Assembly (NCBI GenBank): GCA_947463125.1
Contig: CANHQZ010000010.1
Coordinates: forward strand, 1-57,759
Length of the DNA: 57,759 bases
Reading direction: 5' to 3'
From: Flavobacteriales bacterium
Lineage (GTDB): Bacteria; Bacteroidota; Bacteroidia; NS11-12g; UBA955
The first letter of the stretch is position 1. Every line of letters begins with the position of its first letter. Positions 1-57,759 of the stretch are shown piece by piece. Made by a program: the position numbers and the translations under genes. The notes beneath the pieces were generated by a model. It had not been told where the DNA came from, did not search any database, and saw only the letters and a list, made by a program, of their open reading frames with translations.

Positions 1-339
1 AATGCAATGGTTGTTCCTCAGAAAATGGAGGAGTTATTTGACTGGTATTACAAAAATGTTCATATGCATCCGGTGTTGTTATCGGCAGAGATGCATGAAC
101 GTTTGGTTACCATTCATCCCTTCATTGACGGGAATGGCCGTACATCGCGTTTGCTGATGAATTTGATTTTGTTGCAGCATGGTTATGTTATTGCCAATTT
201 AAAGGGGGATAAAGAACATCGTTTCCGTTACTATGATTGTCTGGAAAATGCCCGAAAGGACAAGAAGGAGTCATTTTTAGAGTTAATTGCAGAAACGGAG
301 TTGCGCTGTATAAAGGAATATGTAAGTTTGCTGGAGTAG
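1..339 (+). CDS. Fic-domain protein, C-terminal fragment (5' end outside window)
   Basis: The reading frame is open from base 1, so the gene begins outside the window and only its last 112 codons are seen. The fragment holds the Fic signature HPFIDGNGRTSRLLMN: the catalytic His and the GNGR anion-hole loop that binds nucleotide phosphates. Fic proteins transfer AMP or a related group to target-protein hydroxyls. The fragment corresponds to the C-terminal part of the Fic fold. Domains that would sit upstream (inhibitory helix, Fic_N) and any downstream HTH are not visible; the protein ends about 55 residues after the motif. The membrane-protein gene follows after 19 nt. Family assignment is firm; target and role (toxin or housekeeping) are unknown. 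Confidence 0.85.
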   Translation, partial: NAMVVPQKMEELFDWYYKNVHMHPVLLSAEMHERLVTIHPFIDGNGRTSRLLMNLILLQHGYVIANLKGDKEHRFRYYDCLENARKDKKESFLELIAETELRCIKEYVSLLE

Positions 340-358
340 TTTTTAAAATTACAGTACA

Positions 359-1849
359 ATGCTTGATGAAACCGAAACCCTAAACACAAGAAAGCTGTAT
401 TGGTTTACGCTGCTGGTTTTTCTTGTGTACAAGGCCGTATGTATATCAGCATTTGGCTTGCAATACACAGACAGTGATCAGACTGTGATGTGGCAGGCAG
501 CCATGGATATGTCCGGCGGTGATTTTCATAATTTATTTTGGTATGGGCAGACTTACAGCAGCAACCTCGAATCTCTACTTGCAGTGCCGCTTCTATGGCT
601 GAAGGTGCCGGTATACCTGGCTCTTCCCATAGTGAGCGGCTTGTTGTCATTATTGCCGATAATACTATTTGCGGACATTGCTGCCAGAAACAACCGCTAT
701 GCGGGAGCTATTCTGGTTTTGCTTTTCTCACTTGCTTTTCCGGTTGAGCACTGGCAAACCAGTATGCTCAGCCGAGGATTTATTCAGGGTATAGCCTGTG
801 TGTCTCTTGGGATTTACATAATTTACCGCACTCGGATGAGTGTGATGTTTTCCGTCGCCGGACTGCTCATTTCCGGTGGTATATGGCAAAATCCCAATGC
901 GGTATTTTTGCTGAGTGCATTGCCCTTGATGTTGCAACGGTTCAGGCCTTTAAACCGAATTACCATTGCATTGAGCGGTTCTGTAGCTGCAACCCTCATG
1001 TGGTTTGCATTGCGTGCCCTGGCGGTAAGACATATGGAGTATGTTGTGCATCCGGAACCGTCGATGGACTGGAGGCCTGAATATTTTATGGCTCACATAG
1101 TGCGATTGAAGGCGCTGCTATCCCATACTGTTTACATGGGAATTTATGGGCTTATTTTCCTTGCTTTATTTGTATTGGTGGTGCCAAAAAATAAGTATTT
1201 ACTTGTTTCAGTTTCTTTCTTGATTGTACTGTTTTTAATAGTCCTGGGATTAAACAAGACAGGAGATTTTTCAGATAACATATTTTTTGGGCCGGGACGC
1301 TTTTTTTTAGCAATACCATATGTTTTGCTGTTTTTTGTTTCGTTTACGGAAAAAGGTATAAAAAAAATAAGCAGCAGGATATTTATAGCCTGGTTTTTTG
1401 GTGTTGCAGGATACATGTTCGTGCGACAGAGTAGTATTCAGTTTATGTGCAGGGAATATGCGCCGGTTTTTGTCGAGAAGATTTCGGAACTTAAGAAAAA
1501 CTGCAGTGAAATAAAGAAGATAGTCAGAGAAAAAGACGCTGCAATCATTTTGACCGGAGATCACTACATGCAGGAAACCGTTACCTGTGGATGTTCCGGT
1601 TTGGAAAAGGATTTTCCGGTTGCCCTGAGGCCTAAATATGAACGGCGAGGTTGGTTGTGGGCCGATTATGATAAACAGATTCCCGGACAAGTTTTATTTA
1701 TGGACAGCCATCTTTCGGAAGATTATACCAGCAGTGTTTTTCCTTCAGAGAAAGTGAACGTGAGGGGAAATGGGTATATGCTTAGGACGGGAAGCCTCAG
1801 TAATAAGGAAATCATACAAAAATTATTTCCTGCCGAACATTTTCACTGA
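359..1849 (+). CDS. Polytopic membrane protein, GT-C glycosyltransferase-like
   Basis: A 496-residue protein with a cytoplasmic N-terminus, a first membrane segment at about residues 13-34 and then an acidic DSD triplet at residues 38-40. Roughly ten hydrophobic segments continue to about residue 358, followed by a soluble C-terminal domain of about 135 residues. An acidic motif in the first external loop is the hallmark of GT-C enzymes, which use polyprenyl-phosphate sugars (ArnT/PMT types). No closer family was recognised, so the specific activity is inference. The 3' end overlaps the convergent serine hydrolase gene by 27 nt. It may belong with the Fic gene upstream only by proximity. Confidence 0.6.
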   Translation: MLDETETLNTRKLYWFTLLVFLVYKAVCISAFGLQYTDSDQTVMWQAAMDMSGGDFHNLFWYGQTYSSNLESLLAVPLLWLKVPVYLALPIVSGLLSLLPIILFADIAARNNRYAGAILVLLFSLAFPVEHWQTSMLSRGFIQGIACVSLGIYIIYRTRMSVMFSVAGLLISGGIWQNPNAVFLLSALPLMLQRFRPLNRITIALSGSVAATLMWFALRALAVRHMEYVVHPEPSMDWRPEYFMAHIVRLKALLSHTVYMGIYGLIFLALFVLVVPKNKYLLVSVSFLIVLFLIVLGLNKTGDFSDNIFFGPGRFFLAIPYVLLFFVSFTEKGIKKISSRIFIAWFFGVAGYMFVRQSSIQFMCREYAPVFVEKISELKKNCSEIKKIVREKDAAIILTGDHYMQETVTCGCSGLEKDFPVALRPKYERRGWLWADYDKQIPGQVLFMDSHLSEDYTSSVFPSEKVNVRGNGYMLRTGSLSNKEIIQKLFPAEHFH

Positions 1850-2974
1850 TTCGTTTACGTAAAGCTGTATGCAATCCGGTGTTGGCATTTCACCACGTTG
1901 CTGGCCGGCGCCGGTGCGCACGATGACTAGGTTTTGTGATGGTACCACGGCAATGTATTGTCCTTGAAAGCCATGCATAAAGAAAAAGGGATTATCCGTT
2001 TTGTTGGCAATCCAGAATGAATGACCGTAATGATCGGCTTTGTAGGGTTTTCTTGCTTCGAGCATAAAAGTGCTGTCAACAATGCCCATTCCATTATGCT
2101 CTATCAGTATGCCCAGTCGGGCGTAATCACGGCTGATGGCATTGAAGCAGCAGTAGCATAATTCGGAGCCCTTTGCTTTATCCAGATGCCAGTAGGCAGG
2201 CTCTTCCATGCCTATTTTTTTCCATAGTTTTTCCGAAGCATAATCAGCGGGTGATTTGCCGGTAGCCTGTCTCAGAGCCATGGAGAGCAATTGGGTGCTG
2301 CCACTTTGATATATGAATTTCTCACCGGGTTTGTCAACCACCGGTGTGCTTCGCATCAGTTCATCCACATCATCGCAGTAGTATGCCTTTGCCATGATGC
2401 TGAATGGGTCTTTGTACTTTTCGGACCATTCTATGCCTGAGGTCATGGTGCTCAGGTGGCGCAGGGTCAAATCTTTGGCATAGGGACCGGAGAGCCACGG
2501 CAAATATGTTATAGCTTTCTCATCCCAGCTTATTATTTTACCTTCCTGTATGGCAATTTGTACGAGCATGGTAACGATGCTTTTAGCCATACTAAAAGAG
2601 TTGGATGCTGTTGTGTCGCTGTGTCCGTTGAAGTAATGTTCTGCAATGATGCTGTCATTTCTCAACACAATAAAAGATCCACTGTTGGTTTTGTTCAGCA
2701 TATCCTTTAATTCGCTTGTCAGCTCTGCTTTATTGTAATATACCGATTTGGGAAGCGGTAAAATTTCTGTGCCTTTTTCAACTTTTCTCAAGTCGAAATC
2801 CTGCTTGTCGTAAAAATTGGCCGAACTTTTCCCTTTCAGGTACGTGAGTCTTATTCCTTTCAACAGGTAGCGGTATGGAGAAACATACAGTATCAAAATG
2901 AGTAATACGATAATTCCCGAAGTGTACAGGATGCCTTTGCCGAGTTTTTTCATAAGTAGTTTCAATCTTACCAT
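1823..2974 (-). CDS. Membrane-anchored serine hydrolase (class C beta-lactamase-like fold)
   Basis: A 383-residue protein with one N-terminal membrane segment (about residues 14-32), followed by a periplasmic beta-lactamase/D-alanyl-D-alanine carboxypeptidase-type domain. The nucleophile motif SxxK is S128-M-A-K131. The second motif, usually Y-x-N, reads Y222-Q-S224. Near the C-terminus HGFQGQ sits where the family has the KTG-like strand (often HxG). The family includes esterases, amidohydrolases and penicillin-binding relatives, so the substrate cannot be named. A start at the internal Met8 is possible. It is convergent with the preceding membrane-protein gene, overlapping its last 27 nt. 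Confidence 0.8.
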   Translation of the reverse strand: MVRLKLLMKKLGKGILYTSGIIVLLILILYVSPYRYLLKGIRLTYLKGKSSANFYDKQDFDLRKVEKGTEILPLPKSVYYNKAELTSELKDMLNKTNSGSFIVLRNDSIIAEHYFNGHSDTTASNSFSMAKSIVTMLVQIAIQEGKIISWDEKAITYLPWLSGPYAKDLTLRHLSTMTSGIEWSEKYKDPFSIMAKAYYCDDVDELMRSTPVVDKPGEKFIYQSGSTQLLSMALRQATGKSPADYASEKLWKKIGMEEPAYWHLDKAKGSELCYCCFNAISRDYARLGILIEHNGMGIVDSTFMLEARKPYKADHYGHSFWIANKTDNPFFFMHGFQGQYIAVVPSQNLVIVRTGAGQQRGEMPTPDCIQLYVNESVKMFGRK

Positions 2975-3055
2975 AAATAAACAAATAAAAAAAATATAGT
3001 TTGGTGCTATTTGTAAATTGCACCCGGCTGAGGTACAAACCCAGGTTTAATGTGG

Positions 3056-3063
3056 TAACTTTG
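3056..3063 (+). promoter_or_regulatory. TAnnTTTG -7 box before the 3078 gene
   Basis: TAACTTTG lies 14 nt before the ATG of the unknown protein gene that is coupled to the GT2 gene. No clear -33 TTTG at 18-22 nt was found. Confidence 0.55.
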
Positions 3064-3077
3064 CCTACACGTAAAGC

Positions 3078-3455
3078 ATGTCTGATCCGCTGGAAAAAGA
3101 GCTAAAAGCGCTGCAAAACGAATTGACCGAATACAGCGGTCAATTGCTTGAAATAACACGGGAACTTCTGAAAGAGCGGGTAACAGAATTTCCGGTTTTT
3201 ATAGCACATCAGACAGATGTGTCGCTGGGTGAAATCATTATCGATTTAAAAGAGTATGAAGTGCCTTACTCAATTAGCGTGAGCACGGTGGAAGAGTTTG
3301 TGGAAGCCGGTTTAATCCAAAAGGAAAAATTGTCGGCTTTCAGGGAAGCTTTTGGCAATCCGGTAAACAATATGTGTGTTTTTTGGGTTCATGGCGATAA
3401 TGCCCGATACATTTTATTTCCTTTTGCAGGCCGTAATACTGATACGGACTCATGA
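3078..3455 (+). CDS. Unknown small protein, coupled to GT2 glycosyltransferase
   Basis: A 125-residue soluble protein with no signal peptide or membrane segment. The first 30 or so residues are charged and helix-prone, a likely coiled coil, followed by a compact mixed alpha/beta region ending in FWVHGDNARYILFPF. I do not recognise the family. The stop codon overlaps the start of the GT2 gene (ATGA), so the two are probably translated together. A role supporting the glycosyltransferase is inference from that coupling alone. Confidence 0.7.
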   Translation: MSDPLEKELKALQNELTEYSGQLLEITRELLKERVTEFPVFIAHQTDVSLGEIIIDLKEYEVPYSISVSTVEEFVEAGLIQKEKLSAFREAFGNPVNNMCVFWVHGDNARYILFPFAGRNTDTDS

Positions 3456-4477
3456 AAATTACCATTGATATTGTTATTCTGAATTACAATACCTGTGGGT
3501 TGTTACAGAATATACTGCCCAAGGTTATTGAAAACAGCAAGGGTGATACTGTGAATATAGTTGTGGCAGATAACCACAGCAGCGATGGCAGTGCAGATTT
3601 TATTCAGGAGAATTACCCTGACATTGAATTGATTCGGATTCCTGAAAATATGGGCTATGCCGGAGGGTATAACTATTGTTTAAAAAACAGAACGGCAGAT
3701 TACCTTGTGTTGCTGAACAGCGATGCTGAGCCGGCACCCGGATGGCTGGAGGCCTTAACGGCATTGGCTGAAAAGCATCCCAAAATGGGGGCTGCCCAAC
3801 CTAATATTATAGATTTCAACAACCGCAATAAATTTGAATATGCCGGCGCGGCAGGTGGATTTATGGATAAATATGGTTATCCATTTTGCCGCGGCAGGAT
3901 ATTTGGCAATGTTGAGGTAAATAACGGGCAGTACGAAGCAGAAATGCGCCTGTTCTGGGCAACCGGAGCAGCATTATTTATCAAAAGGGAGGCCTGGGAA
4001 AAAGCAGGCGGTTTGGATGAAGCCTTTTTTGCCCACATGGAAGAAATTGATTTGTGCTGGCGGTTGCAGAATATGGGTTATGAAATATGGTCTTGTCCCG
4101 CAAGTAAAGTTTACCACATAGGCGGCGCCACATTGAGCAACCAGAGTCCCAGAAAAACGTATCTGAATTTTCGCAATAACCTGCTGATGCTGTATAAAAA
4201 TTTGCATCCGCAGGAGCGGGAATCTGTAATTTTTAAGAGGAAACTGCTGGATGGCCTCGCAGCTTGTTTTTTTATTTTGCAGGGCAAGGTTTCGCACATT
4301 CCCCAGATTGTGAGAGCACACCGTGATTTTGAAAAAATGAAGTCAGCGCTTGCCGCAGGGAAGAACAATAAAAAGTTGATTTCCCTATGTGGCGTCTTGT
4401 TTACAGGGCTTGTGTTTTCTTATTTTGTAAAAGGGAAAAAGACCTGGAACAAGCTGAGTTCTGATTTGACAAATTGA
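3452..4477 (+). CDS. Family 2 glycosyltransferase (rhamnosyltransferase-like)
   Basis: A 341-residue GT-A enzyme. The N-terminus shows DIVILNYNT (residues 6-14), DNHSSDGS (40-47) for the nucleotide, and the DxD-type metal site NSDAEP (89-94). The acceptor region carries GLDEAFFAHMEEIDLCWR, typical of WbbL/RfbF-like dTDP-rhamnose transferases. A hydrophobic stretch near residues 311-330 may hold the C-terminus at the membrane. The enzyme likely adds a sugar to a lipid-linked surface glycan. Donor and acceptor are not determined. It starts inside the stop of the preceding gene and ends 9 nt before the convergent xerD. Confidence 0.88.
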   Translation: MKITIDIVILNYNTCGLLQNILPKVIENSKGDTVNIVVADNHSSDGSADFIQENYPDIELIRIPENMGYAGGYNYCLKNRTADYLVLLNSDAEPAPGWLEALTALAEKHPKMGAAQPNIIDFNNRNKFEYAGAAGGFMDKYGYPFCRGRIFGNVEVNNGQYEAEMRLFWATGAALFIKREAWEKAGGLDEAFFAHMEEIDLCWRLQNMGYEIWSCPASKVYHIGGATLSNQSPRKTYLNFRNNLLMLYKNLHPQERESVIFKRKLLDGLAACFFILQGKVSHIPQIVRAHRDFEKMKSALAAGKNNKKLISLCGVLFTGLVFSYFVKGKKTWNKLSSDLTN

Positions 4478-4486
4478 GCAGTTATA

Positions 4487-5395
4487 TTACTGACTTCGCG
4501 GGTGAAATTTATGAATGGTATCTGCCAAATAGCTTCTGTCTAAATGGGTGTAGATTTCGGTTGTGGTGATGCTTTCGTGCCCCAACATTTCCTGGACGGC
4601 CCTTAAATCGGCCCCGGCCTCTACCAGGTGGGTAGCAAAGGAGTGGCGGAAGGTGTGCGGACTTATATTTTTTGAAATTCCGGTTTTGCCTGCCAGCGAT
4701 TTAATGAGCAGAAAAACGGATTGTCTGCTGAGTTTGCTGCCGCGGCGGTTTAGAAAAACGATGTCTCTGCTGCCGGGTTGAATATTCATATGTCGCCTGA
4801 TGGTATCGCGGTACAGGTTGATATGCTTGAGCGCGCGACCGCCAATGGGAACCAGCCTTTCTTTATTGCCTTTTCCAATGACACGCAGGTAGGAATCTTC
4901 GGCGAAGATATCGGTGGTTTTTAGTCCCACGAGTTCACTCACGCGGAGGCCACAGCTGTAGAGGGTTTCGAGCATGGCTACATCGCGTTCGCCTTCGGGT
5001 TTGCTGCGGTCAATGGCGCCAATCATGCCATCAATTTCCTGCGGACTGAGTACCACGGGCAGTTTACGGCCGGTTTTGGGTGGTTCGAGAAAATCGGCCG
5101 GGCTTTCAGGAATTTCATTTTGCAAAACAAGAAAACGGTAAAATCCACGAATCCCGCTAAGGATGCGGGCCTGGGATGTCGCGCTGAAGCCGATTTCGGC
5201 AAGCCAGGCAGAGAAAGCCATCAGATCCTGCAGGTTGAATGTTTCCGGATTGCGGTTCATGCCCCGTAGTTCGCTCCACTTGCGCAGGGCTTCCACATCG
5301 TGCATATAGGCTGCTATACTGGGCTCTGCCAGCGATTTTTCAAGCAGCAGGTATTGGCGAAATTGTTTAAAATGGCTGACCCAGTGACTGCTCAT
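4487..5395 (-). CDS. xerD: Site-specific tyrosine recombinase XerD
   Basis: XerC/D recombinases resolve chromosome dimers at dif together with FtsK. The product is 302 residues, the usual length, with an N-terminal SAM-like core-binding domain (about 8-93) and the catalytic domain after it. The full catalytic set is visible: R151, K175, H247, R250, H273 and Y282 (HTFRHSFATHL, LGHESITTTEIYTH). The start at 5395 was chosen because its ATG overlaps the TGA of the upstream lipoprotein gene (ATGA) and gives the family length; an upstream extension of 20 residues is not family-like. XerC versus XerD is not certain from sequence alone, but motif spacing favours the XerD type. Confidence 0.9.
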   Translation of the reverse strand: MSSHWVSHFKQFRQYLLLEKSLAEPSIAAYMHDVEALRKWSELRGMNRNPETFNLQDLMAFSAWLAEIGFSATSQARILSGIRGFYRFLVLQNEIPESPADFLEPPKTGRKLPVVLSPQEIDGMIGAIDRSKPEGERDVAMLETLYSCGLRVSELVGLKTTDIFAEDSYLRVIGKGNKERLVPIGGRALKHINLYRDTIRRHMNIQPGSRDIVFLNRRGSKLSRQSVFLLIKSLAGKTGISKNISPHTFRHSFATHLVEAGADLRAVQEMLGHESITTTEIYTHLDRSYLADTIHKFHPRSQ

Positions 5396-6264
5396 GGTTT
5401 GAGTTTCACCTCGGCAGACTGCAAAATTTCCTTGGTGGAAGCATCCACAATCCAAACCATAGCGTTCAGGTTGTCGGGTTTCCAGTTGTAGCGGGGATTG
5501 ATAAAATAATGCTTTTCAAAAACTTTTCCTGCAGAAGGGATCTCTTTGAGTGTGTCGCCAGTAACGGGCGTCAGCAGTTTGCGCAGCACGTGGGAAAATT
5601 TGTATTTGTAAGCATATCCGCCCGATGAATCTTTGTGGGCCTGTTTGCCTACAATGTTGTCCTCAGTTATGCCGATATAAAGCAGGTTTTTTGTGCCTGC
5701 CGGCAGGTTTTGGTGGTATTTAACTTTTATCTCCAATCGGCCTTTATTATCGGCAGTTAGCCACTTTGAGAGCAGTTCGATATTGGCAGGGGATGTTTGC
5801 GACAGCCTAGAGGTAACGATGCCGGCCCAGGTTGAGGGAGCAATGAAGGGGCTTCCGCCTGATTTAATCTGGTCAATGATTCCGGTGGGCAGCCCTACAA
5901 TGCTACCCAGGTTGGTTACCAGTCCTTCTGCATCATCGTTTGCCAGAGTGTCATATCCCGCTTTGGGGTTGGTTAGGGGATGGTTTGGGAAAATAAACGG
6001 ATATACAGCAAGTATGTTAACCCTGCCGGGATTGCTGCTTTGGATATTTTTCGCAAGAACGGCAGCATCGGGGCAGTTACTGCACCCCACACCTGTGATG
6101 TCCATCAATAGAATGGCTTTTGGATCCGGAGCAGGGGCTATTCCGGAATATACTGTATCCAGCAAAGGTTTTTCCGGATCTGTGAAACGCACGGGTGGTG
6201 GTTCTTCGTCGCAGGAAACCCAAATGAGGGAGGTTAAAACAGGTATTAAAAGCAGTTTATTCAT
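5392..6264 (-). CDS. Omp28-like lipoprotein with CxxC motif
   Basis: A 290-residue lipoprotein. The signal peptide ends in the lipobox VSC with Cys18 as acylation site, followed by an acidic stretch DEEPPP. A thioredoxin-like segment starts with ILLMDITGVGCSNCPDA (C61, C64), typical of Omp28-related proteins of Bacteroidota. The second half looks like a beta-sandwich. Location is inferred to be the outer membrane or periplasm. The biochemical role of the family is not established. The gene overlaps xerD by 4 nt and is divergent from the glutathione peroxidase gene. Confidence 0.8.
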   Translation of the reverse strand: MNKLLLIPVLTSLIWVSCDEEPPPVRFTDPEKPLLDTVYSGIAPAPDPKAILLMDITGVGCSNCPDAAVLAKNIQSSNPGRVNILAVYPFIFPNHPLTNPKAGYDTLANDDAEGLVTNLGSIVGLPTGIIDQIKSGGSPFIAPSTWAGIVTSRLSQTSPANIELLSKWLTADNKGRLEIKVKYHQNLPAGTKNLLYIGITEDNIVGKQAHKDSSGGYAYKYKFSHVLRKLLTPVTGDTLKEIPSAGKVFEKHYFINPRYNWKPDNLNAMVWIVDASTKEILQSAEVKLKP

Positions 6265-6273
6265 GCGTAGCCA

Positions 6274-6281
6274 CGAAGTTA
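6274..6281 (-). promoter_or_regulatory. TAnnTTCG variant -7 box before the Omp28-like gene
   Basis: On the minus strand TAACTTCG lies 9 nt before the ATG at 6264. A TTG is found 21 nt further upstream (6303-6305). It would drive the Omp28-like/xerD pair. Confidence 0.45.
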
Positions 6282-6313
6282 AGCAAAGTGCACCTGCCTA
6301 AACAATACAGGCG

Positions 6314-6321
6314 TATTTTTG
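6314..6321 (+). promoter_or_regulatory. TAnnTTTG -7 box before glutathione peroxidase
   Basis: TATTTTTG lies 10 nt before the ATG at 6332. This placement supports 6332 over an upstream TTG at 6326. Confidence 0.55.
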
Positions 6322-6331
6322 TTACTTGTTT

Positions 6332-6922
6332 ATGATAAAAAAAGCTTTTCGTTTTTTCCTTTTCGGTGGATTGATATTCGCTGTTCAGGGTTGTTTTTTT
6401 GCCAAAACCAAAACGGTAGATCAAAACATGATAAAGCCCGCCCCCATATCTTTTTATACCCTGAAACTGAAATCTCTGGATGGAAAAGAAGAATGGTCAA
6501 TGGAATCCTTCAAAGGGAAGAAGGTTCTCATTGTAAATACTGCCAGTGAATGTGGATATACACCGCAGTATGAGGGATTGCAGAAGCTGCATGAAAAGTA
6601 TGGTGACAAGCTTGTAATCATTGGCTGTCCATGCAACCAGTTTGGGGGGCAGGAACCCGGCGATGCCGGTAAAATAGGCGCGTTTTGCAAGAAAAATTAC
6701 GGTGTTACATTCCGCATCAGCGAAAAGCTTGATGTTCGCGGTAGTGAGCAGCATGCGCTGTACAAATGGCTTTGCAATAAGTCTCAGAATGGTGCTTTGG
6801 ACGCATCGGTGACCTGGAATTTCAACAAATTTTTGGTGGATGAAGCCGGTAATCTTGTGGCGTATTATCCAAGCAGGGTGAATCCTGATGATGCGGAACT
6901 AATTGCTGCCATAGAAAAATAA
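6332..6922 (+). CDS. Lipoprotein glutathione peroxidase
   Basis: A 196-residue thiol peroxidase of the GPx family, reducing hydroperoxides. It shows the cysteine form of the active site: NTASECGYT (Cys74), PCNQFGGQEPG (about 100-110) and the WNFNKFLVD signature with Trp and Asn. The N-terminus is a lipoprotein signal with lipobox VQG-C21, so the enzyme is probably membrane-anchored facing the periplasm. Most bacterial GPx (BtuE-like) are about 160 residues without a signal; the extra length is the signal and linker. The electron donor is probably thioredoxin rather than glutathione, as is usual for Cys-type enzymes. Confidence 0.9.
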   Translation: MIKKAFRFFLFGGLIFAVQGCFFAKTKTVDQNMIKPAPISFYTLKLKSLDGKEEWSMESFKGKKVLIVNTASECGYTPQYEGLQKLHEKYGDKLVIIGCPCNQFGGQEPGDAGKIGAFCKKNYGVTFRISEKLDVRGSEQHALYKWLCNKSQNGALDASVTWNFNKFLVDEAGNLVAYYPSRVNPDDAELIAAIEK

Positions 6923-6946
6923 CAAGGCAATTCGCCACTTACATCG

Positions 6947-6954
6947 TATTTTCG
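6947..6954 (+). promoter_or_regulatory. TAnnTTCG variant -7 box before sucD
   Basis: TATTTTCG lies 16 nt before the sucD ATG. Confidence 0.4.
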
Positions 6955-6970
6955 CGGAACTTTTCGCAGC

Positions 6971-7837
6971 ATGAGTATACTGGTTAATAAACATTCCCGT
7001 GTAATAGTACAGGGTTTTACCGGAAACGAAGGAACGTTTCACGCAACACAAATGATTGAGTACGGCACCCAGCTTGTGGGTGGAGTTACTCCCGGGAAAG
7101 GTGGCAGCACCCATCTCGACAGGCCCGTATTCAATACCGTTGAACAAGCGGTGAAAGATGCCGGAGCCGATGTGAGTATCATTTTCGTTCCACCGGCATT
7201 TGCCGCAGATGCAATCATGGAAGCCGCCGATGCTGGCATTAAAGTGATTGTAGCTATTACGGAGGGAATTCCCACCCGCGACATGGTGAAGGTTAAGCGC
7301 TATCTGGAAGGCAAAAAAGCCACCCTGATTGGTCCTAACTGTCCCGGTATCATTACCCCCGAGGAAGCCAAAATTGGAATTATGCCCGGTTTTATCTTTA
7401 AGAAAGGCAATATTGGTGTGGTTTCAAAGAGTGGTACACTTACATACGAGGCTGTTGATCAGCTCACCAAGCTGGGTTTAGGGCAAAGCACCGCCATCGG
7501 TATTGGTGGTGATCCTATTATTGGCACCACTACCAAAGAAGCGGTGGAGTTATTTATGAACGACCCTGAGACTGCCGGAATTGTTATGATTGGTGAAATT
7601 GGCGGTGGTATGGAGGCTGAGGCAGCCCGCTGGATTAAGGAAAATGGAACCAAGCCTGTGGTTGGGTTTATTGCAGGACAAACAGCGCCTCCCGGTCGCA
7701 GAATGGGTCACGCCGGAGCTATTGTAGGTGGTAAAGATGACACTGCAGCCGCTAAAATGGCTATCATGGCAGAATGTGGTATCCATGTGGTTGCCAGTCC
7801 TGCTGAGATTGGTCAGCGCATGAAAGAGGTTATTTAA
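6971..7837 (+). CDS. sucD: Succinyl-CoA synthetase alpha subunit
   Basis: This TCA-cycle enzyme makes succinyl-CoA or its reverse, coupled to nucleoside triphosphate; the alpha subunit carries CoA and the phosphorylated histidine. The 288 residues match the family length. The CoA-binding Rossmann domain starts with [12 protein letters not shown] (13-24); the catalytic histidine is H247 in [11 protein letters not shown]. The usual partner sucC (beta subunit) is not adjacent, so the operon is split here. A strong symmetric terminator follows the stop. Confidence 0.96.
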
Positions 7838-7849
7838 ATTTACATCATT

Positions 7850-7894
7850 GATAAAAAAGAAAAGGCTGCATTATGCAGCCTTTTCTTTTTTATC
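7850..7894. terminator. Bidirectional intrinsic terminator between sucD and lolA
   Basis: A perfect inverted repeat with 21-nt arms (7850-7870 and 7874-7894) and a 3-nt loop. The GC core is ggctgca/tgcagcc, flanked by A-rich and T-rich tracts on both sides, so it can stop transcription of the convergent sucD and lolA genes. Confidence 0.93.
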
Positions 7895-7903
7895 AGTGTA
7901 GAA

Positions 7904-8548
7904 TTACTTTTTGGTCAGATCCACTTCTGCTACACCCGGGTGTGATGCGGGATTCCATTCAAAGAAATTGTCTGCCAGTGAAGTGTTTGGGGTGAATTGC
8001 CCTATGGAGTAAATAATTTCTGTTCCATTTTTATAGTGCTGAATCATCCGTTGTATTTTATTGTTGGATTTGTCAATTTCCAGTTTGATATAGCTGTAAT
8101 TCACTTTCTTTTTAGAAACCATTTTGATAACTTCATAGGTCTTGCCATCCTTTACCGTCGGGCCTTCATATGCGTTTTTAAAGTCTCGGTTATAAATGGT
8201 GAATATTTCATTTGGGGTGATGGCATTGTCTTTAACCTTATAATTTTCTTTGGTTACCTCATTGTCTTCTTTGTTAAAAGTCCATATAAATTTACCATTG
8301 CAGAAAATCTCCTGGCCGGCGTAATCCAATTTATATTTGGTGCCTTTTATCCAAACGGTTCCATTGCTGCTGGTGCTTTTATTCTGGTTGGTTGTGGTTG
8401 TGATGGTAAAAGTGCTTTTAATGCCGGAATAGCTTTTATACAGCTTGCTCACTTTGTTTAGGATTGCTGTGGCTTTAGGATCGCTTTGTGCATGCAAGGC
8501 GGTAAGCAAAAACAGGGAGAAGCCAATAAGGAAAGTACGTTTATTCAT
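7904..8548 (-). CDS. lolA: LolA-like outer-membrane lipoprotein carrier
   Basis: A 214-residue periplasmic protein with a cleavable signal peptide (cut near LHA-Q at about residue 20). The mature part matches LolA: early helix ATAILNKVSKLYKS, then alternating beta strands with GTVWIKGTKYKLDY and FIWTFNKEDNEVT. LolA ferries lipoproteins from the inner to the outer membrane, fitting the many lipoproteins in this window. The gene follows ftsK with a gap of only 16 nt, which contains its own promoter box. Bacteroidota often place a LolA-family gene after ftsK. Confidence 0.85.
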   Translation of the reverse strand: MNKRTFLIGFSLFLLTALHAQSDPKATAILNKVSKLYKSYSGIKSTFTITTTTNQNKSTSSNGTVWIKGTKYKLDYAGQEIFCNGKFIWTFNKEDNEVTKENYKVKDNAITPNEIFTIYNRDFKNAYEGPTVKDGKTYEVIKMVSKKKVNYSYIKLEIDKSNNKIQRMIQHYKNGTEIIYSIGQFTPNTSLADNFFEWNPASHPGVAEVDLTKK

Positions 8549-8556
8549 AAAAGATG

Positions 8557-8564
8557 CAAATCTA
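8557..8564 (-). promoter_or_regulatory. TAnnTTTG -7 box before lolA
   Basis: On the minus strand TAGATTTG lies 8 nt before the lolA ATG and abuts the ftsK stop codon, so lolA may be transcribed independently of ftsK. Confidence 0.5.
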
Positions 8565-11105
8565 CTACAGGTTGTTCAAAAACTGTTCCAAGCTGGCTTC
8601 ATCTGGAATTCTGACCTCGCGTGCCTTGCTGCCGAGGTTAGGGCCCACCACACCGGCATCTTCCAGCTGATCCATTAAGCGGCCTGCACGGCTGTACCCT
8701 ATTTTCAGACGACGCTGGATAAGGCTGGTACTGCCTATTTGATTCTGCACCACCACGCGTGCGGCGTCTTCAAATAAATCATCCCGTTCATTGGGGTCAA
8801 AGCTTTCGCCACCGCGGCCTTCTCCTGATTCGTCTTTTACTTCAGGTAAAATAAAGGCGGTGGAATAGGCGCGCTGCTCCCCAATAAAATCCACTATACG
8901 CTCAACTTCGGGCGTGTCCACAAAAGGACATTGCAGGCGTATCATTTCATTTCCGCCACTATAGAGCATATCACCTTTTCCTATTAGCTGGTCGGCACCG
9001 TTGGCATCAAGAATGGTACGGCTGTCGATTTTACTAGTTACACGGAAAGCTATTCGGGCGGGGAAGTTGGCCTTAATCATGCCCGTGATTACATTCACAC
9101 TGGGGCGCTGCGTGGCCAGGATGAGGTGAATGCCGATGGCCCTTGCCAGCTGGGCAATACGCGCAATGGGAGTTTCTATTTCCTTGCCAGCGGTCATCAT
9201 CAGATCGGCCACCTCATCAATCACCACCACAATGTATGGCAGGAATTTATGTCCGTTTTGCGGATTCAGTTTCCGCTCCAGGAACCGGCTGTTGTATTCC
9301 ACGATGTTACGCACCATGGCGTCCTGCAAGAGTTTATAGCGGTTGTCCATTTCCACGCATAGGCTGTTAAGCGTGTTAATTACCTTGGTGTTGTCGGTAA
9401 TGATGGCTTCGCCGTCGCCGGGGAGTTTAGCCAGAAAATGGCGTTCGATTTTGTTATACAGCGTGAGTTCTACCTTTTTGGGATCAACCAGCACAAACTT
9501 GATATAAGCAGGGTGTTTTTTGTATAGCAGCGAAACCAGAATGGCATTAAGCCCCACGGATTTACCCTGACCGGTGGCGCCCGCCATGAGAAGGTGGGGC
9601 ATTTTAGCGAGGTCGGTAACGAAAATTTCATTACTGATGGTTTTCCCCAAGGCCACAGGCAGTTGCATATCGGCCTCCTGGAATTTTTTGCTCGCCAGTA
9701 CGCCTTTCATGGGGACCATTTCGGGGTTTTTATTGGGAACCTCAATACCTATGGTGCCTTTGCCGGGGATGGGTGCAATGATACGAATGCCAAGTGCAGC
9801 AAGGCTCAGGGCAATGTCGTCTTCCAGGTTTTTAATTTTCGATATTTTGACACCGGGAGCAGGAATGATTTCATACAGCGTAACTGTAGGGCCTACACTG
9901 GCCATGATTTTGGATATGCCTATGTTGTAGTTTTTCAGCGTATCGATAATCATGGTTTTGCTGCTCTCAATCTCATTCATATCGATTTCCTGTTTCTTAC
10001 CGCTGCCATAATCATTCAGCAATTCCAATGAAGGATGGCGGTAGTCTCTGAGTTCCAGGGTGGGGTCGTAGGTCGTGTCTACCCCAAAATGGGTTGTGGT
10101 TGTGTCACCCTGGTTCTCTTCCACAAACTCATCCGGGTCATCGGTTTTAACCTCTATCTGGAAGTTTTCATCGCCGCCCAGTTCAATTATCTGTGGCTTG
10201 GGTTCCGGTTCAGCAATGATTTCAGGTTCAGGCGGGACAACAACCGTGGGTGTTTCATCTTTTATTTTCAGTTCAATGGGGGGCAGTGCTGCCACATCCA
10301 CCGGCTGATAATCGGCATCTTCTTCCTCATCTACGAATACAACATCGGGATCGATTTCAGGTTCATTCACCGGTTCGGGGGTGTCATCAGCGTCATCTTC
10401 TATGATTTTCGCTCCCGCATTATTTTCCTCCTCAATTTCGGTTTCCATTTCGGGAGATTTGGACGGAAGTTTGATTCTGTCGAATGGATTGAGGTTTAAA
10501 AAGAGCATTACATAAACGACAGCATAGGAAATGAGGAAGATAAGGGAGCCGGGCCATCCAATGAAATGATTGAGTTTGGCAATGCCAAAATAGCCAAAAG
10601 TTCCGCCCAGCAGTGGAAACCAGGGATGAAAGATAAATCCTAGGGTGAGGCTGAACCAGGCAGTAAACAGGATGGTGTGAATAGCGATCCTTAGCAGGGA
10701 AAATGGCCTGTATCCAAAAAGCAAAAACAGTCCGGATAGAGCGAGGTAGGGCAGCAGAGCAAAAGCCGCTATACCAAAACCATTGTGGATGAAGTAATAG
10801 CCAAGACGTGCCCCAACAAGTCCCATGGCATTTTCAACCTTGCCATGGTTGGCCTTGAAGAGTTTCCAGTCGCCGCCGGCCAGAAAATCCTGATCGGATT
10901 TCCATGAAAAGAAAAACGAGATAAAGCTGATAAGCATGACTGCGGTAAGTACAAGCAGCAGAAATCCGAATACCTTCCGAGCCTGCTCGTTTTTGAGGGT
11001 AGCAATATCTGCAACCTGTTTGCGGTCTATGGGGGCGGTTTGGGTGCCCTTCTCAGACCTGTCAAAATCTCCGATTTGTTGTTTTTCCTGTTTTTTAGCC
11101 GGCAT
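8565..11105 (-). CDS. ftsK: DNA translocase FtsK
   Basis: An 846-residue septal DNA pump that moves the chromosome terminus and activates XerC/D recombination. About four N-terminal membrane segments (roughly residues 45-67, 104-131, 136-160, 185-203) are followed by an acidic, proline-rich linker (220-350). The RecA-like motor carries Walker A GATGQGKS (509-516) and Walker B FVLVDPKKVEL. The last 65 residues form the winged-helix gamma domain (SLIQRRLKIGYSRAGRLMDQLE), which reads orienting KOPS-type sequences. The length is typical for Bacteroidota. The xerD gene lies about 3 kb away on the same strand. Confidence 0.96.
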   Translation of the reverse strand: MPAKKQEKQQIGDFDRSEKGTQTAPIDRKQVADIATLKNEQARKVFGFLLLVLTAVMLISFISFFFSWKSDQDFLAGGDWKLFKANHGKVENAMGLVGARLGYYFIHNGFGIAAFALLPYLALSGLFLLFGYRPFSLLRIAIHTILFTAWFSLTLGFIFHPWFPLLGGTFGYFGIAKLNHFIGWPGSLIFLISYAVVYVMLFLNLNPFDRIKLPSKSPEMETEIEEENNAGAKIIEDDADDTPEPVNEPEIDPDVVFVDEEEDADYQPVDVAALPPIELKIKDETPTVVVPPEPEIIAEPEPKPQIIELGGDENFQIEVKTDDPDEFVEENQGDTTTTHFGVDTTYDPTLELRDYRHPSLELLNDYGSGKKQEIDMNEIESSKTMIIDTLKNYNIGISKIMASVGPTVTLYEIIPAPGVKISKIKNLEDDIALSLAALGIRIIAPIPGKGTIGIEVPNKNPEMVPMKGVLASKKFQEADMQLPVALGKTISNEIFVTDLAKMPHLLMAGATGQGKSVGLNAILVSLLYKKHPAYIKFVLVDPKKVELTLYNKIERHFLAKLPGDGEAIITDNTKVINTLNSLCVEMDNRYKLLQDAMVRNIVEYNSRFLERKLNPQNGHKFLPYIVVVIDEVADLMMTAGKEIETPIARIAQLARAIGIHLILATQRPSVNVITGMIKANFPARIAFRVTSKIDSRTILDANGADQLIGKGDMLYSGGNEMIRLQCPFVDTPEVERIVDFIGEQRAYSTAFILPEVKDESGEGRGGESFDPNERDDLFEDAARVVVQNQIGSTSLIQRRLKIGYSRAGRLMDQLEDAGVVGPNLGSKAREVRIPDEASLEQFLNNL

Positions 11106-11115
11106 GGGTAGATTG

Positions 11116-11123
11116 CGAAGATA
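11116..11123 (-). promoter_or_regulatory. TAnnTTCG variant -7 box before ftsK
   Basis: On the minus strand TATCTTCG lies 10 nt before the ftsK ATG. The same octamer precedes the enoyl-CoA hydratase gene at 21677. Confidence 0.45.
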
Positions 11124-11192
11124 TAGCAGTGCCTAGGGTCTGGCCTGTAGAGTTATTAACGCGGGAAAAGGGTGTTTATTATTGTGGAAGGC

Positions 11193-12110
11193 TTAAATAG
11201 CCACTGTAATTCCCTCATGGGCAAGTATAGAATCGGCGAACTGTTCCTGTGCTTCCAATAGCAAATCGTCTGTCTGGTGGTAACGGCTGCTGAAGTGCCC
11301 AATCATCAACCTCCCTACACCGGCCTTGGTGGCTATTTGTCCGGCCTGTTTGGAGGTGGTGTGGTGGGTTTCTGTGGCTCTTTCGAGCAAATCATGTAGA
11401 AATGTAGCTTCGTGGTAGAGGAGGTTGCAGCCTTGAATGTGCGGCACAATGCTTTCGTCGTAAATGGTGTCTGAGATATAGGCATAGCTGCGGTTGGGAT
11501 TCCCGGGCAGTGTGAGTAGTTTGTTCGGCACAATACTGCCATCTTCCTTTTGCCAGTCATCACCCCATTTCAGGGATTCATAATATTCTACGGGCACACC
11601 CATTTGTTCGCAAACGGGGGCGTTCAGGCGCAGTTCAGGGCCTTGTTCGCGCAGGATAAATCCTGTGCAGGCAATGCGGTGTTTCAGAGGTACAGTACTA
11701 AGGCTCCATTTGCGGTTGGCAAGTACGGTTTCCGCTTTTTGGGGATTGGTTTTGATATACTCAATCTCAAATGTTACCCGGGATTCTGTGGTGCGGATAA
11801 TTAAGTCCAACAGGTCTTTCAGGGCTTCAGGACCCACTATAGTTAGTTTTTCGGATCTGCCAAAAAGCGCCATGCTGCTGATAAGCCCGGGCAAACCATA
11901 TACATGATCGCCATGCAGATGGGTAATGAGAATATACCGAATGCGCTGCATGCGCAAACCCAGCCGCACCAGTTGATGCTGTGTGCCTTCTCCGCAATCA
12001 ATGAGGAAGTAATCCCCTTCCAGCCGCACCAGCTGGCTGCTGGGAAAGCGGGTTTTGGTGGGGGAGGCCGATGATGTGCCTAAAACGGTTACCTCAAAGG
12101 AGCGGTGCAT
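11193..12110 (-). CDS. rnz: Ribonuclease Z
   Basis: RNase Z cleaves the 3' trailer of tRNA precursors. The 305-residue product has the metallo-beta-lactamase zinc motif THLHGDH (63-69), the GTSSASPTKTRFPSS N-terminal signature, further ligands in ISDTIYDESIV and the final GHFSSRY segment. The start at 12110 gives the family length and a promoter box lies 7 nt upstream. An upstream TTG at 12182 would overlap the GT9 stop and add 24 atypical residues. It is the last gene of a minus-strand run with GT9 and a cyclase-like gene. Confidence 0.93.
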   Translation of the reverse strand: MHRSFEVTVLGTSSASPTKTRFPSSQLVRLEGDYFLIDCGEGTQHQLVRLGLRMQRIRYILITHLHGDHVYGLPGLISSMALFGRSEKLTIVGPEALKDLLDLIIRTTESRVTFEIEYIKTNPQKAETVLANRKWSLSTVPLKHRIACTGFILREQGPELRLNAPVCEQMGVPVEYYESLKWGDDWQKEDGSIVPNKLLTLPGNPNRSYAYISDTIYDESIVPHIQGCNLLYHEATFLHDLLERATETHHTTSKQAGQIATKAGVGRLMIGHFSSRYHQTDDLLLEAQEQFADSILAHEGITVAI

Positions 12111-12117
12111 GCGTAAC

Positions 12118-12125
12118 CAAATATA
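12118..12125 (-). promoter_or_regulatory. TAnnTTTG -7 box before rnz
   Basis: On the minus strand TATATTTG lies 7 nt before the rnz ATG at 12110, with a TTTG 22 nt further upstream (12148-12151). Confidence 0.55.
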
Positions 12126-12178
12126 CAACAAATCTGCGTATTGCCCCCAAAAATATTGCCTGATTTTTGGAAGAACAC

Positions 12179-13201
12179 TCAACTCCTTAGAATGACACCA
12201 ATTGCGTTAATCGCTTCTTCTATTGTTATACGGTTAATACAGGGATTGTCAGGGTGAATGCAGTGTACCTGATCGCAGGGGTTACATGGCAGGATTTTAT
12301 GTATAACCAAAGATTGTGGGTGTTGCGGATAAAACACATCCTTAACCCCCGGCCCAAAAAAAGACAGGGAGCGAACGCCCATGGCATCGGCAATCTGCAG
12401 CGGTCCACTTTCGTTGCCCACGAACGCATAGGCTTTGGAAATCAGGGCGGCCAGTTCGGTTATCGACATCTTATCTGCCGCTACCACAGCCGGTGTCTGC
12501 ATTAATTTGGTGATGGCCTCTATTTGAGGCAATTCTTCCGGAGTACCTACAAAAATGCTACTAAGGTTAAATGTTTGATACGTATAGTCCGCCAACGCTG
12601 CAAAATGGGTCGCAGGCCAACGGCGAAGCGCTTTTCGCGCCCCTGTGTGGTACACAATGAATTTTTCTGCACCAACTTTCTTAAGATAGGATGAAACCGC
12701 GGTTTCATCTGCTTCTTTAATAGCAACGTAGGGTTTATGCATGGGCATATCACCCAGCACCGGCGCTACAATGCGGTAATTGGTAATCGTTTCGTGGGGT
12801 TGATTGCCGCGTTGCAGAAAACGCACCCAGCCGCGATCGAGGCGGTAGCCAGGCATGTAACGGAATGTTCTGAAAAAAGATTTCCAGGTTCCGCGTAGCT
12901 CAATATGCAGGTCATAACGGCCCTTCCAGCTCTCAATTTTGGGTGAAATACAGTCCAGGTTGGTGTCGAATTGAACCAACGGAATATTGGCGGGTTTGGT
13001 AATCAATTCTATGTATGCTCTAGGGAAACGTGCGCGCAGCAATGAAAATACGTGTGTTGCAGTTACTAAGTCGCCCAGTTCATCCCATTTGATGATGAGA
13101 ATTTTATCAGGATTGATGTTGTCCGGACGTTTGCCCACATTCACCATGCGCGAAAGCAGCAGGTTGAAGAAATATAGCCATTTTTCGCTGTTTGCCGTCA
13201 A
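12179..13201 (-). CDS. Family 9 glycosyltransferase (heptosyltransferase-like)
   Basis: A 340-residue GT-B enzyme of the ADP-heptose:LPS heptosyltransferase family. The N-terminal domain begins KILIIKWDELGDLV (the GDxV loop). The C-terminal nucleotide-sugar domain carries IVYHTGARKALRRWP and GNESGPLQIADAMG, the counterpart of the usual NDSGPxHxA. It probably adds a core sugar to a lipid-linked glycan on the cytoplasmic face. Four cysteines near the C-terminus (CNPCDQVHC and a following CI) match a small cysteine cluster common in GT9 proteins. Its start overlaps the stop of the cyclase-like gene (ATGA). Confidence 0.87.
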   Translation of the reverse strand: MTANSEKWLYFFNLLLSRMVNVGKRPDNINPDKILIIKWDELGDLVTATHVFSLLRARFPRAYIELITKPANIPLVQFDTNLDCISPKIESWKGRYDLHIELRGTWKSFFRTFRYMPGYRLDRGWVRFLQRGNQPHETITNYRIVAPVLGDMPMHKPYVAIKEADETAVSSYLKKVGAEKFIVYHTGARKALRRWPATHFAALADYTYQTFNLSSIFVGTPEELPQIEAITKLMQTPAVVAADKMSITELAALISKAYAFVGNESGPLQIADAMGVRSLSFFGPGVKDVFYPQHPQSLVIHKILPCNPCDQVHCIHPDNPCINRITIEEAINAIGVILRS

Positions 13202-13950
13202 GGTTTTGCGGGTGTTAGGGGATAGATAACAGGCCTGGAAGGCGAGGCATCCGATTCAATGGGGGCAAACTGCAGGTTGAGCAGGTATAAACCATCCTGG
13301 GTGTTTTCAGGTACAACAATCAATTCGGTGATGGATGCGTGCATGCGCGGATTTGCAGGATACTGCCACCACACATGGTGCGACGCAAGAGCGCCGCCGT
13401 CTTCTTCCCGGTCAATACTGGGAAGGTCGGTCAGTATGTGCTCATATCCCGCATCCACGAGAAGCTGAATGGCGGCCGGTTCGAAATAGCAAGGGTTGGT
13501 AGCGCTCCAGTTTTTACCGCGTATACCTTCAATATTGTTGGTTCGGATGATGATGGCCGGGGTTTTTAGCAAGCCACAATTGTTGAGTTCTGTAGCAGTT
13601 ATAATCCAGTCATCACCCTGTTTTACGGGGGTTGCACTGATGAGGTATGCAGCCATCATTCCGGGTTTTATCAGTTTGTTGACACTGTTTCTTTCGCGGG
13701 TGATGTGGCCAATGCATTCTGTATGTGAGCCGTTTCCGTGGGCACAGAACTGTATCACTTCGCAATTGGCGCCGCTGCCGGAGGCTACACTGCCCACAAA
13801 ATCACCCACACGGATAGGTTCAATGGCTGCAGGCGGAATATGGAATGCGAGAGCATTGTCGCCATTGGGTCCGAAGCCCTGGCTGAGGTCAATGCCGTTG
13901 GTGAGATCGGCATTATAGCTGTCTCCTTCTATGCTGCAGTGCAGAAGCAT
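13198..13950 (-). CDS. Cyclase / kynurenine-formamidase-family hydrolase
   Basis: A 250-residue member of the metal-dependent cyclase/formamidase superfamily. The family motif HxGTHxDxPxH appears as HGNGSHTECIGH (H71, H76, E78, H82), with one extra residue before the second histidine and Glu in place of Asp. Family members hydrolyse N-formylkynurenine or act in polyketide cyclisation; the substrate here is not predictable, and no tryptophan-degradation genes are nearby. It overlaps the GT9 gene by 4 nt and leads the cyclase-GT9 pair, with rnz following 68 nt after GT9. Confidence 0.75.
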   Translation of the reverse strand: MLLHCSIEGDSYNADLTNGIDLSQGFGPNGDNALAFHIPPAAIEPIRVGDFVGSVASGSGANCEVIQFCAHGNGSHTECIGHITRERNSVNKLIKPGMMAAYLISATPVKQGDDWIITATELNNCGLLKTPAIIIRTNNIEGIRGKNWSATNPCYFEPAAIQLLVDAGYEHILTDLPSIDREEDGGALASHHVWWQYPANPRMHASITELIVVPENTQDGLYLLNLQFAPIESDASPSRPVIYPLTPAKP

Positions 13951-13954
13951 AGGG

Positions 13955-13962
13955 CAAAGGTA
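13955..13962 (-). promoter_or_regulatory. TAnnTTTG -7 box before the cyclase-like gene
   Basis: On the minus strand TACCTTTG lies 4 nt before the ATG at 13950, so the message should be essentially leaderless. Confidence 0.55.
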
Positions 13963-13982
13963 CGTAAGGTTTTGGGTTATTT

Positions 13983-13997
13983 GACCCCGCCGGGGTC
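13983..13997. repeat. Solo GC-rich palindrome (same as at 16851)
   Basis: gaccccgccggggtc, a palindrome around a central C-G step, lies in the 80-nt gap between the cyclase-like gene and aat. The identical 15-mer opens the tandem array at 16851. Confidence 0.7.
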
Positions 13998-14030
13998 GGT
14001 GGCGGTTGCAGTTACAGGCGCGACATGTTC

Positions 14031-14603
14031 CTACATATGCGTCGCCTGTTTCAACAACAGCATGTAAGTGGTATGCGATATTTCATACGCACCAAATTGT
14101 TTGATGTGCGGATTCAGGTACTGCGTATCCAGCAGCATGAATTGTTTTTCGCGCAAAAATTCCACCAGGTACATCAGTGCCAGTTTACTGGCATCGGTGT
14201 GCGTGTGAAACATGCTTTCGCCGAAAAAGGCCTTTCCAATAGACACCCCGTACAATCCGCCTACGAGCTCATCATTCAGGCGGGTTTCGAAACTATGGGC
14301 AAATCCGGCGTGGTGCAGTGCGATGTAGGCCTCTATGATTTCTTCCGAAATCCAGGTATCCTCCGCACGTAATTCTGCACAACTGCGAATAACCTTTTCA
14401 AAATCGCGGTTGATGGTGAAATTGAACTTCCTGCTACGGTACAGTCGTTTCAGGTTTTTGGATACTGTAAACCGCTCATCCAACGGAATGATTCCCCTTT
14501 TTTTAGGCGTATGCCAGTAGATTTCGTTGTTGTCATCCGGGTGCGCCATGGGGAACGCCCCCGACATATAGGCGGACAATAAAATCTCCGGCGACAAAAA
14601 CAT
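14031..14603 (-). CDS. aat: Leucyl/phenylalanyl-tRNA--protein transferase
   Basis: Aat adds Leu or Phe to N-terminal Arg/Lys of proteins, marking them for ClpAP/ClpS degradation in the N-end rule pathway. The 191-residue product shows the family signature early: LLSAYMSGAFPMA, then WHTPKKRGIIPLD, with GGLYGVSIGKAFFGESMFH and KLALMYLVEFL in the GNAT-like core. The start at 14603 (MFLSPEILL) was preferred because the upstream 42 codons are not family-like and overlap trmB. The gene is divergent from trmB, with 49 nt between starts. Confidence 0.92.
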   Translation of the reverse strand: MFLSPEILLSAYMSGAFPMAHPDDNNEIYWHTPKKRGIIPLDERFTVSKNLKRLYRSRKFNFTINRDFEKVIRSCAELRAEDTWISEEIIEAYIALHHAGFAHSFETRLNDELVGGLYGVSIGKAFFGESMFHTHTDASKLALMYLVEFLREKQFMLLDTQYLNPHIKQFGAYEISHTTYMLLLKQATHM

Positions 14604-14607
14604 GTGG

Positions 14608-14615
14608 CAAATTTC
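14608..14615 (-). promoter_or_regulatory. Near-consensus -7 box before aat
   Basis: On the minus strand GAAATTTG (one mismatch to TAnnTTTG) lies 4 nt before the chosen aat start. Confidence 0.35.
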
Positions 14616-14652
14616 GCAAGAATACGGGAGTTCTGTACTTTTTTTGCGGACA

Positions 14653-15294
14653 ATGAGCAAAGGGAAGCTGCAAAAGTTTGCAGAATTTGATGCGTTCGAG
14701 AATACGCTGGATTTTAATACGGATACCAAAGGGCGGTGGCATGAGATATTTGGAAATCAAAATCCCATTGTGCTGGAACTGGCCTGTGGTAAAGGAGATT
14801 ATACAGTCGGCCTTGCCAAACGCAATTCTCACATCAATTATGTGGGTATCGATATCAAGGGGAATCGCCTTTGGCGCGGCGCCAAAACCGCAGTGGAAGA
14901 GGGGTTGAATAATGTCCGGTTTCTGCGCATACAAATTGATTTTATTGAAAAACACTTCGAAAAAAATGAGGTTTCCGGCATTTGGATAACCTTCCCCGAT
15001 CCGCAACCTGCCAAAGCGCGAAAGCGCTTGACTTCTTCTAGGTTTTTGGCCCATTACAGGAATATTTGCAAAGCCGATGCGCAGATTCATTTGAAAACAG
15101 ACAGTGATCTTTTTTATGAAAGCACGAAGGAAACCATTGCTGAAGAAAGGTTAACATTGTTGGAGAACGTTGAAAATGTATATACACAGCCTTGTGTTCC
15201 TGAATTGAAGGAAATACAGACTTTTTATGAGAAAATGTGGCTTGCCGAAGGCAGGACGATCAAATTTTTGCGGTTTTTATTGAATCGCTTATAA
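14653..15294 (+). CDS. trmB: tRNA (guanine-N7-)-methyltransferase
   Basis: TrmB methylates G46 in the variable loop of tRNAs using S-adenosylmethionine. The 213-residue product has the SAM site VLELACGKGDYT, the acidic strand VGIDIKG, and the family motif FPDPQPAKARKRL. The start at 14653 (MSKGKLQKF) is the usual one; an upstream Met would overlap aat. The usual Trp of FPDPWP is Gln here, a variation worth noting but not obviously disabling. Confidence 0.94.
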   Translation: MSKGKLQKFAEFDAFENTLDFNTDTKGRWHEIFGNQNPIVLELACGKGDYTVGLAKRNSHINYVGIDIKGNRLWRGAKTAVEEGLNNVRFLRIQIDFIEKHFEKNEVSGIWITFPDPQPAKARKRLTSSRFLAHYRNICKADAQIHLKTDSDLFYESTKETIAEERLTLLENVENVYTQPCVPELKEIQTFYEKMWLAEGRTIKFLRFLLNRL

Positions 15295-15349
15295 TCTGGG
15301 GTAGGGTATAAAACAATACGCTGAGGCTGTAATTGCAGCCAACAAGCCT

Positions 15350-15357
15350 TATTTTTG
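15350..15357 (+). promoter_or_regulatory. TAnnTTTG -7 box before icd
   Basis: TATTTTTG lies 17 nt before the ATG at 15375 and would sit inside the coding region of the longer TTG-initiated frame, supporting 15375. Confidence 0.5.
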
Positions 15358-15374
15358 CCATTGCAAACGTGCGT

Positions 15375-16829
15375 ATGACTGCAGATAACAAAAAACGAAT
15401 TACCATCGCTTATGGTGACGGCATCGGGCCGGAGATTATGGACGCTACCCTGCGTATTTTACAGGCTGCTGAGGCAAGGCTGGAGTATGATGTGATTGAG
15501 GTAGGTGAGAAACAATACCTTTCGGGCAATACCAGCGGAATCAGTGATGAGGCCTGGTCGATACTCAAAACCAACAAGGTGTTGCTGAAATCACCCATTA
15601 CCACACCCCAGGGCGGCGGTTACAAAAGCCTGAACGTGACTATGCGTAAAATGCTGGGTATGTTTAGCAACGTGAGGCCTTCACGCAGCTATGCGCCTTA
15701 CGTGAGAACCCATTTTCCTAATATCGATATGGTAATCGTGCGTGAAAATGAGGAGGATTTGTATGCCGGTATTGAATATCAGCAGACTCCCGAGGTGGTG
15801 CACACCATCAAGCTGATTACCCGCAGCGGATCGGAGAAAATTATCCGTTATGCCTTTGAATACGCCAGGGCAAACGGACGGAAAAAGGTCACCTGCATGA
15901 CCAAAGACAATATCATGAAGCATACCGATGGCATGTTTCATCAGTTGTTCAATGAGGTAGCTGCCGAATATCCTGAGATTGCTGCAGATCATTACATCAT
16001 TGACATCGGTGCGGCGCGCATCGCCGATGACCCTGAGCGGTTTGATGTGATTGTTACCCTGAATTTGTACGGTGACATTATCAGCGATATTGCGGCTGAA
16101 GTATCAGGCAGCGTAGGACTTTGCGGCAGTGCCAATATTGGCGATGATTTTGCCATGTTTGAAGCTATTCACGGTTCTGCACCGGATATTGCAGGTAAGA
16201 ACATAGCCAATCCCAGCGGGTTGATTAATGCAGCCTGTTTGATGCTTCAGCACCTAGGGCAAGCCGATGTGGCCGCCAAAATAGAAAATGCGTTGCTGAA
16301 AACACTGGAAGACGGCATTCATACCGGTGAGATTTACAAAGAAGGTCTGAGCGTTCAAAAAGCAGGTACCCGCGAGTTTGCAGATGCCATCATAGCCAGA
16401 CTGGGGCAAAAGCCTCAGCATTTTAAAGCGATTGAGAATGAGCAGAGCAAAACGCTGAATATTACCGTAAGGCCAACGGCGCCGGCAGAAATGACGCAGG
16501 TGGGTGTGGACGTATATGTGCATGCAGACATGGCAAACGGCCCGGCCGAACTGGTAGAAAAGCTAAAATCTGCTTGTGAAGGGATTTTAAAGCTCAAAAT
16601 AGTTACCAACCGCGGTTTGGTGGTTTATCCCAAGGCATTGTCTGAAAGTATGCTCACGGATCAGAGCCGTTGTAGGTTTATGAAGGATATGGATTACAGC
16701 CCTATCAGCCAGCAGCAGGTAGTGGATTTGATGGTGGCGTTGAATAAGGCTGGTCTGGTCATCAACAAAACTGAAGGTTTGTATTTTATGAATGGCAAGC
16801 GGGCGTTTAGCCTGGCGCAGGGGGAATAA
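15375..16829 (+). CDS. icd: Isocitrate dehydrogenase, extended C-terminal type
   Basis: The enzyme oxidatively decarboxylates isocitrate to 2-oxoglutarate in the TCA cycle. The 484-residue product has ITIAYGDGIGPEIM at the N-terminus, VIVRENEEDLYAGIE in the substrate region, and EAIHGSAPDIAGKNIANP as the cofactor/active-site signature. It carries about 150 extra C-terminal residues beyond the E. coli-type domain, as in the Thermus and Rickettsia forms. NADP is likely but not proven by sequence. The start follows the promoter box and removes 14 non-homologous residues. Confidence 0.92.
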   Translation: MTADNKKRITIAYGDGIGPEIMDATLRILQAAEARLEYDVIEVGEKQYLSGNTSGISDEAWSILKTNKVLLKSPITTPQGGGYKSLNVTMRKMLGMFSNVRPSRSYAPYVRTHFPNIDMVIVRENEEDLYAGIEYQQTPEVVHTIKLITRSGSEKIIRYAFEYARANGRKKVTCMTKDNIMKHTDGMFHQLFNEVAAEYPEIAADHYIIDIGAARIADDPERFDVIVTLNLYGDIISDIAAEVSGSVGLCGSANIGDDFAMFEAIHGSAPDIAGKNIANPSGLINAACLMLQHLGQADVAAKIENALLKTLEDGIHTGEIYKEGLSVQKAGTREFADAIIARLGQKPQHFKAIENEQSKTLNITVRPTAPAEMTQVGVDVYVHADMANGPAELVEKLKSACEGILKLKIVTNRGLVVYPKALSESMLTDQSRCRFMKDMDYSPISQQQVVDLMVALNKAGLVINKTEGLYFMNGKRAFSLAQGE

Positions 16830-16850
16830 TCTCAGCTTAAACGTTTATGT

Positions 16851-16865
16851 GACCCCGCCGGGGTC
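16851..16865. repeat. GC-rich palindrome opening the tandem array
   Basis: Identical to the solo 15-mer at 13983, lying 22 nt after the icd stop. It resembles the hairpins gatccctccgggatc inside the neighbouring repeat units. Confidence 0.75.
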
Positions 16866-16880
16866 GGGGGCTGCTGTTGC

Positions 16881-17185
16881 CGCCCACCCGTCGCTGCCGC
16901 TCCGGGTTAGGGATATGCGATCCCTCCTGGATCAAGCGGTTTTTCTCTGGTCGGGTCTTTGCGCGTGGCATGTGGCAGGGCGAGACCGACCAAGCTTGAG
17001 TCGCCCACCCGTCACTGCCGCGCCGGGTTAGGGATATGCTATCCCTTCGGGATCAAGCGGTTTTTCTCTGGTCGGGTCTTTGCGCGTGGCATGTGGCACG
17101 GCGAGACCGACCAGACGCCTTGAGTCGCCCACCCGTCGCCGTCGTTCCGGGTTAGGGATATATGATCCCTCCGGGATCGGGGAAA
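16881..17185. repeat. Structured GC-rich tandem repeat, about 2.5 copies of 121-124 bp
   Basis: This fills the 365-nt gap between icd and menB; no gene is seen in it. Units start with cgcccacccgtc at 16881, 17002 and 17126 (spacing 121 and 124 nt; the third is cut after about 60 nt). The first two copies are nearly identical. Each carries a small hairpin (gggata...atccc), a second palindrome around ccctccgggatc, and an inverted pair ggtcgggtct/agaccgacc around a GC-rich loop. The base composition is clearly richer in G+C than the genes on either side. It may act as a terminator, an RNA structure, or be a mobile REP/BIME-like element. Confidence 0.85.
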
Positions 17186-17194
17186 CTGAGCCGT

Positions 17195-18019
17195 TTACGG
17201 AAACTTCGGAAACTTTTGGAAATCGGGTTTCCGCTTCTCCAGGAACGCATGCTTGCCTTCCTGCGCCTCTTCAGTGAGGTAGTATAGCAAAGTGGCATCG
17301 CCCGCCAGCTCCATCAAACCGGCCTGCCCGTCGAGTTCGGCGTTGAACGCGCGCTTGAGCATGCGTATGGCCATGGGGCTGCGCTCCAAAATGGTGTTGC
17401 ACCAATCTATGGTTTCGTCTTCCAGTTGAGCCAGCGGAACTACTTTGTTAACCAGTCCCATTTTTTCGCATTCGTCGGCGCTGTACTGACGGCACAAAAA
17501 CCATATTTCACGGGCCTTTTTCTGTCCCACGTGGCGAGCCAGGTAGCTGCTGCCGAAGCCGCCGTCGAAGCTACCCACTTTGGGGCCGGTCTGGCCAAAT
17601 TTGGCGTGGTCTGCGGCAAGTGTGAGGTCGCATACAACATGCAATACATGGCCACCGCCAATGGCATAACCGTTTACCATGGCAATCACGGGCTTGGGTA
17701 GCGAACGGATTTTTTTGTGCAGATCCAGCACATTGAGTCGTGGTATTCCATCTTCGCCCACATAACCTCCGATGCCTTTTACATTCTGGTCGCCGCCGCT
17801 GCAAAAGGCTTTGTCGCCCACACCGGTAAGGATAACCACGCCAATATCCTGCCGTTCGCGGCAGATATCAAACGCATCGAGCATATCCATCACGGTTTGC
17901 GGCCTGAAGGCGTTGTATACCTGAGGGCGGTTGATGCTTACTTTGGCAATGCCATTGTATTGTTCAAACAGAATGTCGGAATATTCCTTTATCGGTGTCC
18001 AGGTGCGGGTGTTTGTCAT
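17195..18019 (-). CDS. menB: 1,4-dihydroxy-2-naphthoyl-CoA synthase
   Basis: MenB closes the second ring of the menaquinone head group from o-succinylbenzoyl-CoA. The 274-residue crotonase-fold product shows AFCSGGDQ, the oxyanion-hole segment [17 protein letters not shown], and the MenB-specific [21 protein letters not shown], which separates it from ordinary enoyl-CoA hydratases. Other men genes are not in the window. Its 3' end abuts the GC-rich repeat array. Confidence 0.95.
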
Positions 18020-18026
18020 TTCACTG

Positions 18027-18034
18027 CAAAGTTA
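18027..18034 (-). promoter_or_regulatory. TAnnTTTG -7 box before menB
   Basis: On the minus strand TAACTTTG lies 7 nt before the menB ATG. Confidence 0.55.
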
Positions 18035-18051
18035 CCGCCAAATTGGAAATT

Positions 18052-19011
18052 CTATTGAAAAACCAATCCGAATTGCATACCTGTATATCGGGGGCCTTGA
18101 TTGTCTTTAAACAGCATGCTGGTATTGTATCGGAAATAAATACCGACATTGTTGAAGCTAGCCTGCACAAAAGGCGTAATCAGGAAGTCATTCATGTTGA
18201 AATCATCAAAATCTTTGGTGGTTTTGTCATTGTCGAGTTTCACCTTGGTATGGGTTCTTACCCTGTATCCGGCAACTACGCCGGCGCGTATGCTAAAACC
18301 TTCATCGGCATCTTTTGCTTTGGACTGGTATCCGAAGGAGATCGGTATTCCAATATAATTTACCACTATTTTGCTTTTGGCGGAGTTGTTACCGGAGTCC
18401 AGCGAAGTGGTAAATACAGACTGATCTGCCTGCAGTCTTACATTGCTGTTGGAAAAACGATAATTCAAAATATCATACTGAATTCCTGTCCACAGGCGCC
18501 AATTGCCTGAAAAGGTTTTAATGCCCCATTCGTTGTTAAAGCCAATGTGCATCGAGCTGCTGTTTTTTAATTCGGGAAAATCACTCGTTATTGATGCAAT
18601 ATTGTGGTTTTTTACTGTAGCAAATCCTAGCATAAATCCTCCTTCATTAAGGATTACCGGAGATTTTTTATTTTTCTTTTTGGGTGATGGGAATAAGGTG
18701 TCATTGTCAATAATGACAAGGCTTCTGTTGGGCCATATACTAATGAAGGACTGAACAGTATCCGCTTGAATACTCAGGTCGAAAGAATCATTTATAAACC
18801 CTTCATCAATATCCATACGCAAACTGTCAATGCTGATGCGCTGAATGGTTTTGGTTTCGGTGATTTTTCCGGCACTGTCTTTTTTGGTTTTTACTACTTT
18901 TTCAATAATAATATGGCCTTTTTTTGGGGTGTTTTGCCCATAAAAGGTGTTGATGTAAAAGCTGCTGAATATGATTAGCAGTGTGGAAATGATCGGTGTG
19001 TTAATTTTCAT
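18052..19011 (-). CDS. Predicted outer-membrane beta-barrel-like protein of an ECF operon
   Basis: About 319 residues with a signal peptide (KINTPIISTLLIIFSSFY, cut near FYGQ). After it comes a basic periplasmic segment rich in Lys/Thr, then from about residue 120 alternating amphipathic strands with Gly and aromatic residues ending in YTGMQFGLVFQ, the pattern of PorT-like small barrels whose last residue is aromatic or nearby. No exact family is recognised. It overlaps the end of the anti-sigma-like gene by 11 nt; an alternative ATG at 19023 lengthens the overlap. Its place in the sigma operon suggests an envelope-stress or surface-signal role. Confidence 0.65.
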   Translation of the reverse strand: MKINTPIISTLLIIFSSFYINTFYGQNTPKKGHIIIEKVVKTKKDSAGKITETKTIQRISIDSLRMDIDEGFINDSFDLSIQADTVQSFISIWPNRSLVIIDNDTLFPSPKKKNKKSPVILNEGGFMLGFATVKNHNIASITSDFPELKNSSSMHIGFNNEWGIKTFSGNWRLWTGIQYDILNYRFSNSNVRLQADQSVFTTSLDSGNNSAKSKIVVNYIGIPISFGYQSKAKDADEGFSIRAGVVAGYRVRTHTKVKLDNDKTTKDFDDFNMNDFLITPFVQASFNNVGIYFRYNTSMLFKDNQGPRYTGMQFGLVFQ

Positions 19012-19789
19012 GATACGTGGCATAACTGGCGGGTGTGTTGATTTGAATATTGATGTTTGGGAATCGGTGTGTTGATTTCTGTGTTTTGATTTTTACTTCC
19101 GGCAATTGCAGGTTGGCCAGCATGGTTCGGCCTGTTCTGAAAAGCTGGTAATAAAGGCTTCTTTTTTTTCGGCTGGTGGCAGGCGCCACTTGTTGCGGAT
19201 AAAAGGAAATTCTGTACTCGATTTCTTCTGTTATGTCCGCTAATGTCCTTACTTCCCGGGGTGAGATTGCCGTAAGTGACATTATGCTGTTATCTGGTTT
19301 TTGCGAAGCAACAATAAATGAAGTGTCGGGTGCTACAGCAGTTGTTTGTATTGGTTTTCGTTCAGGTATTATTGTTGCATTTGTTGCTACGGCAGGTGTT
19401 TTCCGGGTGTTTTTTTCTTCCATTACTGCCGGTGGTTTAATCGGAGTTGAAATCCCCGAAATTTTGTCATTGCTGGCTATGTTGTCATATGAGCGGAAAT
19501 AATAAATGCCAATGCCCGAGATGATAAGAACCACTGCTGCTGCCACACTGGATTTTAGAAACAGGTAAAATCGCTTGTTGTTCTTAGGAATGTTGTACAA
19601 ACCTATTTTATCGGGAAAATGAACAGCATCGTCTTTTTGCAGGTAGGTGTTTTTAAGCAGTTCGTATTCTTTTTTAAGATTCGCATCGGAGTTGATGAGC
19701 GCCAATGCGGAAACTTTCTCTTTTTCAGACAGATTACCTTCCAGCAAATCAAAGATGAGTATGCTATGTTCTTCACTTATTGGCATCAT
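19001..19789 (-). CDS. Anti-sigma-factor-like single-pass membrane protein
   Basis: A 262-residue protein with a 76-residue cytoplasmic N-terminal region, one membrane segment (about 77-98) and a periplasmic part. The N-terminus (SILIFDLLEGNLSEKEKVSALALI) resembles the helical sigma-binding region of Bacteroidota anti-sigma proteins, without a zinc HxxxCxxC motif. The periplasmic part is low-complexity Thr/Pro/Ala to about residue 170, then basic. Its start overlaps the sigma factor stop (ATGA), the classic layout for sigma/anti-sigma pairs. Function is inferred from topology and position. Confidence 0.7.
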   Translation of the reverse strand: MMPISEEHSILIFDLLEGNLSEKEKVSALALINSDANLKKEYELLKNTYLQKDDAVHFPDKIGLYNIPKNNKRFYLFLKSSVAAAVVLIISGIGIYYFRSYDNIASNDKISGISTPIKPPAVMEEKNTRKTPAVATNATIIPERKPIQTTAVAPDTSFIVASQKPDNSIMSLTAISPREVRTLADITEEIEYRISFYPQQVAPATSRKKRSLYYQLFRTGRTMLANLQLPEVKIKTQKSTHRFPNINIQINTPASYATYHEN

Positions 19790-20286
19790 ATAATTCCCTC
19801 CACACTGCCCAGGTGGTTTTTTAATGTTTGTCTGGCTCTGAAAATGTATACTTTCACTTGTGATTCATTCAATCCGGTAATGCTGCCAATTTCTTCATAC
19901 GAATATCCCTCATAATCGCGCAGTAAAATAACGGTACGCTGAATATCAGGGAGGGTTTCAAGTGCTTTGTTAATGAGTTCTTTGAGCCCTTTATATTCGA
20001 CTGAAGGGGCTTCCTGCTGCATAACGTATTCATTGGTGATGGGCATCATTTTTTTATTTCTCCTCCAGTAGTCGGCCATGAGATGATAGGCAATAGTGAA
20101 CAGGTAGTTTTTTGATTTTGCGGCATCCACTTTGTTGCGGTGCAACCATAGTTTTTCAAAACTGCTTTGAACAATCTCTTTGGCTTCATTGTGGTCTTTC
20201 AGGTTTTTCAGGGCGAAACGGTACAGTCCATCACTGAATGCTGTAACGCATTGATGAAACTGTTCCTCATTCATTCCTGTTATCAT
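19786..20286 (-). CDS. ECF RNA polymerase sigma factor
   Basis: A 166-residue extracytoplasmic-function sigma factor. Region 2 contains EIVQSSFEKLWLHRNKV and the -10-recognition helix around NYLFTIAYHLMADYWRR; region 4 contains LPDIQRTVILLRDYEGYSYEEIG and the HTH ending VKVYIFRARQTLKNHL. It should direct RNA polymerase to a small set of envelope genes and is probably held by the membrane protein encoded next. No TAnnTTTG box was seen upstream, in contrast with most neighbours, which fits autoregulation. Starting at Met5 (20274) is also possible. Confidence 0.92.
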   Translation of the reverse strand: MITGMNEEQFHQCVTAFSDGLYRFALKNLKDHNEAKEIVQSSFEKLWLHRNKVDAAKSKNYLFTIAYHLMADYWRRNKKMMPITNEYVMQQEAPSVEYKGLKELINKALETLPDIQRTVILLRDYEGYSYEEIGSITGLNESQVKVYIFRARQTLKNHLGSVEGII

Positions 20287-20295
20287 AATGACGGT

Positions 20296-20325
20296 TTTGG
20301 CAGACCTATAGTTACAGTATCTTTG
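20296..20325 (+). promoter_or_regulatory. TTTG-N18-TAnnTTTG promoter of the methyltransferase gene
   Basis: TTTG at 20296-20299 and TATCTTTG at 20318-20325, 8 nt before the ATG at 20334. It faces away from the ECF operon. Confidence 0.65.
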
Positions 20326-20333
20326 AAAAAATT

Positions 20334-21062
20334 ATGCCGAAGTGGTTCGAAAGTTGGTTTGATACCAAATATTATCATCTACTGTACAACAACAGGGATG
20401 AGGCAGAAGCCGAGCAATTTATAAAAAATCTATGTACTTTTCTGAAATTGCCTCAGGGTGCGGATGTCGCCGATGTGGCATGTGGGAAAGGACGTCACAG
20501 CAGGGTTTTGGCATCTTTGGGTTATCATGTATTAGGACTTGATATCAGTCCGGCAAGCATTGAATATGCAATTTCACAGGCGGGTCCGCATGAGCAATAC
20601 GCTGTGCACGACATGCGCAAACCTTTTCCTGCGGTGCAAATCGATGCGGCTTTTAATCTCTTTACCAGCTTTGGTTATTTTGATACGGAAGCAGAAGATC
20701 TTTCTGCATTGGAAAATGTATTGCATTCGCTGAAACCGGGCGGTGTTTTTGTGCAGGATTACCTGAATCCGGCATACACGTTGTCAAATTTAAAGGCAGA
20801 AGAGACCGTTGTTCGGGGTGATATTTCGTTTGAAATTCATCGATATGAGCAAGATGGAAGTGTAAAAAAGGATATTAGGGTAAAACAGGGTATGGAAACG
20901 CATGCATTTCAGGAAAGTGTGAAACTCTATTCCGCCGAAGATTTTAAACGGTTACATACAAATGCGGGATTTAGGGTATTGAACACCTTTGGCGATTATT
21001 CTTTGAATCCCTTCAATGAAAAATCATCACCGCGTATTATTCTTGTATCCGAAAAGCCATAA
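20334..21062 (+). CDS. Class I SAM-dependent methyltransferase
   Basis: A 242-residue enzyme. Motif I is DVACGKGRHS (47-56), the acidic strand end is LGLDISPASI, and motif IV lies around FNLFTSFGYF. The C-terminal half has extra beta strands between LKPGGVFVQDYLNP and the end, as in small-molecule methyltransferases of the Methyltransf_25 group. The substrate is unknown. The PAP2 gene follows after 5 nt, so the two are likely co-transcribed. Confidence 0.83.
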   Translation: MPKWFESWFDTKYYHLLYNNRDEAEAEQFIKNLCTFLKLPQGADVADVACGKGRHSRVLASLGYHVLGLDISPASIEYAISQAGPHEQYAVHDMRKPFPAVQIDAAFNLFTSFGYFDTEAEDLSALENVLHSLKPGGVFVQDYLNPAYTLSNLKAEETVVRGDISFEIHRYEQDGSVKKDIRVKQGMETHAFQESVKLYSAEDFKRLHTNAGFRVLNTFGDYSLNPFNEKSSPRIILVSEKP

Positions 21063-21067
21063 GCACA

Positions 21068-21655
21068 ATGCTGCAGTTCGACTCAACGCTCTTTAAACTC
21101 ATCAATCAAACCCTGTCTGCCGGTTGGCTGGATGGTTTTATGGTTTTTTGCAGTTCAAAATACGGGTGGCTTCCACTTTACGCATTGCTGATTTTTCTTT
21201 TTTTCTTCAAACAACCATGGAAACTCAGCTTGAGCCGTGTGCTGCTGATGGTGGCCGCATTTGGGATTTCGGATAGCTTTACGTCTAAAGTAATGAAGCC
21301 GTATTTCAAACGGCAGCGGCCCTACATGGCAGAGTCTAATCATGCACGGCTGCCGGAAACTCCCGATAATAAACGCGCCCGGTTTATTGAGGATAACCGA
21401 ACCAATTATGGATTTGTAAGTAGTCATGCCTCCAATTTTTTCGCCATTATGCTGCTGGCCTCGCTGTTGCTGGATTACAAAAGTTACAGAAAAGTGTTGT
21501 TGTTATTTATTGCCTTTTTGGTGGCTTATTCGCGGGTGTACTTAGGCAAACATTATCCGCTGGATGTGATTTTCGGTGGGTTGGTAGGTTGTGGTATCGC
21601 ACTAGGTTTGTTTGCTCTGTATCGACGCTGGTTATTTCCCCGTTTGGCGAAGTAA
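21068..21655 (+). CDS. PAP2-family membrane phosphatase
   Basis: A 195-residue polytopic protein (about five membrane segments) with the three acid phosphatase motifs: C1 KPYFKRQRP (77-85), C2 VSSHAS (117-122, Ser in place of the usual Pro of PSGH), and C3 SRVYLGKHYPLD (155-166). Such enzymes remove phosphate from undecaprenyl diphosphate or lipid phosphates on the periplasmic side. Undecaprenyl diphosphatase is a reasonable guess given the nearby glycan genes. It sits 5 nt behind the methyltransferase gene. Confidence 0.87.
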   Translation: MLQFDSTLFKLINQTLSAGWLDGFMVFCSSKYGWLPLYALLIFLFFFKQPWKLSLSRVLLMVAAFGISDSFTSKVMKPYFKRQRPYMAESNHARLPETPDNKRARFIEDNRTNYGFVSSHASNFFAIMLLASLLLDYKSYRKVLLLFIAFLVAYSRVYLGKHYPLDVIFGGLVGCGIALGLFALYRRWLFPRLAK

Positions 21656-21676
21656 ACAACTCTACCGCTCAGCATT

Positions 21677-21684
21677 TATCTTCG
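21677..21684 (+). promoter_or_regulatory. TAnnTTCG variant -7 box before the enoyl-CoA hydratase
   Basis: TATCTTCG lies 4 nt before the ATG at 21689. Confidence 0.45.
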
Positions 21685-21688
21685 CAGC

Positions 21689-22468
21689 ATGGCTTACGAA
21701 TTTATTTTGGTAGAACCACAGGTGGCGCCTTATGTAGCTTTGATTCGGTTAAACCGTCCCAAGGAATACAATGCCCTGAACCTTCAACTGATGGGCGAAG
21801 TGCGCGATGCACTCAAGGAACTGGATGCGGATGAGCAGGTGCGTGCGATTGTGATTACCGGCAATGACAAGGCATTTGCCGCCGGTGCCGACATTAAACA
21901 GATGGCGGGCAAGTCTGCCATTGATATGTTGCACATAGATCAGTTCAGCACCTGGGACGCGATACGCCGCACCAAAAAGCCCATCATTGCAGCCGTGAGT
22001 GGTTTTGCGCTGGGTGGCGGTTGCGAGCTAGTCATGCACTGTGATATGGTGGTGGCATCTGAAACCGCTCAGTTTGGACAGCCTGAAATTAACATTGGTG
22101 TAATGCCCGGTGCGGGCGGGACCCAGCGTCTTACCCGTGCTGTAGGGAAAGTGAGGGCTATGGAAATGGTGCTTACGGGAAAATTTATCACTGCGGAGGA
22201 AGCCCGTGAGGCCGGACTCATCAACAAAGTGGTACCTGTGGCGCTGTATTTGGATGAAGCTATTAAAATGGCTTCGGCTGTGGCCGAAAAATCTCCCATC
22301 GCTGTTCAGCTTGCCAAGGAGAGTGTGCTCAAAGCCTTTGATACCCATCTGCAGGAAGGCCTTTATTTTGAAAGAAAGAACTTCTACATGCTATTTGCCA
22401 CCGAAGATCAGAAGGAAGGCATGAATGCTTTTGTAGAGAAGCGTAAACCGGATTTCAAAGGCAAATAA
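21689..22468 (+). CDS. Enoyl-CoA hydratase (crotonase)
   Basis: The enzyme hydrates trans-2-enoyl-CoA in beta-oxidation and amino-acid breakdown. The 259-residue product has the crotonase signature: FAAGADIKQM, ALGGGCELVMHCD with one catalytic Glu, and QPEINIGVMPGAGGTQRL with the second, so both acid residues are present. The C-terminal trimerisation helix ends in AFVEKRKPDFKGK. Side-chain preference cannot be read. A strong terminator follows; the Omp28-like gene is convergent. Confidence 0.93.
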   Translation: MAYEFILVEPQVAPYVALIRLNRPKEYNALNLQLMGEVRDALKELDADEQVRAIVITGNDKAFAAGADIKQMAGKSAIDMLHIDQFSTWDAIRRTKKPIIAAVSGFALGGGCELVMHCDMVVASETAQFGQPEINIGVMPGAGGTQRLTRAVGKVRAMEMVLTGKFITAEEAREAGLINKVVPVALYLDEAIKMASAVAEKSPIAVQLAKESVLKAFDTHLQEGLYFERKNFYMLFATEDQKEGMNAFVEKRKPDFKGK

Positions 22469-22483
22469 AAAATGTGAATGCAT

Positions 22484-22513
22484 AAAAAAACCCGGCTGAT
22501 GCCGGGTTTTTTT
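22484..22513. terminator. Bidirectional intrinsic terminator
   Basis: Stem aaaaaaacccggc (22484-22496), loop tgat, and its exact complement gccgggttttttt (22501-22513), between two convergent genes. Confidence 0.94.
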
Positions 22514-22530
22514 ATGGTTAATTTTTTTGA

Positions 22531-23415
22531 TTACTTAACGTCGCACTTGGCAGCGTTAACAACTTCGTAAGCGTTGCCATTCTTTTTCCAAAGGATAGCA
22601 GCAACCATGGTGTTAGCAGGAGTAAATACATCCCAACGCTTGATTGCGTTGTAACGTGTTGCGAGCGCGGGAAGTTCCCAAGTAAAGGACTTGGAACCAC
22701 TGATTTCCTGACCGGCAGTAGGGTTGCTCAGCACGGGTGAAGGAGAGAACGCGTCCAGCGGGCTGGCTGCAGTACCGAAAGCAGTAGAACGAACGATGTT
22801 TTTGTGGTCAGCAACGCCGCCTGGAGCACCGCTCTGTGTGGCAGTTACTGATTTTTCGCAAAGAATCAGAGACAGATAATAGTCGCCTGAACCGGCTGAA
22901 AATGCCTTGGCTTTGTAATCAATATTGATAGTGTTTCCGTTGGCAGCAGCTTTAACGGCTACACCTGCAGAAGGAGCAGCAGCCTTAAAGGTGTTTGCAG
23001 CGCTGGTAATAGAAGCTGTTGTTACTTCACTGTTGCCCAGGAAGGTGTTGTTAGCGAAGAAGTGAGGAATGTAACCATTAGGCTTGGTCTGTGCATACAG
23101 ATAGATTGCAAAAGGAGCTACCATTGCAGTATCTTTCTTGGCTCCGCCGGGAGAGTATACTGGAGTAAGCAGAGATGAACCTGAAGTGTGAAGGTCGATT
23201 GCTACGATGTCGGGGTTGGTCAGAACACCTTTGAAAGCAGGACCGCCGTAAACACCGCAAGGACCACACCAGGTAGCTGTGTTGTACACAACCAGTGTGT
23301 TCTGCTTGTTTTCAACGTTGAAAGCTTCACCAGAAGGATCCTCAGTTTTTTTCTTTTTGCAGGCAACAGTCATGGTCAGGGCCACTGCAGTTGCTACGAA
23401 CAATAATTTTTTCAT
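22531..23415 (-). CDS. Omp28-like lipoprotein with thioredoxin-type WCGPC
   Basis: A 294-residue lipoprotein: signal peptide ending TVAC with Cys19, then KKKK. The first domain is thioredoxin-like, with NTLVVYNTATWCGPCGVYGG at the active-site position; the second half is a beta-sandwich typical of Omp28-related proteins. A redox role is possible since both cysteines of CGPC are present, but the family is usually described as outer-membrane protein of unknown role. Codon choice (many aac, gct, gaa) looks more biased than in neighbours, suggesting high expression. No TAnnTTTG box was found in its upstream region. Confidence 0.82.
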   Translation of the reverse strand: MKKLLFVATAVALTMTVACKKKKTEDPSGEAFNVENKQNTLVVYNTATWCGPCGVYGGPAFKGVLTNPDIVAIDLHTSGSSLLTPVYSPGGAKKDTAMVAPFAIYLYAQTKPNGYIPHFFANNTFLGNSEVTTASITSAANTFKAAAPSAGVAVKAAANGNTINIDYKAKAFSAGSGDYYLSLILCEKSVTATQSGAPGGVADHKNIVRSTAFGTAASPLDAFSPSPVLSNPTAGQEISGSKSFTWELPALATRYNAIKRWDVFTPANTMVAAILWKKNGNAYEVVNAAKCDVK

Positions 23416-23561
23416 TTGTATTGGTAGTTATAGTCTGTTTAGGTCACGAATTAAAGCATTGTTAGGGACAAATTCAATAATCTGTTTATATTTTTCTTTG
23501 AACAGACATATTTATGACAATCGGTGGCTTATGGTCATTTTTAAATTTTGGCTTTCCTTGC

Positions 23562-23593
23562 TTTGCTAGTGGTCTCTCAATCGTGTATGTTTG
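23562..23593 (+). promoter_or_regulatory. TTTG-N20-TAnnTTTG promoter of the glycan cluster
   Basis: TTTG at 23562-23565 and TATGTTTG at 23586-23593, 9 nt before the ATG at 23603. Both elements are exact. Confidence 0.7.
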
Positions 23594-23602
23594 TGGGACT
23601 GT

Positions 23603-24748
23603 ATGTCTGTTAGAATTATTCGCACCTCAACCATTCCTCAGCGGTATTTGAATGATTTATACCAAAACCGCATTTTGCAGGCAGATGCAATGGGTTTTGA
23701 GGAACTGCGCTCAGCGATATTCAGTTATTTTATCCATGAGTTTGACCAGTATTCCCATTATATAAATAAAGGAAGCCGCTATCAAATGACGGAGCTGATA
23801 GTCAATGATATCCTGTTGCAGCGCAAATGGGCCGAGGAGCACGGTTTAACCAGATCTGCATCCTTGCATGAGATTCTTGAAGCGCAGATAGCCCATTACC
23901 AGCCGGACATCTTTTTTGATAACAGCAACTTTTTTATGCACCACGATGCCGATGCCATCAAAAAAAAGCATGGTATTTCGGCTGTTATAGCATGGGATGC
24001 CTATACGGGCAGCCGCTTTGAAAAACAGAGTAAAGGTGTGGATGTGGTACTTACCTGCGTGGAGTTCATTCGCAAAAAGTATGAAAGCCTGGGTTTTACA
24101 TCGGTATTGCTCCCTTTTGCTTTTGACAGAAGGGTGTTTGAATCCCTTCAGAATCAGGAGGATATTAAAAACCGGCTGTGCTTTATAGGCACCATCTCTG
24201 ATAATGTGCACAAGGAAAGAAAGGCATTGTTGCTGGATTGTATTCGCGCCGGTATACCCTTCTCTTTGTACATAAGTAATATTGGTAAAGGAAGATTTTG
24301 CGTAAGCAGAGCCCAGGTGCGGGCCCTGAAGGACGGACGGTTTGACGATTTTTTTGATTATTTCCGTTTGCAAGCTCACAATCTGGGCGGGGTATATGGT
24401 TCAGATATGTTTAAAACGCTGGGGAATCATGCAATACAGTTAAATATCCACGGAGACAACTCGCTGCATGCCGGCAATATGCGCCTCTACGAAGCCACCG
24501 GCATGGGTTCGCTTTTGCTAACCGACTGGAAAAGCAATATTGCAGACATATTTGAACCCGAAAAAGAAATTATCACTTACAAAACACCGGGAGAGGCCAT
24601 TGACAAAGCCAGGTATTTTCTGGCCCACCCCAAAGAAGCGGCTGAAATTGCCCGAAACGGGCAGCTGAAAACCTTTACAAAGTACGCTGTGGAGGACCGA
24701 ATAAACCGGTTTGAAACCCTGTGTGATGAATTGATGAACAACCGTTAA
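23603..24748 (+). CDS. CgeB-like glycosyltransferase
   Basis: A 381-residue GT-B-type protein. The C-terminal third matches the CgeB/glycosyl-transferase 1_2 domain: HAGNMRLYEATGMGSLLLTD, then a stretch of the type NIADIFEPEKEIITYKTP, and a helix AEIARNGQLKTF. The N-terminal half has a Rossmann-like domain. Sugar donor and acceptor are unknown. The start at 23603 (MSVRIIRTS) fits the promoter; a TTG at 23591 lies inside the -7 box. It is the first gene of a plus-strand run dedicated to surface glycans. Confidence 0.8.
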   Translation: MSVRIIRTSTIPQRYLNDLYQNRILQADAMGFEELRSAIFSYFIHEFDQYSHYINKGSRYQMTELIVNDILLQRKWAEEHGLTRSASLHEILEAQIAHYQPDIFFDNSNFFMHHDADAIKKKHGISAVIAWDAYTGSRFEKQSKGVDVVLTCVEFIRKKYESLGFTSVLLPFAFDRRVFESLQNQEDIKNRLCFIGTISDNVHKERKALLLDCIRAGIPFSLYISNIGKGRFCVSRAQVRALKDGRFDDFFDYFRLQAHNLGGVYGSDMFKTLGNHAIQLNIHGDNSLHAGNMRLYEATGMGSLLLTDWKSNIADIFEPEKEIITYKTPGEAIDKARYFLAHPKEAAEIARNGQLKTFTKYAVEDRINRFETLCDELMNNR

Positions 24749-24802
24749 AACCTTAATTACAGGCATATTTCGCCAAAAAACGCCATCACACACTTTGAAT
24801 AA

Positions 24803-24810
24803 TATCTTTG
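24803..24810 (+). promoter_or_regulatory. TAnnTTTG -7 box before the FkbM gene
   Basis: TATCTTTG lies 4 nt before the ATG at 24815. Confidence 0.55.
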
Positions 24811-24814
24811 CAGC

Positions 24815-25708
24815 ATGCTTGCCAAAGTATACAGGTGGATTTTACCAGCGGGTTTCAGAAGAATTATTTATGATGTTTTTCTGGGCAGGATACTGAAATT
24901 GGTGCGCAATTTCAGCATGAACTTCCGCTGCAAGTTCACCTTTATTTTCCAGTACTTTTTGCCCAAAACTGATTTGAACAAGGCACTGGCATTTATGGGG
25001 CGTTATGGTTTAACATCGTATCCTTCCGCCTACATGCTGGAATACAGAAACATGCAAGTGGAAATTCAATTTGATGCGGATAAAAAGCTCCATTACTGTC
25101 TTCACAACGGCCGCAAGCTGTATTTTACATCAGAATTTACCAAAGACAGGATTATTAAGCTTTACAGAAGTCTGGTTATTGAACAGGATGTGCGAAGCGC
25201 ACACCGTTATATTGAGGATTACAATGCACTCGAGGGGTATGTGCTGCTGGATGTGGGTTCTGCCGAAGGGATTTTTACCCTGGATAACATAGACAGAATA
25301 AAGCATGCCTATCTTTTCGAGGCAGAACCTTACTGGATAGATGCGCTGAGAGCAACCTTTGAGCCATGGAAAGACAAGGTTACCATTGTAGAAAAGTACG
25401 TGGGCAACAAAACACAGGACAATTTTACCACGCTGGATGACTTTTTGCAAGACAGGAATTTTGATAAGGTGTTCCTGAAAATGGATATTGAGGGCGCTGA
25501 ACTTGAAGCCCTTCAGGGTGTGGGTTCTACCATGAAAAGCTCACCGGAAATGCGTGTTGCAGTATGTACGTATCACAGGCCCGGCGATCCGGAACGCTTT
25601 GAGGGATTATTGAAAGAAAACGGTTTTCAAACCTCATTCTCTGAGGGTTATCTGTTTTGGGGTAAACGACTCAGCAAAGCCGTCATCCGCGGCGTAAAAG
25701 GAGTATGA
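24815..25708 (+). CDS. FkbM-family methyltransferase
   Basis: A 297-residue protein. The SAM domain begins at DVGSAEG (146-152) and has the FkbM hallmark LKMDIEGAELEALQG (D224-E-G-A-E). The first 140 residues include basic and aromatic helices that could lie on the membrane. FkbM enzymes O-methylate sugars or polyketides; here a surface-glycan sugar is likely because the flanking genes are glycosyl and acyl transferases. The stop overlaps the acyltransferase start (ATGA). Confidence 0.87.
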   Translation: MLAKVYRWILPAGFRRIIYDVFLGRILKLVRNFSMNFRCKFTFIFQYFLPKTDLNKALAFMGRYGLTSYPSAYMLEYRNMQVEIQFDADKKLHYCLHNGRKLYFTSEFTKDRIIKLYRSLVIEQDVRSAHRYIEDYNALEGYVLLDVGSAEGIFTLDNIDRIKHAYLFEAEPYWIDALRATFEPWKDKVTIVEKYVGNKTQDNFTTLDDFLQDRNFDKVFLKMDIEGAELEALQGVGSTMKSSPEMRVAVCTYHRPGDPERFEGLLKENGFQTSFSEGYLFWGKRLSKAVIRGVKGV

Positions 25709-26373
25709 AAAGTCTGTTGAAAAAAATACCGGTCATCAAAGAAGGTGTTTTGTTCCTCGAGAAGCGAAATTTCAAAAAAGAATGGCGACGCCGCAATACG
25801 CATAACCTTACCGCAGTGGGTGACAGGTTTTTCCCGATGGATAATGTAACCGTGGGTAAGATGAGCTATGGTGCGCTGAATATTCAAAGCCTTTTTGAAC
25901 AGGAGGGCGAAAACCTGGTAATAGGAAACTATGTGTCCATCGCACCGGGTGTGCAGTTTTTGCTTGGCGTGAATCATCAGATAGAAACGCTATCAACTTT
26001 TCCGCTGTACAGCCGGCTGGTGCAGCCTTCTACCCTGGATGCCGTGGCGAAAGGGCCACTGGTAATAGAAGATGAGGTTTGGATTGGGACCAATGCCATT
26101 ATACTTTCCGGGCTCACCATTGGTAAAGGTGCCATTATTGCCGCCGGAGCCGTGGTCACAAAAGATGTACCGCCCTACGCAATTGTTGGCGGTAATCCTG
26201 CAAAACTTATCCGATACAAATTTCCCGAAGAAATCATAGAAGTGATTTCCCCGCTGTATTTACGTGATTTGGACAACGAAACCATGAAAAAACATATGGA
26301 TTTACTATACAATCCAATCCGGTCTAAAGCGGATGCGGAGAAGCTGGTACGTACGTTAACATCCTCAAAATAA
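25705..26373 (+). CDS. Hexapeptide-repeat acyltransferase (CatB/maltose-acetyltransferase-like)
   Basis: A 222-residue left-handed beta-helix enzyme. The hexapeptide coils are clear in PLVIEDEVWIGTNAIILSG and GKGAIIAAGAVVTKDVPPY, closing with VGGNPAKLIRY, the signature of the maltose/chloramphenicol O-acetyltransferase group. The catalytic His lies near GVNHQIETL. It probably O-acetylates a glycan residue. It is coupled to the FkbM gene by a 4-nt overlap and followed after 4 nt by the WbsX-like gene. Confidence 0.88.
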   Translation: MKSLLKKIPVIKEGVLFLEKRNFKKEWRRRNTHNLTAVGDRFFPMDNVTVGKMSYGALNIQSLFEQEGENLVIGNYVSIAPGVQFLLGVNHQIETLSTFPLYSRLVQPSTLDAVAKGPLVIEDEVWIGTNAIILSGLTIGKGAIIAAGAVVTKDVPPYAIVGGNPAKLIRYKFPEEIIEVISPLYLRDLDNETMKKHMDLLYNPIRSKADAEKLVRTLTSSK

Positions 26374-26377
26374 TTGC

Positions 26378-27466
26378 ATGCCTCGATTAATCGCTTTTTA
26401 TCTTCCTCAGTTTCATCCCATTCCCGAAAACAATAAATGGTGGGGTGAAGGCTTTACCGAATGGACCAATGTGGGCAAGGCAAAGCCACTATTCAAAGGA
26501 CACTACCAGCCCCGTGTTCCTGCAGACCTGGGATACTATGATTTACGACTGCCTGAATCACGCGAAGCGCAGGCAGATATGGCCCGGAAATACGGTGTGG
26601 AGGGTTTTTGCTACTGGCATTATTATTTTGGAGATGGCCGGCGATTGCTGGAGCGTCCATTTGATGAGGTTCTGAAAACGGGTAAGCCGGATTTTCCCTT
26701 TTGCCTCGCCTGGGCTAACCATAGCTGGAAAGACAAGCAATTCAGCAAGGAGGGAAGCGATAAAATGCTGATTGAACAGAAATACGGCGGCGTGGAAGAT
26801 TACACCCGTCATTTCAATTTGCTTTTACCCGCATTTCTGGATCACAGGTATATACGGGTGCACAACAAGCCTTTGTTTTTAATTCACTCACCGCACAAGG
26901 TTCCGGATTTGCCCTTATTCATGGATTTGTGGCAAAAACTGGCCCGCGAAAATGGGTTGGAGGGAATTCACTTTGTGTGTAATATTTACAATGTAAATGA
27001 AGTTGAATCTATGCGCAGCAAAGGATTTGACGGTATCAGCCTGGTTCGCCTGTTTGATGTTTTCAAAAAAGAATATTCCCTGCTGCAGCGCATGTACACC
27101 AAGTTTATGCGTGTGGTATTGAAGCGTGGCCAGGTACTGAATTATGAGCAGTCTTCAAGGTATTTTCACGGTGAGGAGGATAAAATCAATTACATGTATC
27201 CCAGCGTTTATCCCAACTGGGACCATTCTCCCCGTTCCGGCAGACACGGACATATTTTGCATAATTCCAATCCCAAAGCGTTTAAACAGCATGTTTCCAA
27301 TGTGCTGCAAACAGTGAAACACAAGCCCGAAGAGGAACAAATCGTGTTTATCCGTTCCTGGAATGAATGGGCAGAAGGCAATTACATGGAGCCGGATCTT
27401 AGGTTTGGCAGAGGATACCTGGAGGCATTGAAGTCAGCCCTGGATGAATCGGCAGCCCGCCATTAA
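26378..27466 (+). CDS. WbsX-like glycan biosynthesis protein (GH99-like domain)
   Basis: A 362-residue protein matching WbsX: starts LIAFYLPQFHPIPENNKWWG, followed by GFTEWTNVGKAKPLFKGHYQ, EGFCYWHYYFGDGRRLLE and near the end RSWNEWAEGNYMEPD. The fold is a TIM barrel related to glycoside hydrolase family 99. WbsX proteins occur in O-antigen and capsule clusters and also as parts of glycosyltransferases; the reaction is not settled. The last 4 nt (TTAA) are shared with the end of the convergent flippase gene. Confidence 0.88.
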   Translation: MPRLIAFYLPQFHPIPENNKWWGEGFTEWTNVGKAKPLFKGHYQPRVPADLGYYDLRLPESREAQADMARKYGVEGFCYWHYYFGDGRRLLERPFDEVLKTGKPDFPFCLAWANHSWKDKQFSKEGSDKMLIEQKYGGVEDYTRHFNLLLPAFLDHRYIRVHNKPLFLIHSPHKVPDLPLFMDLWQKLARENGLEGIHFVCNIYNVNEVESMRSKGFDGISLVRLFDVFKKEYSLLQRMYTKFMRVVLKRGQVLNYEQSSRYFHGEEDKINYMYPSVYPNWDHSPRSGRHGHILHNSNPKAFKQHVSNVLQTVKHKPEEEQIVFIRSWNEWAEGNYMEPDLRFGRGYLEALKSALDESAARH

Positions 27467-28980
27467 AATCCGGGCAGTTTCTTAATGCGGTTGCCTGTAA
27501 GTTTAGCCAGGTATTTATTTACAAGCGAATTCACTTCCTGCGATATGTGGAATGCATAGAGTAAATAACCGTATGCACCACCAAGTATAATGGTTTTTAA
27601 GATGCTTTCTCCAATAGGGTTTTCTATCCAGCGTCCGGTAAAGGAAAGCCCCATCATTACAGCGAAAATAAGTATGAGTATCCCTTGGTTTCTGGTGAAT
27701 GGGTGCAGTTTCATTTTGAAATATATTATGGATACACCAAACGTCTGGGTGCATAAAAATGTGATGAGTGTGCCTGCAGCGGCACCGTTGATTCCGTAAA
27801 CAGGAATTAGCAAGTAATTGGCAATAATGGCAGTAGTAAGGGCAATGGCAAAATTTATCAGCGTCCAGGCGTAATGCGGAGAATTGGCGATAATGGGGCC
27901 GGCAGAAGCCCCCAGAGCGTCAACCAGACGGGTAATGCCAATTAAAAACACAACCCATTTTCCCTGAGCATAGTAATCGCCCCTGGGCATGATGGCATAC
28001 ATATTATCTACGTTTATCCAAATTAGGTAAAACAATACTGTCGCTGCCATAAACTGGTTTAAGGTGCTCCGCTGATACAGTTTTTCTACTTCGTGATGTT
28101 CATTTGCCTTCATGTGACGCGAGAAAACCGGTGTGGCAATTTGCAACAATGTTCGTTTTGGAATATCAATGAGCATGGCCAGATAAAAGCCAATGCTATA
28201 AATGGCTGTATCATCCAGCATTTTCATGGAGGATACCATGAAGAAGTCTATTTTGCTTACAACCAGGCCGGTCAATCCGCCTAAAAACAAAAATGCCGTG
28301 TAGCGGATCATGTCATTTTTCAGACCCGGATTTTCACGTAGGAATTGCAAATCCGGTTTTATGTCAATCAGGGTAAGCTTACGGATGAAAATTACGTTGA
28401 AAAGAAAAACCAGTCCGTATGCCCCTGACATGAGCCAAAGTGACTGGGAAAAAGACAGCCAGTCTTTATAAAAACAATAGCCTGATGCGATAACAAAGGA
28501 ACGCAGCATTACTTCGCGCAAAAAGTTGGGAATGGCTGTCCTTCCGTGGTTTGCAGCACAGGTTTCCATTACAGTTTGGTAAAGGGAAAAAAGCACCATA
28601 AATACCAGCATGGGGTAAAGGGGCTCAAGCAGGGCAGCATCTTTTTTGAAAAGGCTTAGTAAAGGCTCTCTGAAAAAAAGCAACCCGGTAAGCACCAACA
28701 AATAACCAAGAGTGGGAATGCAAAATGCCCAGAAGAAGAAACCATGGAGCTTTTTGTCGGCTGTCTGGAAGTGCGGAAAATAACGATTGATGCTGTAATT
28801 GGTGCCCATGAGGGCGAAACTTGACAGAACCGCTGCACTTTCAATCAGCAGGCGCACTGCCCCCAGTTCCTTTGGAGAGTAGAATAGGGGTTGAAGCAAA
28901 AAAAGGCTAAGAAAAGCAAGTCCTATCCCTATATAGTTACTGAGACTGGATTTAATACTTTGGCGTATAATAACACCCAT
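27463..28980 (-). CDS. Polysaccharide flippase (Wzx-type, MATE/PST superfamily)
   Basis: A 505-residue membrane protein with about 14 membrane segments, beginning QSIKSSLSNYIGIGLAFLSL. The order of hydrophobic segments and the polar TNYSINRYF near the start fit Wzx-like oligosaccharide-lipid flippases. It would move a lipid-linked glycan made by the neighbouring genes across the inner membrane. Its orientation is opposite to theirs, with its own promoter box. A Wzy polymerase is not evident in the cluster. Confidence 0.87.
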   Translation of the reverse strand: MGVIIRQSIKSSLSNYIGIGLAFLSLFLLQPLFYSPKELGAVRLLIESAAVLSSFALMGTNYSINRYFPHFQTADKKLHGFFFWAFCIPTLGYLLVLTGLLFFREPLLSLFKKDAALLEPLYPMLVFMVLFSLYQTVMETCAANHGRTAIPNFLREVMLRSFVIASGYCFYKDWLSFSQSLWLMSGAYGLVFLFNVIFIRKLTLIDIKPDLQFLRENPGLKNDMIRYTAFLFLGGLTGLVVSKIDFFMVSSMKMLDDTAIYSIGFYLAMLIDIPKRTLLQIATPVFSRHMKANEHHEVEKLYQRSTLNQFMAATVLFYLIWINVDNMYAIMPRGDYYAQGKWVVFLIGITRLVDALGASAGPIIANSPHYAWTLINFAIALTTAIIANYLLIPVYGINGAAAGTLITFLCTQTFGVSIIYFKMKLHPFTRNQGILILIFAVMMGLSFTGRWIENPIGESILKTIILGGAYGYLLYAFHISQEVNSLVNKYLAKLTGNRIKKLPGF

Positions 28981-28984
28981 GCAG

Positions 28985-28992
28985 CAAATTTA
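28985..28992 (-). promoter_or_regulatory. TAnnTTTG -7 box before the flippase
   Basis: On the minus strand TAAATTTG lies 4 nt before the ATG at 28980. Confidence 0.55.
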
Positions 28993-29060
28993 GGGATTGC
29001 AACATGCCGGCGATGAAGTTGTTTTCAGTTTACGACAAAAATGCACCTTCCTTCGATTTG

Positions 29061-29092
29061 TTTGTTCAATCGGTTTTTACACCTTTATTTTG
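29061..29092 (+). promoter_or_regulatory. TTTG-N20-near-consensus promoter of adk
   Basis: TTTG at 29061-29064 and TTATTTTG (one mismatch) at 29085-29092, 9 nt before the adk ATG at 29102. Confidence 0.5.
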
Positions 29093-29101
29093 CCCGTTCA
29101 C

Positions 29102-29680
29102 ATGCTTAATCTTATCATCTTCGGACCTCCGGGTGCAGGCAAAGGCACCCAAAGTGAAAAAATCATAGCACAATATCAGCTTGAACATATCTCTACCGGA
29201 GATTTGCTGCGCGCAGAGCGCAATGCCGGAACAGAACTTGGCAACAAGGCCAATGAATATATCAGCAAAGGAGAGCTTGTGCCGGATGCGGTGGTAATCG
29301 GCATGGTACGTAACTTTATGCTGTCAAAATCATCGGCCCACGGTTTTATTTTTGATGGTTTTCCCCGCACCATTCCCCAGGCTGAGGCACTGGATTCGAT
29401 GTTGCTTGAATTCAATACGTCCATTGCTACAGTTCTTGGTCTTGAAGTAGCCGAAGATGAACTGGTGAAAAGGCTTGTGCTGCGTGGTCAAACTTCCGGC
29501 AGGGTTGATGATCAGGATGAAAATACCATTCGCAACCGTTTCAGGGAATACCAAAACAAAACACTCCCACTCCAGGATTTTTATTCCCGGCAGGGCAAAT
29601 ACCAATCTATACAGGGCATTGGTGAAATTGAAGAAATTTTCACTAACTTGTGTGCTTGTATTGATAAAGTTAATTCATGA
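29102..29680 (+). CDS. adk: Adenylate kinase
   Basis: Adk interconverts 2 ADP with ATP and AMP. The 192-residue product begins LNLIIFGPPGAGKGTQ (P-loop 8-16), has HISTGDLLRAE for AMP, FIFDGFPRTIPQAEAL, and the short LID (RGQTSGRVDDQ) without zinc cysteines. The start at 29102 is the family start; a frame reaching 28997 adds 35 foreign residues. It is coupled to the SIMPL-domain gene by ATGA. Confidence 0.96.
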   Translation: MLNLIIFGPPGAGKGTQSEKIIAQYQLEHISTGDLLRAERNAGTELGNKANEYISKGELVPDAVVIGMVRNFMLSKSSAHGFIFDGFPRTIPQAEALDSMLLEFNTSIATVLGLEVAEDELVKRLVLRGQTSGRVDDQDENTIRNRFREYQNKTLPLQDFYSRQGKYQSIQGIGEIEEIFTNLCACIDKVNS

Positions 29681-30402
29681 TAAAATCCAATTTTCACTAC
29701 ATCATGCTGGCCGTTGCCGGAATCACGGCGGCCTGGTTAATCGGCAATGGTTTCAAGCGCAAGCCTGCAGGTGAATATATTTCGGTAACCGGCATGGCCG
29801 AAGTGAATTTTACCAGTGACGACATTCGTTGGTCGGGTGATTTCTCACGCTCCAGTACCGAAATGAAAGAGGCATATCAGGTGCTGAAAGCCGATAAGGA
29901 TAAGGTTTTCGAATACTTCAAATCAAAAGGAGTTCATGATTCGGAAATGGTCTTTGGAACGGTGAACATTGAAAAACAATACGATGATTTTCGGGAAGAC
30001 GGTGTTTACCGCACAGTTTTCAGGGGTTACAAAGCATCGCAATCGGTTAAAATACGTTCACGCCGCATAGAGGCCATAGAAGCTATTGTTAAAGAGAGTA
30101 TGGAGCTTGTTGAAAATGGAATTGAATTCAATGCCGGAACCCCCGAATTTTACTACAGCCGTTTGTCTGATCTGAAGCTGGAGCTCATACGAAAAGCAGC
30201 TGCTGATGCCAGCGCACGTGCCGAGAAAATAGCCGAAGCCAGTGATTGCAGTCTTGGTGCACTCAAATCTTCCGATTTGGGCGTATTTCAGATTACCGGT
30301 GAGAGCGATAATGAGGAATATAGCTGGGGCGGCGTTTTTAATACTTCCAACAAGCGAAAAACCGCACGCGTTACTGTTTCTTCACGTTTTGTCGCTCAAT
30401 GA
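29677..30402 (+). CDS. SIMPL-domain (DUF541) protein
   Basis: A 241-residue protein with one N-terminal hydrophobic segment (about 8-25) that is either an anchor or an uncleaved signal. The rest is a SIMPL/DUF541 domain: ISVTGMAEVNFTSDDI at the start and GIEFNAGTPEFYYSRL with the C-terminal helix LIRKAAADASARAEKIAEAS. The family is envelope-located and poorly characterised (BP26-like). It starts inside adk's stop and ends inside the next gene's start, forming a tightly coupled trio. Confidence 0.85.
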   Translation: MIKSNFHYIMLAVAGITAAWLIGNGFKRKPAGEYISVTGMAEVNFTSDDIRWSGDFSRSSTEMKEAYQVLKADKDKVFEYFKSKGVHDSEMVFGTVNIEKQYDDFREDGVYRTVFRGYKASQSVKIRSRRIEAIEAIVKESMELVENGIEFNAGTPEFYYSRLSDLKLELIRKAAADASARAEKIAEASDCSLGALKSSDLGVFQITGESDNEEYSWGGVFNTSNKRKTARVTVSSRFVAQ

Positions 30403-31139
30403 TGTCTGCGCGCAATCTGTTGTTGCTGGATCTTGACAACACCCTTTGGGATTTTGACGGCAACGCCGAAGAAGCACTGGCCGAACTTTTTCACAGGCAT
30501 AAACTGCACATTCGCACTTCGCATTCTGTTCATCATTTTATTGAAACATACAAAGCCATTAACAAGTCTTACTGGAAGCGGTACGAAGCGGGTGAAATTC
30601 ACAAGGATTTACTGAGAACCGGAAGGTTTATCGATACCTTTAGGGCACTCGGAATACCAGATGAGGAGCATCCTGAAAATGTGTGGGACGAATATTTAGA
30701 AATCTGTCCGGTGATGACCCGCATGATGCCGGGTGCAATGACGTTTGTAAAAGAAATGAAACAGCATTTTGTGCTGGTTTTGGTGACCAATGGATTTGAG
30801 CACACGCAACGCATTAAAATTCATGCTTGCGGTCTTTCCGAATTTGTGGATTTGATGATTAGCAGCGAAGCGGTGGGAATTGCCAAGCCTGACAAGGGGA
30901 TTTTTGACGTTGCTGTTCAGCGGGCTGAGAAACAGTGGGGCCGGTTTAATAACATATTCTACGCAGGTGATACCTGGGATACCGATGTAAAAGGTGGCAT
31001 CCTGGCAGGGATTAGCACGGCCTGGTATAATCATGCCGCTGCTGAGGTACCCAAAGATGATTTGTCTTTAAGTCCCCTGTTTATCGGGGCTTATGACTCG
31101 CTGTCATTACTCGGATCTACGCTTCTTGAGCGCCTTTGA
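30399..31139 (+). CDS. HAD-family hydrolase, YjjG-like nucleotidase
   Basis: A 246-residue HAD phosphatase. Motif I is DLDNTLWDFD (11-20, nucleophile D11, acid D13), motif II VTNGFEH, motif III Lys in AVGIAKPDKGIFD, motif IV FYAGDTWDTDVKGG. The WDFDGN and KPDKGIF segments are typical of YjjG pyrimidine 5'-nucleotidases that clear non-canonical nucleotides. Linkage with adk gives a nucleotide-metabolism theme. The start overlaps the SIMPL gene stop. Confidence 0.88.
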   Translation: MMSARNLLLLDLDNTLWDFDGNAEEALAELFHRHKLHIRTSHSVHHFIETYKAINKSYWKRYEAGEIHKDLLRTGRFIDTFRALGIPDEEHPENVWDEYLEICPVMTRMMPGAMTFVKEMKQHFVLVLVTNGFEHTQRIKIHACGLSEFVDLMISSEAVGIAKPDKGIFDVAVQRAEKQWGRFNNIFYAGDTWDTDVKGGILAGISTAWYNHAAAEVPKDDLSLSPLFIGAYDSLSLLGSTLLERL

Positions 31140-31172
31140 CAATTAACTTACATAAATTTCATTTGCGCTGTT

Positions 31173-31180
31173 TATCTTTG
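31173..31180 (+). promoter_or_regulatory. TAnnTTTG -7 box before the T9SS type A protein gene
   Basis: TATCTTTG lies 7 nt before the ATG at 31188. Confidence 0.55.
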
Positions 31181-31187
31181 TAAAAGC

Positions 31188-31868
31188 ATGAATACATTTT
31201 TTAAAAATAGCATACTGCTCGCATTTGCGGGTATTTACGCAAGTTTTATTATGGCCCAAAACTTAGAAGTGCAGGGGAGTAAAACACAAAATTTTTATCC
31301 CGAAGCAAATGGTTTTACCGATTGCTCCATCTATATGAAAAATGTAGGAACAGGTCAGTTGAAAATAGCCTATGAAAAGGTTTCTGCTGATTACCCCGCA
31401 GGCTGGGATGTGTCGTTTTGTGATAACCGAAATTGTTTTTTCTCATTCAGGGATAAAGACACCTTCACTGCAATGGCTCCTGGAGAAAAATCAAGTATGA
31501 AAATTACCGTGTTCCCCAAGGGGACAGCCGATACTGCAGTTGTTAAATATGCTGTTTGGGATATAAACAACCCATCCGTGAAAGATACACTCACCTTCAA
31601 TATTATGGTGCGGTGGTCTGCCGGAAACTACCTGTCTTGCATGCCACAGCAGGCTATTTTCCCCGTTCCGGCCAATCGCTATTTGCAGGTGTACACTTCT
31701 AACGTCTCTGTTGCCGAAATACGCAGTCTTTCCGGTCAAATCATCAGCCGCACTTATCCTGCTTCAGAATGGACCCGGCTGGATATTGCAGATCTCACTG
31801 CAGGCAGCTATGTGGTTCTGCTCAAAGGGAGCAACGGAAGCCGCAGTTACACTTTTGTTAAAGACTAA
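31188..31868 (+). CDS. Secreted protein with T9SS type A sorting domain
   Basis: A 226-residue exported protein. The signal peptide is followed by AQNLEVQGSK; the middle (about 25-145) is a beta-rich domain with two cysteine-containing strands (FCDNRNCFF). From about residue 150 the C-terminal sorting domain is clear: IFPVPANRYLQVYTS, IRSLSGQIISRTYP, LTAGSYVVLLKGS, ending SYTFVKD. It should cross the outer membrane by the type IX system and be anchored or released. The function of the middle domain is unknown. Confidence 0.85.
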   Translation: MNTFFKNSILLAFAGIYASFIMAQNLEVQGSKTQNFYPEANGFTDCSIYMKNVGTGQLKIAYEKVSADYPAGWDVSFCDNRNCFFSFRDKDTFTAMAPGEKSSMKITVFPKGTADTAVVKYAVWDINNPSVKDTLTFNIMVRWSAGNYLSCMPQQAIFPVPANRYLQVYTSNVSVAEIRSLSGQIISRTYPASEWTRLDIADLTAGSYVVLLKGSNGSRSYTFVKD

Positions 31869-31889
31869 ACGGTAATTTTACTAACAGGC

Positions 31890-33950
31890 ATGCTGCTTTT
31901 TGCATTTCAAACACTGACCTCAGGTTGGTATTTGATTCTGTGTTTACTGGCAGCAGCAGGACTTACATTTTTACTTTATAAAAAGGCAGCTGCATTTCCA
32001 AAGCCCTGGAATTCAGTATTGCCCGCGCTTCGCTTTCTGGGTTTATTTTTTTTATTGGTGCTGCTGTTGTCACCGTTTATAACGCTGACGCTGGAACAGG
32101 AGGAGAAGCCAACCCTGCTTGTATATCTGGATAAAAGCAACTCAGCCTCCCGTGAATCTACCGACTTATATGACCGTCAGCTGCAAGGCATTCTTGACAA
32201 ACTTGACAATCGCTACAACGTGCGAAACTATCATTTTGCGGACAAGGTCTATCGTGCCGGCGATACAGTTAAAAACCCGGATGTTACGGATTTGGGGCAG
32301 GTTTCAGCCCATGTGAATGATTTTAAAGATAGCCGTTCAGTGGCTGCAATAATGGTATTGTCAGATGGTATACAAAACAGGGGAGTAAGTCCGCTGGTGA
32401 TGCCCCTGCATGATAATCCTGCCGTTTACTGTATCGGGCTTGGCGATACAACGCCACTGGCTGATATTCGTGTAACAGCAGCGCAGGTAAATGAATCTGT
32501 TTTTCTCGGAAGTACATATTCGCTGGAAGCGCAGTTGCAATGCAATTCACCATCGGCAACACCATTTAAAGTGACACTTTATGAAGGGTCGAAAGTTTTG
32601 CAAGCGCAAAACGGGCTTTTTGACAAAGGAAACTCCTTTAAAAGAATATCCTTTACGCTGCAGGCTAAAAGTCCCGGATTAAAACAATACAGGATTGAGG
32701 TTTCCTCCCTGCCGGGAGAGAGAAACCTTGCCAATAACCGGGCGACGGCTGTAACGGAAGTAGTGGATGCCAGAAAAAAAATTATGCTGGCGGCTGCAGC
32801 TTCTCATCCCGATGTGGGGGCTATTAAACGCCTGCTGGATGAAAATGCCCGCTACCAGGTAAGTGTGTCCGACCCCGGATTGACGCCTGCTCCTGAATCG
32901 GCAGATATCTTTGTATTGCATGGATTTCCGCTTAATGACAATCAGGCAGCCTGGATGCTTCGTCTCGCTGCTTCAGGAAAACCGTTTTTTCATATCAGTT
33001 CGGTGCAAACCCAGCGCGCCGGACTGAAAGCACTTCCGGGTGGCATTTCTCCTTCAGGAAATAGTCAGACTGAAGAGGTACTTCCTCAGGTTGTGCCCGA
33101 TTTTGCAGAGATTGCATTCGAGCCCGAAGTATTGCGCAGGCTGGCGTCTTTTCCTCCACTGAAAGTTGCTTACGGAAGATGGCAAAGTGATGCCACTCAA
33201 AAGGTGTTTTTGAAGCAGCGGATTGGAAGTGTGGAGACAAATTATCCTCTGTTTTATTTCAGAGATTTTAACAACCACAGGAGCGTATGGCTTTGTGGTG
33301 AGGGTTTCTGGCGCTGGCGCTTGAAGGAAATGGCGGCTAACGGTAATGCTGTTGCCTCTGAAGCTTTGTTGTTTCAAACATTGCAGTATCTCTCGGTATC
33401 AGAAAGTCCAAAATCCTTTGTGCTTAAATCTTCCAAAAATGAGTATGAGCCGGGCGAATCGGTTGTGCTGCAGGCAACGTGGCTTGATGCTGTCGGTAAC
33501 AGGCAGAACAAATCATCCTGCGAACTCACGCTGGAAGGAGAAGATGGCTTTAAACGGGTAATGCCCATGGCTCGGTATAATGATGTGTACAGGCTGGAAA
33601 CCACCGGCCTGCCATCCGGACAATTTAGAGCCAGGGCAAAGCTGGATAACAGTCCGGCTGTATTTTCCTCCACTGTTTTCTATGTAAGTCCGGTGGTGGC
33701 TGAAACCGCTGTCACGCAGGCGAACCATGCCCTTCTCAGACAATGGTCTTCCCGATACGGGGGTGTGTTTCTCCCGCAAAACCGGGTAAATGAGCTAGCG
33801 ATTTTACTGGATAAAAACGATGCGGCAAGACCGGTGGTATTCACCGAAACAAAAATCACAGAGTTGATTCACGCAAAATGGTTTTTTCTGATCATTGTGT
33901 TGTGTTTTTCGCTGGAGTGGATTTTGCGCAAATATCTTGGCAGTTATTAA
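31890..33950 (+). CDS. Membrane protein with VWA-like domain
   Basis: A 686-residue protein with two N-terminal membrane segments (about 8-30 and 47-68) and one at the C-terminus (about 663-680). The periplasmic region opens with LLVYLDKSNSASRES: D81-x-S83-x-S85 is a MIDAS metal site, with SDGIQNRG downstream, so a VWA-like fold is likely. A further region resembles GATase/ThuA-like Rossmann folds (ADIFVLHGFPLNDNQAAWM), and Ig-like strands follow. Similar large proteins sit near BatA/BatD genes in Bacteroidota, but no Bat or MoxR gene is in view. Role unknown. Confidence 0.72.
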   Translation: MLLFAFQTLTSGWYLILCLLAAAGLTFLLYKKAAAFPKPWNSVLPALRFLGLFFLLVLLLSPFITLTLEQEEKPTLLVYLDKSNSASRESTDLYDRQLQGILDKLDNRYNVRNYHFADKVYRAGDTVKNPDVTDLGQVSAHVNDFKDSRSVAAIMVLSDGIQNRGVSPLVMPLHDNPAVYCIGLGDTTPLADIRVTAAQVNESVFLGSTYSLEAQLQCNSPSATPFKVTLYEGSKVLQAQNGLFDKGNSFKRISFTLQAKSPGLKQYRIEVSSLPGERNLANNRATAVTEVVDARKKIMLAAAASHPDVGAIKRLLDENARYQVSVSDPGLTPAPESADIFVLHGFPLNDNQAAWMLRLAASGKPFFHISSVQTQRAGLKALPGGISPSGNSQTEEVLPQVVPDFAEIAFEPEVLRRLASFPPLKVAYGRWQSDATQKVFLKQRIGSVETNYPLFYFRDFNNHRSVWLCGEGFWRWRLKEMAANGNAVASEALLFQTLQYLSVSESPKSFVLKSSKNEYEPGESVVLQATWLDAVGNRQNKSSCELTLEGEDGFKRVMPMARYNDVYRLETTGLPSGQFRARAKLDNSPAVFSSTVFYVSPVVAETAVTQANHALLRQWSSRYGGVFLPQNRVNELAILLDKNDAARPVVFTETKITELIHAKWFFLIIVLCFSLEWILRKYLGSY

Positions 33951-33965
33951 CGAACTTTGCAGTAA

Positions 33966-35150
33966 ATGGCAAGGGTTGTAGTCGGTTTGAGCGGTGGTGT
34001 TGACAGCAGCGTGGCAGCATGGTTGCTGAAAGAGCAAGGCCATGATGTTATCGGACTGTTTATGCGAAACTGGAATGATGCTTCGCCAACGCTGGAAGAT
34101 GAATGTCCCTGGATAGACGACAGCCGCGATGCAATGCTGGTGGCGGAGCAGCTGAATATCCCTTTTCAAATACTGGACCTGAGCGCCGATTATAAAACCC
34201 GTATCGTTGATTATATGTTTGCGGAATATGCCGCAGGCCGCACTCCCAATCCCGATGTGCTGTGCAACCGTGAAATTAAGTTTGATTTATTCCTGCAAAA
34301 CGCCCTCAAGCTGGGTGCGGATTACGTGGCAACGGGACACTATGTCCGCAAAGACAGCTTGCAGCTGGACGGAATGGAGTATTTTCGTTTGCTGCAGGGC
34401 AAAGACCCCAACAAGGATCAGAGCTATTTTTTGTGTCAGTTAAACCAGGAACAGTTGTCAAAAGCCCTTTTCCCAATAGGGCATTTACAAAAAAATGAGG
34501 TGCGCGAAATTGCCGAAAAGGCCGGTCTGCACGTTCATGGCAAAAAGGACAGTCAGGGTCTTTGTTTTATCGGTAAGGTTTCCCTTCCGGATTTCTTGCA
34601 GCAACAGTTAAAGTCCAAAGAAGGTGATGTTGTTTTGATAGACAGGAATGCCCCTGAAGTATTGCATCATATAGAAAGACTGGAAAAGGAGAATACACCG
34701 GAGAAATGGGCCGAAAAGCCGCTCTTTACAAGAGCTTCCGGCAAGGTAATCGGGAAGCACAAAGGCGCCCATTATTACACAGTCGGACAACGTCGCGGCC
34801 TGCATATCGGTGGCACCGGTCTGCCGCTGTTTGTTTTACAAACAGATGTGGCTGAAAACATTATCTATGTAGGTTTGGGTGAAGATCATCCAGCCCTGAT
34901 GAGCAAGGCTCTCGAAGCAGATTGTCAGGGAATTCATTGGGTAAATCCTGCGGCAAAGAGATTCTTGGCTGAAGGTAAAAACCTAAAGGCCAGGATTCGC
35001 TACAGGCAGTCACTTTTTGAATGTGACATAAAAATGACAGAAAACGGACAATTCTGTGTGTTCCGCTCAGCACAGCGTTCCGTAACATCCGGGCAATTTT
35101 TGGCTGTATATTTTGAAGAAGAATTAATATGCAGTGCAACGATTAAGTAA
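33966..35150 (+). CDS. mnmA: tRNA-specific 2-thiouridylase
   Basis: MnmA thiolates U34 of Lys, Glu and Gln tRNAs. The 394-residue product starts ARVVVGLSGGVDSSVAAW with the PP-loop SGGVDSS (9-15). The two catalytic cysteines are C100 (DVLCNREIKF) and C200 (SQGLCFIG). GQRRGLHIGG marks the central domain, and the C-terminal beta barrel is intact. A near-consensus box GAACTTTG at 33952-33959 lies 6 nt before the ATG. Confidence 0.96.
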   Translation: MARVVVGLSGGVDSSVAAWLLKEQGHDVIGLFMRNWNDASPTLEDECPWIDDSRDAMLVAEQLNIPFQILDLSADYKTRIVDYMFAEYAAGRTPNPDVLCNREIKFDLFLQNALKLGADYVATGHYVRKDSLQLDGMEYFRLLQGKDPNKDQSYFLCQLNQEQLSKALFPIGHLQKNEVREIAEKAGLHVHGKKDSQGLCFIGKVSLPDFLQQQLKSKEGDVVLIDRNAPEVLHHIERLEKENTPEKWAEKPLFTRASGKVIGKHKGAHYYTVGQRRGLHIGGTGLPLFVLQTDVAENIIYVGLGEDHPALMSKALEADCQGIHWVNPAAKRFLAEGKNLKARIRYRQSLFECDIKMTENGQFCVFRSAQRSVTSGQFLAVYFEEELICSATIK

Positions 35151-35163
35151 AAATAGGTGTCTA

Positions 35164-35189
35164 TTCATAAATTTGAACTAATTTATGAA
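35164..35189. repeat. Inverted repeat over the start of the adhesin gene
   Basis: Perfect 10-nt arms ttcataaatt (35164-35173) and aatttatgaa (35180-35189), loop of 6 nt. The left arm overlaps the -7 box and the right arm contains the ATG at 35185, so it could be an operator or an RNA hairpin hiding the start codon. Confidence 0.6.
35168..35175 (+). promoter_or_regulatory. TAnnTTTG -7 box before the adhesin gene
   Basis: TAAATTTG lies 9 nt before the ATG at 35185, inside the inverted repeat. Confidence 0.55.
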
Positions 35190-38100
35190 AAGCCAGGAGC
35201 CGTTGATGCTGAGACACAGACTGCCAATTAAAACTATTTTATTGTTTGCTTTTTTGTTGATATTTAGTGGGTTGCGCTCACAAATATCTTCAACAGGCAA
35301 GCTTTTTTACATGAGCTTTATGGAGATGGAGGCCCGTACCGGTGGTTTTCCTGATTCTTTATTGCTATACATTACATCAGAAAAAAACACCACCGTCATT
35401 CTGGATAATCCCAGGTTGGGTGGTTCTGCGCAAACCATCAACATTACCGCGGGCGTGGTAAACAGGAGAGCTGTGGATCCTACTTTTTATTATCCGGTAG
35501 GTTCTGAATTTCCTTCAACGGATTTGAATAGTCGTCGCGGATTGAGAATCACTGCCAAAGACCCGGTGAATGTTTATTGTATGAATTTAGAGCAGAATCG
35601 TTCTGACGGCACATTCGTAATGCCATATGAGGCAATACCCCGCGCGCCTGAGTTTTATGTGGCAGCGCACACCCCCACTCAACGGGCGGGTGGTTCCCCC
35701 ACAGGTCCATTCATGCCTAGCCAGGCCGTTATTATAGCCATGGATAATGCCACTGTGGAAATTACCCCTTCTGTAAGAACCAAACTTGGTAAGCCTGCTG
35801 GTGTGCCATTTACGGTGTCTATGGTGCGGGGTCAGGTGTATCAGTTACAAAGCAATGATGCGGATGGCAGTACTTCAAATGGGCAAAGCCTTACCGGCGA
35901 TTTAACCGGAACAAGAATTCGTGTTATTAACGGTTGTGGTAAGATTAATGTATTCTGCGGAATGAAATCCGTGAAAATTCCGGACCAGTCCTGCGGGCCC
36001 GCTGTAGACCACCTTTACACCCAGCTTTTCCCAACTTCAGTGCTCGGCAAAAGGCACGTAGTTATGCCTTACAGAAATCAGTCCAGAGGTTATGTGGTAA
36101 AAGTTATTGCCACCAAGCCCAATACACGGATTTCGGTTGACGGCACCTACATTGGTTCTACCAGAAATGCAGGAGGGTATTACTACCTGAATCAAACATC
36201 ATCTGTAGCCCGGTGTATAACTTCAGACAGTCCCATTTATGTGGTGCAGTATATGAAGAATGGCGGAAACACCTGTGCCGGCACTACGGGTAATTTGGGA
36301 GATCCTGCTATTTTAATTATGCCTGATCAGTCGCAAAAACTGTTAAAAACAGTTGTCGGTACCGCCACTACCAGCAACATGAATAACCATTTTATCAATG
36401 TGCTCGTGTCGGCTAATGCCAAAAACCTGGTTAAGTTAAACGGAACGTTCTTAAGTCCAACGATATTTGTTGATGTCCCCTGTGCAGGCCAATCCTATGC
36501 ACAGTTATCTGTGGCGAATCCATCCTCCAATGTATTGGAGTGTGACTCAGGACTTATAGCGGTGGCCTATGGGGTCGGGCAATATGAGAGTTACAGCTAT
36601 TGCTCAGGAGCTTTGTTCGAGAACCTGGATTATGATTTCACGATTACCCGCAGCAGTAAATGTCCTAAAGTCCCAGTTAATTTATCCGCGAGGCTGCCCA
36701 AATCTGTGAATCCCAGCAGGATTATATGGGATTTCGGAGATAATACACCAACGGATACGGGCAGAAATGTTTCACATGCCTTTCTAAGAACCGGAGCCTT
36801 TTATGTAACCATGAAAGCAGTGGTGGCTGTTCCTTGTGGGGCAAATGATACGTTTACGCGCTCCAAAATTATCGACATTTTACCAGGACCTACATTGAAC
36901 TTTCCTGATACCATTATTAAATGTGGAAACGGCAAAATCAATGAATTGTTTGATGCTGGCTCCAGTGTCAAATTTTTATACAGATGGCAGGATAGTTCCA
37001 ACAAGCGATTTTTTACGGCCACCAATCCAGGGAAAATATGGGTGAGGGTACGGGATACGTCCACCAATTGTGTGTCTTTTGACTCAACCCAGATTGTCAG
37101 GGCGCCTCAAATAGATGCCAGAATAAAATTGGATACAGCTTTAAACTGTTTCAATGTGAACAGATACGTAATTTCTGATAATACCAATTATTTCGGCGAC
37201 AGCCGCAAATCCGTATTGTGGAAACTGGCTAATCCATACGTTGCAGGTGATACTACACTACTTACCAATTTTATTTTCAGAAAGAAATTTGATACGACCG
37301 GTAATTTCTATCTTGAGTATATTGTTTACACGAATAAAGGATGTTCAGACACAGTGAAAACTACTCTCAAGGTAAATGGCATGCCCAAAGCCAAGCTGTG
37401 GTCCAGAAAATCATTCTATTGCCAAAGTGAACTTGCTAACCTAAGAGACTCCAGTTCCGGCGATGGCGGTATTGGCAAAACCTTTTGGAATTATGGCAAT
37501 GGCAAGCGAGATACGGTTACGAATCGTTTGGGAAACATAACATACACCAGTTTTGATACCTTTGGCGTAAACATGATAACAGAGACTATTCACGGTTGCC
37601 GTGATACCCTGGACTCAGCTTTTGTTGTTCATCCTAAACCAGTTTCAAGTATTACCAAAACAACCAATAACCAGTGTTTTAAGCAAAACAGCTTCACGTT
37701 TACAGATAACAGTGCCCCCCTTCCATATGGAACCTATAACCGTTACTGGCGCTATAACCGAACATTTAAAGTAGGTAGTGTGTCATTAAATCCGGTTAAT
37801 TTTGTTGATACCGGTTTCTGGACAGTTACACGTATTGATACTTCCAACTTTGGATGTATGGATTCGGTGAAAACAACCGTCTATGTTGCACCCGAACCCA
37901 GGGCCAGAATAGCGGTAACCGATAGCAATAAATGTTTTAATCAGCATTTCTTTAACTTGGATGACCGTTCAGTTATTGGTTCAGGAACAGTGGCTTCCCG
38001 TAAATGGAGCTTCTCAGATGGTACCAGCAGTACTTCCAAAACCCTTAATAAGAAAAAGTTCACTGCCTGGGGCGTTTATACTGCCAAGCTGGTTGTAACA

Positions 38101-39699
38101 TCGGGTTTAGGTTGTAAAGACAGTGTAAATAGGTTGCTGGATGTAAGCCCGTCACCAATGTCGGCCTTCAGCGTGAATAAAAATATCCAGTGTCTCATTG
38201 GCAACAGTTTCTCATTCAGTCCAAACAATATTCTGAATGTTCCTGGTATATCGGTATCACACAAATGGGATTTTGGCGATAACTCAACTTCGAATTCAGC
38301 AAGTCCTGTCATGTCTTATGGAGATACAGGAACTTACAAGGTTGTTTACATTATGTCTACCAGTCTAGCCTGCAGCGATACTACCACCCAAAACATGCGT
38401 GTAGAGCCAACCCCAAAACCCACATTTACCAATATTCCTGATAGTACTTGCCTGGGTAAGACCAAGTTTGACTTTACCAATACGACTAGTTTTAACGGGC
38501 CTCTGACCTATAATTGGTCACTGGGTGATGGTGCGAAAGCAACCACCAAGGATGTGGTTCAGAAAGATTATGCCAGTGCCGGCAACTATACTGTGAAACT
38601 GATTGTAACGTCGCTTGCCGGTTGCAAGGATTCCATAACCCGCTTGGTTAAGGTCTTCCCGATTCCACAGGCTAGCTTCACCATTAATGATGATTTACAG
38701 TGTCTAAACGGCAATAACTTCATTATTACCGATAATTCCAATACCAACGGAGCAACCGGAGTCAGCTACAGCTGGACCATGACACCCGGCGGAACATTTA
38801 CCGGAAAGAATTATCCCAATCAGATATTTACGGATACCGGTAATTACAGCCTAAAGCTGGATGTTTTGTCTGATCGCGGCTGTGGCACCAGTATGACCAA
38901 AACCATGTACGTGGCAGAAACGCCCTATGTGGATGTAACTTTTGATCCGGACGCCTGCCAGGGTGAAAGTGTGAGCTTTACCTCTACAACGCTTATTAAC
39001 AAAGGGTTTATTGCAGGCTATAGCTGGAATTTTGGCGATGGCTCAAACGCTTCTGTGTCTAACCCAAGCAAAGTGTACAATTCTTCCGGCAACTTCAATG
39101 TAAGTTTAACTGTGACATCCAGCAATGGCTGTACTGCAACTTCAACGGCCAAGCCTATGACCATATTTGCCAAGCCGGTTGCCAATTTCACTTCAGAGTA
39201 TCTGTTATCCCGCGGCATGGAAACCGATTGGAAGTTTGTGTTTACAGGAAGCAATGCAGCAGGTTATGACTGGCGTTTTGAAGACGGTCAGAACAGCAAT
39301 TCAGGCGGCCCGTTGTTCCTTACCTTCAATGATACAGGTAACTTCCGTGTGAAACTGATTGTAACCAGCCCTGATTTTTGCATAGACAGCGTATCCAGAA
39401 ATATCTTCCTGAAGCCCGAACTGCTGTTGTGGTTACCTACTTCATTCACGCCCAATAATGATGGATTGAATGAGACATTCGGCCCCAATACTACATTTGG
39501 ATTAAGCAAATACAATATGAAGATTTACGATCGCTGGGGTGGATTGATTTTCACTACGAACGATCCTGCAAAATCATGGAATGGTACTGATGCCAAAGGT
39601 GATCCATTGCCTGAAGGGGTATATGCTTACACCATCAATTTCCGTTATATAGACGGTAAGTTGTTTGTGTACAAGGGGTCGGTTACGATCTTGCGATAA
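35185..39699 (+). CDS. Giant surface protein: IgGFc-binding domain, PKD repeats, T9SS type B signal
   Basis: A 1504-residue exported protein. After the signal peptide (about 8-33, ending LRSQ) comes an IgGFc-binding-type region (roughly 50-480; for example CGPAVDHLYTQLFPTSVLG). Then follow about ten PKD/Ig-like repeats with motifs such as WDFGDNTPTD, HKWDFGDNSTSN and SWNFGDGSNASVS. The last 90 or so residues are the gliding-motility-associated type B sorting domain (SFTPNNDGLNETF, YDRWGGLIF, GTDAKGDPLPEGVYAY). It should be secreted by T9SS as an adhesin or matrix protein. A second Met at 35206 is preceded by AGGAG and is a possible start, but 35185 fits the promoter spacing seen across the window. 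Confidence 0.88.
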   Translation: MKSQEPLMLRHRLPIKTILLFAFLLIFSGLRSQISSTGKLFYMSFMEMEARTGGFPDSLLLYITSEKNTTVILDNPRLGGSAQTINITAGVVNRRAVDPTFYYPVGSEFPSTDLNSRRGLRITAKDPVNVYCMNLEQNRSDGTFVMPYEAIPRAPEFYVAAHTPTQRAGGSPTGPFMPSQAVIIAMDNATVEITPSVRTKLGKPAGVPFTVSMVRGQVYQLQSNDADGSTSNGQSLTGDLTGTRIRVINGCGKINVFCGMKSVKIPDQSCGPAVDHLYTQLFPTSVLGKRHVVMPYRNQSRGYVVKVIATKPNTRISVDGTYIGSTRNAGGYYYLNQTSSVARCITSDSPIYVVQYMKNGGNTCAGTTGNLGDPAILIMPDQSQKLLKTVVGTATTSNMNNHFINVLVSANAKNLVKLNGTFLSPTIFVDVPCAGQSYAQLSVANPSSNVLECDSGLIAVAYGVGQYESYSYCSGALFENLDYDFTITRSSKCPKVPVNLSARLPKSVNPSRIIWDFGDNTPTDTGRNVSHAFLRTGAFYVTMKAVVAVPCGANDTFTRSKIIDILPGPTLNFPDTIIKCGNGKINELFDAGSSVKFLYRWQDSSNKRFFTATNPGKIWVRVRDTSTNCVSFDSTQIVRAPQIDARIKLDTALNCFNVNRYVISDNTNYFGDSRKSVLWKLANPYVAGDTTLLTNFIFRKKFDTTGNFYLEYIVYTNKGCSDTVKTTLKVNGMPKAKLWSRKSFYCQSELANLRDSSSGDGGIGKTFWNYGNGKRDTVTNRLGNITYTSFDTFGVNMITETIHGCRDTLDSAFVVHPKPVSSITKTTNNQCFKQNSFTFTDNSAPLPYGTYNRYWRYNRTFKVGSVSLNPVNFVDTGFWTVTRIDTSNFGCMDSVKTTVYVAPEPRARIAVTDSNKCFNQHFFNLDDRSVIGSGTVASRKWSFSDGTSSTSKTLNKKKFTAWGVYTAKLVVTSGLGCKDSVNRLLDVSPSPMSAFSVNKNIQCLIGNSFSFSPNNILNVPGISVSHKWDFGDNSTSNSASPVMSYGDTGTYKVVYIMSTSLACSDTTTQNMRVEPTPKPTFTNIPDSTCLGKTKFDFTNTTSFNGPLTYNWSLGDGAKATTKDVVQKDYASAGNYTVKLIVTSLAGCKDSITRLVKVFPIPQASFTINDDLQCLNGNNFIITDNSNTNGATGVSYSWTMTPGGTFTGKNYPNQIFTDTGNYSLKLDVLSDRGCGTSMTKTMYVAETPYVDVTFDPDACQGESVSFTSTTLINKGFIAGYSWNFGDGSNASVSNPSKVYNSSGNFNVSLTVTSSNGCTATSTAKPMTIFAKPVANFTSEYLLSRGMETDWKFVFTGSNAAGYDWRFEDGQNSNSGGPLFLTFNDTGNFRVKLIVTSPDFCIDSVSRNIFLKPELLLWLPTSFTPNNDGLNETFGPNTTFGLSKYNMKIYDRWGGLIFTTNDPAKSWNGTDAKGDPLPEGVYAYTINFRYIDGKLFVYKGSVTILR

Positions 39700-39717
39700 G
39701 ACATTTGTTTGCATAAT

Positions 39718-39745
39718 AGAAAAGCCCCGTTTCCGGGGCTTTTCT
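39718..39745. terminator. Bidirectional intrinsic terminator
   Basis: Stem agaaaagccccg (39718-39729), loop tttc, complement cggggcttttct (39734-39745), between the adhesin gene and rpoD. Confidence 0.93.
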
Positions 39746-39767
39746 CGTTTATATGGATATTTGTAGT

Positions 39768-40631
39768 TTAACCCAGGTAAGATTTCAGAATTTTGCTCTT
39801 GCTGCTCTTGCGGAGACGACGCAGGGCTTTTTCCTTGATTTGGCGAACGCGCTCGCGGGTTAGGCCCACTTTTTCGGAAATGTCTTCCAGGGTATGGGCA
39901 GGGTTGCCATCCAGGCCGAAATAATATTTCAATACATCACGTTCTTTATCGCTCAGGGTGCTGATAACGCGGTTGATTTCGTTTTGCAGCGACTCGTTGA
40001 TAAGTGGCATATCGGGGTTGGGCTCATCATTTTGGTCAAGAACGCCCAGCAGGGTGTTGTCTTCACCTTCTGCGAGGGGCGCATCAATGCTCAGGTGACG
40101 GCCGCTGCTGCGAAGGGCATTTTCAACCTCAGTGAGGGGGATTTGCAGGTGTTCTGCAATTTCCTCGGGGGTTGGCTCGCGCTCCAGCTCCTGCTCCAGG
40201 CGGGCTGAAGCTTGGGTAATACGACCGAGGCTGCCCACTTTATTGAGGGGAAGACGCACAATACGGCTTTGATCTGCCAAGGCCTGCAAGATGCTTTGGC
40301 GAATCCACCAAACTGCGTAAGAGATAAATTTAAAACCGCGGGTTTCGTCAAAACGGCGGGCCGCTTTGATAAGTCCCATGTTGCCTTCATTGATGAGATC
40401 ACCGAGGGTAAGCCCCTGATTCTGGTATTGCTTGCTTACAGAAACCACAAAACGAAGGTTGGCGTTCACCAGTTTTTCCAAAGCGGCCTGATCACCTTCG
40501 CGGATTCGGCGGGCTAATTCCACCTCTTCCTGCGCATCAATCATCGGTACTTTAGAAATTTCGTTGAGGTATTTGTCGAGTGATTTATTTTCCCGGTTGG
40601 TAAACTGCTTCGAAATTTTTAGTTGTCTCAT
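39768..40631 (-). CDS. rpoD: Primary RNA polymerase sigma factor (RpoD/SigA)
   Basis: The housekeeping sigma factor that reads the TAnnTTTG promoters of Bacteroidota. The 287-residue product starts [14 protein letters not shown] and goes straight to region 1.2 ([15 protein letters not shown]) without region 1.1, the known short form of this phylum. Region 2 has [17 protein letters not shown] and [14 protein letters not shown]; region 4 ends in [18 protein letters not shown]. The start at 40631 is the conserved one; a promoter box overlaps the longer frame's start. Confidence 0.96.
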
Positions 40632-40664
40632 GTATGCTTTGGCTCCTGAATATATTTTGCCTTG

Positions 40665-40672
40665 CAAATATA
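40665..40672 (-). promoter_or_regulatory. TAnnTTTG -7 box before rpoD
   Basis: On the minus strand TATATTTG lies 33 nt before the rpoD ATG, a longer leader than elsewhere. The leader contains an AGGAG about 11 nt before the ATG. Confidence 0.5.
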
Positions 40673-40714
40673 CAATCGAAAAGCCGATTTGGCTTGAAAA
40701 ATCGTGAAATAAAT

Positions 40715-42697
40715 TTAGAGCAGGACCGATGTCAGATTAAAAACCAACCAGGCACTTATCCATGCGAGGGCCAAAAAGGCGGTAAACTGGATCAAGGGCC
40801 ATTTCCATCCTCCGGTTTCGCGCCTCATTACCGCAATTGTGCTCATGCATTGCAGGGCATAGGCATAAAATATCATCAAGCTTAGTGCGTAGGGCAGGCC
40901 GTATAGTGGTTTGCCTGTTTCTGGGTTTGTGGTTTGTTTCATTACATCCCTTATGGTTTCGGGGTTGTCTTCTCTGCCGCGGAAAAGGGTTGCCATGGTT
41001 CCCACAAAAACCTCACGCGCCGCAAAGGAAGAAATGATGGCGATACCGGTTTTCCAGTCGTAGCCTAAGGGTTGAATGGCGGGTTCTATGAATTTGCCAA
41101 GGTGCCCTGCGTAACTGGCTTCCAGTCTTGCCTCGGCTAAATCAATACTTCTTTGTTCGTCTGAGTATAAATCCGCTGGAATTTTTTGGGTGGTTCTGTA
41201 AACGTCTGTCTCGGCAATTTCTATGGCATTACCAGGTCCATAACTGCTGAGCCACCAAAGTATCATGGAAATAACCACAATTACTTTTCCGGCAGATGTG
41301 ATGAAGCTCATGCATTTTTGCGACATCTGGACCAATACCGTTTGAATTCTGGGAACCTGGTATGTGGGCATTTCCAGGATGAACTCGGATGTTTCGGTAT
41401 TTTGGTTTCTTTTTTTGAAAAACAGGGAAATGCACACAGCGGCAATGATTCCGGCAAAATAGGCCAGGGTCATGATAACGCTGCGCAGGCTGAAAGGACC
41501 GAAACCGGCAGATTCGGGTATGGCAAGCGAAATGAGCAAGGTGTATACCGGCAGGCGCGCACTGCAGCTCATGAGCGGAATAACAAACATGGTGGCCAGC
41601 CTTTCGCCTTTGTGCTTAATACTTCGGGTGGCCATGATGCTGGGAATGGCGCAGGCAAAGCCGCTTATGAGGGGAATTACGGAGCGCCCGTTGAGTCCGA
41701 TACGGCGCATGGTTCGGTCGGTGATGAAGCTGGCGCGGGTCATGTACCCACTGTCTTCCAGCAATCCAATGAACAGGAAAAGTATGGCAATCTGCGGAAC
41801 AAATACCACTACACCTGCAATACCCGGGATCAGGCCCTGACTGATTAAGGAAGAAAAGGCTCCCTGAGGCATTGTGTTGGCTGCCCATTCCCCCAGCATG
41901 GCAAATCCTTGTTCAATCCAGCTCATCGGGTATTCTGCAAATGTGAATACGCCTTGAAAAATGGTGAGCATGATGGAGGCGAAAATCAGGTAGCCGAAAA
42001 TTCTGTGGGTCAGCCAGTAATCGAGTGTGGCGCGCCATGATTTGCCTGCAGCCTCATTGCTGTGCAAACATGCCGCCACGATTTTTTCAATGTGCGCATA
42101 ACGGGAAAGCGTTTCAGCAGCGATTCCCTCTTTTTTGCCTCCGGTGACAAAGGCATATAACCGTTCACCGGTGTTGCCTATCATTTGTAAAACTGAAACC
42201 CTCGCATTTGCAACGGCCGAATGAATTTCTACTATACCTTCTCCTTTGCGTGGATTGATTTTTACAACCGGGACGCCCAGTGTGCTTTCAAGTTTTTCGG
42301 TACTTACAGCCAAATTCTTCCTGTGTGCAGTATCGTTCATGGTGAGCAATACAGCCATTGGCAGTTTCAGTTCGGCAACCTGTGAAAATAAAAGCAGATT
42401 TCGGCGCAAATTCGAGGCATCCAGTATAAAAAGAATTTTATCGGGGAGTTCGCTTTGTTCCAGTCCCAGTAGGGAATTTACAACCACTTTTTCATCGTCG
42501 GATTCGGAATAAAGGCTGTAAATGCCCGGTAAGTCGAGTAATGTGTAACTGTTGTTGCCTGCTTGCCATTTTCCCTGTTTTTGTTCAACTGTGGTACCGG
42601 GCAAATTGCTGATTTTTTGCCTCAGACCGGTAAGCAGGTTGAACAGTGTGGATTTACCGCAGTTTGGATTTCCTATCAGTGCAATGCGGTTAGCCAT
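40715..42697 (-). CDS. feoB: Ferrous iron transporter FeoB
   Basis: FeoB imports Fe2+ through the inner membrane, controlled by an N-terminal G domain. The 660-residue product has G1 GNPNCGKST (9-17), G2 around GTT (34-36), G3 DLPG (55-58), and at the G4 position TMND (119-122), where the family has N-x-x-D. The membrane part carries the Gate motifs, including the [18 protein letters not shown] segment. At 660 residues it is shorter than E. coli FeoB (about 770). It overlaps feoA by 8 nt, the usual coupling. Confidence 0.94.
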
Positions 42698-42932
42698 GGG
42701 AAGGGTTTTTTAACGGTTCAACGATAAGGAGTTTGGCCTCTGATTTACGCAGTCCGAGTAAATAACCTTCGACATTAAATGCCATGGGGTCTCCTGATGG
42801 TGCGGTAAACTCAAGTTTAATCAGTGTTCCGGGCACACAGCCCATTGCAGATAAACGTTCTTCCTGCGGTGACGGCGCGAGTGCAGTGATTTTGGCAGAC
42901 ATGCCGGGACTGAGTTCATCTGCCGTAACCAT
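42690..42932 (-). CDS. feoA: FeoA-domain protein
   Basis: An 80-residue SH3-like protein needed for FeoB-dependent iron uptake. It shows the FeoA pattern: LSPGMSAKITAL, RLSAMGCVPGTLIKLE, then PMAFNVEGYLLGLRKSEAKLLIVE. The length is that of stand-alone FeoA. It leads the feoAB operon. Confidence 0.92.
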   Translation of the reverse strand: MVTADELSPGMSAKITALAPSPQEERLSAMGCVPGTLIKLEFTAPSGDPMAFNVEGYLLGLRKSEAKLLIVEPLKNPSHG

Positions 42933-42939
42933 TGTCCCG

Positions 42940-42947
42940 CAAAAATA
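42940..42947 (-). promoter_or_regulatory. TAnnTTTG -7 box before feoA
   Basis: On the minus strand TATTTTTG lies 7 nt before the feoA ATG. No Fur-like palindrome was recognised in the 38-nt gap. Confidence 0.55.
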
Positions 42948-42970
42948 CGGGTTAAGTTTGGGTTAAGTCC

Positions 42971-45577
42971 TTATTTCGACGCTGTTTTGACCAAATTTTC
43001 GGCAATAGAAAACCAATCGGGTTTCTCCTCTTCTAAATAGGCTTCCATTTGGGGCTTAATGTTATTAGCGGCAATCTTTAGCAGTGTGCGGTTTTCAGGT
43101 TTTAACAGTTCTGTTTCGATAAAACGCATTTTTATCAAATTAGTTTCTCCATTAGTTTCTCCGATATCGCGTGATTCAGATTGAATTTGGTTGTTGAGCC
43201 AAAACGAGAAAACAAGGGAGAATGCATTTAGGCCGGCTTTGGGGTTTTTGTGAATTTCAATCATAGACTTCAGGGATTCCAGACCGGTATCCTGCAAAAT
43301 CCAGTTTTTCAACCACTCTGTGGCAATGGTTTTGGACGCATATTTTACGGCTTTGCGGGCGGTGTCTGCATAGCGGGGCTCCCATTCGATGTAATTAAGA
43401 ACATGGTTAGCTACAGCGGCGCTGGGATCGGATGTGAGGCGTGGTAAAATAATAGCACCCAGTTGCGGATACTGGGAACGAATGGCCCAAAGGGCTTTTA
43501 CCCTTATGTCTGAATCAAAATCGCCCAAAGCAATGCGCTGCAGGTGTTTTTTAATGGCAGTGCTGTCCTTGAATTTACGGTATGTGCAGTTATCCAGGGC
43601 GGTACTTAGCAGGGGGCTCCAGTTTGATTGCAGCGAGGCAATGATGATGCTGTCCGCTGTTGCTTCCATTTCGGAATCGGATTCGGGGAAAAGTTCGGCA
43701 GCGCGGTTGAGAACAACCATTTGTAATGCAGGATTTTTAAGTGTTTGTATGGCTTTCTGTAAAGCCAACAAGGGATATGCAGCCTGGCCGTCGTTTGGGT
43801 AATTTATTTTACAGAGCAGCTGATTATCGGGGTCTAATATCCAGAACTTGGGTTCTTCTTTTACAGGAAAAGTGAAGGTTTGGTAGCGTTGGCGAATTTC
43901 TATGGGGAACACCGCTTCCGTTTTTTGTGTTTGTAACAGCATTTTGGTTTTCAAACCATAGGTGTTTCTGTGATATTGAACCTGGTCGATATCAAAACGA
44001 ACGGTTCCGGCGGTAGAATCCCAGGTTGCTGTAACATTGAGTTCCGGAGTGTTGCCGGTAAAGTACCACTGGTTGAAAAAGGGATGCAGGTCCCGCCCGG
44101 TAACGGCTTCCATGGCCAGTCTCAGGTGGTCGACTTCTGCGGCGCGGAAACGATTGTCCGTGAGATATTTTTTTATGCCTTCCCTGAAGGCGGCATCACC
44201 AATTTCATGGCGAAGCATGTGCAGGATAAGGGCGCCTTTCTGGTAGCTGACTATATCAAAAACATCATCGGCCCGGTGAAAATCATAGCGCACCAGTTTC
44301 TTGTCTGCACCGTTCATCATGCCATTCAGGCGGGTATATAACCTGAATTCTTCCAGCAGCTCATCGGCATTGGCTTTGCCGTATTTGTACTCGCGCCAAA
44401 GGTATTCACCGTAGGTAGCAAAACTTTCATTGAGGGTGATGTTGCTCCAGCTTTCGGCAGTTACTAAATCTCCGAACCAGTGGTGAAACAATTCATGGCT
44501 AACATAATCTTCATAGGTTTCATCACGGAATTCTTCTTCTGTGGTTTGCAGATTCTCCATGTGGACAGTGGCACTGGTATTTTCCATGGCTCCGCTCACA
44601 AAATCGCGCACCACCACCTGGCTGTATTTGTCCCAGGGATAGTCTATTCCAGTGTATTTGCTGAAAAACTCCATCATTTCGGGTGTGTTTCCGAATATAT
44701 TTTTAGCACGGGATGTATAGGGTTTTTCAACGAGGTAAGAAACGGGTTTGTCGCGCCATTTGTCCTGGATTTCTGCCCAGTCACCAATGGCCATCATAGC
44801 AAGATAGGGTGCGTGGGGCAGTTTTTGCTCCCAGCAATCGGTGCGCGTGCCATTGTTGTTTTTTACGGATGAAATTTTCAGGCCGTTGCTCAGGCTTACC
44901 ATGCTGTCAGGGATGGTCATGCAGATGCGCTGGGTCATTTTCTGGTTGGGCGCATCGATGGTGGGAAACCATCGGCTGCTGCTTTCGGTTTCGCCCTGTG
45001 TCCATATTTGTCGGGGCTTTAGCGGATCGGAGCCATCAGGATTGATGAAATACAGGCCACGGTCCCCGGTGATGGCAGAACCACTTTCAGATTCAGTTCC
45101 ATATGGCTTTGCGGTATATTTAATTTTAAGGGTTGCCAAAGGGTTGGCAGTGGTAAATACTACTCCCGGTATTATTACTAGGTGAAGGCTGTCTGCATAG
45201 GAAAATGCAGCTGTTTTCCATACATCATTCTGCTTTATCTGCACGGAATGAACATCCATGTGCTTGGCGTCGAGCAGGATACTGTCGGTTTCATAGAAGT
45301 GCAGTTTCAGGGTGATTTCGGCTTCACCCAAAAGCTGTTTTTTGCCAAAATCAAAGCTTACATACAGGTTGGTATGTTGCAGTTCCCAGTCGCTGTAGCG
45401 GGCAGATCGGTAATCGGATAGCAGAATTTCGTTTTCGCCGGTCCAAATGGCTTCGCCTATGGCTGCCGCACTGTCATAAGCCACACTGTCAGTCAATGAT
45501 TCGAAGCTGTATTTGCGATACGTGCTGCAAGCGGATAAGATTGCTGATACGCTGAGTATGAAAGCAAGTTTTTTCAT
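42971..45577 (-). CDS. M1-family metallopeptidase lipoprotein
   Basis: An 868-residue zinc aminopeptidase. The signal peptide ends LSAC with Cys17, so it is membrane-anchored on the periplasmic side or outside. The substrate-recognition motif is GAMEN (329-333) and the zinc site HELFHHW with H361, H365 and E384 (NESFATYG), spacing as in M1 enzymes. The last 300 residues form a HEAT-like helical domain. It probably trims peptides from protein breakdown. It follows aroE with a 4-nt overlap, likely sharing its transcript. Confidence 0.94.
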   Translation of the reverse strand: MKKLAFILSVSAILSACSTYRKYSFESLTDSVAYDSAAAIGEAIWTGENEILLSDYRSARYSDWELQHTNLYVSFDFGKKQLLGEAEITLKLHFYETDSILLDAKHMDVHSVQIKQNDVWKTAAFSYADSLHLVIIPGVVFTTANPLATLKIKYTAKPYGTESESGSAITGDRGLYFINPDGSDPLKPRQIWTQGETESSSRWFPTIDAPNQKMTQRICMTIPDSMVSLSNGLKISSVKNNNGTRTDCWEQKLPHAPYLAMMAIGDWAEIQDKWRDKPVSYLVEKPYTSRAKNIFGNTPEMMEFFSKYTGIDYPWDKYSQVVVRDFVSGAMENTSATVHMENLQTTEEEFRDETYEDYVSHELFHHWFGDLVTAESWSNITLNESFATYGEYLWREYKYGKANADELLEEFRLYTRLNGMMNGADKKLVRYDFHRADDVFDIVSYQKGALILHMLRHEIGDAAFREGIKKYLTDNRFRAAEVDHLRLAMEAVTGRDLHPFFNQWYFTGNTPELNVTATWDSTAGTVRFDIDQVQYHRNTYGLKTKMLLQTQKTEAVFPIEIRQRYQTFTFPVKEEPKFWILDPDNQLLCKINYPNDGQAAYPLLALQKAIQTLKNPALQMVVLNRAAELFPESDSEMEATADSIIIASLQSNWSPLLSTALDNCTYRKFKDSTAIKKHLQRIALGDFDSDIRVKALWAIRSQYPQLGAIILPRLTSDPSAAVANHVLNYIEWEPRYADTARKAVKYASKTIATEWLKNWILQDTGLESLKSMIEIHKNPKAGLNAFSLVFSFWLNNQIQSESRDIGETNGETNLIKMRFIETELLKPENRTLLKIAANNIKPQMEAYLEEEKPDWFSIAENLVKTASK

Positions 45578-46329
45578 TTTAATTTTTCTTCTCTAAAAAG
45601 TTCCCAGGCTTTTTCGGCCTGTTTTTGCAGCATTAACATCCCATTAAAAACAGTTGCTCCATGCTGTGTTGCTTTTTGCATGAAAAGCGTAAGTTCCGGG
45701 TTGTATATGAGATCAATAACCGTGTGTTTGGATGTTATATGTTCGTATGGAATGGGAGGACATTCATCTTCTACTGGGTACATTCCAATCGGGGTTGAAT
45801 TGATAATAAGTTGGTGTGATTGCATCATTTCATTGTCCAACTCAGCGTAGCTTTTTTCATCCGGACCCGGATTGCGGCTGATGACTGTGTATGGAATCTG
45901 ATATTGATTCAATACATGGCAAACGGCTTTTGAAGCACCACCGGAACCCAAGACCAGGGCTTTGTCTGATTTTACTGCACCGGCCGATAAGAGCAGTGAT
46001 TCAAATCCAAAGACATCTGTGTTGTATCCAATTAATGAATATTTACTGCCGTTGCGTCGAACACTGACGGTATTCACAGCCCCAATTTCAAGGGCTTCCG
46101 ACGAAACTTCATTTAGGAAAGGAATAACTTCTGTTTTGTAGGGGATGGTTACATTGAAGCCACGTAAATCAGTATAATTTTCAAGGATGGCAGGTAAGTC
46201 ATTAATAGTTTGCAGCGGGAAAAGCCTGTATTCCCAATCGGTGATGCCTTCCTTTTTGAAAATCTGAGAAAACAGTTCGGGAGACCTGCTATGGCCAATG
46301 GGATTGCCTATCAGGCCCAGCAAGTGCAT
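45574..46329 (-). CDS. aroE: Shikimate dehydrogenase
   Basis: AroE reduces 3-dehydroshikimate with NADPH in aromatic amino-acid synthesis. The 251-residue product shows LGLIGNPIGHSRSPELF, the catalytic lysine K65 in NVTIPYKTEVIP, D105 in GYNTDVFGFE, and the dinucleotide loop GSGGASKAV (128-136). It lies 1 nt behind the DedA gene and overlaps the peptidase gene. Confidence 0.95.
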   Translation of the reverse strand: MHLLGLIGNPIGHSRSPELFSQIFKKEGITDWEYRLFPLQTINDLPAILENYTDLRGFNVTIPYKTEVIPFLNEVSSEALEIGAVNTVSVRRNGSKYSLIGYNTDVFGFESLLLSAGAVKSDKALVLGSGGASKAVCHVLNQYQIPYTVISRNPGPDEKSYAELDNEMMQSHQLIINSTPIGMYPVEDECPPIPYEHITSKHTVIDLIYNPELTLFMQKATQHGATVFNGMLMLQKQAEKAWELFREEKLK

Positions 46330-46330
46330 G

Positions 46331-46984
46331 TTACTTTTTGGAAAATTTTGATTTCAGGAATTGAAAAATCATGGGGCAGACGGAGATGAAAATGATACCC
46401 AAAACTACTTTTTCGAAGTTCTTCATCACCCATTCATTGCTGCCAAGGAGGTATCCGGCAATACTGATGCTGCACACCCAAAGAACCGCTCCGGCAATGC
46501 AATAGCCAATGAATTTGCGGTAGCCCATGGTTCCGAGTCCTGCGGCAAAAGGAGCAAATGTTCTCACAATCGGCACAAAGCGCGCCATGATGAGGGTTTT
46601 GCCACCGTGTTTTTCGTAGAAAGCGTGGGTTTGATCCAGGTATTCCCGTTTCAGTAATTTCCATTTAAGGTCGAAAATGCGCACCCCAATTCGGCTTCCG
46701 ATGTAATAGTTGGTATTGTCACCCAGCAGTGCAGCAGCAATGAGCAATGGAATCAGTATGAATATGCTGAATTCGTTGGCGGGATTGGCAGCGAGTGCAC
46801 CGGCGGCAAACAGCAGGGAATCACCGGGCAACAGCGGCATTACCACCAGGCCGGTTTCTACAAAAACGATGAGAAACAAAATGGCGTAAAGCCAGTTGCC
46901 ATATTCGCGAATCCAATCATTCAGGTAGTCGTTGAGGTGTGTGATAAAATGCAAACCGTCGGAGAAAATATTCAAAATAGTCAT
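46331..46984 (-). CDS. DedA-family membrane protein
   Basis: A 217-residue polytopic membrane protein of the DedA/Tvp38-like (SNARE-associated) family. Conserved segments: FVETGLVVMPLLPGDSLLFA, GDNTNYYIGSRIG, and FARF-type MARFVPIVRTFAPFAAG. Members act in envelope homeostasis and flipping of undecaprenyl phosphate or phosphatidylethanolamine, with roles differing between paralogues. First gene of the DedA-aroE-peptidase run. Confidence 0.93.
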   Translation of the reverse strand: MTILNIFSDGLHFITHLNDYLNDWIREYGNWLYAILFLIVFVETGLVVMPLLPGDSLLFAAGALAANPANEFSIFILIPLLIAAALLGDNTNYYIGSRIGVRIFDLKWKLLKREYLDQTHAFYEKHGGKTLIMARFVPIVRTFAPFAAGLGTMGYRKFIGYCIAGAVLWVCSISIAGYLLGSNEWVMKNFEKVVLGIIFISVCPMIFQFLKSKFSKK

Positions 46985-46992
46985 TGATACTG

Positions 46993-47000
46993 CAATTTTA
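46993..47000 (-). promoter_or_regulatory. Near-consensus -7 box before the DedA gene
   Basis: On the minus strand TAAAATTG (one mismatch) lies 8 nt before the ATG at 46984, back to back with the small-lipoprotein promoter. Confidence 0.4.
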
Positions 47001-47032
47001 CTTCAAAATGGCGGTTTATTATACAGGAACTG

Positions 47033-47040
47033 TATTTTTG
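47033..47040 (+). promoter_or_regulatory. TAnnTTTG -7 box before the small lipoprotein gene
   Basis: TATTTTTG lies 4 nt before the ATG at 47045. Confidence 0.55.
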
Positions 47041-47044
47041 AATA

Positions 47045-47167
47045 ATGAAATTCAGACTTTTGACATGGGTGTTTCTTCTGATGGTCGCATTTTCTGCCTG
47101 TAAAGCCATTCAGCAAAAGCAACCCAAAAAAGCCAGGGCCAAATCGGGCTGTAATTGTGGTTTTTGA
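47045..47167 (+). CDS. 40-residue lipoprotein with Cys-rich tail
   Basis: A short gene with a full lipoprotein signal: MKFRLLTWVFLLMVAFSAC, lipobox FSA-C19. The mature peptide is only 22 residues, basic (KAIQQKQPKKARAK), ending SGCNCGF with two further cysteines. A promoter box 4 nt upstream and a clean signal peptide argue that it is real. I do not recognise a named family; tiny lipoproteins with a C-x-C tail are seen in Bacteroidota. The tail could bind metal or form disulfides. The HTH-Uma2 gene starts 51 nt downstream with its own promoter. Confidence 0.68.
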   Translation: MKFRLLTWVFLLMVAFSACKAIQQKQPKKARAKSGCNCGF

Positions 47168-47182
47168 AAAATTTGTATATTA

Positions 47183-47214
47183 TTTGTAAATTCTTTGTTA
47201 TTTGTGTAATTTTG
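47183..47214 (+). promoter_or_regulatory. TTTG-N20-TAnnTTTG promoter of the HTH-Uma2 gene
   Basis: TTTG at 47183-47186 and TAATTTTG at 47207-47214, exact in both elements, embedded in an AT-rich stretch with further TTTG triplet-like repeats. It lies 4 nt before the GTG at 47219. Confidence 0.68.
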
Positions 47215-47218
47215 GGGT

Positions 47219-48049
47219 GTGGTAAAGCGAAAATATCCGGAGCTGGAAGCGGGCATGTTTCATGGGTTGCACAAGGCAGTTCAGGAGCGGACCGGCATTT
47301 CATTGCCTGTCATTCATCAGGCATTGACCGAGCAGGATGATCGCTCTGCAAAAAAGTTGCTTGCGATTCGCACTGCATTGGAAATTATTCGCGAGCGTTC
47401 GGATTTAAATGATAAGGAATATGTAGATTCTGATTCGGACTTGTTGACAGTTGGTGAGCCGGTTGCAGAGTATGCCATGTTGGATCTTGACCGTCTTTAC
47501 ACCTACTGGGATTATCTGAAATGGTCATTTTTGGACCGTGTAGAATTGATTAAGGGTAAGGTGGTGAAGATGTGTCCGGCGCCCAGCCGCAATCATCAGC
47601 TGGTAGTTCGTGTTGTTAACCGCTATTTTGATCAGTTTTTTTTGCATAAGTCCTGTGGGTTGTTCTATGCACCTTTTGATGTCAGGCTTCCTGTTCCCGG
47701 TGCGAAAAAAGACAGTACTGTGGTTCAGCCCGATTTGACTGTCATTTGTGATTTAAGCAAGGTGGATGAGCGCGGTTGTTTTGGTGTGCCTGATATACTG
47801 GTAGAAATTGTTTCGCCGGGTAATTCCCGTCATGATATGAATGTTAAATTCAAGCTGTATGAAGCCTGTGGGGTTAAGGAATACTGGATAATTCAGCCGC
47901 AGGAACGCAGTGTTTTGATTTATGTTCTGGAGAATAAAAAATATATTGGATTGGCTCCTTTCACAGAAGGCACCGATGCGGCAGGGCTGTTATTTCCTGA
48001 TCTTAGGCTGCCTGTAGATACAGTGTTTGCCTATCTCCCAAAAGAATAG
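47219..48049 (+). CDS. Uma2-family nuclease with N-terminal HTH-like region
   Basis: A 276-residue protein in two parts. Residues about 15-62 look like a helix-turn-helix: VQERTGISLPVIHQAL, then KKLLAIRTALEIIRER, resembling small LacI-type HTH segments of Bacteroidota. Residues about 85-276 are an Uma2 (DUF820) PD-(D/E)xK nuclease domain: VVQPDLTVICD (D172), ILVEIVSPGNSRHDMN (E196) and KLYEACGVKEYWII. The GTG start fits the promoter; ATG at 47255 would trim 12 residues but keep the HTH. Uma2 proteins are abundant, often horizontally spread, and of unproven role. The fusion is inferred from sequence pattern. Confidence 0.78.
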   Translation: MVKRKYPELEAGMFHGLHKAVQERTGISLPVIHQALTEQDDRSAKKLLAIRTALEIIRERSDLNDKEYVDSDSDLLTVGEPVAEYAMLDLDRLYTYWDYLKWSFLDRVELIKGKVVKMCPAPSRNHQLVVRVVNRYFDQFFLHKSCGLFYAPFDVRLPVPGAKKDSTVVQPDLTVICDLSKVDERGCFGVPDILVEIVSPGNSRHDMNVKFKLYEACGVKEYWIIQPQERSVLIYVLENKKYIGLAPFTEGTDAAGLLFPDLRLPVDTVFAYLPKE

Positions 48050-48092
48050 CTTTATTCTATTTAATAATAAACAAAAAATGACATATTTTCAG

Positions 48093-48100
48093 TAATTTTG
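48093..48100 (+). promoter_or_regulatory. TAnnTTTG -7 box before ahcY
   Basis: TAATTTTG lies 16 nt before the ahcY ATG. No SAH-riboswitch-like structure is apparent in the 67-nt gap. Confidence 0.55.
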
Positions 48101-48116
48101 CACCCCGATTTATAAC

Positions 48117-49433
48117 ATGACAACAGAAACCACATCCTATCTTCCTTACAAAGTAAAAGATATTACCCTGGCCGAATGGGGCCGCAAGGAAATCCGCATG
48201 GCGGAAGCCGAAATGCCCGGTTTGATGGCAATCCGTGAAGAATACCGTGGCAGTCAGCCCCTCAAGGGTGCGCGTGTTGCAGGCTGTCTTCACATGACTA
48301 TTCAGACTGCCGTTTTAATAGAAACCCTGAAAGAACTGGGTGCCGAAGTTACCTGGAGTTCCTGCAACATTTTCTCAACCCAGGACCATGCCGCCGCTGC
48401 CATCGCTGCTGCGGGTATTCCTGTGTATGCCTGGAAAGGCATGACAGAGGAAGAATACGAGTGGTGCATTGAGCAAACCCTTTATTTCGGTCCTGACCGT
48501 CAGCCGCTGAACATGATTCTCGATGATGGAGGTGATCTCACCAATGTGGTTTTGGATAAATACCCTCACCTGGCTGCCGGTATCAAAGGCATCAGCGAAG
48601 AAACAACCACCGGTGTTCACCGCCTGTATGAGCGCGTGACCAAAGGAACGCTGCCCATGCCTGCTATCAATGTAAATGACAGCGTAACCAAGAGCAAGTT
48701 TGACAACAAATACGGTTGCAAAGAATCGCTGGTGGATGCCATCCGTCGTGCTACCGACGTTATGCTCGCCGGCAAAGTGGCTGTGGTTTGCGGATACGGC
48801 GACGTAGGAAAAGGAAGTGCCGACAGCCTTCGTGGTGCCGGTGCCCGCGTAATCGTGACTGAAGTTGACCCAATTTGTGCCCTTCAGGCCGCTATGGATG
48901 GTTATGAAGTTCGTACGCTTGAGAATGCCATTCCCCGTGTCAATATCGTGGTTACTGCCACCGGTAACTGCCAGATTGTGACGGACAGGCATTTCAAAAT
49001 GATGAACGACAAAACCATCGTTTGCAACATTGGCCACTTCGACAATGAAATTGATATTGCCTGGTTGAACAGCAACTACGGCAGCACCAAATACACTATT
49101 AAACCTCAGGTTGATGTTTACAACATTGACGGCAGGGAAGTAGTGGTGCTGGCAGAAGGCCGTCTGGTAAACCTGGGTTGCGCCATGGGTCACCCCAGCT
49201 TTGTAATGAGTAACAGCTTTACCAACCAGACGCTGGCTCAAATTGAGTTGTGGAAAAACCACAGTAACTACGACAACAAAGTGTATGTGTTGCCCAAGCA
49301 TCTGGATGAGAAGGTAGCGCGTTTGCACCTTGCCCACATTGGAGCTGAGCTTACCGAGCTCACCCATGAGCAGGCCGATTACATCGGTGTATCTGTTCAG
49401 GGTCCGTTCAAAAAGGATCAGTACCGTTATTAA
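48117..49433 (+). CDS. ahcY: Adenosylhomocysteinase
   Basis: AhcY hydrolyses S-adenosylhomocysteine to adenosine and homocysteine, relieving inhibition of methyltransferases. The 438-residue product has [15 protein letters not shown] (catalytic Asp and His), [16 protein letters not shown] loop [12 protein letters not shown] (226-233), and the conserved end KKDQYRY. Codon usage is biased as in a highly expressed gene. A terminator follows. Confidence 0.97.
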
Positions 49434-49453
49434 ATTTTAAAAAAAAATCACAG

Positions 49454-49480
49454 AAAGCCATCCGAAAGGGTGGCTTTTTT
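49454..49480 (+). terminator. Intrinsic terminator after ahcY
   Basis: Stem aaagccatcc / gggtggcttt (10 pairs, one G-U) with loop gaaa, then a T tract. Confidence 0.9.
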
Positions 49481-49485
49481 GTTGT

Positions 49486-49493
49486 TACTTTTG
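49486..49493 (+). promoter_or_regulatory. TAnnTTTG -7 box before the PIG-V-like gene
   Basis: TACTTTTG lies 5 nt before the ATG at 49499, directly after the ahcY terminator. Confidence 0.55.
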
Positions 49494-49498
49494 CCCCA

Positions 49499-50620
49499 AT
49501 GTTTTCGGGAAAACCTTATCTGAAGCGGGCCTTGTTGTTTGCCTTCGGATTAAAACTTTTTTATCTGTTATTGGGAAATTTGCTGCCGAACGGCTGGAAT
49601 GGAATTGAGCATGTACTGGATGTTTTTGCCCGCAATGATTCGGGGTGGTACAACCTTATTTCCCGCGAGGGTTATCCAACGTCTCCGCCGGCTGAATGGC
49701 AACAAACGCCATTTGCCTTCTTTCCTTTGTATCCTTCCTTTATTGCGTTGTTTCGGCTGCCGGTGTCCTGGTTTACCCAAAATCCGGATTTGATATATGT
49801 TTCAGCCTCTTTCTTCGCCCATTTGCCGTTGACATGGCTTTGGGTAAGCATATTGTTTAAATGGCTGGAATCTACCGGGATGGAGCCACGCAGGGTTTTT
49901 ATTTACAGCATTTTCTTTCAGGTATTTCCCTATCATTTCTTTTACCACATGTTCTACAGCGAAATGATGTTTTCCATCCTGTTTATGTGGGCTTTGATAT
50001 CGGTTTCTCGGAAGGCTCATCTTTCGCTGGCAGCAGCTGTGGCACTGTTAACGCTTTGCAGGCCCACCGGAATTGTGTTTTCTGCAGGGCTGGGATTATG
50101 GATTCTGGCTGATAATGGCTGGTTTCGAATATTGAAAGAAAAAGAAAAGATAAAACAAATACTGGCTTTGCTGGCAGCACCCGGAGCCTTGGTAATGTGG
50201 ATGGTTTATTTGCATAATCACTGTGGTGATGCCATGGCTTTTAGCCATACCCAATCTGCCTGGGGACACGCCTACACATGGCCATGGGAATCGTTTTTTG
50301 CAGGTGGGCAATGGTATCAGCAGGCCATGTCGGTTTATGTGTTGCTTCTGGTGGGTTTAACTATTTTACTATTCAGAAAAGCAGGAACCGGTGAAAAGCT
50401 ATTTGTTGCCGTAAATGTTTTATTTCCACTGATGACCGGCACAGTGGCCAGTTTTTACCGCTATTTTTCGGTAATCCCGCAGTTTTTTGTTCGCTTCTTT
50501 ACCTTACTGGAAACGCGGTGGATATGGGTAGCAGGAATTTGTATGCTGATGAACCTTATCCTGTATTATGTTTGGGTTTCGGTATTGTTACCATGGCCCG
50601 AGGCATGGCTTACCTATTAA
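49499..50620 (+). CDS. PIG-V-like mannosyltransferase (GT-C membrane protein)
   Basis: A 373-residue membrane protein with about nine hydrophobic segments. The first external loop carries FARNDSGWYNLISREGYP (D47, W50, Y51), followed by FAFFPLYPSFIALF, the signature shared with the GPI mannosyltransferase II (PIG-V) family and its bacterial relatives. The enzyme would use a polyprenyl-phosphate sugar to glycosylate an envelope target. It is convergent with parE, with a 16-nt gap. Confidence 0.8.
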   Translation: MFSGKPYLKRALLFAFGLKLFYLLLGNLLPNGWNGIEHVLDVFARNDSGWYNLISREGYPTSPPAEWQQTPFAFFPLYPSFIALFRLPVSWFTQNPDLIYVSASFFAHLPLTWLWVSILFKWLESTGMEPRRVFIYSIFFQVFPYHFFYHMFYSEMMFSILFMWALISVSRKAHLSLAAAVALLTLCRPTGIVFSAGLGLWILADNGWFRILKEKEKIKQILALLAAPGALVMWMVYLHNHCGDAMAFSHTQSAWGHAYTWPWESFFAGGQWYQQAMSVYVLLLVGLTILLFRKAGTGEKLFVAVNVLFPLMTGTVASFYRYFSVIPQFFVRFFTLLETRWIWVAGICMLMNLILYYVWVSVLLPWPEAWLTY

Positions 50621-50636
50621 AACCCCTTAAAGAGTT

Positions 50637-52529
50637 TTACGCCGCCGCCGTCTCTTCTGTCTCGGTCGGTTCGTCATCTTCGTCGGTAATGTCTTTTTCA
50701 ATAACCAGATTATCGATGATAAACTCTTGCCTTTCCGGGGTGTTTTTACCCATGTAATAGCTCAGTACTTTTTCGATGCTGCTATCTGCGCTAAGTACCA
50801 CGGGCTCCAGGCGAATATCCGATCCTATAAACCTTGCAAATTCTTCGGGAGAAATTTCACCTAAGCCCTTAAATCGGGTGATTTCGGGTTTACCTCCCAA
50901 TTTTTTTATGGCTCTTTGACGCTCTTCATCATTATAACAATAAAAGGTTTCCTTCTTGTTTCTAACCCGGAAAAGTGGAGTCTGCAAAATGTATAAATGC
51001 CGGTTGCGGACCAGATCCGGAAAGAACTGCAGGAAGAAGGTCATCATCAGCAGTCGAATGTGCATGCCATCTACATCTGCGTCAGTAGCTAAAACCACTT
51101 TATTGTAACGCAGATTATCCACCGATTCCTCAATATCGAGGGCATGCTGCAACAGGTTGAATTCTTCGTTTTCATACACCACTTTTTTCTTTAGGCCATA
51201 GCAGTTCAAAGGTTTACCTCTAAGGCTGAAAACCGCTTGCAGATCAGGGTTACGACTTTTGGTGATGCTTCCGCTGGCACTGTCTCCCTCAGTGATGAAA
51301 AGGGTAGTTTCAAACCGTTTTTCATTTTTCTCATCGTGGAGGTGTACACGGCAGTCACGAAGTTTTTTGTTGTGGAGGTTAGCTCTTTTGGCGCGCTCTT
51401 TGGCGAGCTTTTGCACTCCGGCCATGTCTTTGCGTTCGCGCTCGTTTTGCAGAATTTTCTTCAGCAGGGCATCGGCGGTGGTCGGGTTTTTGTGCAGGTA
51501 ATCGTCTACCTGTTTTTTCACAAACTCCAAAATACCGGCTTTGATGCTGGGGCCGTCGGGACCCATATCGGCGCTGCCGAGTTTGGTTTTGGTCTGGCTT
51601 TCAAAAACAGGTTCCTGCACACGCACGCTCACGGCGGCAGTTATAGAGCCGCGAATGTCAGATGCATCGAATTCTTTTTTATAAAACTCGCGGATTGTTT
51701 TCACCATGGCTTCGCGGAAAGCCTGCAGGTGTGTTCCGCCCTGGGTAGTGTATTGTCCGTTTACAAACGAATAATAATCTTCACCGTAACTGTCCGTATG
51801 GCTGAATGCAATTTCCACGTCGGTGCCTTTTGCGTGCACAACAGGATACAGCATGGTTTCGGGATTTACCTTGTGCTCCAGCAGATCCAGCAGTCCGCGT
51901 TTGCTGCTGTAATTCTCGCCGTTGTAGTTGATGGTTAAACCTGCATTCAGGTAGGTGTAATTCTTTATTTGCTCACGCAGGTAGTCATTTACGAACTTAT
52001 AGTTCTTGAAAATGCTGTCATCCGGTTCGAAAATAGTTAGTGTGCCATTCGATTCTTTGGAATCGAATTCCGGCAGGTCTTCTTTGAGTTCGCCCTTAGA
52101 GAATTCGGCTTTCTTGCCGCGGCCGTCTCGAAAACTCTGCACACAGAAATAGTGGCTAAGGGCGTTCACAGCCTTGGTTCCCACACCGTTCAACCCAACA
52201 GATTTCTGAAACGCACGGCTGTCGTATTTGCCACCGGTATTGATTTTGCTTACACAGTCAATTACTTTGCCCAGGGGAATGCCACGGCCGTAATCCCTTA
52301 CGGTAACGCGGTGTTCTTCCACTTTCACCTCGATTTTTTTACCATTACCCATCACGTGTTCATCGATGGAGTTATCAAGGATTTCTTTCACCAGCACATA
52401 AATACCGTCATCGGCAGCGGTACCATCGCCCAATTTGCCGATGTACATACCCGGACGGAGCCGTATATGTTCTTTCCAGTCAAGACTTCGGATTTCGTCT
52501 TCGGTATACCTGGGTGTATTTTCTGTCAT
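50637..52529 (-). CDS. parE: DNA topoisomerase IV subunit B
   Basis: The ATPase subunit of topoisomerase IV, which unlinks daughter chromosomes. The 630-residue product has the GHKL ATPase motifs ([33 protein letters not shown]), the TOPRIM motif [11 protein letters not shown] and [12 protein letters not shown] with its DxD metal site. ParE rather than GyrB is favoured by the absence of the extra insert and by the short acidic C-tail ([14 protein letters not shown]). The partner parC is not in the window. Confidence 0.92.
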
Positions 52530-52534
52530 AATTG

Positions 52535-52542
52535 CAATATTA
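52535..52542 (-). promoter_or_regulatory. Near-consensus -7 box before parE
   Basis: On the minus strand TAATATTG (one mismatch) lies 5 nt before the parE ATG. Confidence 0.4.
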
Positions 52543-52587
52543 TAATTTGATTTGCCTCCGCTCCACCATAGTTGTTCACAGTCTTAC

Positions 52588-52595
52588 TAAATTTG
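52588..52595 (+). promoter_or_regulatory. TAnnTTTG -7 box before the TPR lipoprotein gene
   Basis: TAAATTTG lies 3 nt before the ATG at 52599. Confidence 0.55.
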
Positions 52596-52598
52596 CAC

Positions 52599-53114
52599 AT
52601 GCGTTTTTCAATCGTAATTACTTTATCCGTATTGTTTATAGCCTGCCAGACAGAGCTGGACAAAAAGCTGTCTCTGATTCAGCCGTATATGAAGCAGGTA
52701 CAGGACTCCATGAATGTGAGCGGTATACCGGATTCGATGGCAGGGCATTTTCAGCAGTTTGCGGCGCAATTTCCGCAGCACAAATCCAGCGAAAAACTGC
52801 TATATGCAGCCAACCTGATGGCGGAGCGCAGCGGTCGGTATTTTGAATGCGGCAAATGGTGTGAGATGTATGTGGCGCATTATCCGAACGGCCAGTATGT
52901 GTTTGCGTCGCTGGTAGCAGCGGCCCACAACTACGAGAAAATAGAGCAGTTTGATAAGGCTATCGAATACTACGACAAAGCGGCTAAAAAAGATCCTAAC
53001 AGCACGCTGGGCAAGCAATGTGCCCAAACTTCCGCCATGCTGAAAAAGGGTCTGATAACCCCCGAGCAGCAGCTGGAGTATATTCTGCAGAACAGCAAGG
53101 ATACTGCCCAATAA
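52599..53114 (+). CDS. Small TPR-like lipoprotein
   Basis: A 171-residue lipoprotein: MRFSIVITLSVLFIAC, acylation at Cys16. The mature protein is helical; DKAIEYYDKAAKKDPNSTLGK reads as a tetratricopeptide repeat, and an earlier segment around KSSEKLLYAANLMAERSG may be another. TPR lipoproteins bind partner proteins in the periplasm. The start at 52599 matches the promoter and the lipobox. Its stop immediately abuts the stop of the next, convergent gene. Confidence 0.82.
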   Translation: MRFSIVITLSVLFIACQTELDKKLSLIQPYMKQVQDSMNVSGIPDSMAGHFQQFAAQFPQHKSSEKLLYAANLMAERSGRYFECGKWCEMYVAHYPNGQYVFASLVAAAHNYEKIEQFDKAIEYYDKAAKKDPNSTLGKQCAQTSAMLKKGLITPEQQLEYILQNSKDTAQ

Positions 53115-53771
53115 TTACTTTTTCTTTTTCTTCTTGAATTCTCCGCGTTTCCACGCGTCCAGAAACTGCATCCAGGCCACGGGGCTGAGGTAGTTTTGGG
53201 GAGGTGCCTGTTTGTAATAATACAATTGCTGAACACGGCTCTGGGCAATCATCTGCTGGCTGGCTTTGGCGTCGGCAGGACGCAGTTTAAGCTCTTCCTT
53301 TGCCGCTTCCAGCTCCAGGTTTTTACGGGCAATTTCGTAGGCATCATCCGGGGGCGTCGTGTTCACAAATTCGTGGTCAAAAAAAGATTTGGAGGGCAGT
53401 GCCCGAATAAAAATCACCGGGATATCAATGGTGTCTTGCACCATGGTTTTGATGATGTTGTAGCGGTTTGATGAAAGTGTGTCAGGAATTACGTGCCATG
53501 ATGCCGTTTTTTCGGCCTGTGTAAACCACAGCGTATCTCCTTTGAGTGCCACAATATCGAAATGTCCGAGCAAATCGGTGTAACCTGCAAGACCGCGGCG
53601 GCTGTTTTTGATGGCTACATAGGGAATGGGTTTGAGGCTGTCGGAAGTGAGCACAAGGCCTGTGAACAGGATATACGGATTCAGGCTCTTTTGAGCCCTG
53701 ATTTCACGGGGTACAAGAAATAGTAGGGCTAGGAAGACAACTACAATTGCTTTGTGCATGTTTTTACTCAT
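53115..53771 (-). CDS. Exported protein with carboxypeptidase-regulatory-like domain
   Basis: About 218 residues. Signal-type segment KAIVVVFLALLFLVPREIRAQ, then one CarboxypepD_reg-like beta-sandwich (FTGLVLTSDSLKPIPYVAIKN, GLAGYTDLLGHFDIVALKGD). The second half is helical and rich in Lys, Glu and Gln, ending in six lysines. Several in-frame Met codons exist (53825, 53783, 53771, 53759); 53771 leaves a normal signal peptide and avoids overlap with chrA. Function unknown; such proteins occur in the Bacteroidota envelope. Confidence 0.65.
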   Translation of the reverse strand: MSKNMHKAIVVVFLALLFLVPREIRAQKSLNPYILFTGLVLTSDSLKPIPYVAIKNSRRGLAGYTDLLGHFDIVALKGDTLWFTQAEKTASWHVIPDTLSSNRYNIIKTMVQDTIDIPVIFIRALPSKSFFDHEFVNTTPPDDAYEIARKNLELEAAKEELKLRPADAKASQQMIAQSRVQQLYYYKQAPPQNYLSPVAWMQFLDAWKRGEFKKKKKK

Positions 53772-53803
53772 AAATATACGCATTTTTCCCCGCATTTCCA
53801 AAT

Positions 53804-55051
53804 TTACCATCCGTTTACGGTCCATACTATACCGGCAATGACCGTGCCAAGCACAATCAGGGGGGGAGAAATTTTCTGAGAGAATATGAGAATACCTGCC
53901 AGAATAAAAACACCGATGGCGGATGTATCGGCTTTTACAGTGGCTATTCCTTCCCAGAAATGCTGGTTAATAATTAGTGCTGCCGAGAGAATGAAGCCGA
54001 CCGATGCGGCAAAAATGCCATCGAGTGACCGCTTGATAATGGGATATGTCTGAAGTCTGCTCCACAAGGGAAAGGCGAAGAATACCAGCAGAATTCCCGG
54101 TAAAAAAATACCCACAAGCCCAATGATACAGCCCAGCAGTTGACCGTCGAAACCAAAACCAGAGGTACGCATGGCAATTCCATTTAGGTAAACTGCCAGG
54201 TTGAAGTTTGGCCCCGGCATTCCCTGAATGAGCCCAAGGCCGGTGTTAAGCTGTTCAATGCTCATGTAGGGTTTGTGGTAAACATAATGTTCCATGGCCA
54301 TGGCACTTAGGATATTGCCACCGCCAAAGGAAAGCGCCCCCATACGGTAAGTGTTCTCAAACAACACAATAGGCTTGCTGAGTCCAAGCGTATCTTCATT
54401 TGCACTCAAAACCATGCCCAGTCCGCCGATTAGCAGAAATATCAGCAACAGCAGGCTGAGGTTTGCCCAGCGAACTTTACCAAATGGCTGGGGATTGGGT
54501 GTGAATTGCCTGTTCCCGAAATTGCTGCTGATAACCCCGCCAAGAAGCACGCCAAAAGGGAAAATCAGCGGGTTTCTGAATACAAATCCTGCCAGTCCGG
54601 CCAGGATAAAAATCAGGTAATTTACGTTATCTTTTCGGATCATTTTGAACATGCTGAATACTGCGTAGCACAGAAATGCAGCCACCATAGGTTCGAGAAA
54701 ACGAAGGTGTCCTTTGCTCAGGAATGCGGGAGATAGCGTAAAAATAGCCATAATCAGTGCTCCGGGCAAAACCCAGGCAAGCAGGGTGAGAAAAGCAAGG
54801 CCCGGACCGCCAAGCTTAAATCCGATTGCTGTAATAGTCTGGGTGGTGCTGGGTCCGGGAAGGATGCTGCAAAAAGCATTGATGTCAATCAGATCTTCGC
54901 GGGTGATGAAATTCTTTTGCTCAACCAGTCTTTTCTGGAACAGGGGCAGGTGCATTTGGGGACCTCCAAAGGCTGAGCAGCCGAGCCAGAAAGCAGATTT
55001 AAGAAATTGCCACTGCCTGAGTTTCCCTATTTTTGCACTGTGATGTGGCAT
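53804..55051 (-). CDS. chrA: Chromate transporter-family protein (ChrA)
   Basis: A 415-residue, two-domain CHR protein with about 10-12 membrane segments. Each half carries its family motif: SAFGGPQMHLPLFQKRLV and SILPGPSTTQT in the first, ALSFGGGNI and QGMPGPNFNLAVY in the second. Members export chromate; others move related anions, so chromate is not certain. Its start overlaps the divergent lipoprotein gene by 9 nt. Confidence 0.9.
   Translation of the reverse strand: MPHHSAKIGKLRQWQFLKSAFWLGCSAFGGPQMHLPLFQKRLVEQKNFITREDLIDINAFCSILPGPSTTQTITAIGFKLGGPGLAFLTLLAWVLPGALIMAIFTLSPAFLSKGHLRFLEPMVAAFLCYAVFSMFKMIRKDNVNYLIFILAGLAGFVFRNPLIFPFGVLLGGVISSNFGNRQFTPNPQPFGKVRWANLSLLLLIFLLIGGLGMVLSANEDTLGLSKPIVLFENTYRMGALSFGGGNILSAMAMEHYVYHKPYMSIEQLNTGLGLIQGMPGPNFNLAVYLNGIAMRTSGFGFDGQLLGCIIGLVGIFLPGILLVFFAFPLWSRLQTYPIIKRSLDGIFAASVGFILSAALIINQHFWEGIATVKADTSAIGVFILAGILIFSQKISPPLIVLGTVIAGIVWTVNGW
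55028..55035 (+). promoter_or_regulatory. TAnnTTTG -7 box inside the chrA 5' end
   Basis: TATTTTTG lies 7 nt before the ATG at 55043 of the lipoprotein gene and within the first codons of chrA on the other strand. Confidence 0.5.
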
Positions 55052-55624
55052 TCAATAAGCAAAACAACGAAAATATGGGCAATTATGGCAGTTTTTTTGC
55101 CGCTTTTTATCATGTTTTCCATGGGATGTGGCGGAGGCGGGGTCCCGGAGAACCGGGCTGAGTGTATTCGAGGTACCGATTCCCTGTGGGGATCTCTCAA
55201 GCAAATCCGCAGCAGATTCGGATATAAAATAAACGAGATTGACGAGCGTCGACACTACATGGACAGTGTTCTTCAGTGGCTGAAATTTGCCGAAGGAAAC
55301 AAAATAGCACCGGAAATGCGTTCTCAAATACTGCAATACAGTTCTGTTTATCGTATCTATAAAGGTTACGCCCCCAAATACAAAGAGCATGTTTTGAAGG
55401 CAGAGGAACTGTTCTATGAAATCAAGGCACTCGACAAACAGGTAAGAAGCGGTGTATTTGACAGCAACCTGCCGGATTTTGGCAAAGAATTCAGGAGAAT
55501 CGGAGGAGCGTTAACACAGCTGGAAATGGAGTTGGATGAAACCCTTGGAAAGCTGAATGCCGTGGAGCCTACCTACCGCCGCATTGCAGGTCCAGTGGAA
55601 GATTTTGCCGAAAAGATGCACTAA
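55043..55624 (+). CDS. Unknown helical lipoprotein
   Basis: A 193-residue lipoprotein: hydrophobic segment AIMAVFLPLFIMFSMG ending in the lipobox at Cys29, followed by GGGG. The mature part is helix-rich and charged (GYKINEIDERRHYMDSVL, EELFYEIKALDKQVR, ALTQLEMELDETLGKL), suggesting a coiled coil. I do not recognise a family. Met15 at 55085 is an alternative start that gives a shorter, more usual signal peptide. Its stop shares nucleotides with the stop of the convergent GSCFA gene. Confidence 0.7.
   Translation: MWHSISKTTKIWAIMAVFLPLFIMFSMGCGGGGVPENRAECIRGTDSLWGSLKQIRSRFGYKINEIDERRHYMDSVLQWLKFAEGNKIAPEMRSQILQYSSVYRIYKGYAPKYKEHVLKAEELFYEIKALDKQVRSGVFDSNLPDFGKEFRRIGGALTQLEMELDETLGKLNAVEPTYRRIAGPVEDFAEKMH
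55068..55075 (-). promoter_or_regulatory. TAnnTTCG variant -7 box before chrA
   Basis: On the minus strand TATTTTCG lies 16 nt before the chrA ATG, inside the coding region of the divergent lipoprotein gene. Confidence 0.4.
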
Positions 55625-56604
55625 ATCCATTCGCCGGGCCAGGTTTCCTTTGCCGGGAACGATGCCTTCAGTTTCACCAGTCCCTCCGAACATTTTCTCC
55701 GCCATTCTTCCGCTTCATGCGGATCTTGAGACATAACCCTGTGGTTTTTCATTCGAAGCCATGCGCGGGTTTCTTCAATGTAGTGTCGGGCAGATTCGGT
55801 GAAGCAGGCTTCGCAAAACCTTTTGAAAATGTATTCTGTGGCCCAGGCCGTAGGATGCGCCAGGTCTTCCGTGTAGTATCGGTGGTCTCGCAATTCCTCG
55901 GTTTGTATTTCGTAGGAAGGGAAGTACATTATGTCTTCGTGTTCTTCTCTGAGTGAGGCCAGGGCACTGATGAGGCGACTCTTGCTGATTACGTTTTCCT
56001 GTATACCGTCGCGAAGATGTTTTACCGGACTAATGGTAAACATAATCCTGATTTTTGGGTTGATCATGCGCAGGTAGTAAATGCAATCCCGGTAGGCTTT
56101 TCCAATCTCTGTTTCAGTAAGATGTCGAGAGGTAAATTCATGATCGGGTATTTTGTGACAATTCCCAACAATCATTTCAGGTTGCCGCATTTGCCAGACT
56201 TTGGCAGTGCCTGGCGTAATGATGGCGATATCGGTTTTGGTCAGAAATTCATGGGCAGTTTCTATGTTCCGGTTAATTTGATTTGCGAGTATTTCGGCGT
56301 TTTTGTGTCTAAAACTTCCATGGTGATGCATGCTGTGAAATTCGCCTGCATGGTAGGTGAAATCATGCGCACTGTATCGGTACTCAGAGGCTGTTTTTTC
56401 AAGAGAAAGGGCGATGCTGTATGGGTTGAACAGAATGCCGTACGGATTATTCAGGCATTCAAAACCGGTGTTTATCAGGTTGTTAAATATATTTTCAGAA
56501 AAGCAGGATCCGATAAAAAAGATGCGGGAATTGATATCTGCAAATGGATAGGGTTTTATGGGGAAATCGGTATTTTGCCGGTTCTTAAAAATTTCAGAAG
56601 ACAT
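55621..56604 (-). CDS. GSCFA-domain protein
   Basis: A 327-residue protein with the defining motif FIGSCFSENI near residue 31, followed by NNPYGILFNPYSIA and TPGTAKVWQM, IMFTISPVKHLRDG, and HPTAWATEYIFKRF. The family is related to SGNH/GDSL hydrolases: the Ser of GSCF and the late Asp/His could form the active site. Substrate unknown; bacterial members may act on surface glycans. No signal peptide, so cytoplasmic. Confidence 0.9.
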   Translation of the reverse strand: MSSEIFKNRQNTDFPIKPYPFADINSRIFFIGSCFSENIFNNLINTGFECLNNPYGILFNPYSIALSLEKTASEYRYSAHDFTYHAGEFHSMHHHGSFRHKNAEILANQINRNIETAHEFLTKTDIAIITPGTAKVWQMRQPEMIVGNCHKIPDHEFTSRHLTETEIGKAYRDCIYYLRMINPKIRIMFTISPVKHLRDGIQENVISKSRLISALASLREEHEDIMYFPSYEIQTEELRDHRYYTEDLAHPTAWATEYIFKRFCEACFTESARHYIEETRAWLRMKNHRVMSQDPHEAEEWRRKCSEGLVKLKASFPAKETWPGEWI

Positions 56605-56639
56605 AGGCGCAAAATACGCAATAAGGCGTTTTCAGGGAA

Positions 56640-56647
56640 TATATTTG
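56640..56647 (+). promoter_or_regulatory. TAnnTTTG -7 box before the 112-residue membrane protein
   Basis: TATATTTG lies 4 nt before the ATG at 56652. Confidence 0.55.
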
Positions 56648-56651
56648 CCTC

Positions 56652-56990
56652 ATGTACCCGGATTTGCGGAAAAAAGAGAATTTACACGTTGTTTTCTGGC
56701 TTGTCAAAGACTTTGCCTGGCTTGCGGATTTTCAGTTGCTTGGAATGGGGATGGCGCTGCCTACCGTTATTCTGTCTTACTGGCTCACTTACAAAAGCCG
56801 TTCAAACCGCACCGATTTCTTTCACAATCTTGCCGTTTCATTCTGGATAACGGGTAATTCGATGTGGATGGCAGGAGAATTTTATTTTAATGATACCAAG
56901 CGGCATCTGGTGATTCCTGTATTTATAGCCGGGCTGGCCGTAATCGCCTATTATTATTTTACCGATTATTTCAGCAAAAAAGCGCAATAA
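56652..56990 (+). CDS. Small membrane protein of unknown function
   Basis: A 112-residue protein with an N-terminal amphipathic region containing VKDFAWLADFQLLG and three likely membrane segments (about 29-44, 58-75, 87-104), with a short basic tail. No signal peptide. I do not recognise a named family, though the pattern resembles small inner-membrane proteins conserved in Bacteroidota. A clear promoter box and normal codon use support it. Divergent from the GSCFA gene. Confidence 0.72.
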   Translation: MYPDLRKKENLHVVFWLVKDFAWLADFQLLGMGMALPTVILSYWLTYKSRSNRTDFFHNLAVSFWITGNSMWMAGEFYFNDTKRHLVIPVFIAGLAVIAYYYFTDYFSKKAQ

Positions 56991-57087
56991 ACGGCAACGG
57001 AGTTAGTCGCTGTCCAGATAGTATTTTTATCTAAACGCAGAAAGGCCTCAAGGCAAGGGTTTTCAAGCTTAATTTGCAGCTATTGCG

Positions 57088-57095
57088 TAACTTTG
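57088..57095 (+). promoter_or_regulatory. TAnnTTTG -7 box before icmF
   Basis: TAACTTTG lies 8 nt before the ATG at 57104. Confidence 0.55.
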
Positions 57096-57103
57096 CGCCC
57101 AAC

Positions 57104-57759
57104 ATGTCTGAAGTACAGATTTATCAGCCAAAAAACAATGTTCGCATTGTTACAGCGGCAAGCTTATTTGACGGTCACGATGCTGCTATCAATGTGATGC
57201 GGAGAATTATACAGGCCACGGGTTGTGAAGTAATTCACCTGGGTCACGACCGCAGTGTGCAGGAGGTGGTGGAAACCGCAATACAGGAGGATGCCCATGC
57301 CATTGCCATGACTTCTTATCAGGGCGGACACAATGAGTATTTCAAATACATGCATGATTTACTGAAGGAGCGTGGCGCCTCACACATCCGAATTTTTGGC
57401 GGTGGCGGTGGTGTAATTCTACCTTCAGAAATTAAGGATCTGATGGAATACGGGATTACCCGTATTTACAGCCCGGATGACGGACGCGAAATGGGTTTGC
57501 AGGGCATGATCAATGATCTGGTGCAACGAAGCGATTTCCCTGCAGGTGCCGAAATAACCGGCAATGCAGCACAATTGAGCGTTAAGGCAAAAGGACAAAT
57601 CGCAAATCTTATATCGGCTGCTGAAAATCACCCGGAAAAGCATGCTGCTGTGCTGTCTCAAATCCGCGAAAAAGCGGCAGGTGTAAAAACCCCGGTTTTG
57701 GGGATTACCGGCACCGGCGGAGCAGGAAAAAGCTCATTGGTGGATGAACTGGTGCGCCG
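57104..57759 (+). CDS. icmF: Fused acyl-CoA mutase IcmF, N-terminal part (cut by window edge)
   Basis: The first 218 codons of a gene running out of the window. Residues about 10-140 are a B12-binding domain: [13 protein letters not shown] (D23, H25, the lower axial ligand), [17 protein letters not shown] and [11 protein letters not shown] linker leads to the P-loop GTGGAGKS (203-210) of a MeaB-like G-protein chaperone. A B12 domain followed directly by the G domain is the IcmF order; the mutase barrel should follow outside. IcmF isomerises isobutyryl-CoA and n-butyryl-CoA or related substrates. Confidence 0.9.

Follow-up and report, generated by a model that had tools for sequence, protein, structure and literature searches.

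A tiny lipoprotein with a fixed cysteine and phenylalanine tail, encoded beside dedA in one family of Bacteroidia

The question raised by this locus is whether an open reading frame of only 40 codons, set between a dedA gene and a Uma2-domain gene, is a gene at all and, if it is, what its product could do there. The frame lies in a 57,759-nucleotide stretch of DNA from a Flavobacteriales bacterium (contig CANHQZ010000010.1), referred to here as the window. We compared the frame, its predicted product and its neighbours with those of related genomes (Table 1).

A short gene under protein-level selection

The frame runs from ATG to TGA and translates as MKFRLLTWVFLLMVAFSACKAIQQKQPKKARAKSGCNCGF, a precursor with a basic n-region, a hydrophobic core and the lipobox FSA-C19, followed by a Lys/Arg-rich, nearly acid-free linker. 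The translation agrees with the initial annotation of this DNA, which had described a 40-residue lipoprotein with a basic mature part of 22 residues ending SGCNCGF and with three cysteines in that part, counting the one at the acylation site; the sequence supports a small envelope lipoprotein well. Judged by rule and by eye, a lipoprotein signal is present, and its Cys is unchanged in all 21 sequences aligned. The basic n-region, the hydrophobic core and this Cys are those of type II signal peptide lipoproteins in general, from which the family departs in its very short mature part (17–25 residues), its fixed C-x-C...Phe end and the lack of a Pfam or NCBIfam model: the window protein matched none of these families at E values up to 1. 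Entericidin-type small lipoproteins have a similar precursor size and a lipid anchor; the window lipoprotein differs from them in its tail and genomic setting, and in having no Pfam match at that threshold.

A 40-codon frame with the same neighbours occurs in six other species of the window's genus; in one of them it is preceded by an additional Met codon. For the seven sequences, compared in 21 pairs, pN/pS was 0.34 for codons 2–40, 0.60 for the signal peptide, 0.17 for the mature part and 0.00 for the last 8 codons, where 82 synonymous and no nonsynonymous differences were counted; the strand's two other frames gave 1.33 and 1.60. By these sequence comparisons, the mature parts are under strong purifying selection within the genus. 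In the 21-sequence alignment, which takes in 2 sequences from a second family (f2), C19 of the lipobox, C36, C38 and F40 are invariant. Loss of the frame or of the C-x-C tail in relatives had been named beforehand as grounds for dropping the gene; the opposite was found, with both conserved. We regard it as virtually certain that this is a real gene and, from the precursor sequence, very probable that its product is a lipoprotein.

The promoter box that had been placed 4 nt upstream is there as well: TATTTTTG ends exactly 4 nt before the ATG. We looked upstream of 53 distinct genes of the window's taxonomic family (f1) whose products end C[NDH]C[GKTSD]F. A TAnnTT[TC]G box ends 4–7 nt before the ATG in 40 of them, lies at 10–14 nt in 11 others and is absent from 2, bearing in mind that these genes, being related, are not independent. 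The lipoprotein mRNA is therefore probably nearly leaderless. For Flavobacterium psychrophilum, the excerpted text of one study places the box at −12 to −5 (PMC9723704), so with a spacing of 4 nt transcription would begin at the A of the ATG. According to the same excerpt, leaderless mRNAs make up 5.5% of those examined in that species, and a nearly leaderless start across a family would therefore stand out.

Table 1. Positions of the genes and sequence elements discussed; ranges without a prefix refer to the window, and the others carry the handle of their locus
Feature	Position	Strand	Genome	Basis or remark
aroE (shikimate dehydrogenase)	45574..46329	-		Downstream of dedA
dedA	46331..46984	-		Divergent neighbour; VTT domain; NCBIfam PRK10847 model over cut-off
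Promoter box TATTTTTG	47033..47040	+		TAnnTTTG-type −7 box, 4 nt before ATG
Tiny lipoprotein gene, 40 aa	47045..47167	+		Conserved frame, pN/pS, family-wide orthologs
Signal peptide, residues 1–18	47045..47098	+		Lipobox end FSA-C; sequence; Cys invariant in 21/21 aligned
Mature part, residues 19–40	47099..47164	+		Cys anchor, basic linker, CNCGF tail
Uma2-domain gene (PF05685)	47219..48049	+		Patchy neighbour; TAATTTTG box 4 nt before GTG
ahcY (S-adenosylhomocysteine hydrolase)	48117..49433	+		Downstream in 20/37 f1 neighbourhoods
DUF368/PopT gene	L100:6729-7673		G008	Beside aroE, in DedA's place
g13 tandem paralogs	L192:1486-1605, L203:1483-1602, L205:122-241, L207:1604-1726			
g13 tandem paralogs	L094:8142-8261, L098:7675-7797, L123:7839-7976, L124:8205-8324			
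f2 g16 tiny lipoproteins	L293:2564-2698, L295:1548-1697, L114:7916-8062, L115:7222-7356			By M28 gene

Distribution and tail variants

The lipoprotein is present in 61 of the 70 f1 genomes, in 60 as a profile match that reaches the end of the profile and in one (G394) as a gene found by reading the DedA flank. A stop-anchored CNCGF pattern searched in DNA gave 55 matches in 51 of the 70 genomes, compared with 1 for the reversed control; of these matches, 48 were judged to be the lipoprotein gene and the other 7 short frames that arose by chance. The exact CNCGF end is missing from 13 of the 61 members, and the variants among those read were CNCKF, CNCTF, CNCSF, CNCDF, CDCGF and CHCGF. The net charge of 28 mature parts ranged from +2 to +7, with 4 acidic residues among 559.

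Two further forms share the last residue. Several g13 genomes have a second tiny lipoprotein gene in tandem with the first, with ends such as SCASNF, SCASSF, SCANAF or GCTNF, which have one Cys and a final Phe and lack C-x-C. A longer relative with the end C[NK]CPL[KR]F was found in the sister family f2, in all five g16 genomes read (G060, G062, G066, G068 and G071). Its gene does not lie beside dedA; in four of these genomes it runs convergently towards an M28 peptidase gene, which its stop codon directly adjoins. The f2 and f1 forms may share descent.

With Phe terminal in the paralogs and the f2 forms too, the end is more constant than the C-x-C motif. PDZ proteases read C-terminal aromatic residues, and the Phe carboxylate could be a tag that a periplasmic protease or sensor of the PDZ type recognises, the lipoprotein serving as a tethered stress reporter in which the Cys pair shields or exposes the tag. 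The terminal Phe of all members, one-Cys paralogs and f2 forms included, fits this reading, for which the partner protein is hypothetical; we consider it unlikely.

Beyond f1, a full-length profile run on 296 genomes of the phylum returned almost only generic signal-peptide matches, a profile of the mature part run on 246 genomes of the class revealed no new lipoprotein family, and an f2-type profile run on 376 genomes of the class matched strongly only in genus g16. The CNCGF-stop pattern gave 24 matches in the 246 class genomes, compared with 11 for the control; 3 were the lipoprotein, 3 were exported LRR proteins and the remainder were judged to be chance frames or not true ends. The exported LRR proteins that end CNCGF belong to families f62 and f77 (L270, L272 and L273, in frames ending near base 1515), and from sequence their end would be either a coincidence or a shared C-terminal signal. 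A narrow literature search for such a lipoprotein found nothing and was too narrow for the family to be called unpublished. The small lipoproteins described here form a family of an ordinary kind that no curated model covers; their C-terminal tail is unusually constant, and they are strongly associated with one locus.

The divergent dedA–aroE pair

We compared 41 loci, of which 37 came from f1 members, two from f2 relatives and two were unrelated matches, and the most constant neighbour of the lipoprotein gene was the divergent dedA–aroE pair. An ortholog of DedA occurs in 62 of the 70 f1 genomes and together with the lipoprotein in 59; in 53 of these 59 the two genes are divergent, with a gap of 54–464 nt (median, 95 nt). 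The initial annotation had advised looking for a conserved pairing with the DedA or Uma2 genes. Such a pairing is borne out for DedA and not for Uma2: among the 37 f1 neighbourhoods and two further loci of the genus, only members of the window's genus and G013 had the Uma2 gene.

The close divergent pair has exceptions. The genes are codirectional in G040 (236 nt apart), G032 (1,749 nt) and G055 (4,710 nt), divergent at 2,435 nt in G043, 464 kb apart in G014 and on different contigs in G049, perhaps through a contig break. The lipoprotein occurs without DedA in G008 and in G396, where the contig ends about 360 nt upstream, and DedA occurs without the lipoprotein in G012, G024 and G054 (partial in the last). 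Six f1 genomes have neither, which may reflect incomplete assemblies. In G012, a 68-codon frame ending CPKYCNCNIK (L190:1829-2035) lies on the dedA strand, some 225 nt upstream of that gene, and is possibly a diverged counterpart of the lipoprotein or a chance frame.

A constant place at one housekeeping locus across the family also bears on whether the product is a small membrane-active toxin or a bacteriocin lipoprotein. Its size and basic charge are all that suggest this; the absence of any Pfam or NCBIfam match, the family-wide conservation of the site and the lack of an obvious modification or immunity gene alongside make it improbable.

Turnover of the downstream genes

On its other side the lipoprotein gene is less constant. 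The gene that directly follows it in the window is, as had been annotated, the Uma2-domain gene; in the 37 f1 neighbourhoods the downstream gene was ahcY in 20 and another gene in 15, with no usable call in 2. Where it was another gene, divergent dedA was kept in 10 of the 15 and dedA was codirectional in one (G040).

We rejected Uma2 as a functional partner, given its patchy occurrence and its state in G004, in which the gene is split over three frames (L118:8186-8981) next to an intact lipoprotein gene; it looks decayed there, or affected by assembly errors. The Uma2 link is incidental. The Uma2 gene of the window has its own TAnnTTTG box 4 nt before its GTG start (47207-47218), which suggests that it is leaderless and has its own promoter.

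The frequency of ahcY downstream and the near-leaderless start of the lipoprotein gene raise another reading: that the frame is a leader peptide, the Cys codons near its stop sensing cysteine and attenuating ahcY. Cysteine-responsive leader peptides are encoded by small leaderless frames with Cys codons near the stop, a likeness that holds here, and cysteine attenuators of this leaderless kind occur in mycobacteria. They differ from the present case, in which selection acts on a lipoprotein signal at the protein level and the gene downstream varies. The reading is disfavoured because the lipobox and the tail are conserved as protein, also where ahcY is not downstream; an attenuator would call for a constant regulated gene, and the next gene in the window is Uma2, with a box of its own. 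An RNA-family search gave no attenuator-like match, nor was a terminator-like site detected in the interval separating the lipoprotein and Uma2 genes. On neighbour turnover, protein-level conservation and the lack of an attenuator-like RNA match, we rejected an ahcY attenuator as very improbable.

A second translocase at the same site

In G008, the protein encoded between aroE and the lipoprotein gene is not DedA; it matches PF04018, the DUF368/PopT family (324 bits), and its gene is divergent from the lipoprotein gene at a distance of 69 nt. No DedA match was found in this genome, which is 89% complete, at an E value of 1e-40. Both COG0586 DedA and DUF368 proteins are undecaprenyl-phosphate (UndP) translocases or candidates for that role, according to excerpts of the studies that describe them (PMC10127716, PMC9876793). 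At this locus there is an apparent exchange of two unrelated UndP translocase families, both of which are divergent neighbours of the lipoprotein gene and not homologs of its product. By eye, the DedA of the window has acidic residues in VETGLVVMPLLPGD and two Arg in RFVPIVR, which we take to be the pattern of COG0586.

The DUF368 substitution is a single instance, and PF04018 occurs in only 2 of the 70 f1 genomes. A scan for small lipoproteins at 32 DUF368 loci, of 102 matches in 90 genomes, gave no convincing tiny lipoprotein at the 31 loci other than that of G008, with three scan matches that were implausible; a phylum-wide pairing of DUF368 with a lipoprotein was therefore rejected, the f1 member G008 being the only one to have it. 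The seven f2-family DedA loci that were read, out of eight, also showed no convincing tiny lipoprotein. Because aroE matches were found in 23 of the 31 other DUF368 loci, a common arrangement in Bacteroidia, DedA may have displaced DUF368 at this site. The absence of the lipoprotein from the other DUF368 loci and the f2 DedA loci makes its pairing with a translocase a property of family f1, and the pairing could therefore be inherited gene order.

This leads to the main rival explanation: an envelope lipoprotein with no tie to DedA, at a locus kept by descent, with a role such as periplasmic Cu/Zn binding or thiol buffering. The limitation of the linkage to one family, the different place of the f2 relatives, the unlinked f1 members and a C-x-C motif with His/Lys-rich linkers suited to metal binding are all in keeping with it. 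It accounts less well for the retention of the dedA side when the downstream side changes and for the persistence of the lipoprotein under the DUF368 substitution. We put it at somewhat under an even chance.

Proposed function

Our main reading is that the lipoprotein is an accessory to the DedA or DUF368 protein encoded next to it, assisting in the recycling of UndP, the cell-wall lipid carrier, with a dithiol or metal-binding tail and a terminal Phe that meets an envelope partner; we give the proposal as a whole a probability of about 0.35. Its parts differ in strength. In Bacteroidota, surface export uses an acidic signal just after the Cys, for example K-(D/E)2, Q-A-(D/E)2 or SDDDD, as given in the excerpted source (PMC5080379). 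No such signal was found in the 28 mature parts with their 4 acidic residues, and a periplasm-facing location is therefore likely. The conserved C-x-C, judged from its sequence, is in keeping with thiol chemistry or metal binding, and we see the odds of either in the tail as about even; the metal-binding or effector role raised in the initial annotation is possible. Gene position is what points to a functional tie with the translocase, and we hold that tie tentatively, at slightly worse than even odds.

In this proposal, lipoprotein processing would leave the peptide held by its lipid tether on the periplasmic side of a membrane, where the basic linker could lie along anionic head groups. The exposed Cys-Asn-Cys would serve as a small site for dithiol/disulfide, or soft-metal, chemistry, and recognition by a partner protein may depend in part on the free Phe at the C terminus. 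The short intergenic region shared with the translocase gene could allow co-regulation of the two.

The accessory role is favoured by protein-level selection on a fixed tail with C19, C36, C38 and F40 invariant, by presence in 61 of 70 genomes, by divergent dedA in 53 of 59 and by DUF368 in DedA's place in G008. Against it stand the f1 members in which the lipoprotein and dedA lie apart or dedA occurs alone, the f2 relatives by an M28 peptidase gene and not dedA, and the g13 tandem paralog with a single tail Cys. A bolder form of the proposal, in which the family are lipid-tethered dithiol accessory subunits of UndP translocases whose C-x-C-x-F tail gates or senses recycling of the lipid carrier, is speculative and, in our view, rather unlikely.

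The family illustrates that curated protein libraries can lack a gene found throughout a bacterial family, the probable reason here being a product of only about 40 residues. UndP translocases have been described only recently, and the excerpts of the two studies cited here name no accessory protein for them (PMC10127716, PMC9876793). A lipoprotein that is kept by the translocase gene despite downstream turnover, once with a translocase of the other family, is a candidate partner.
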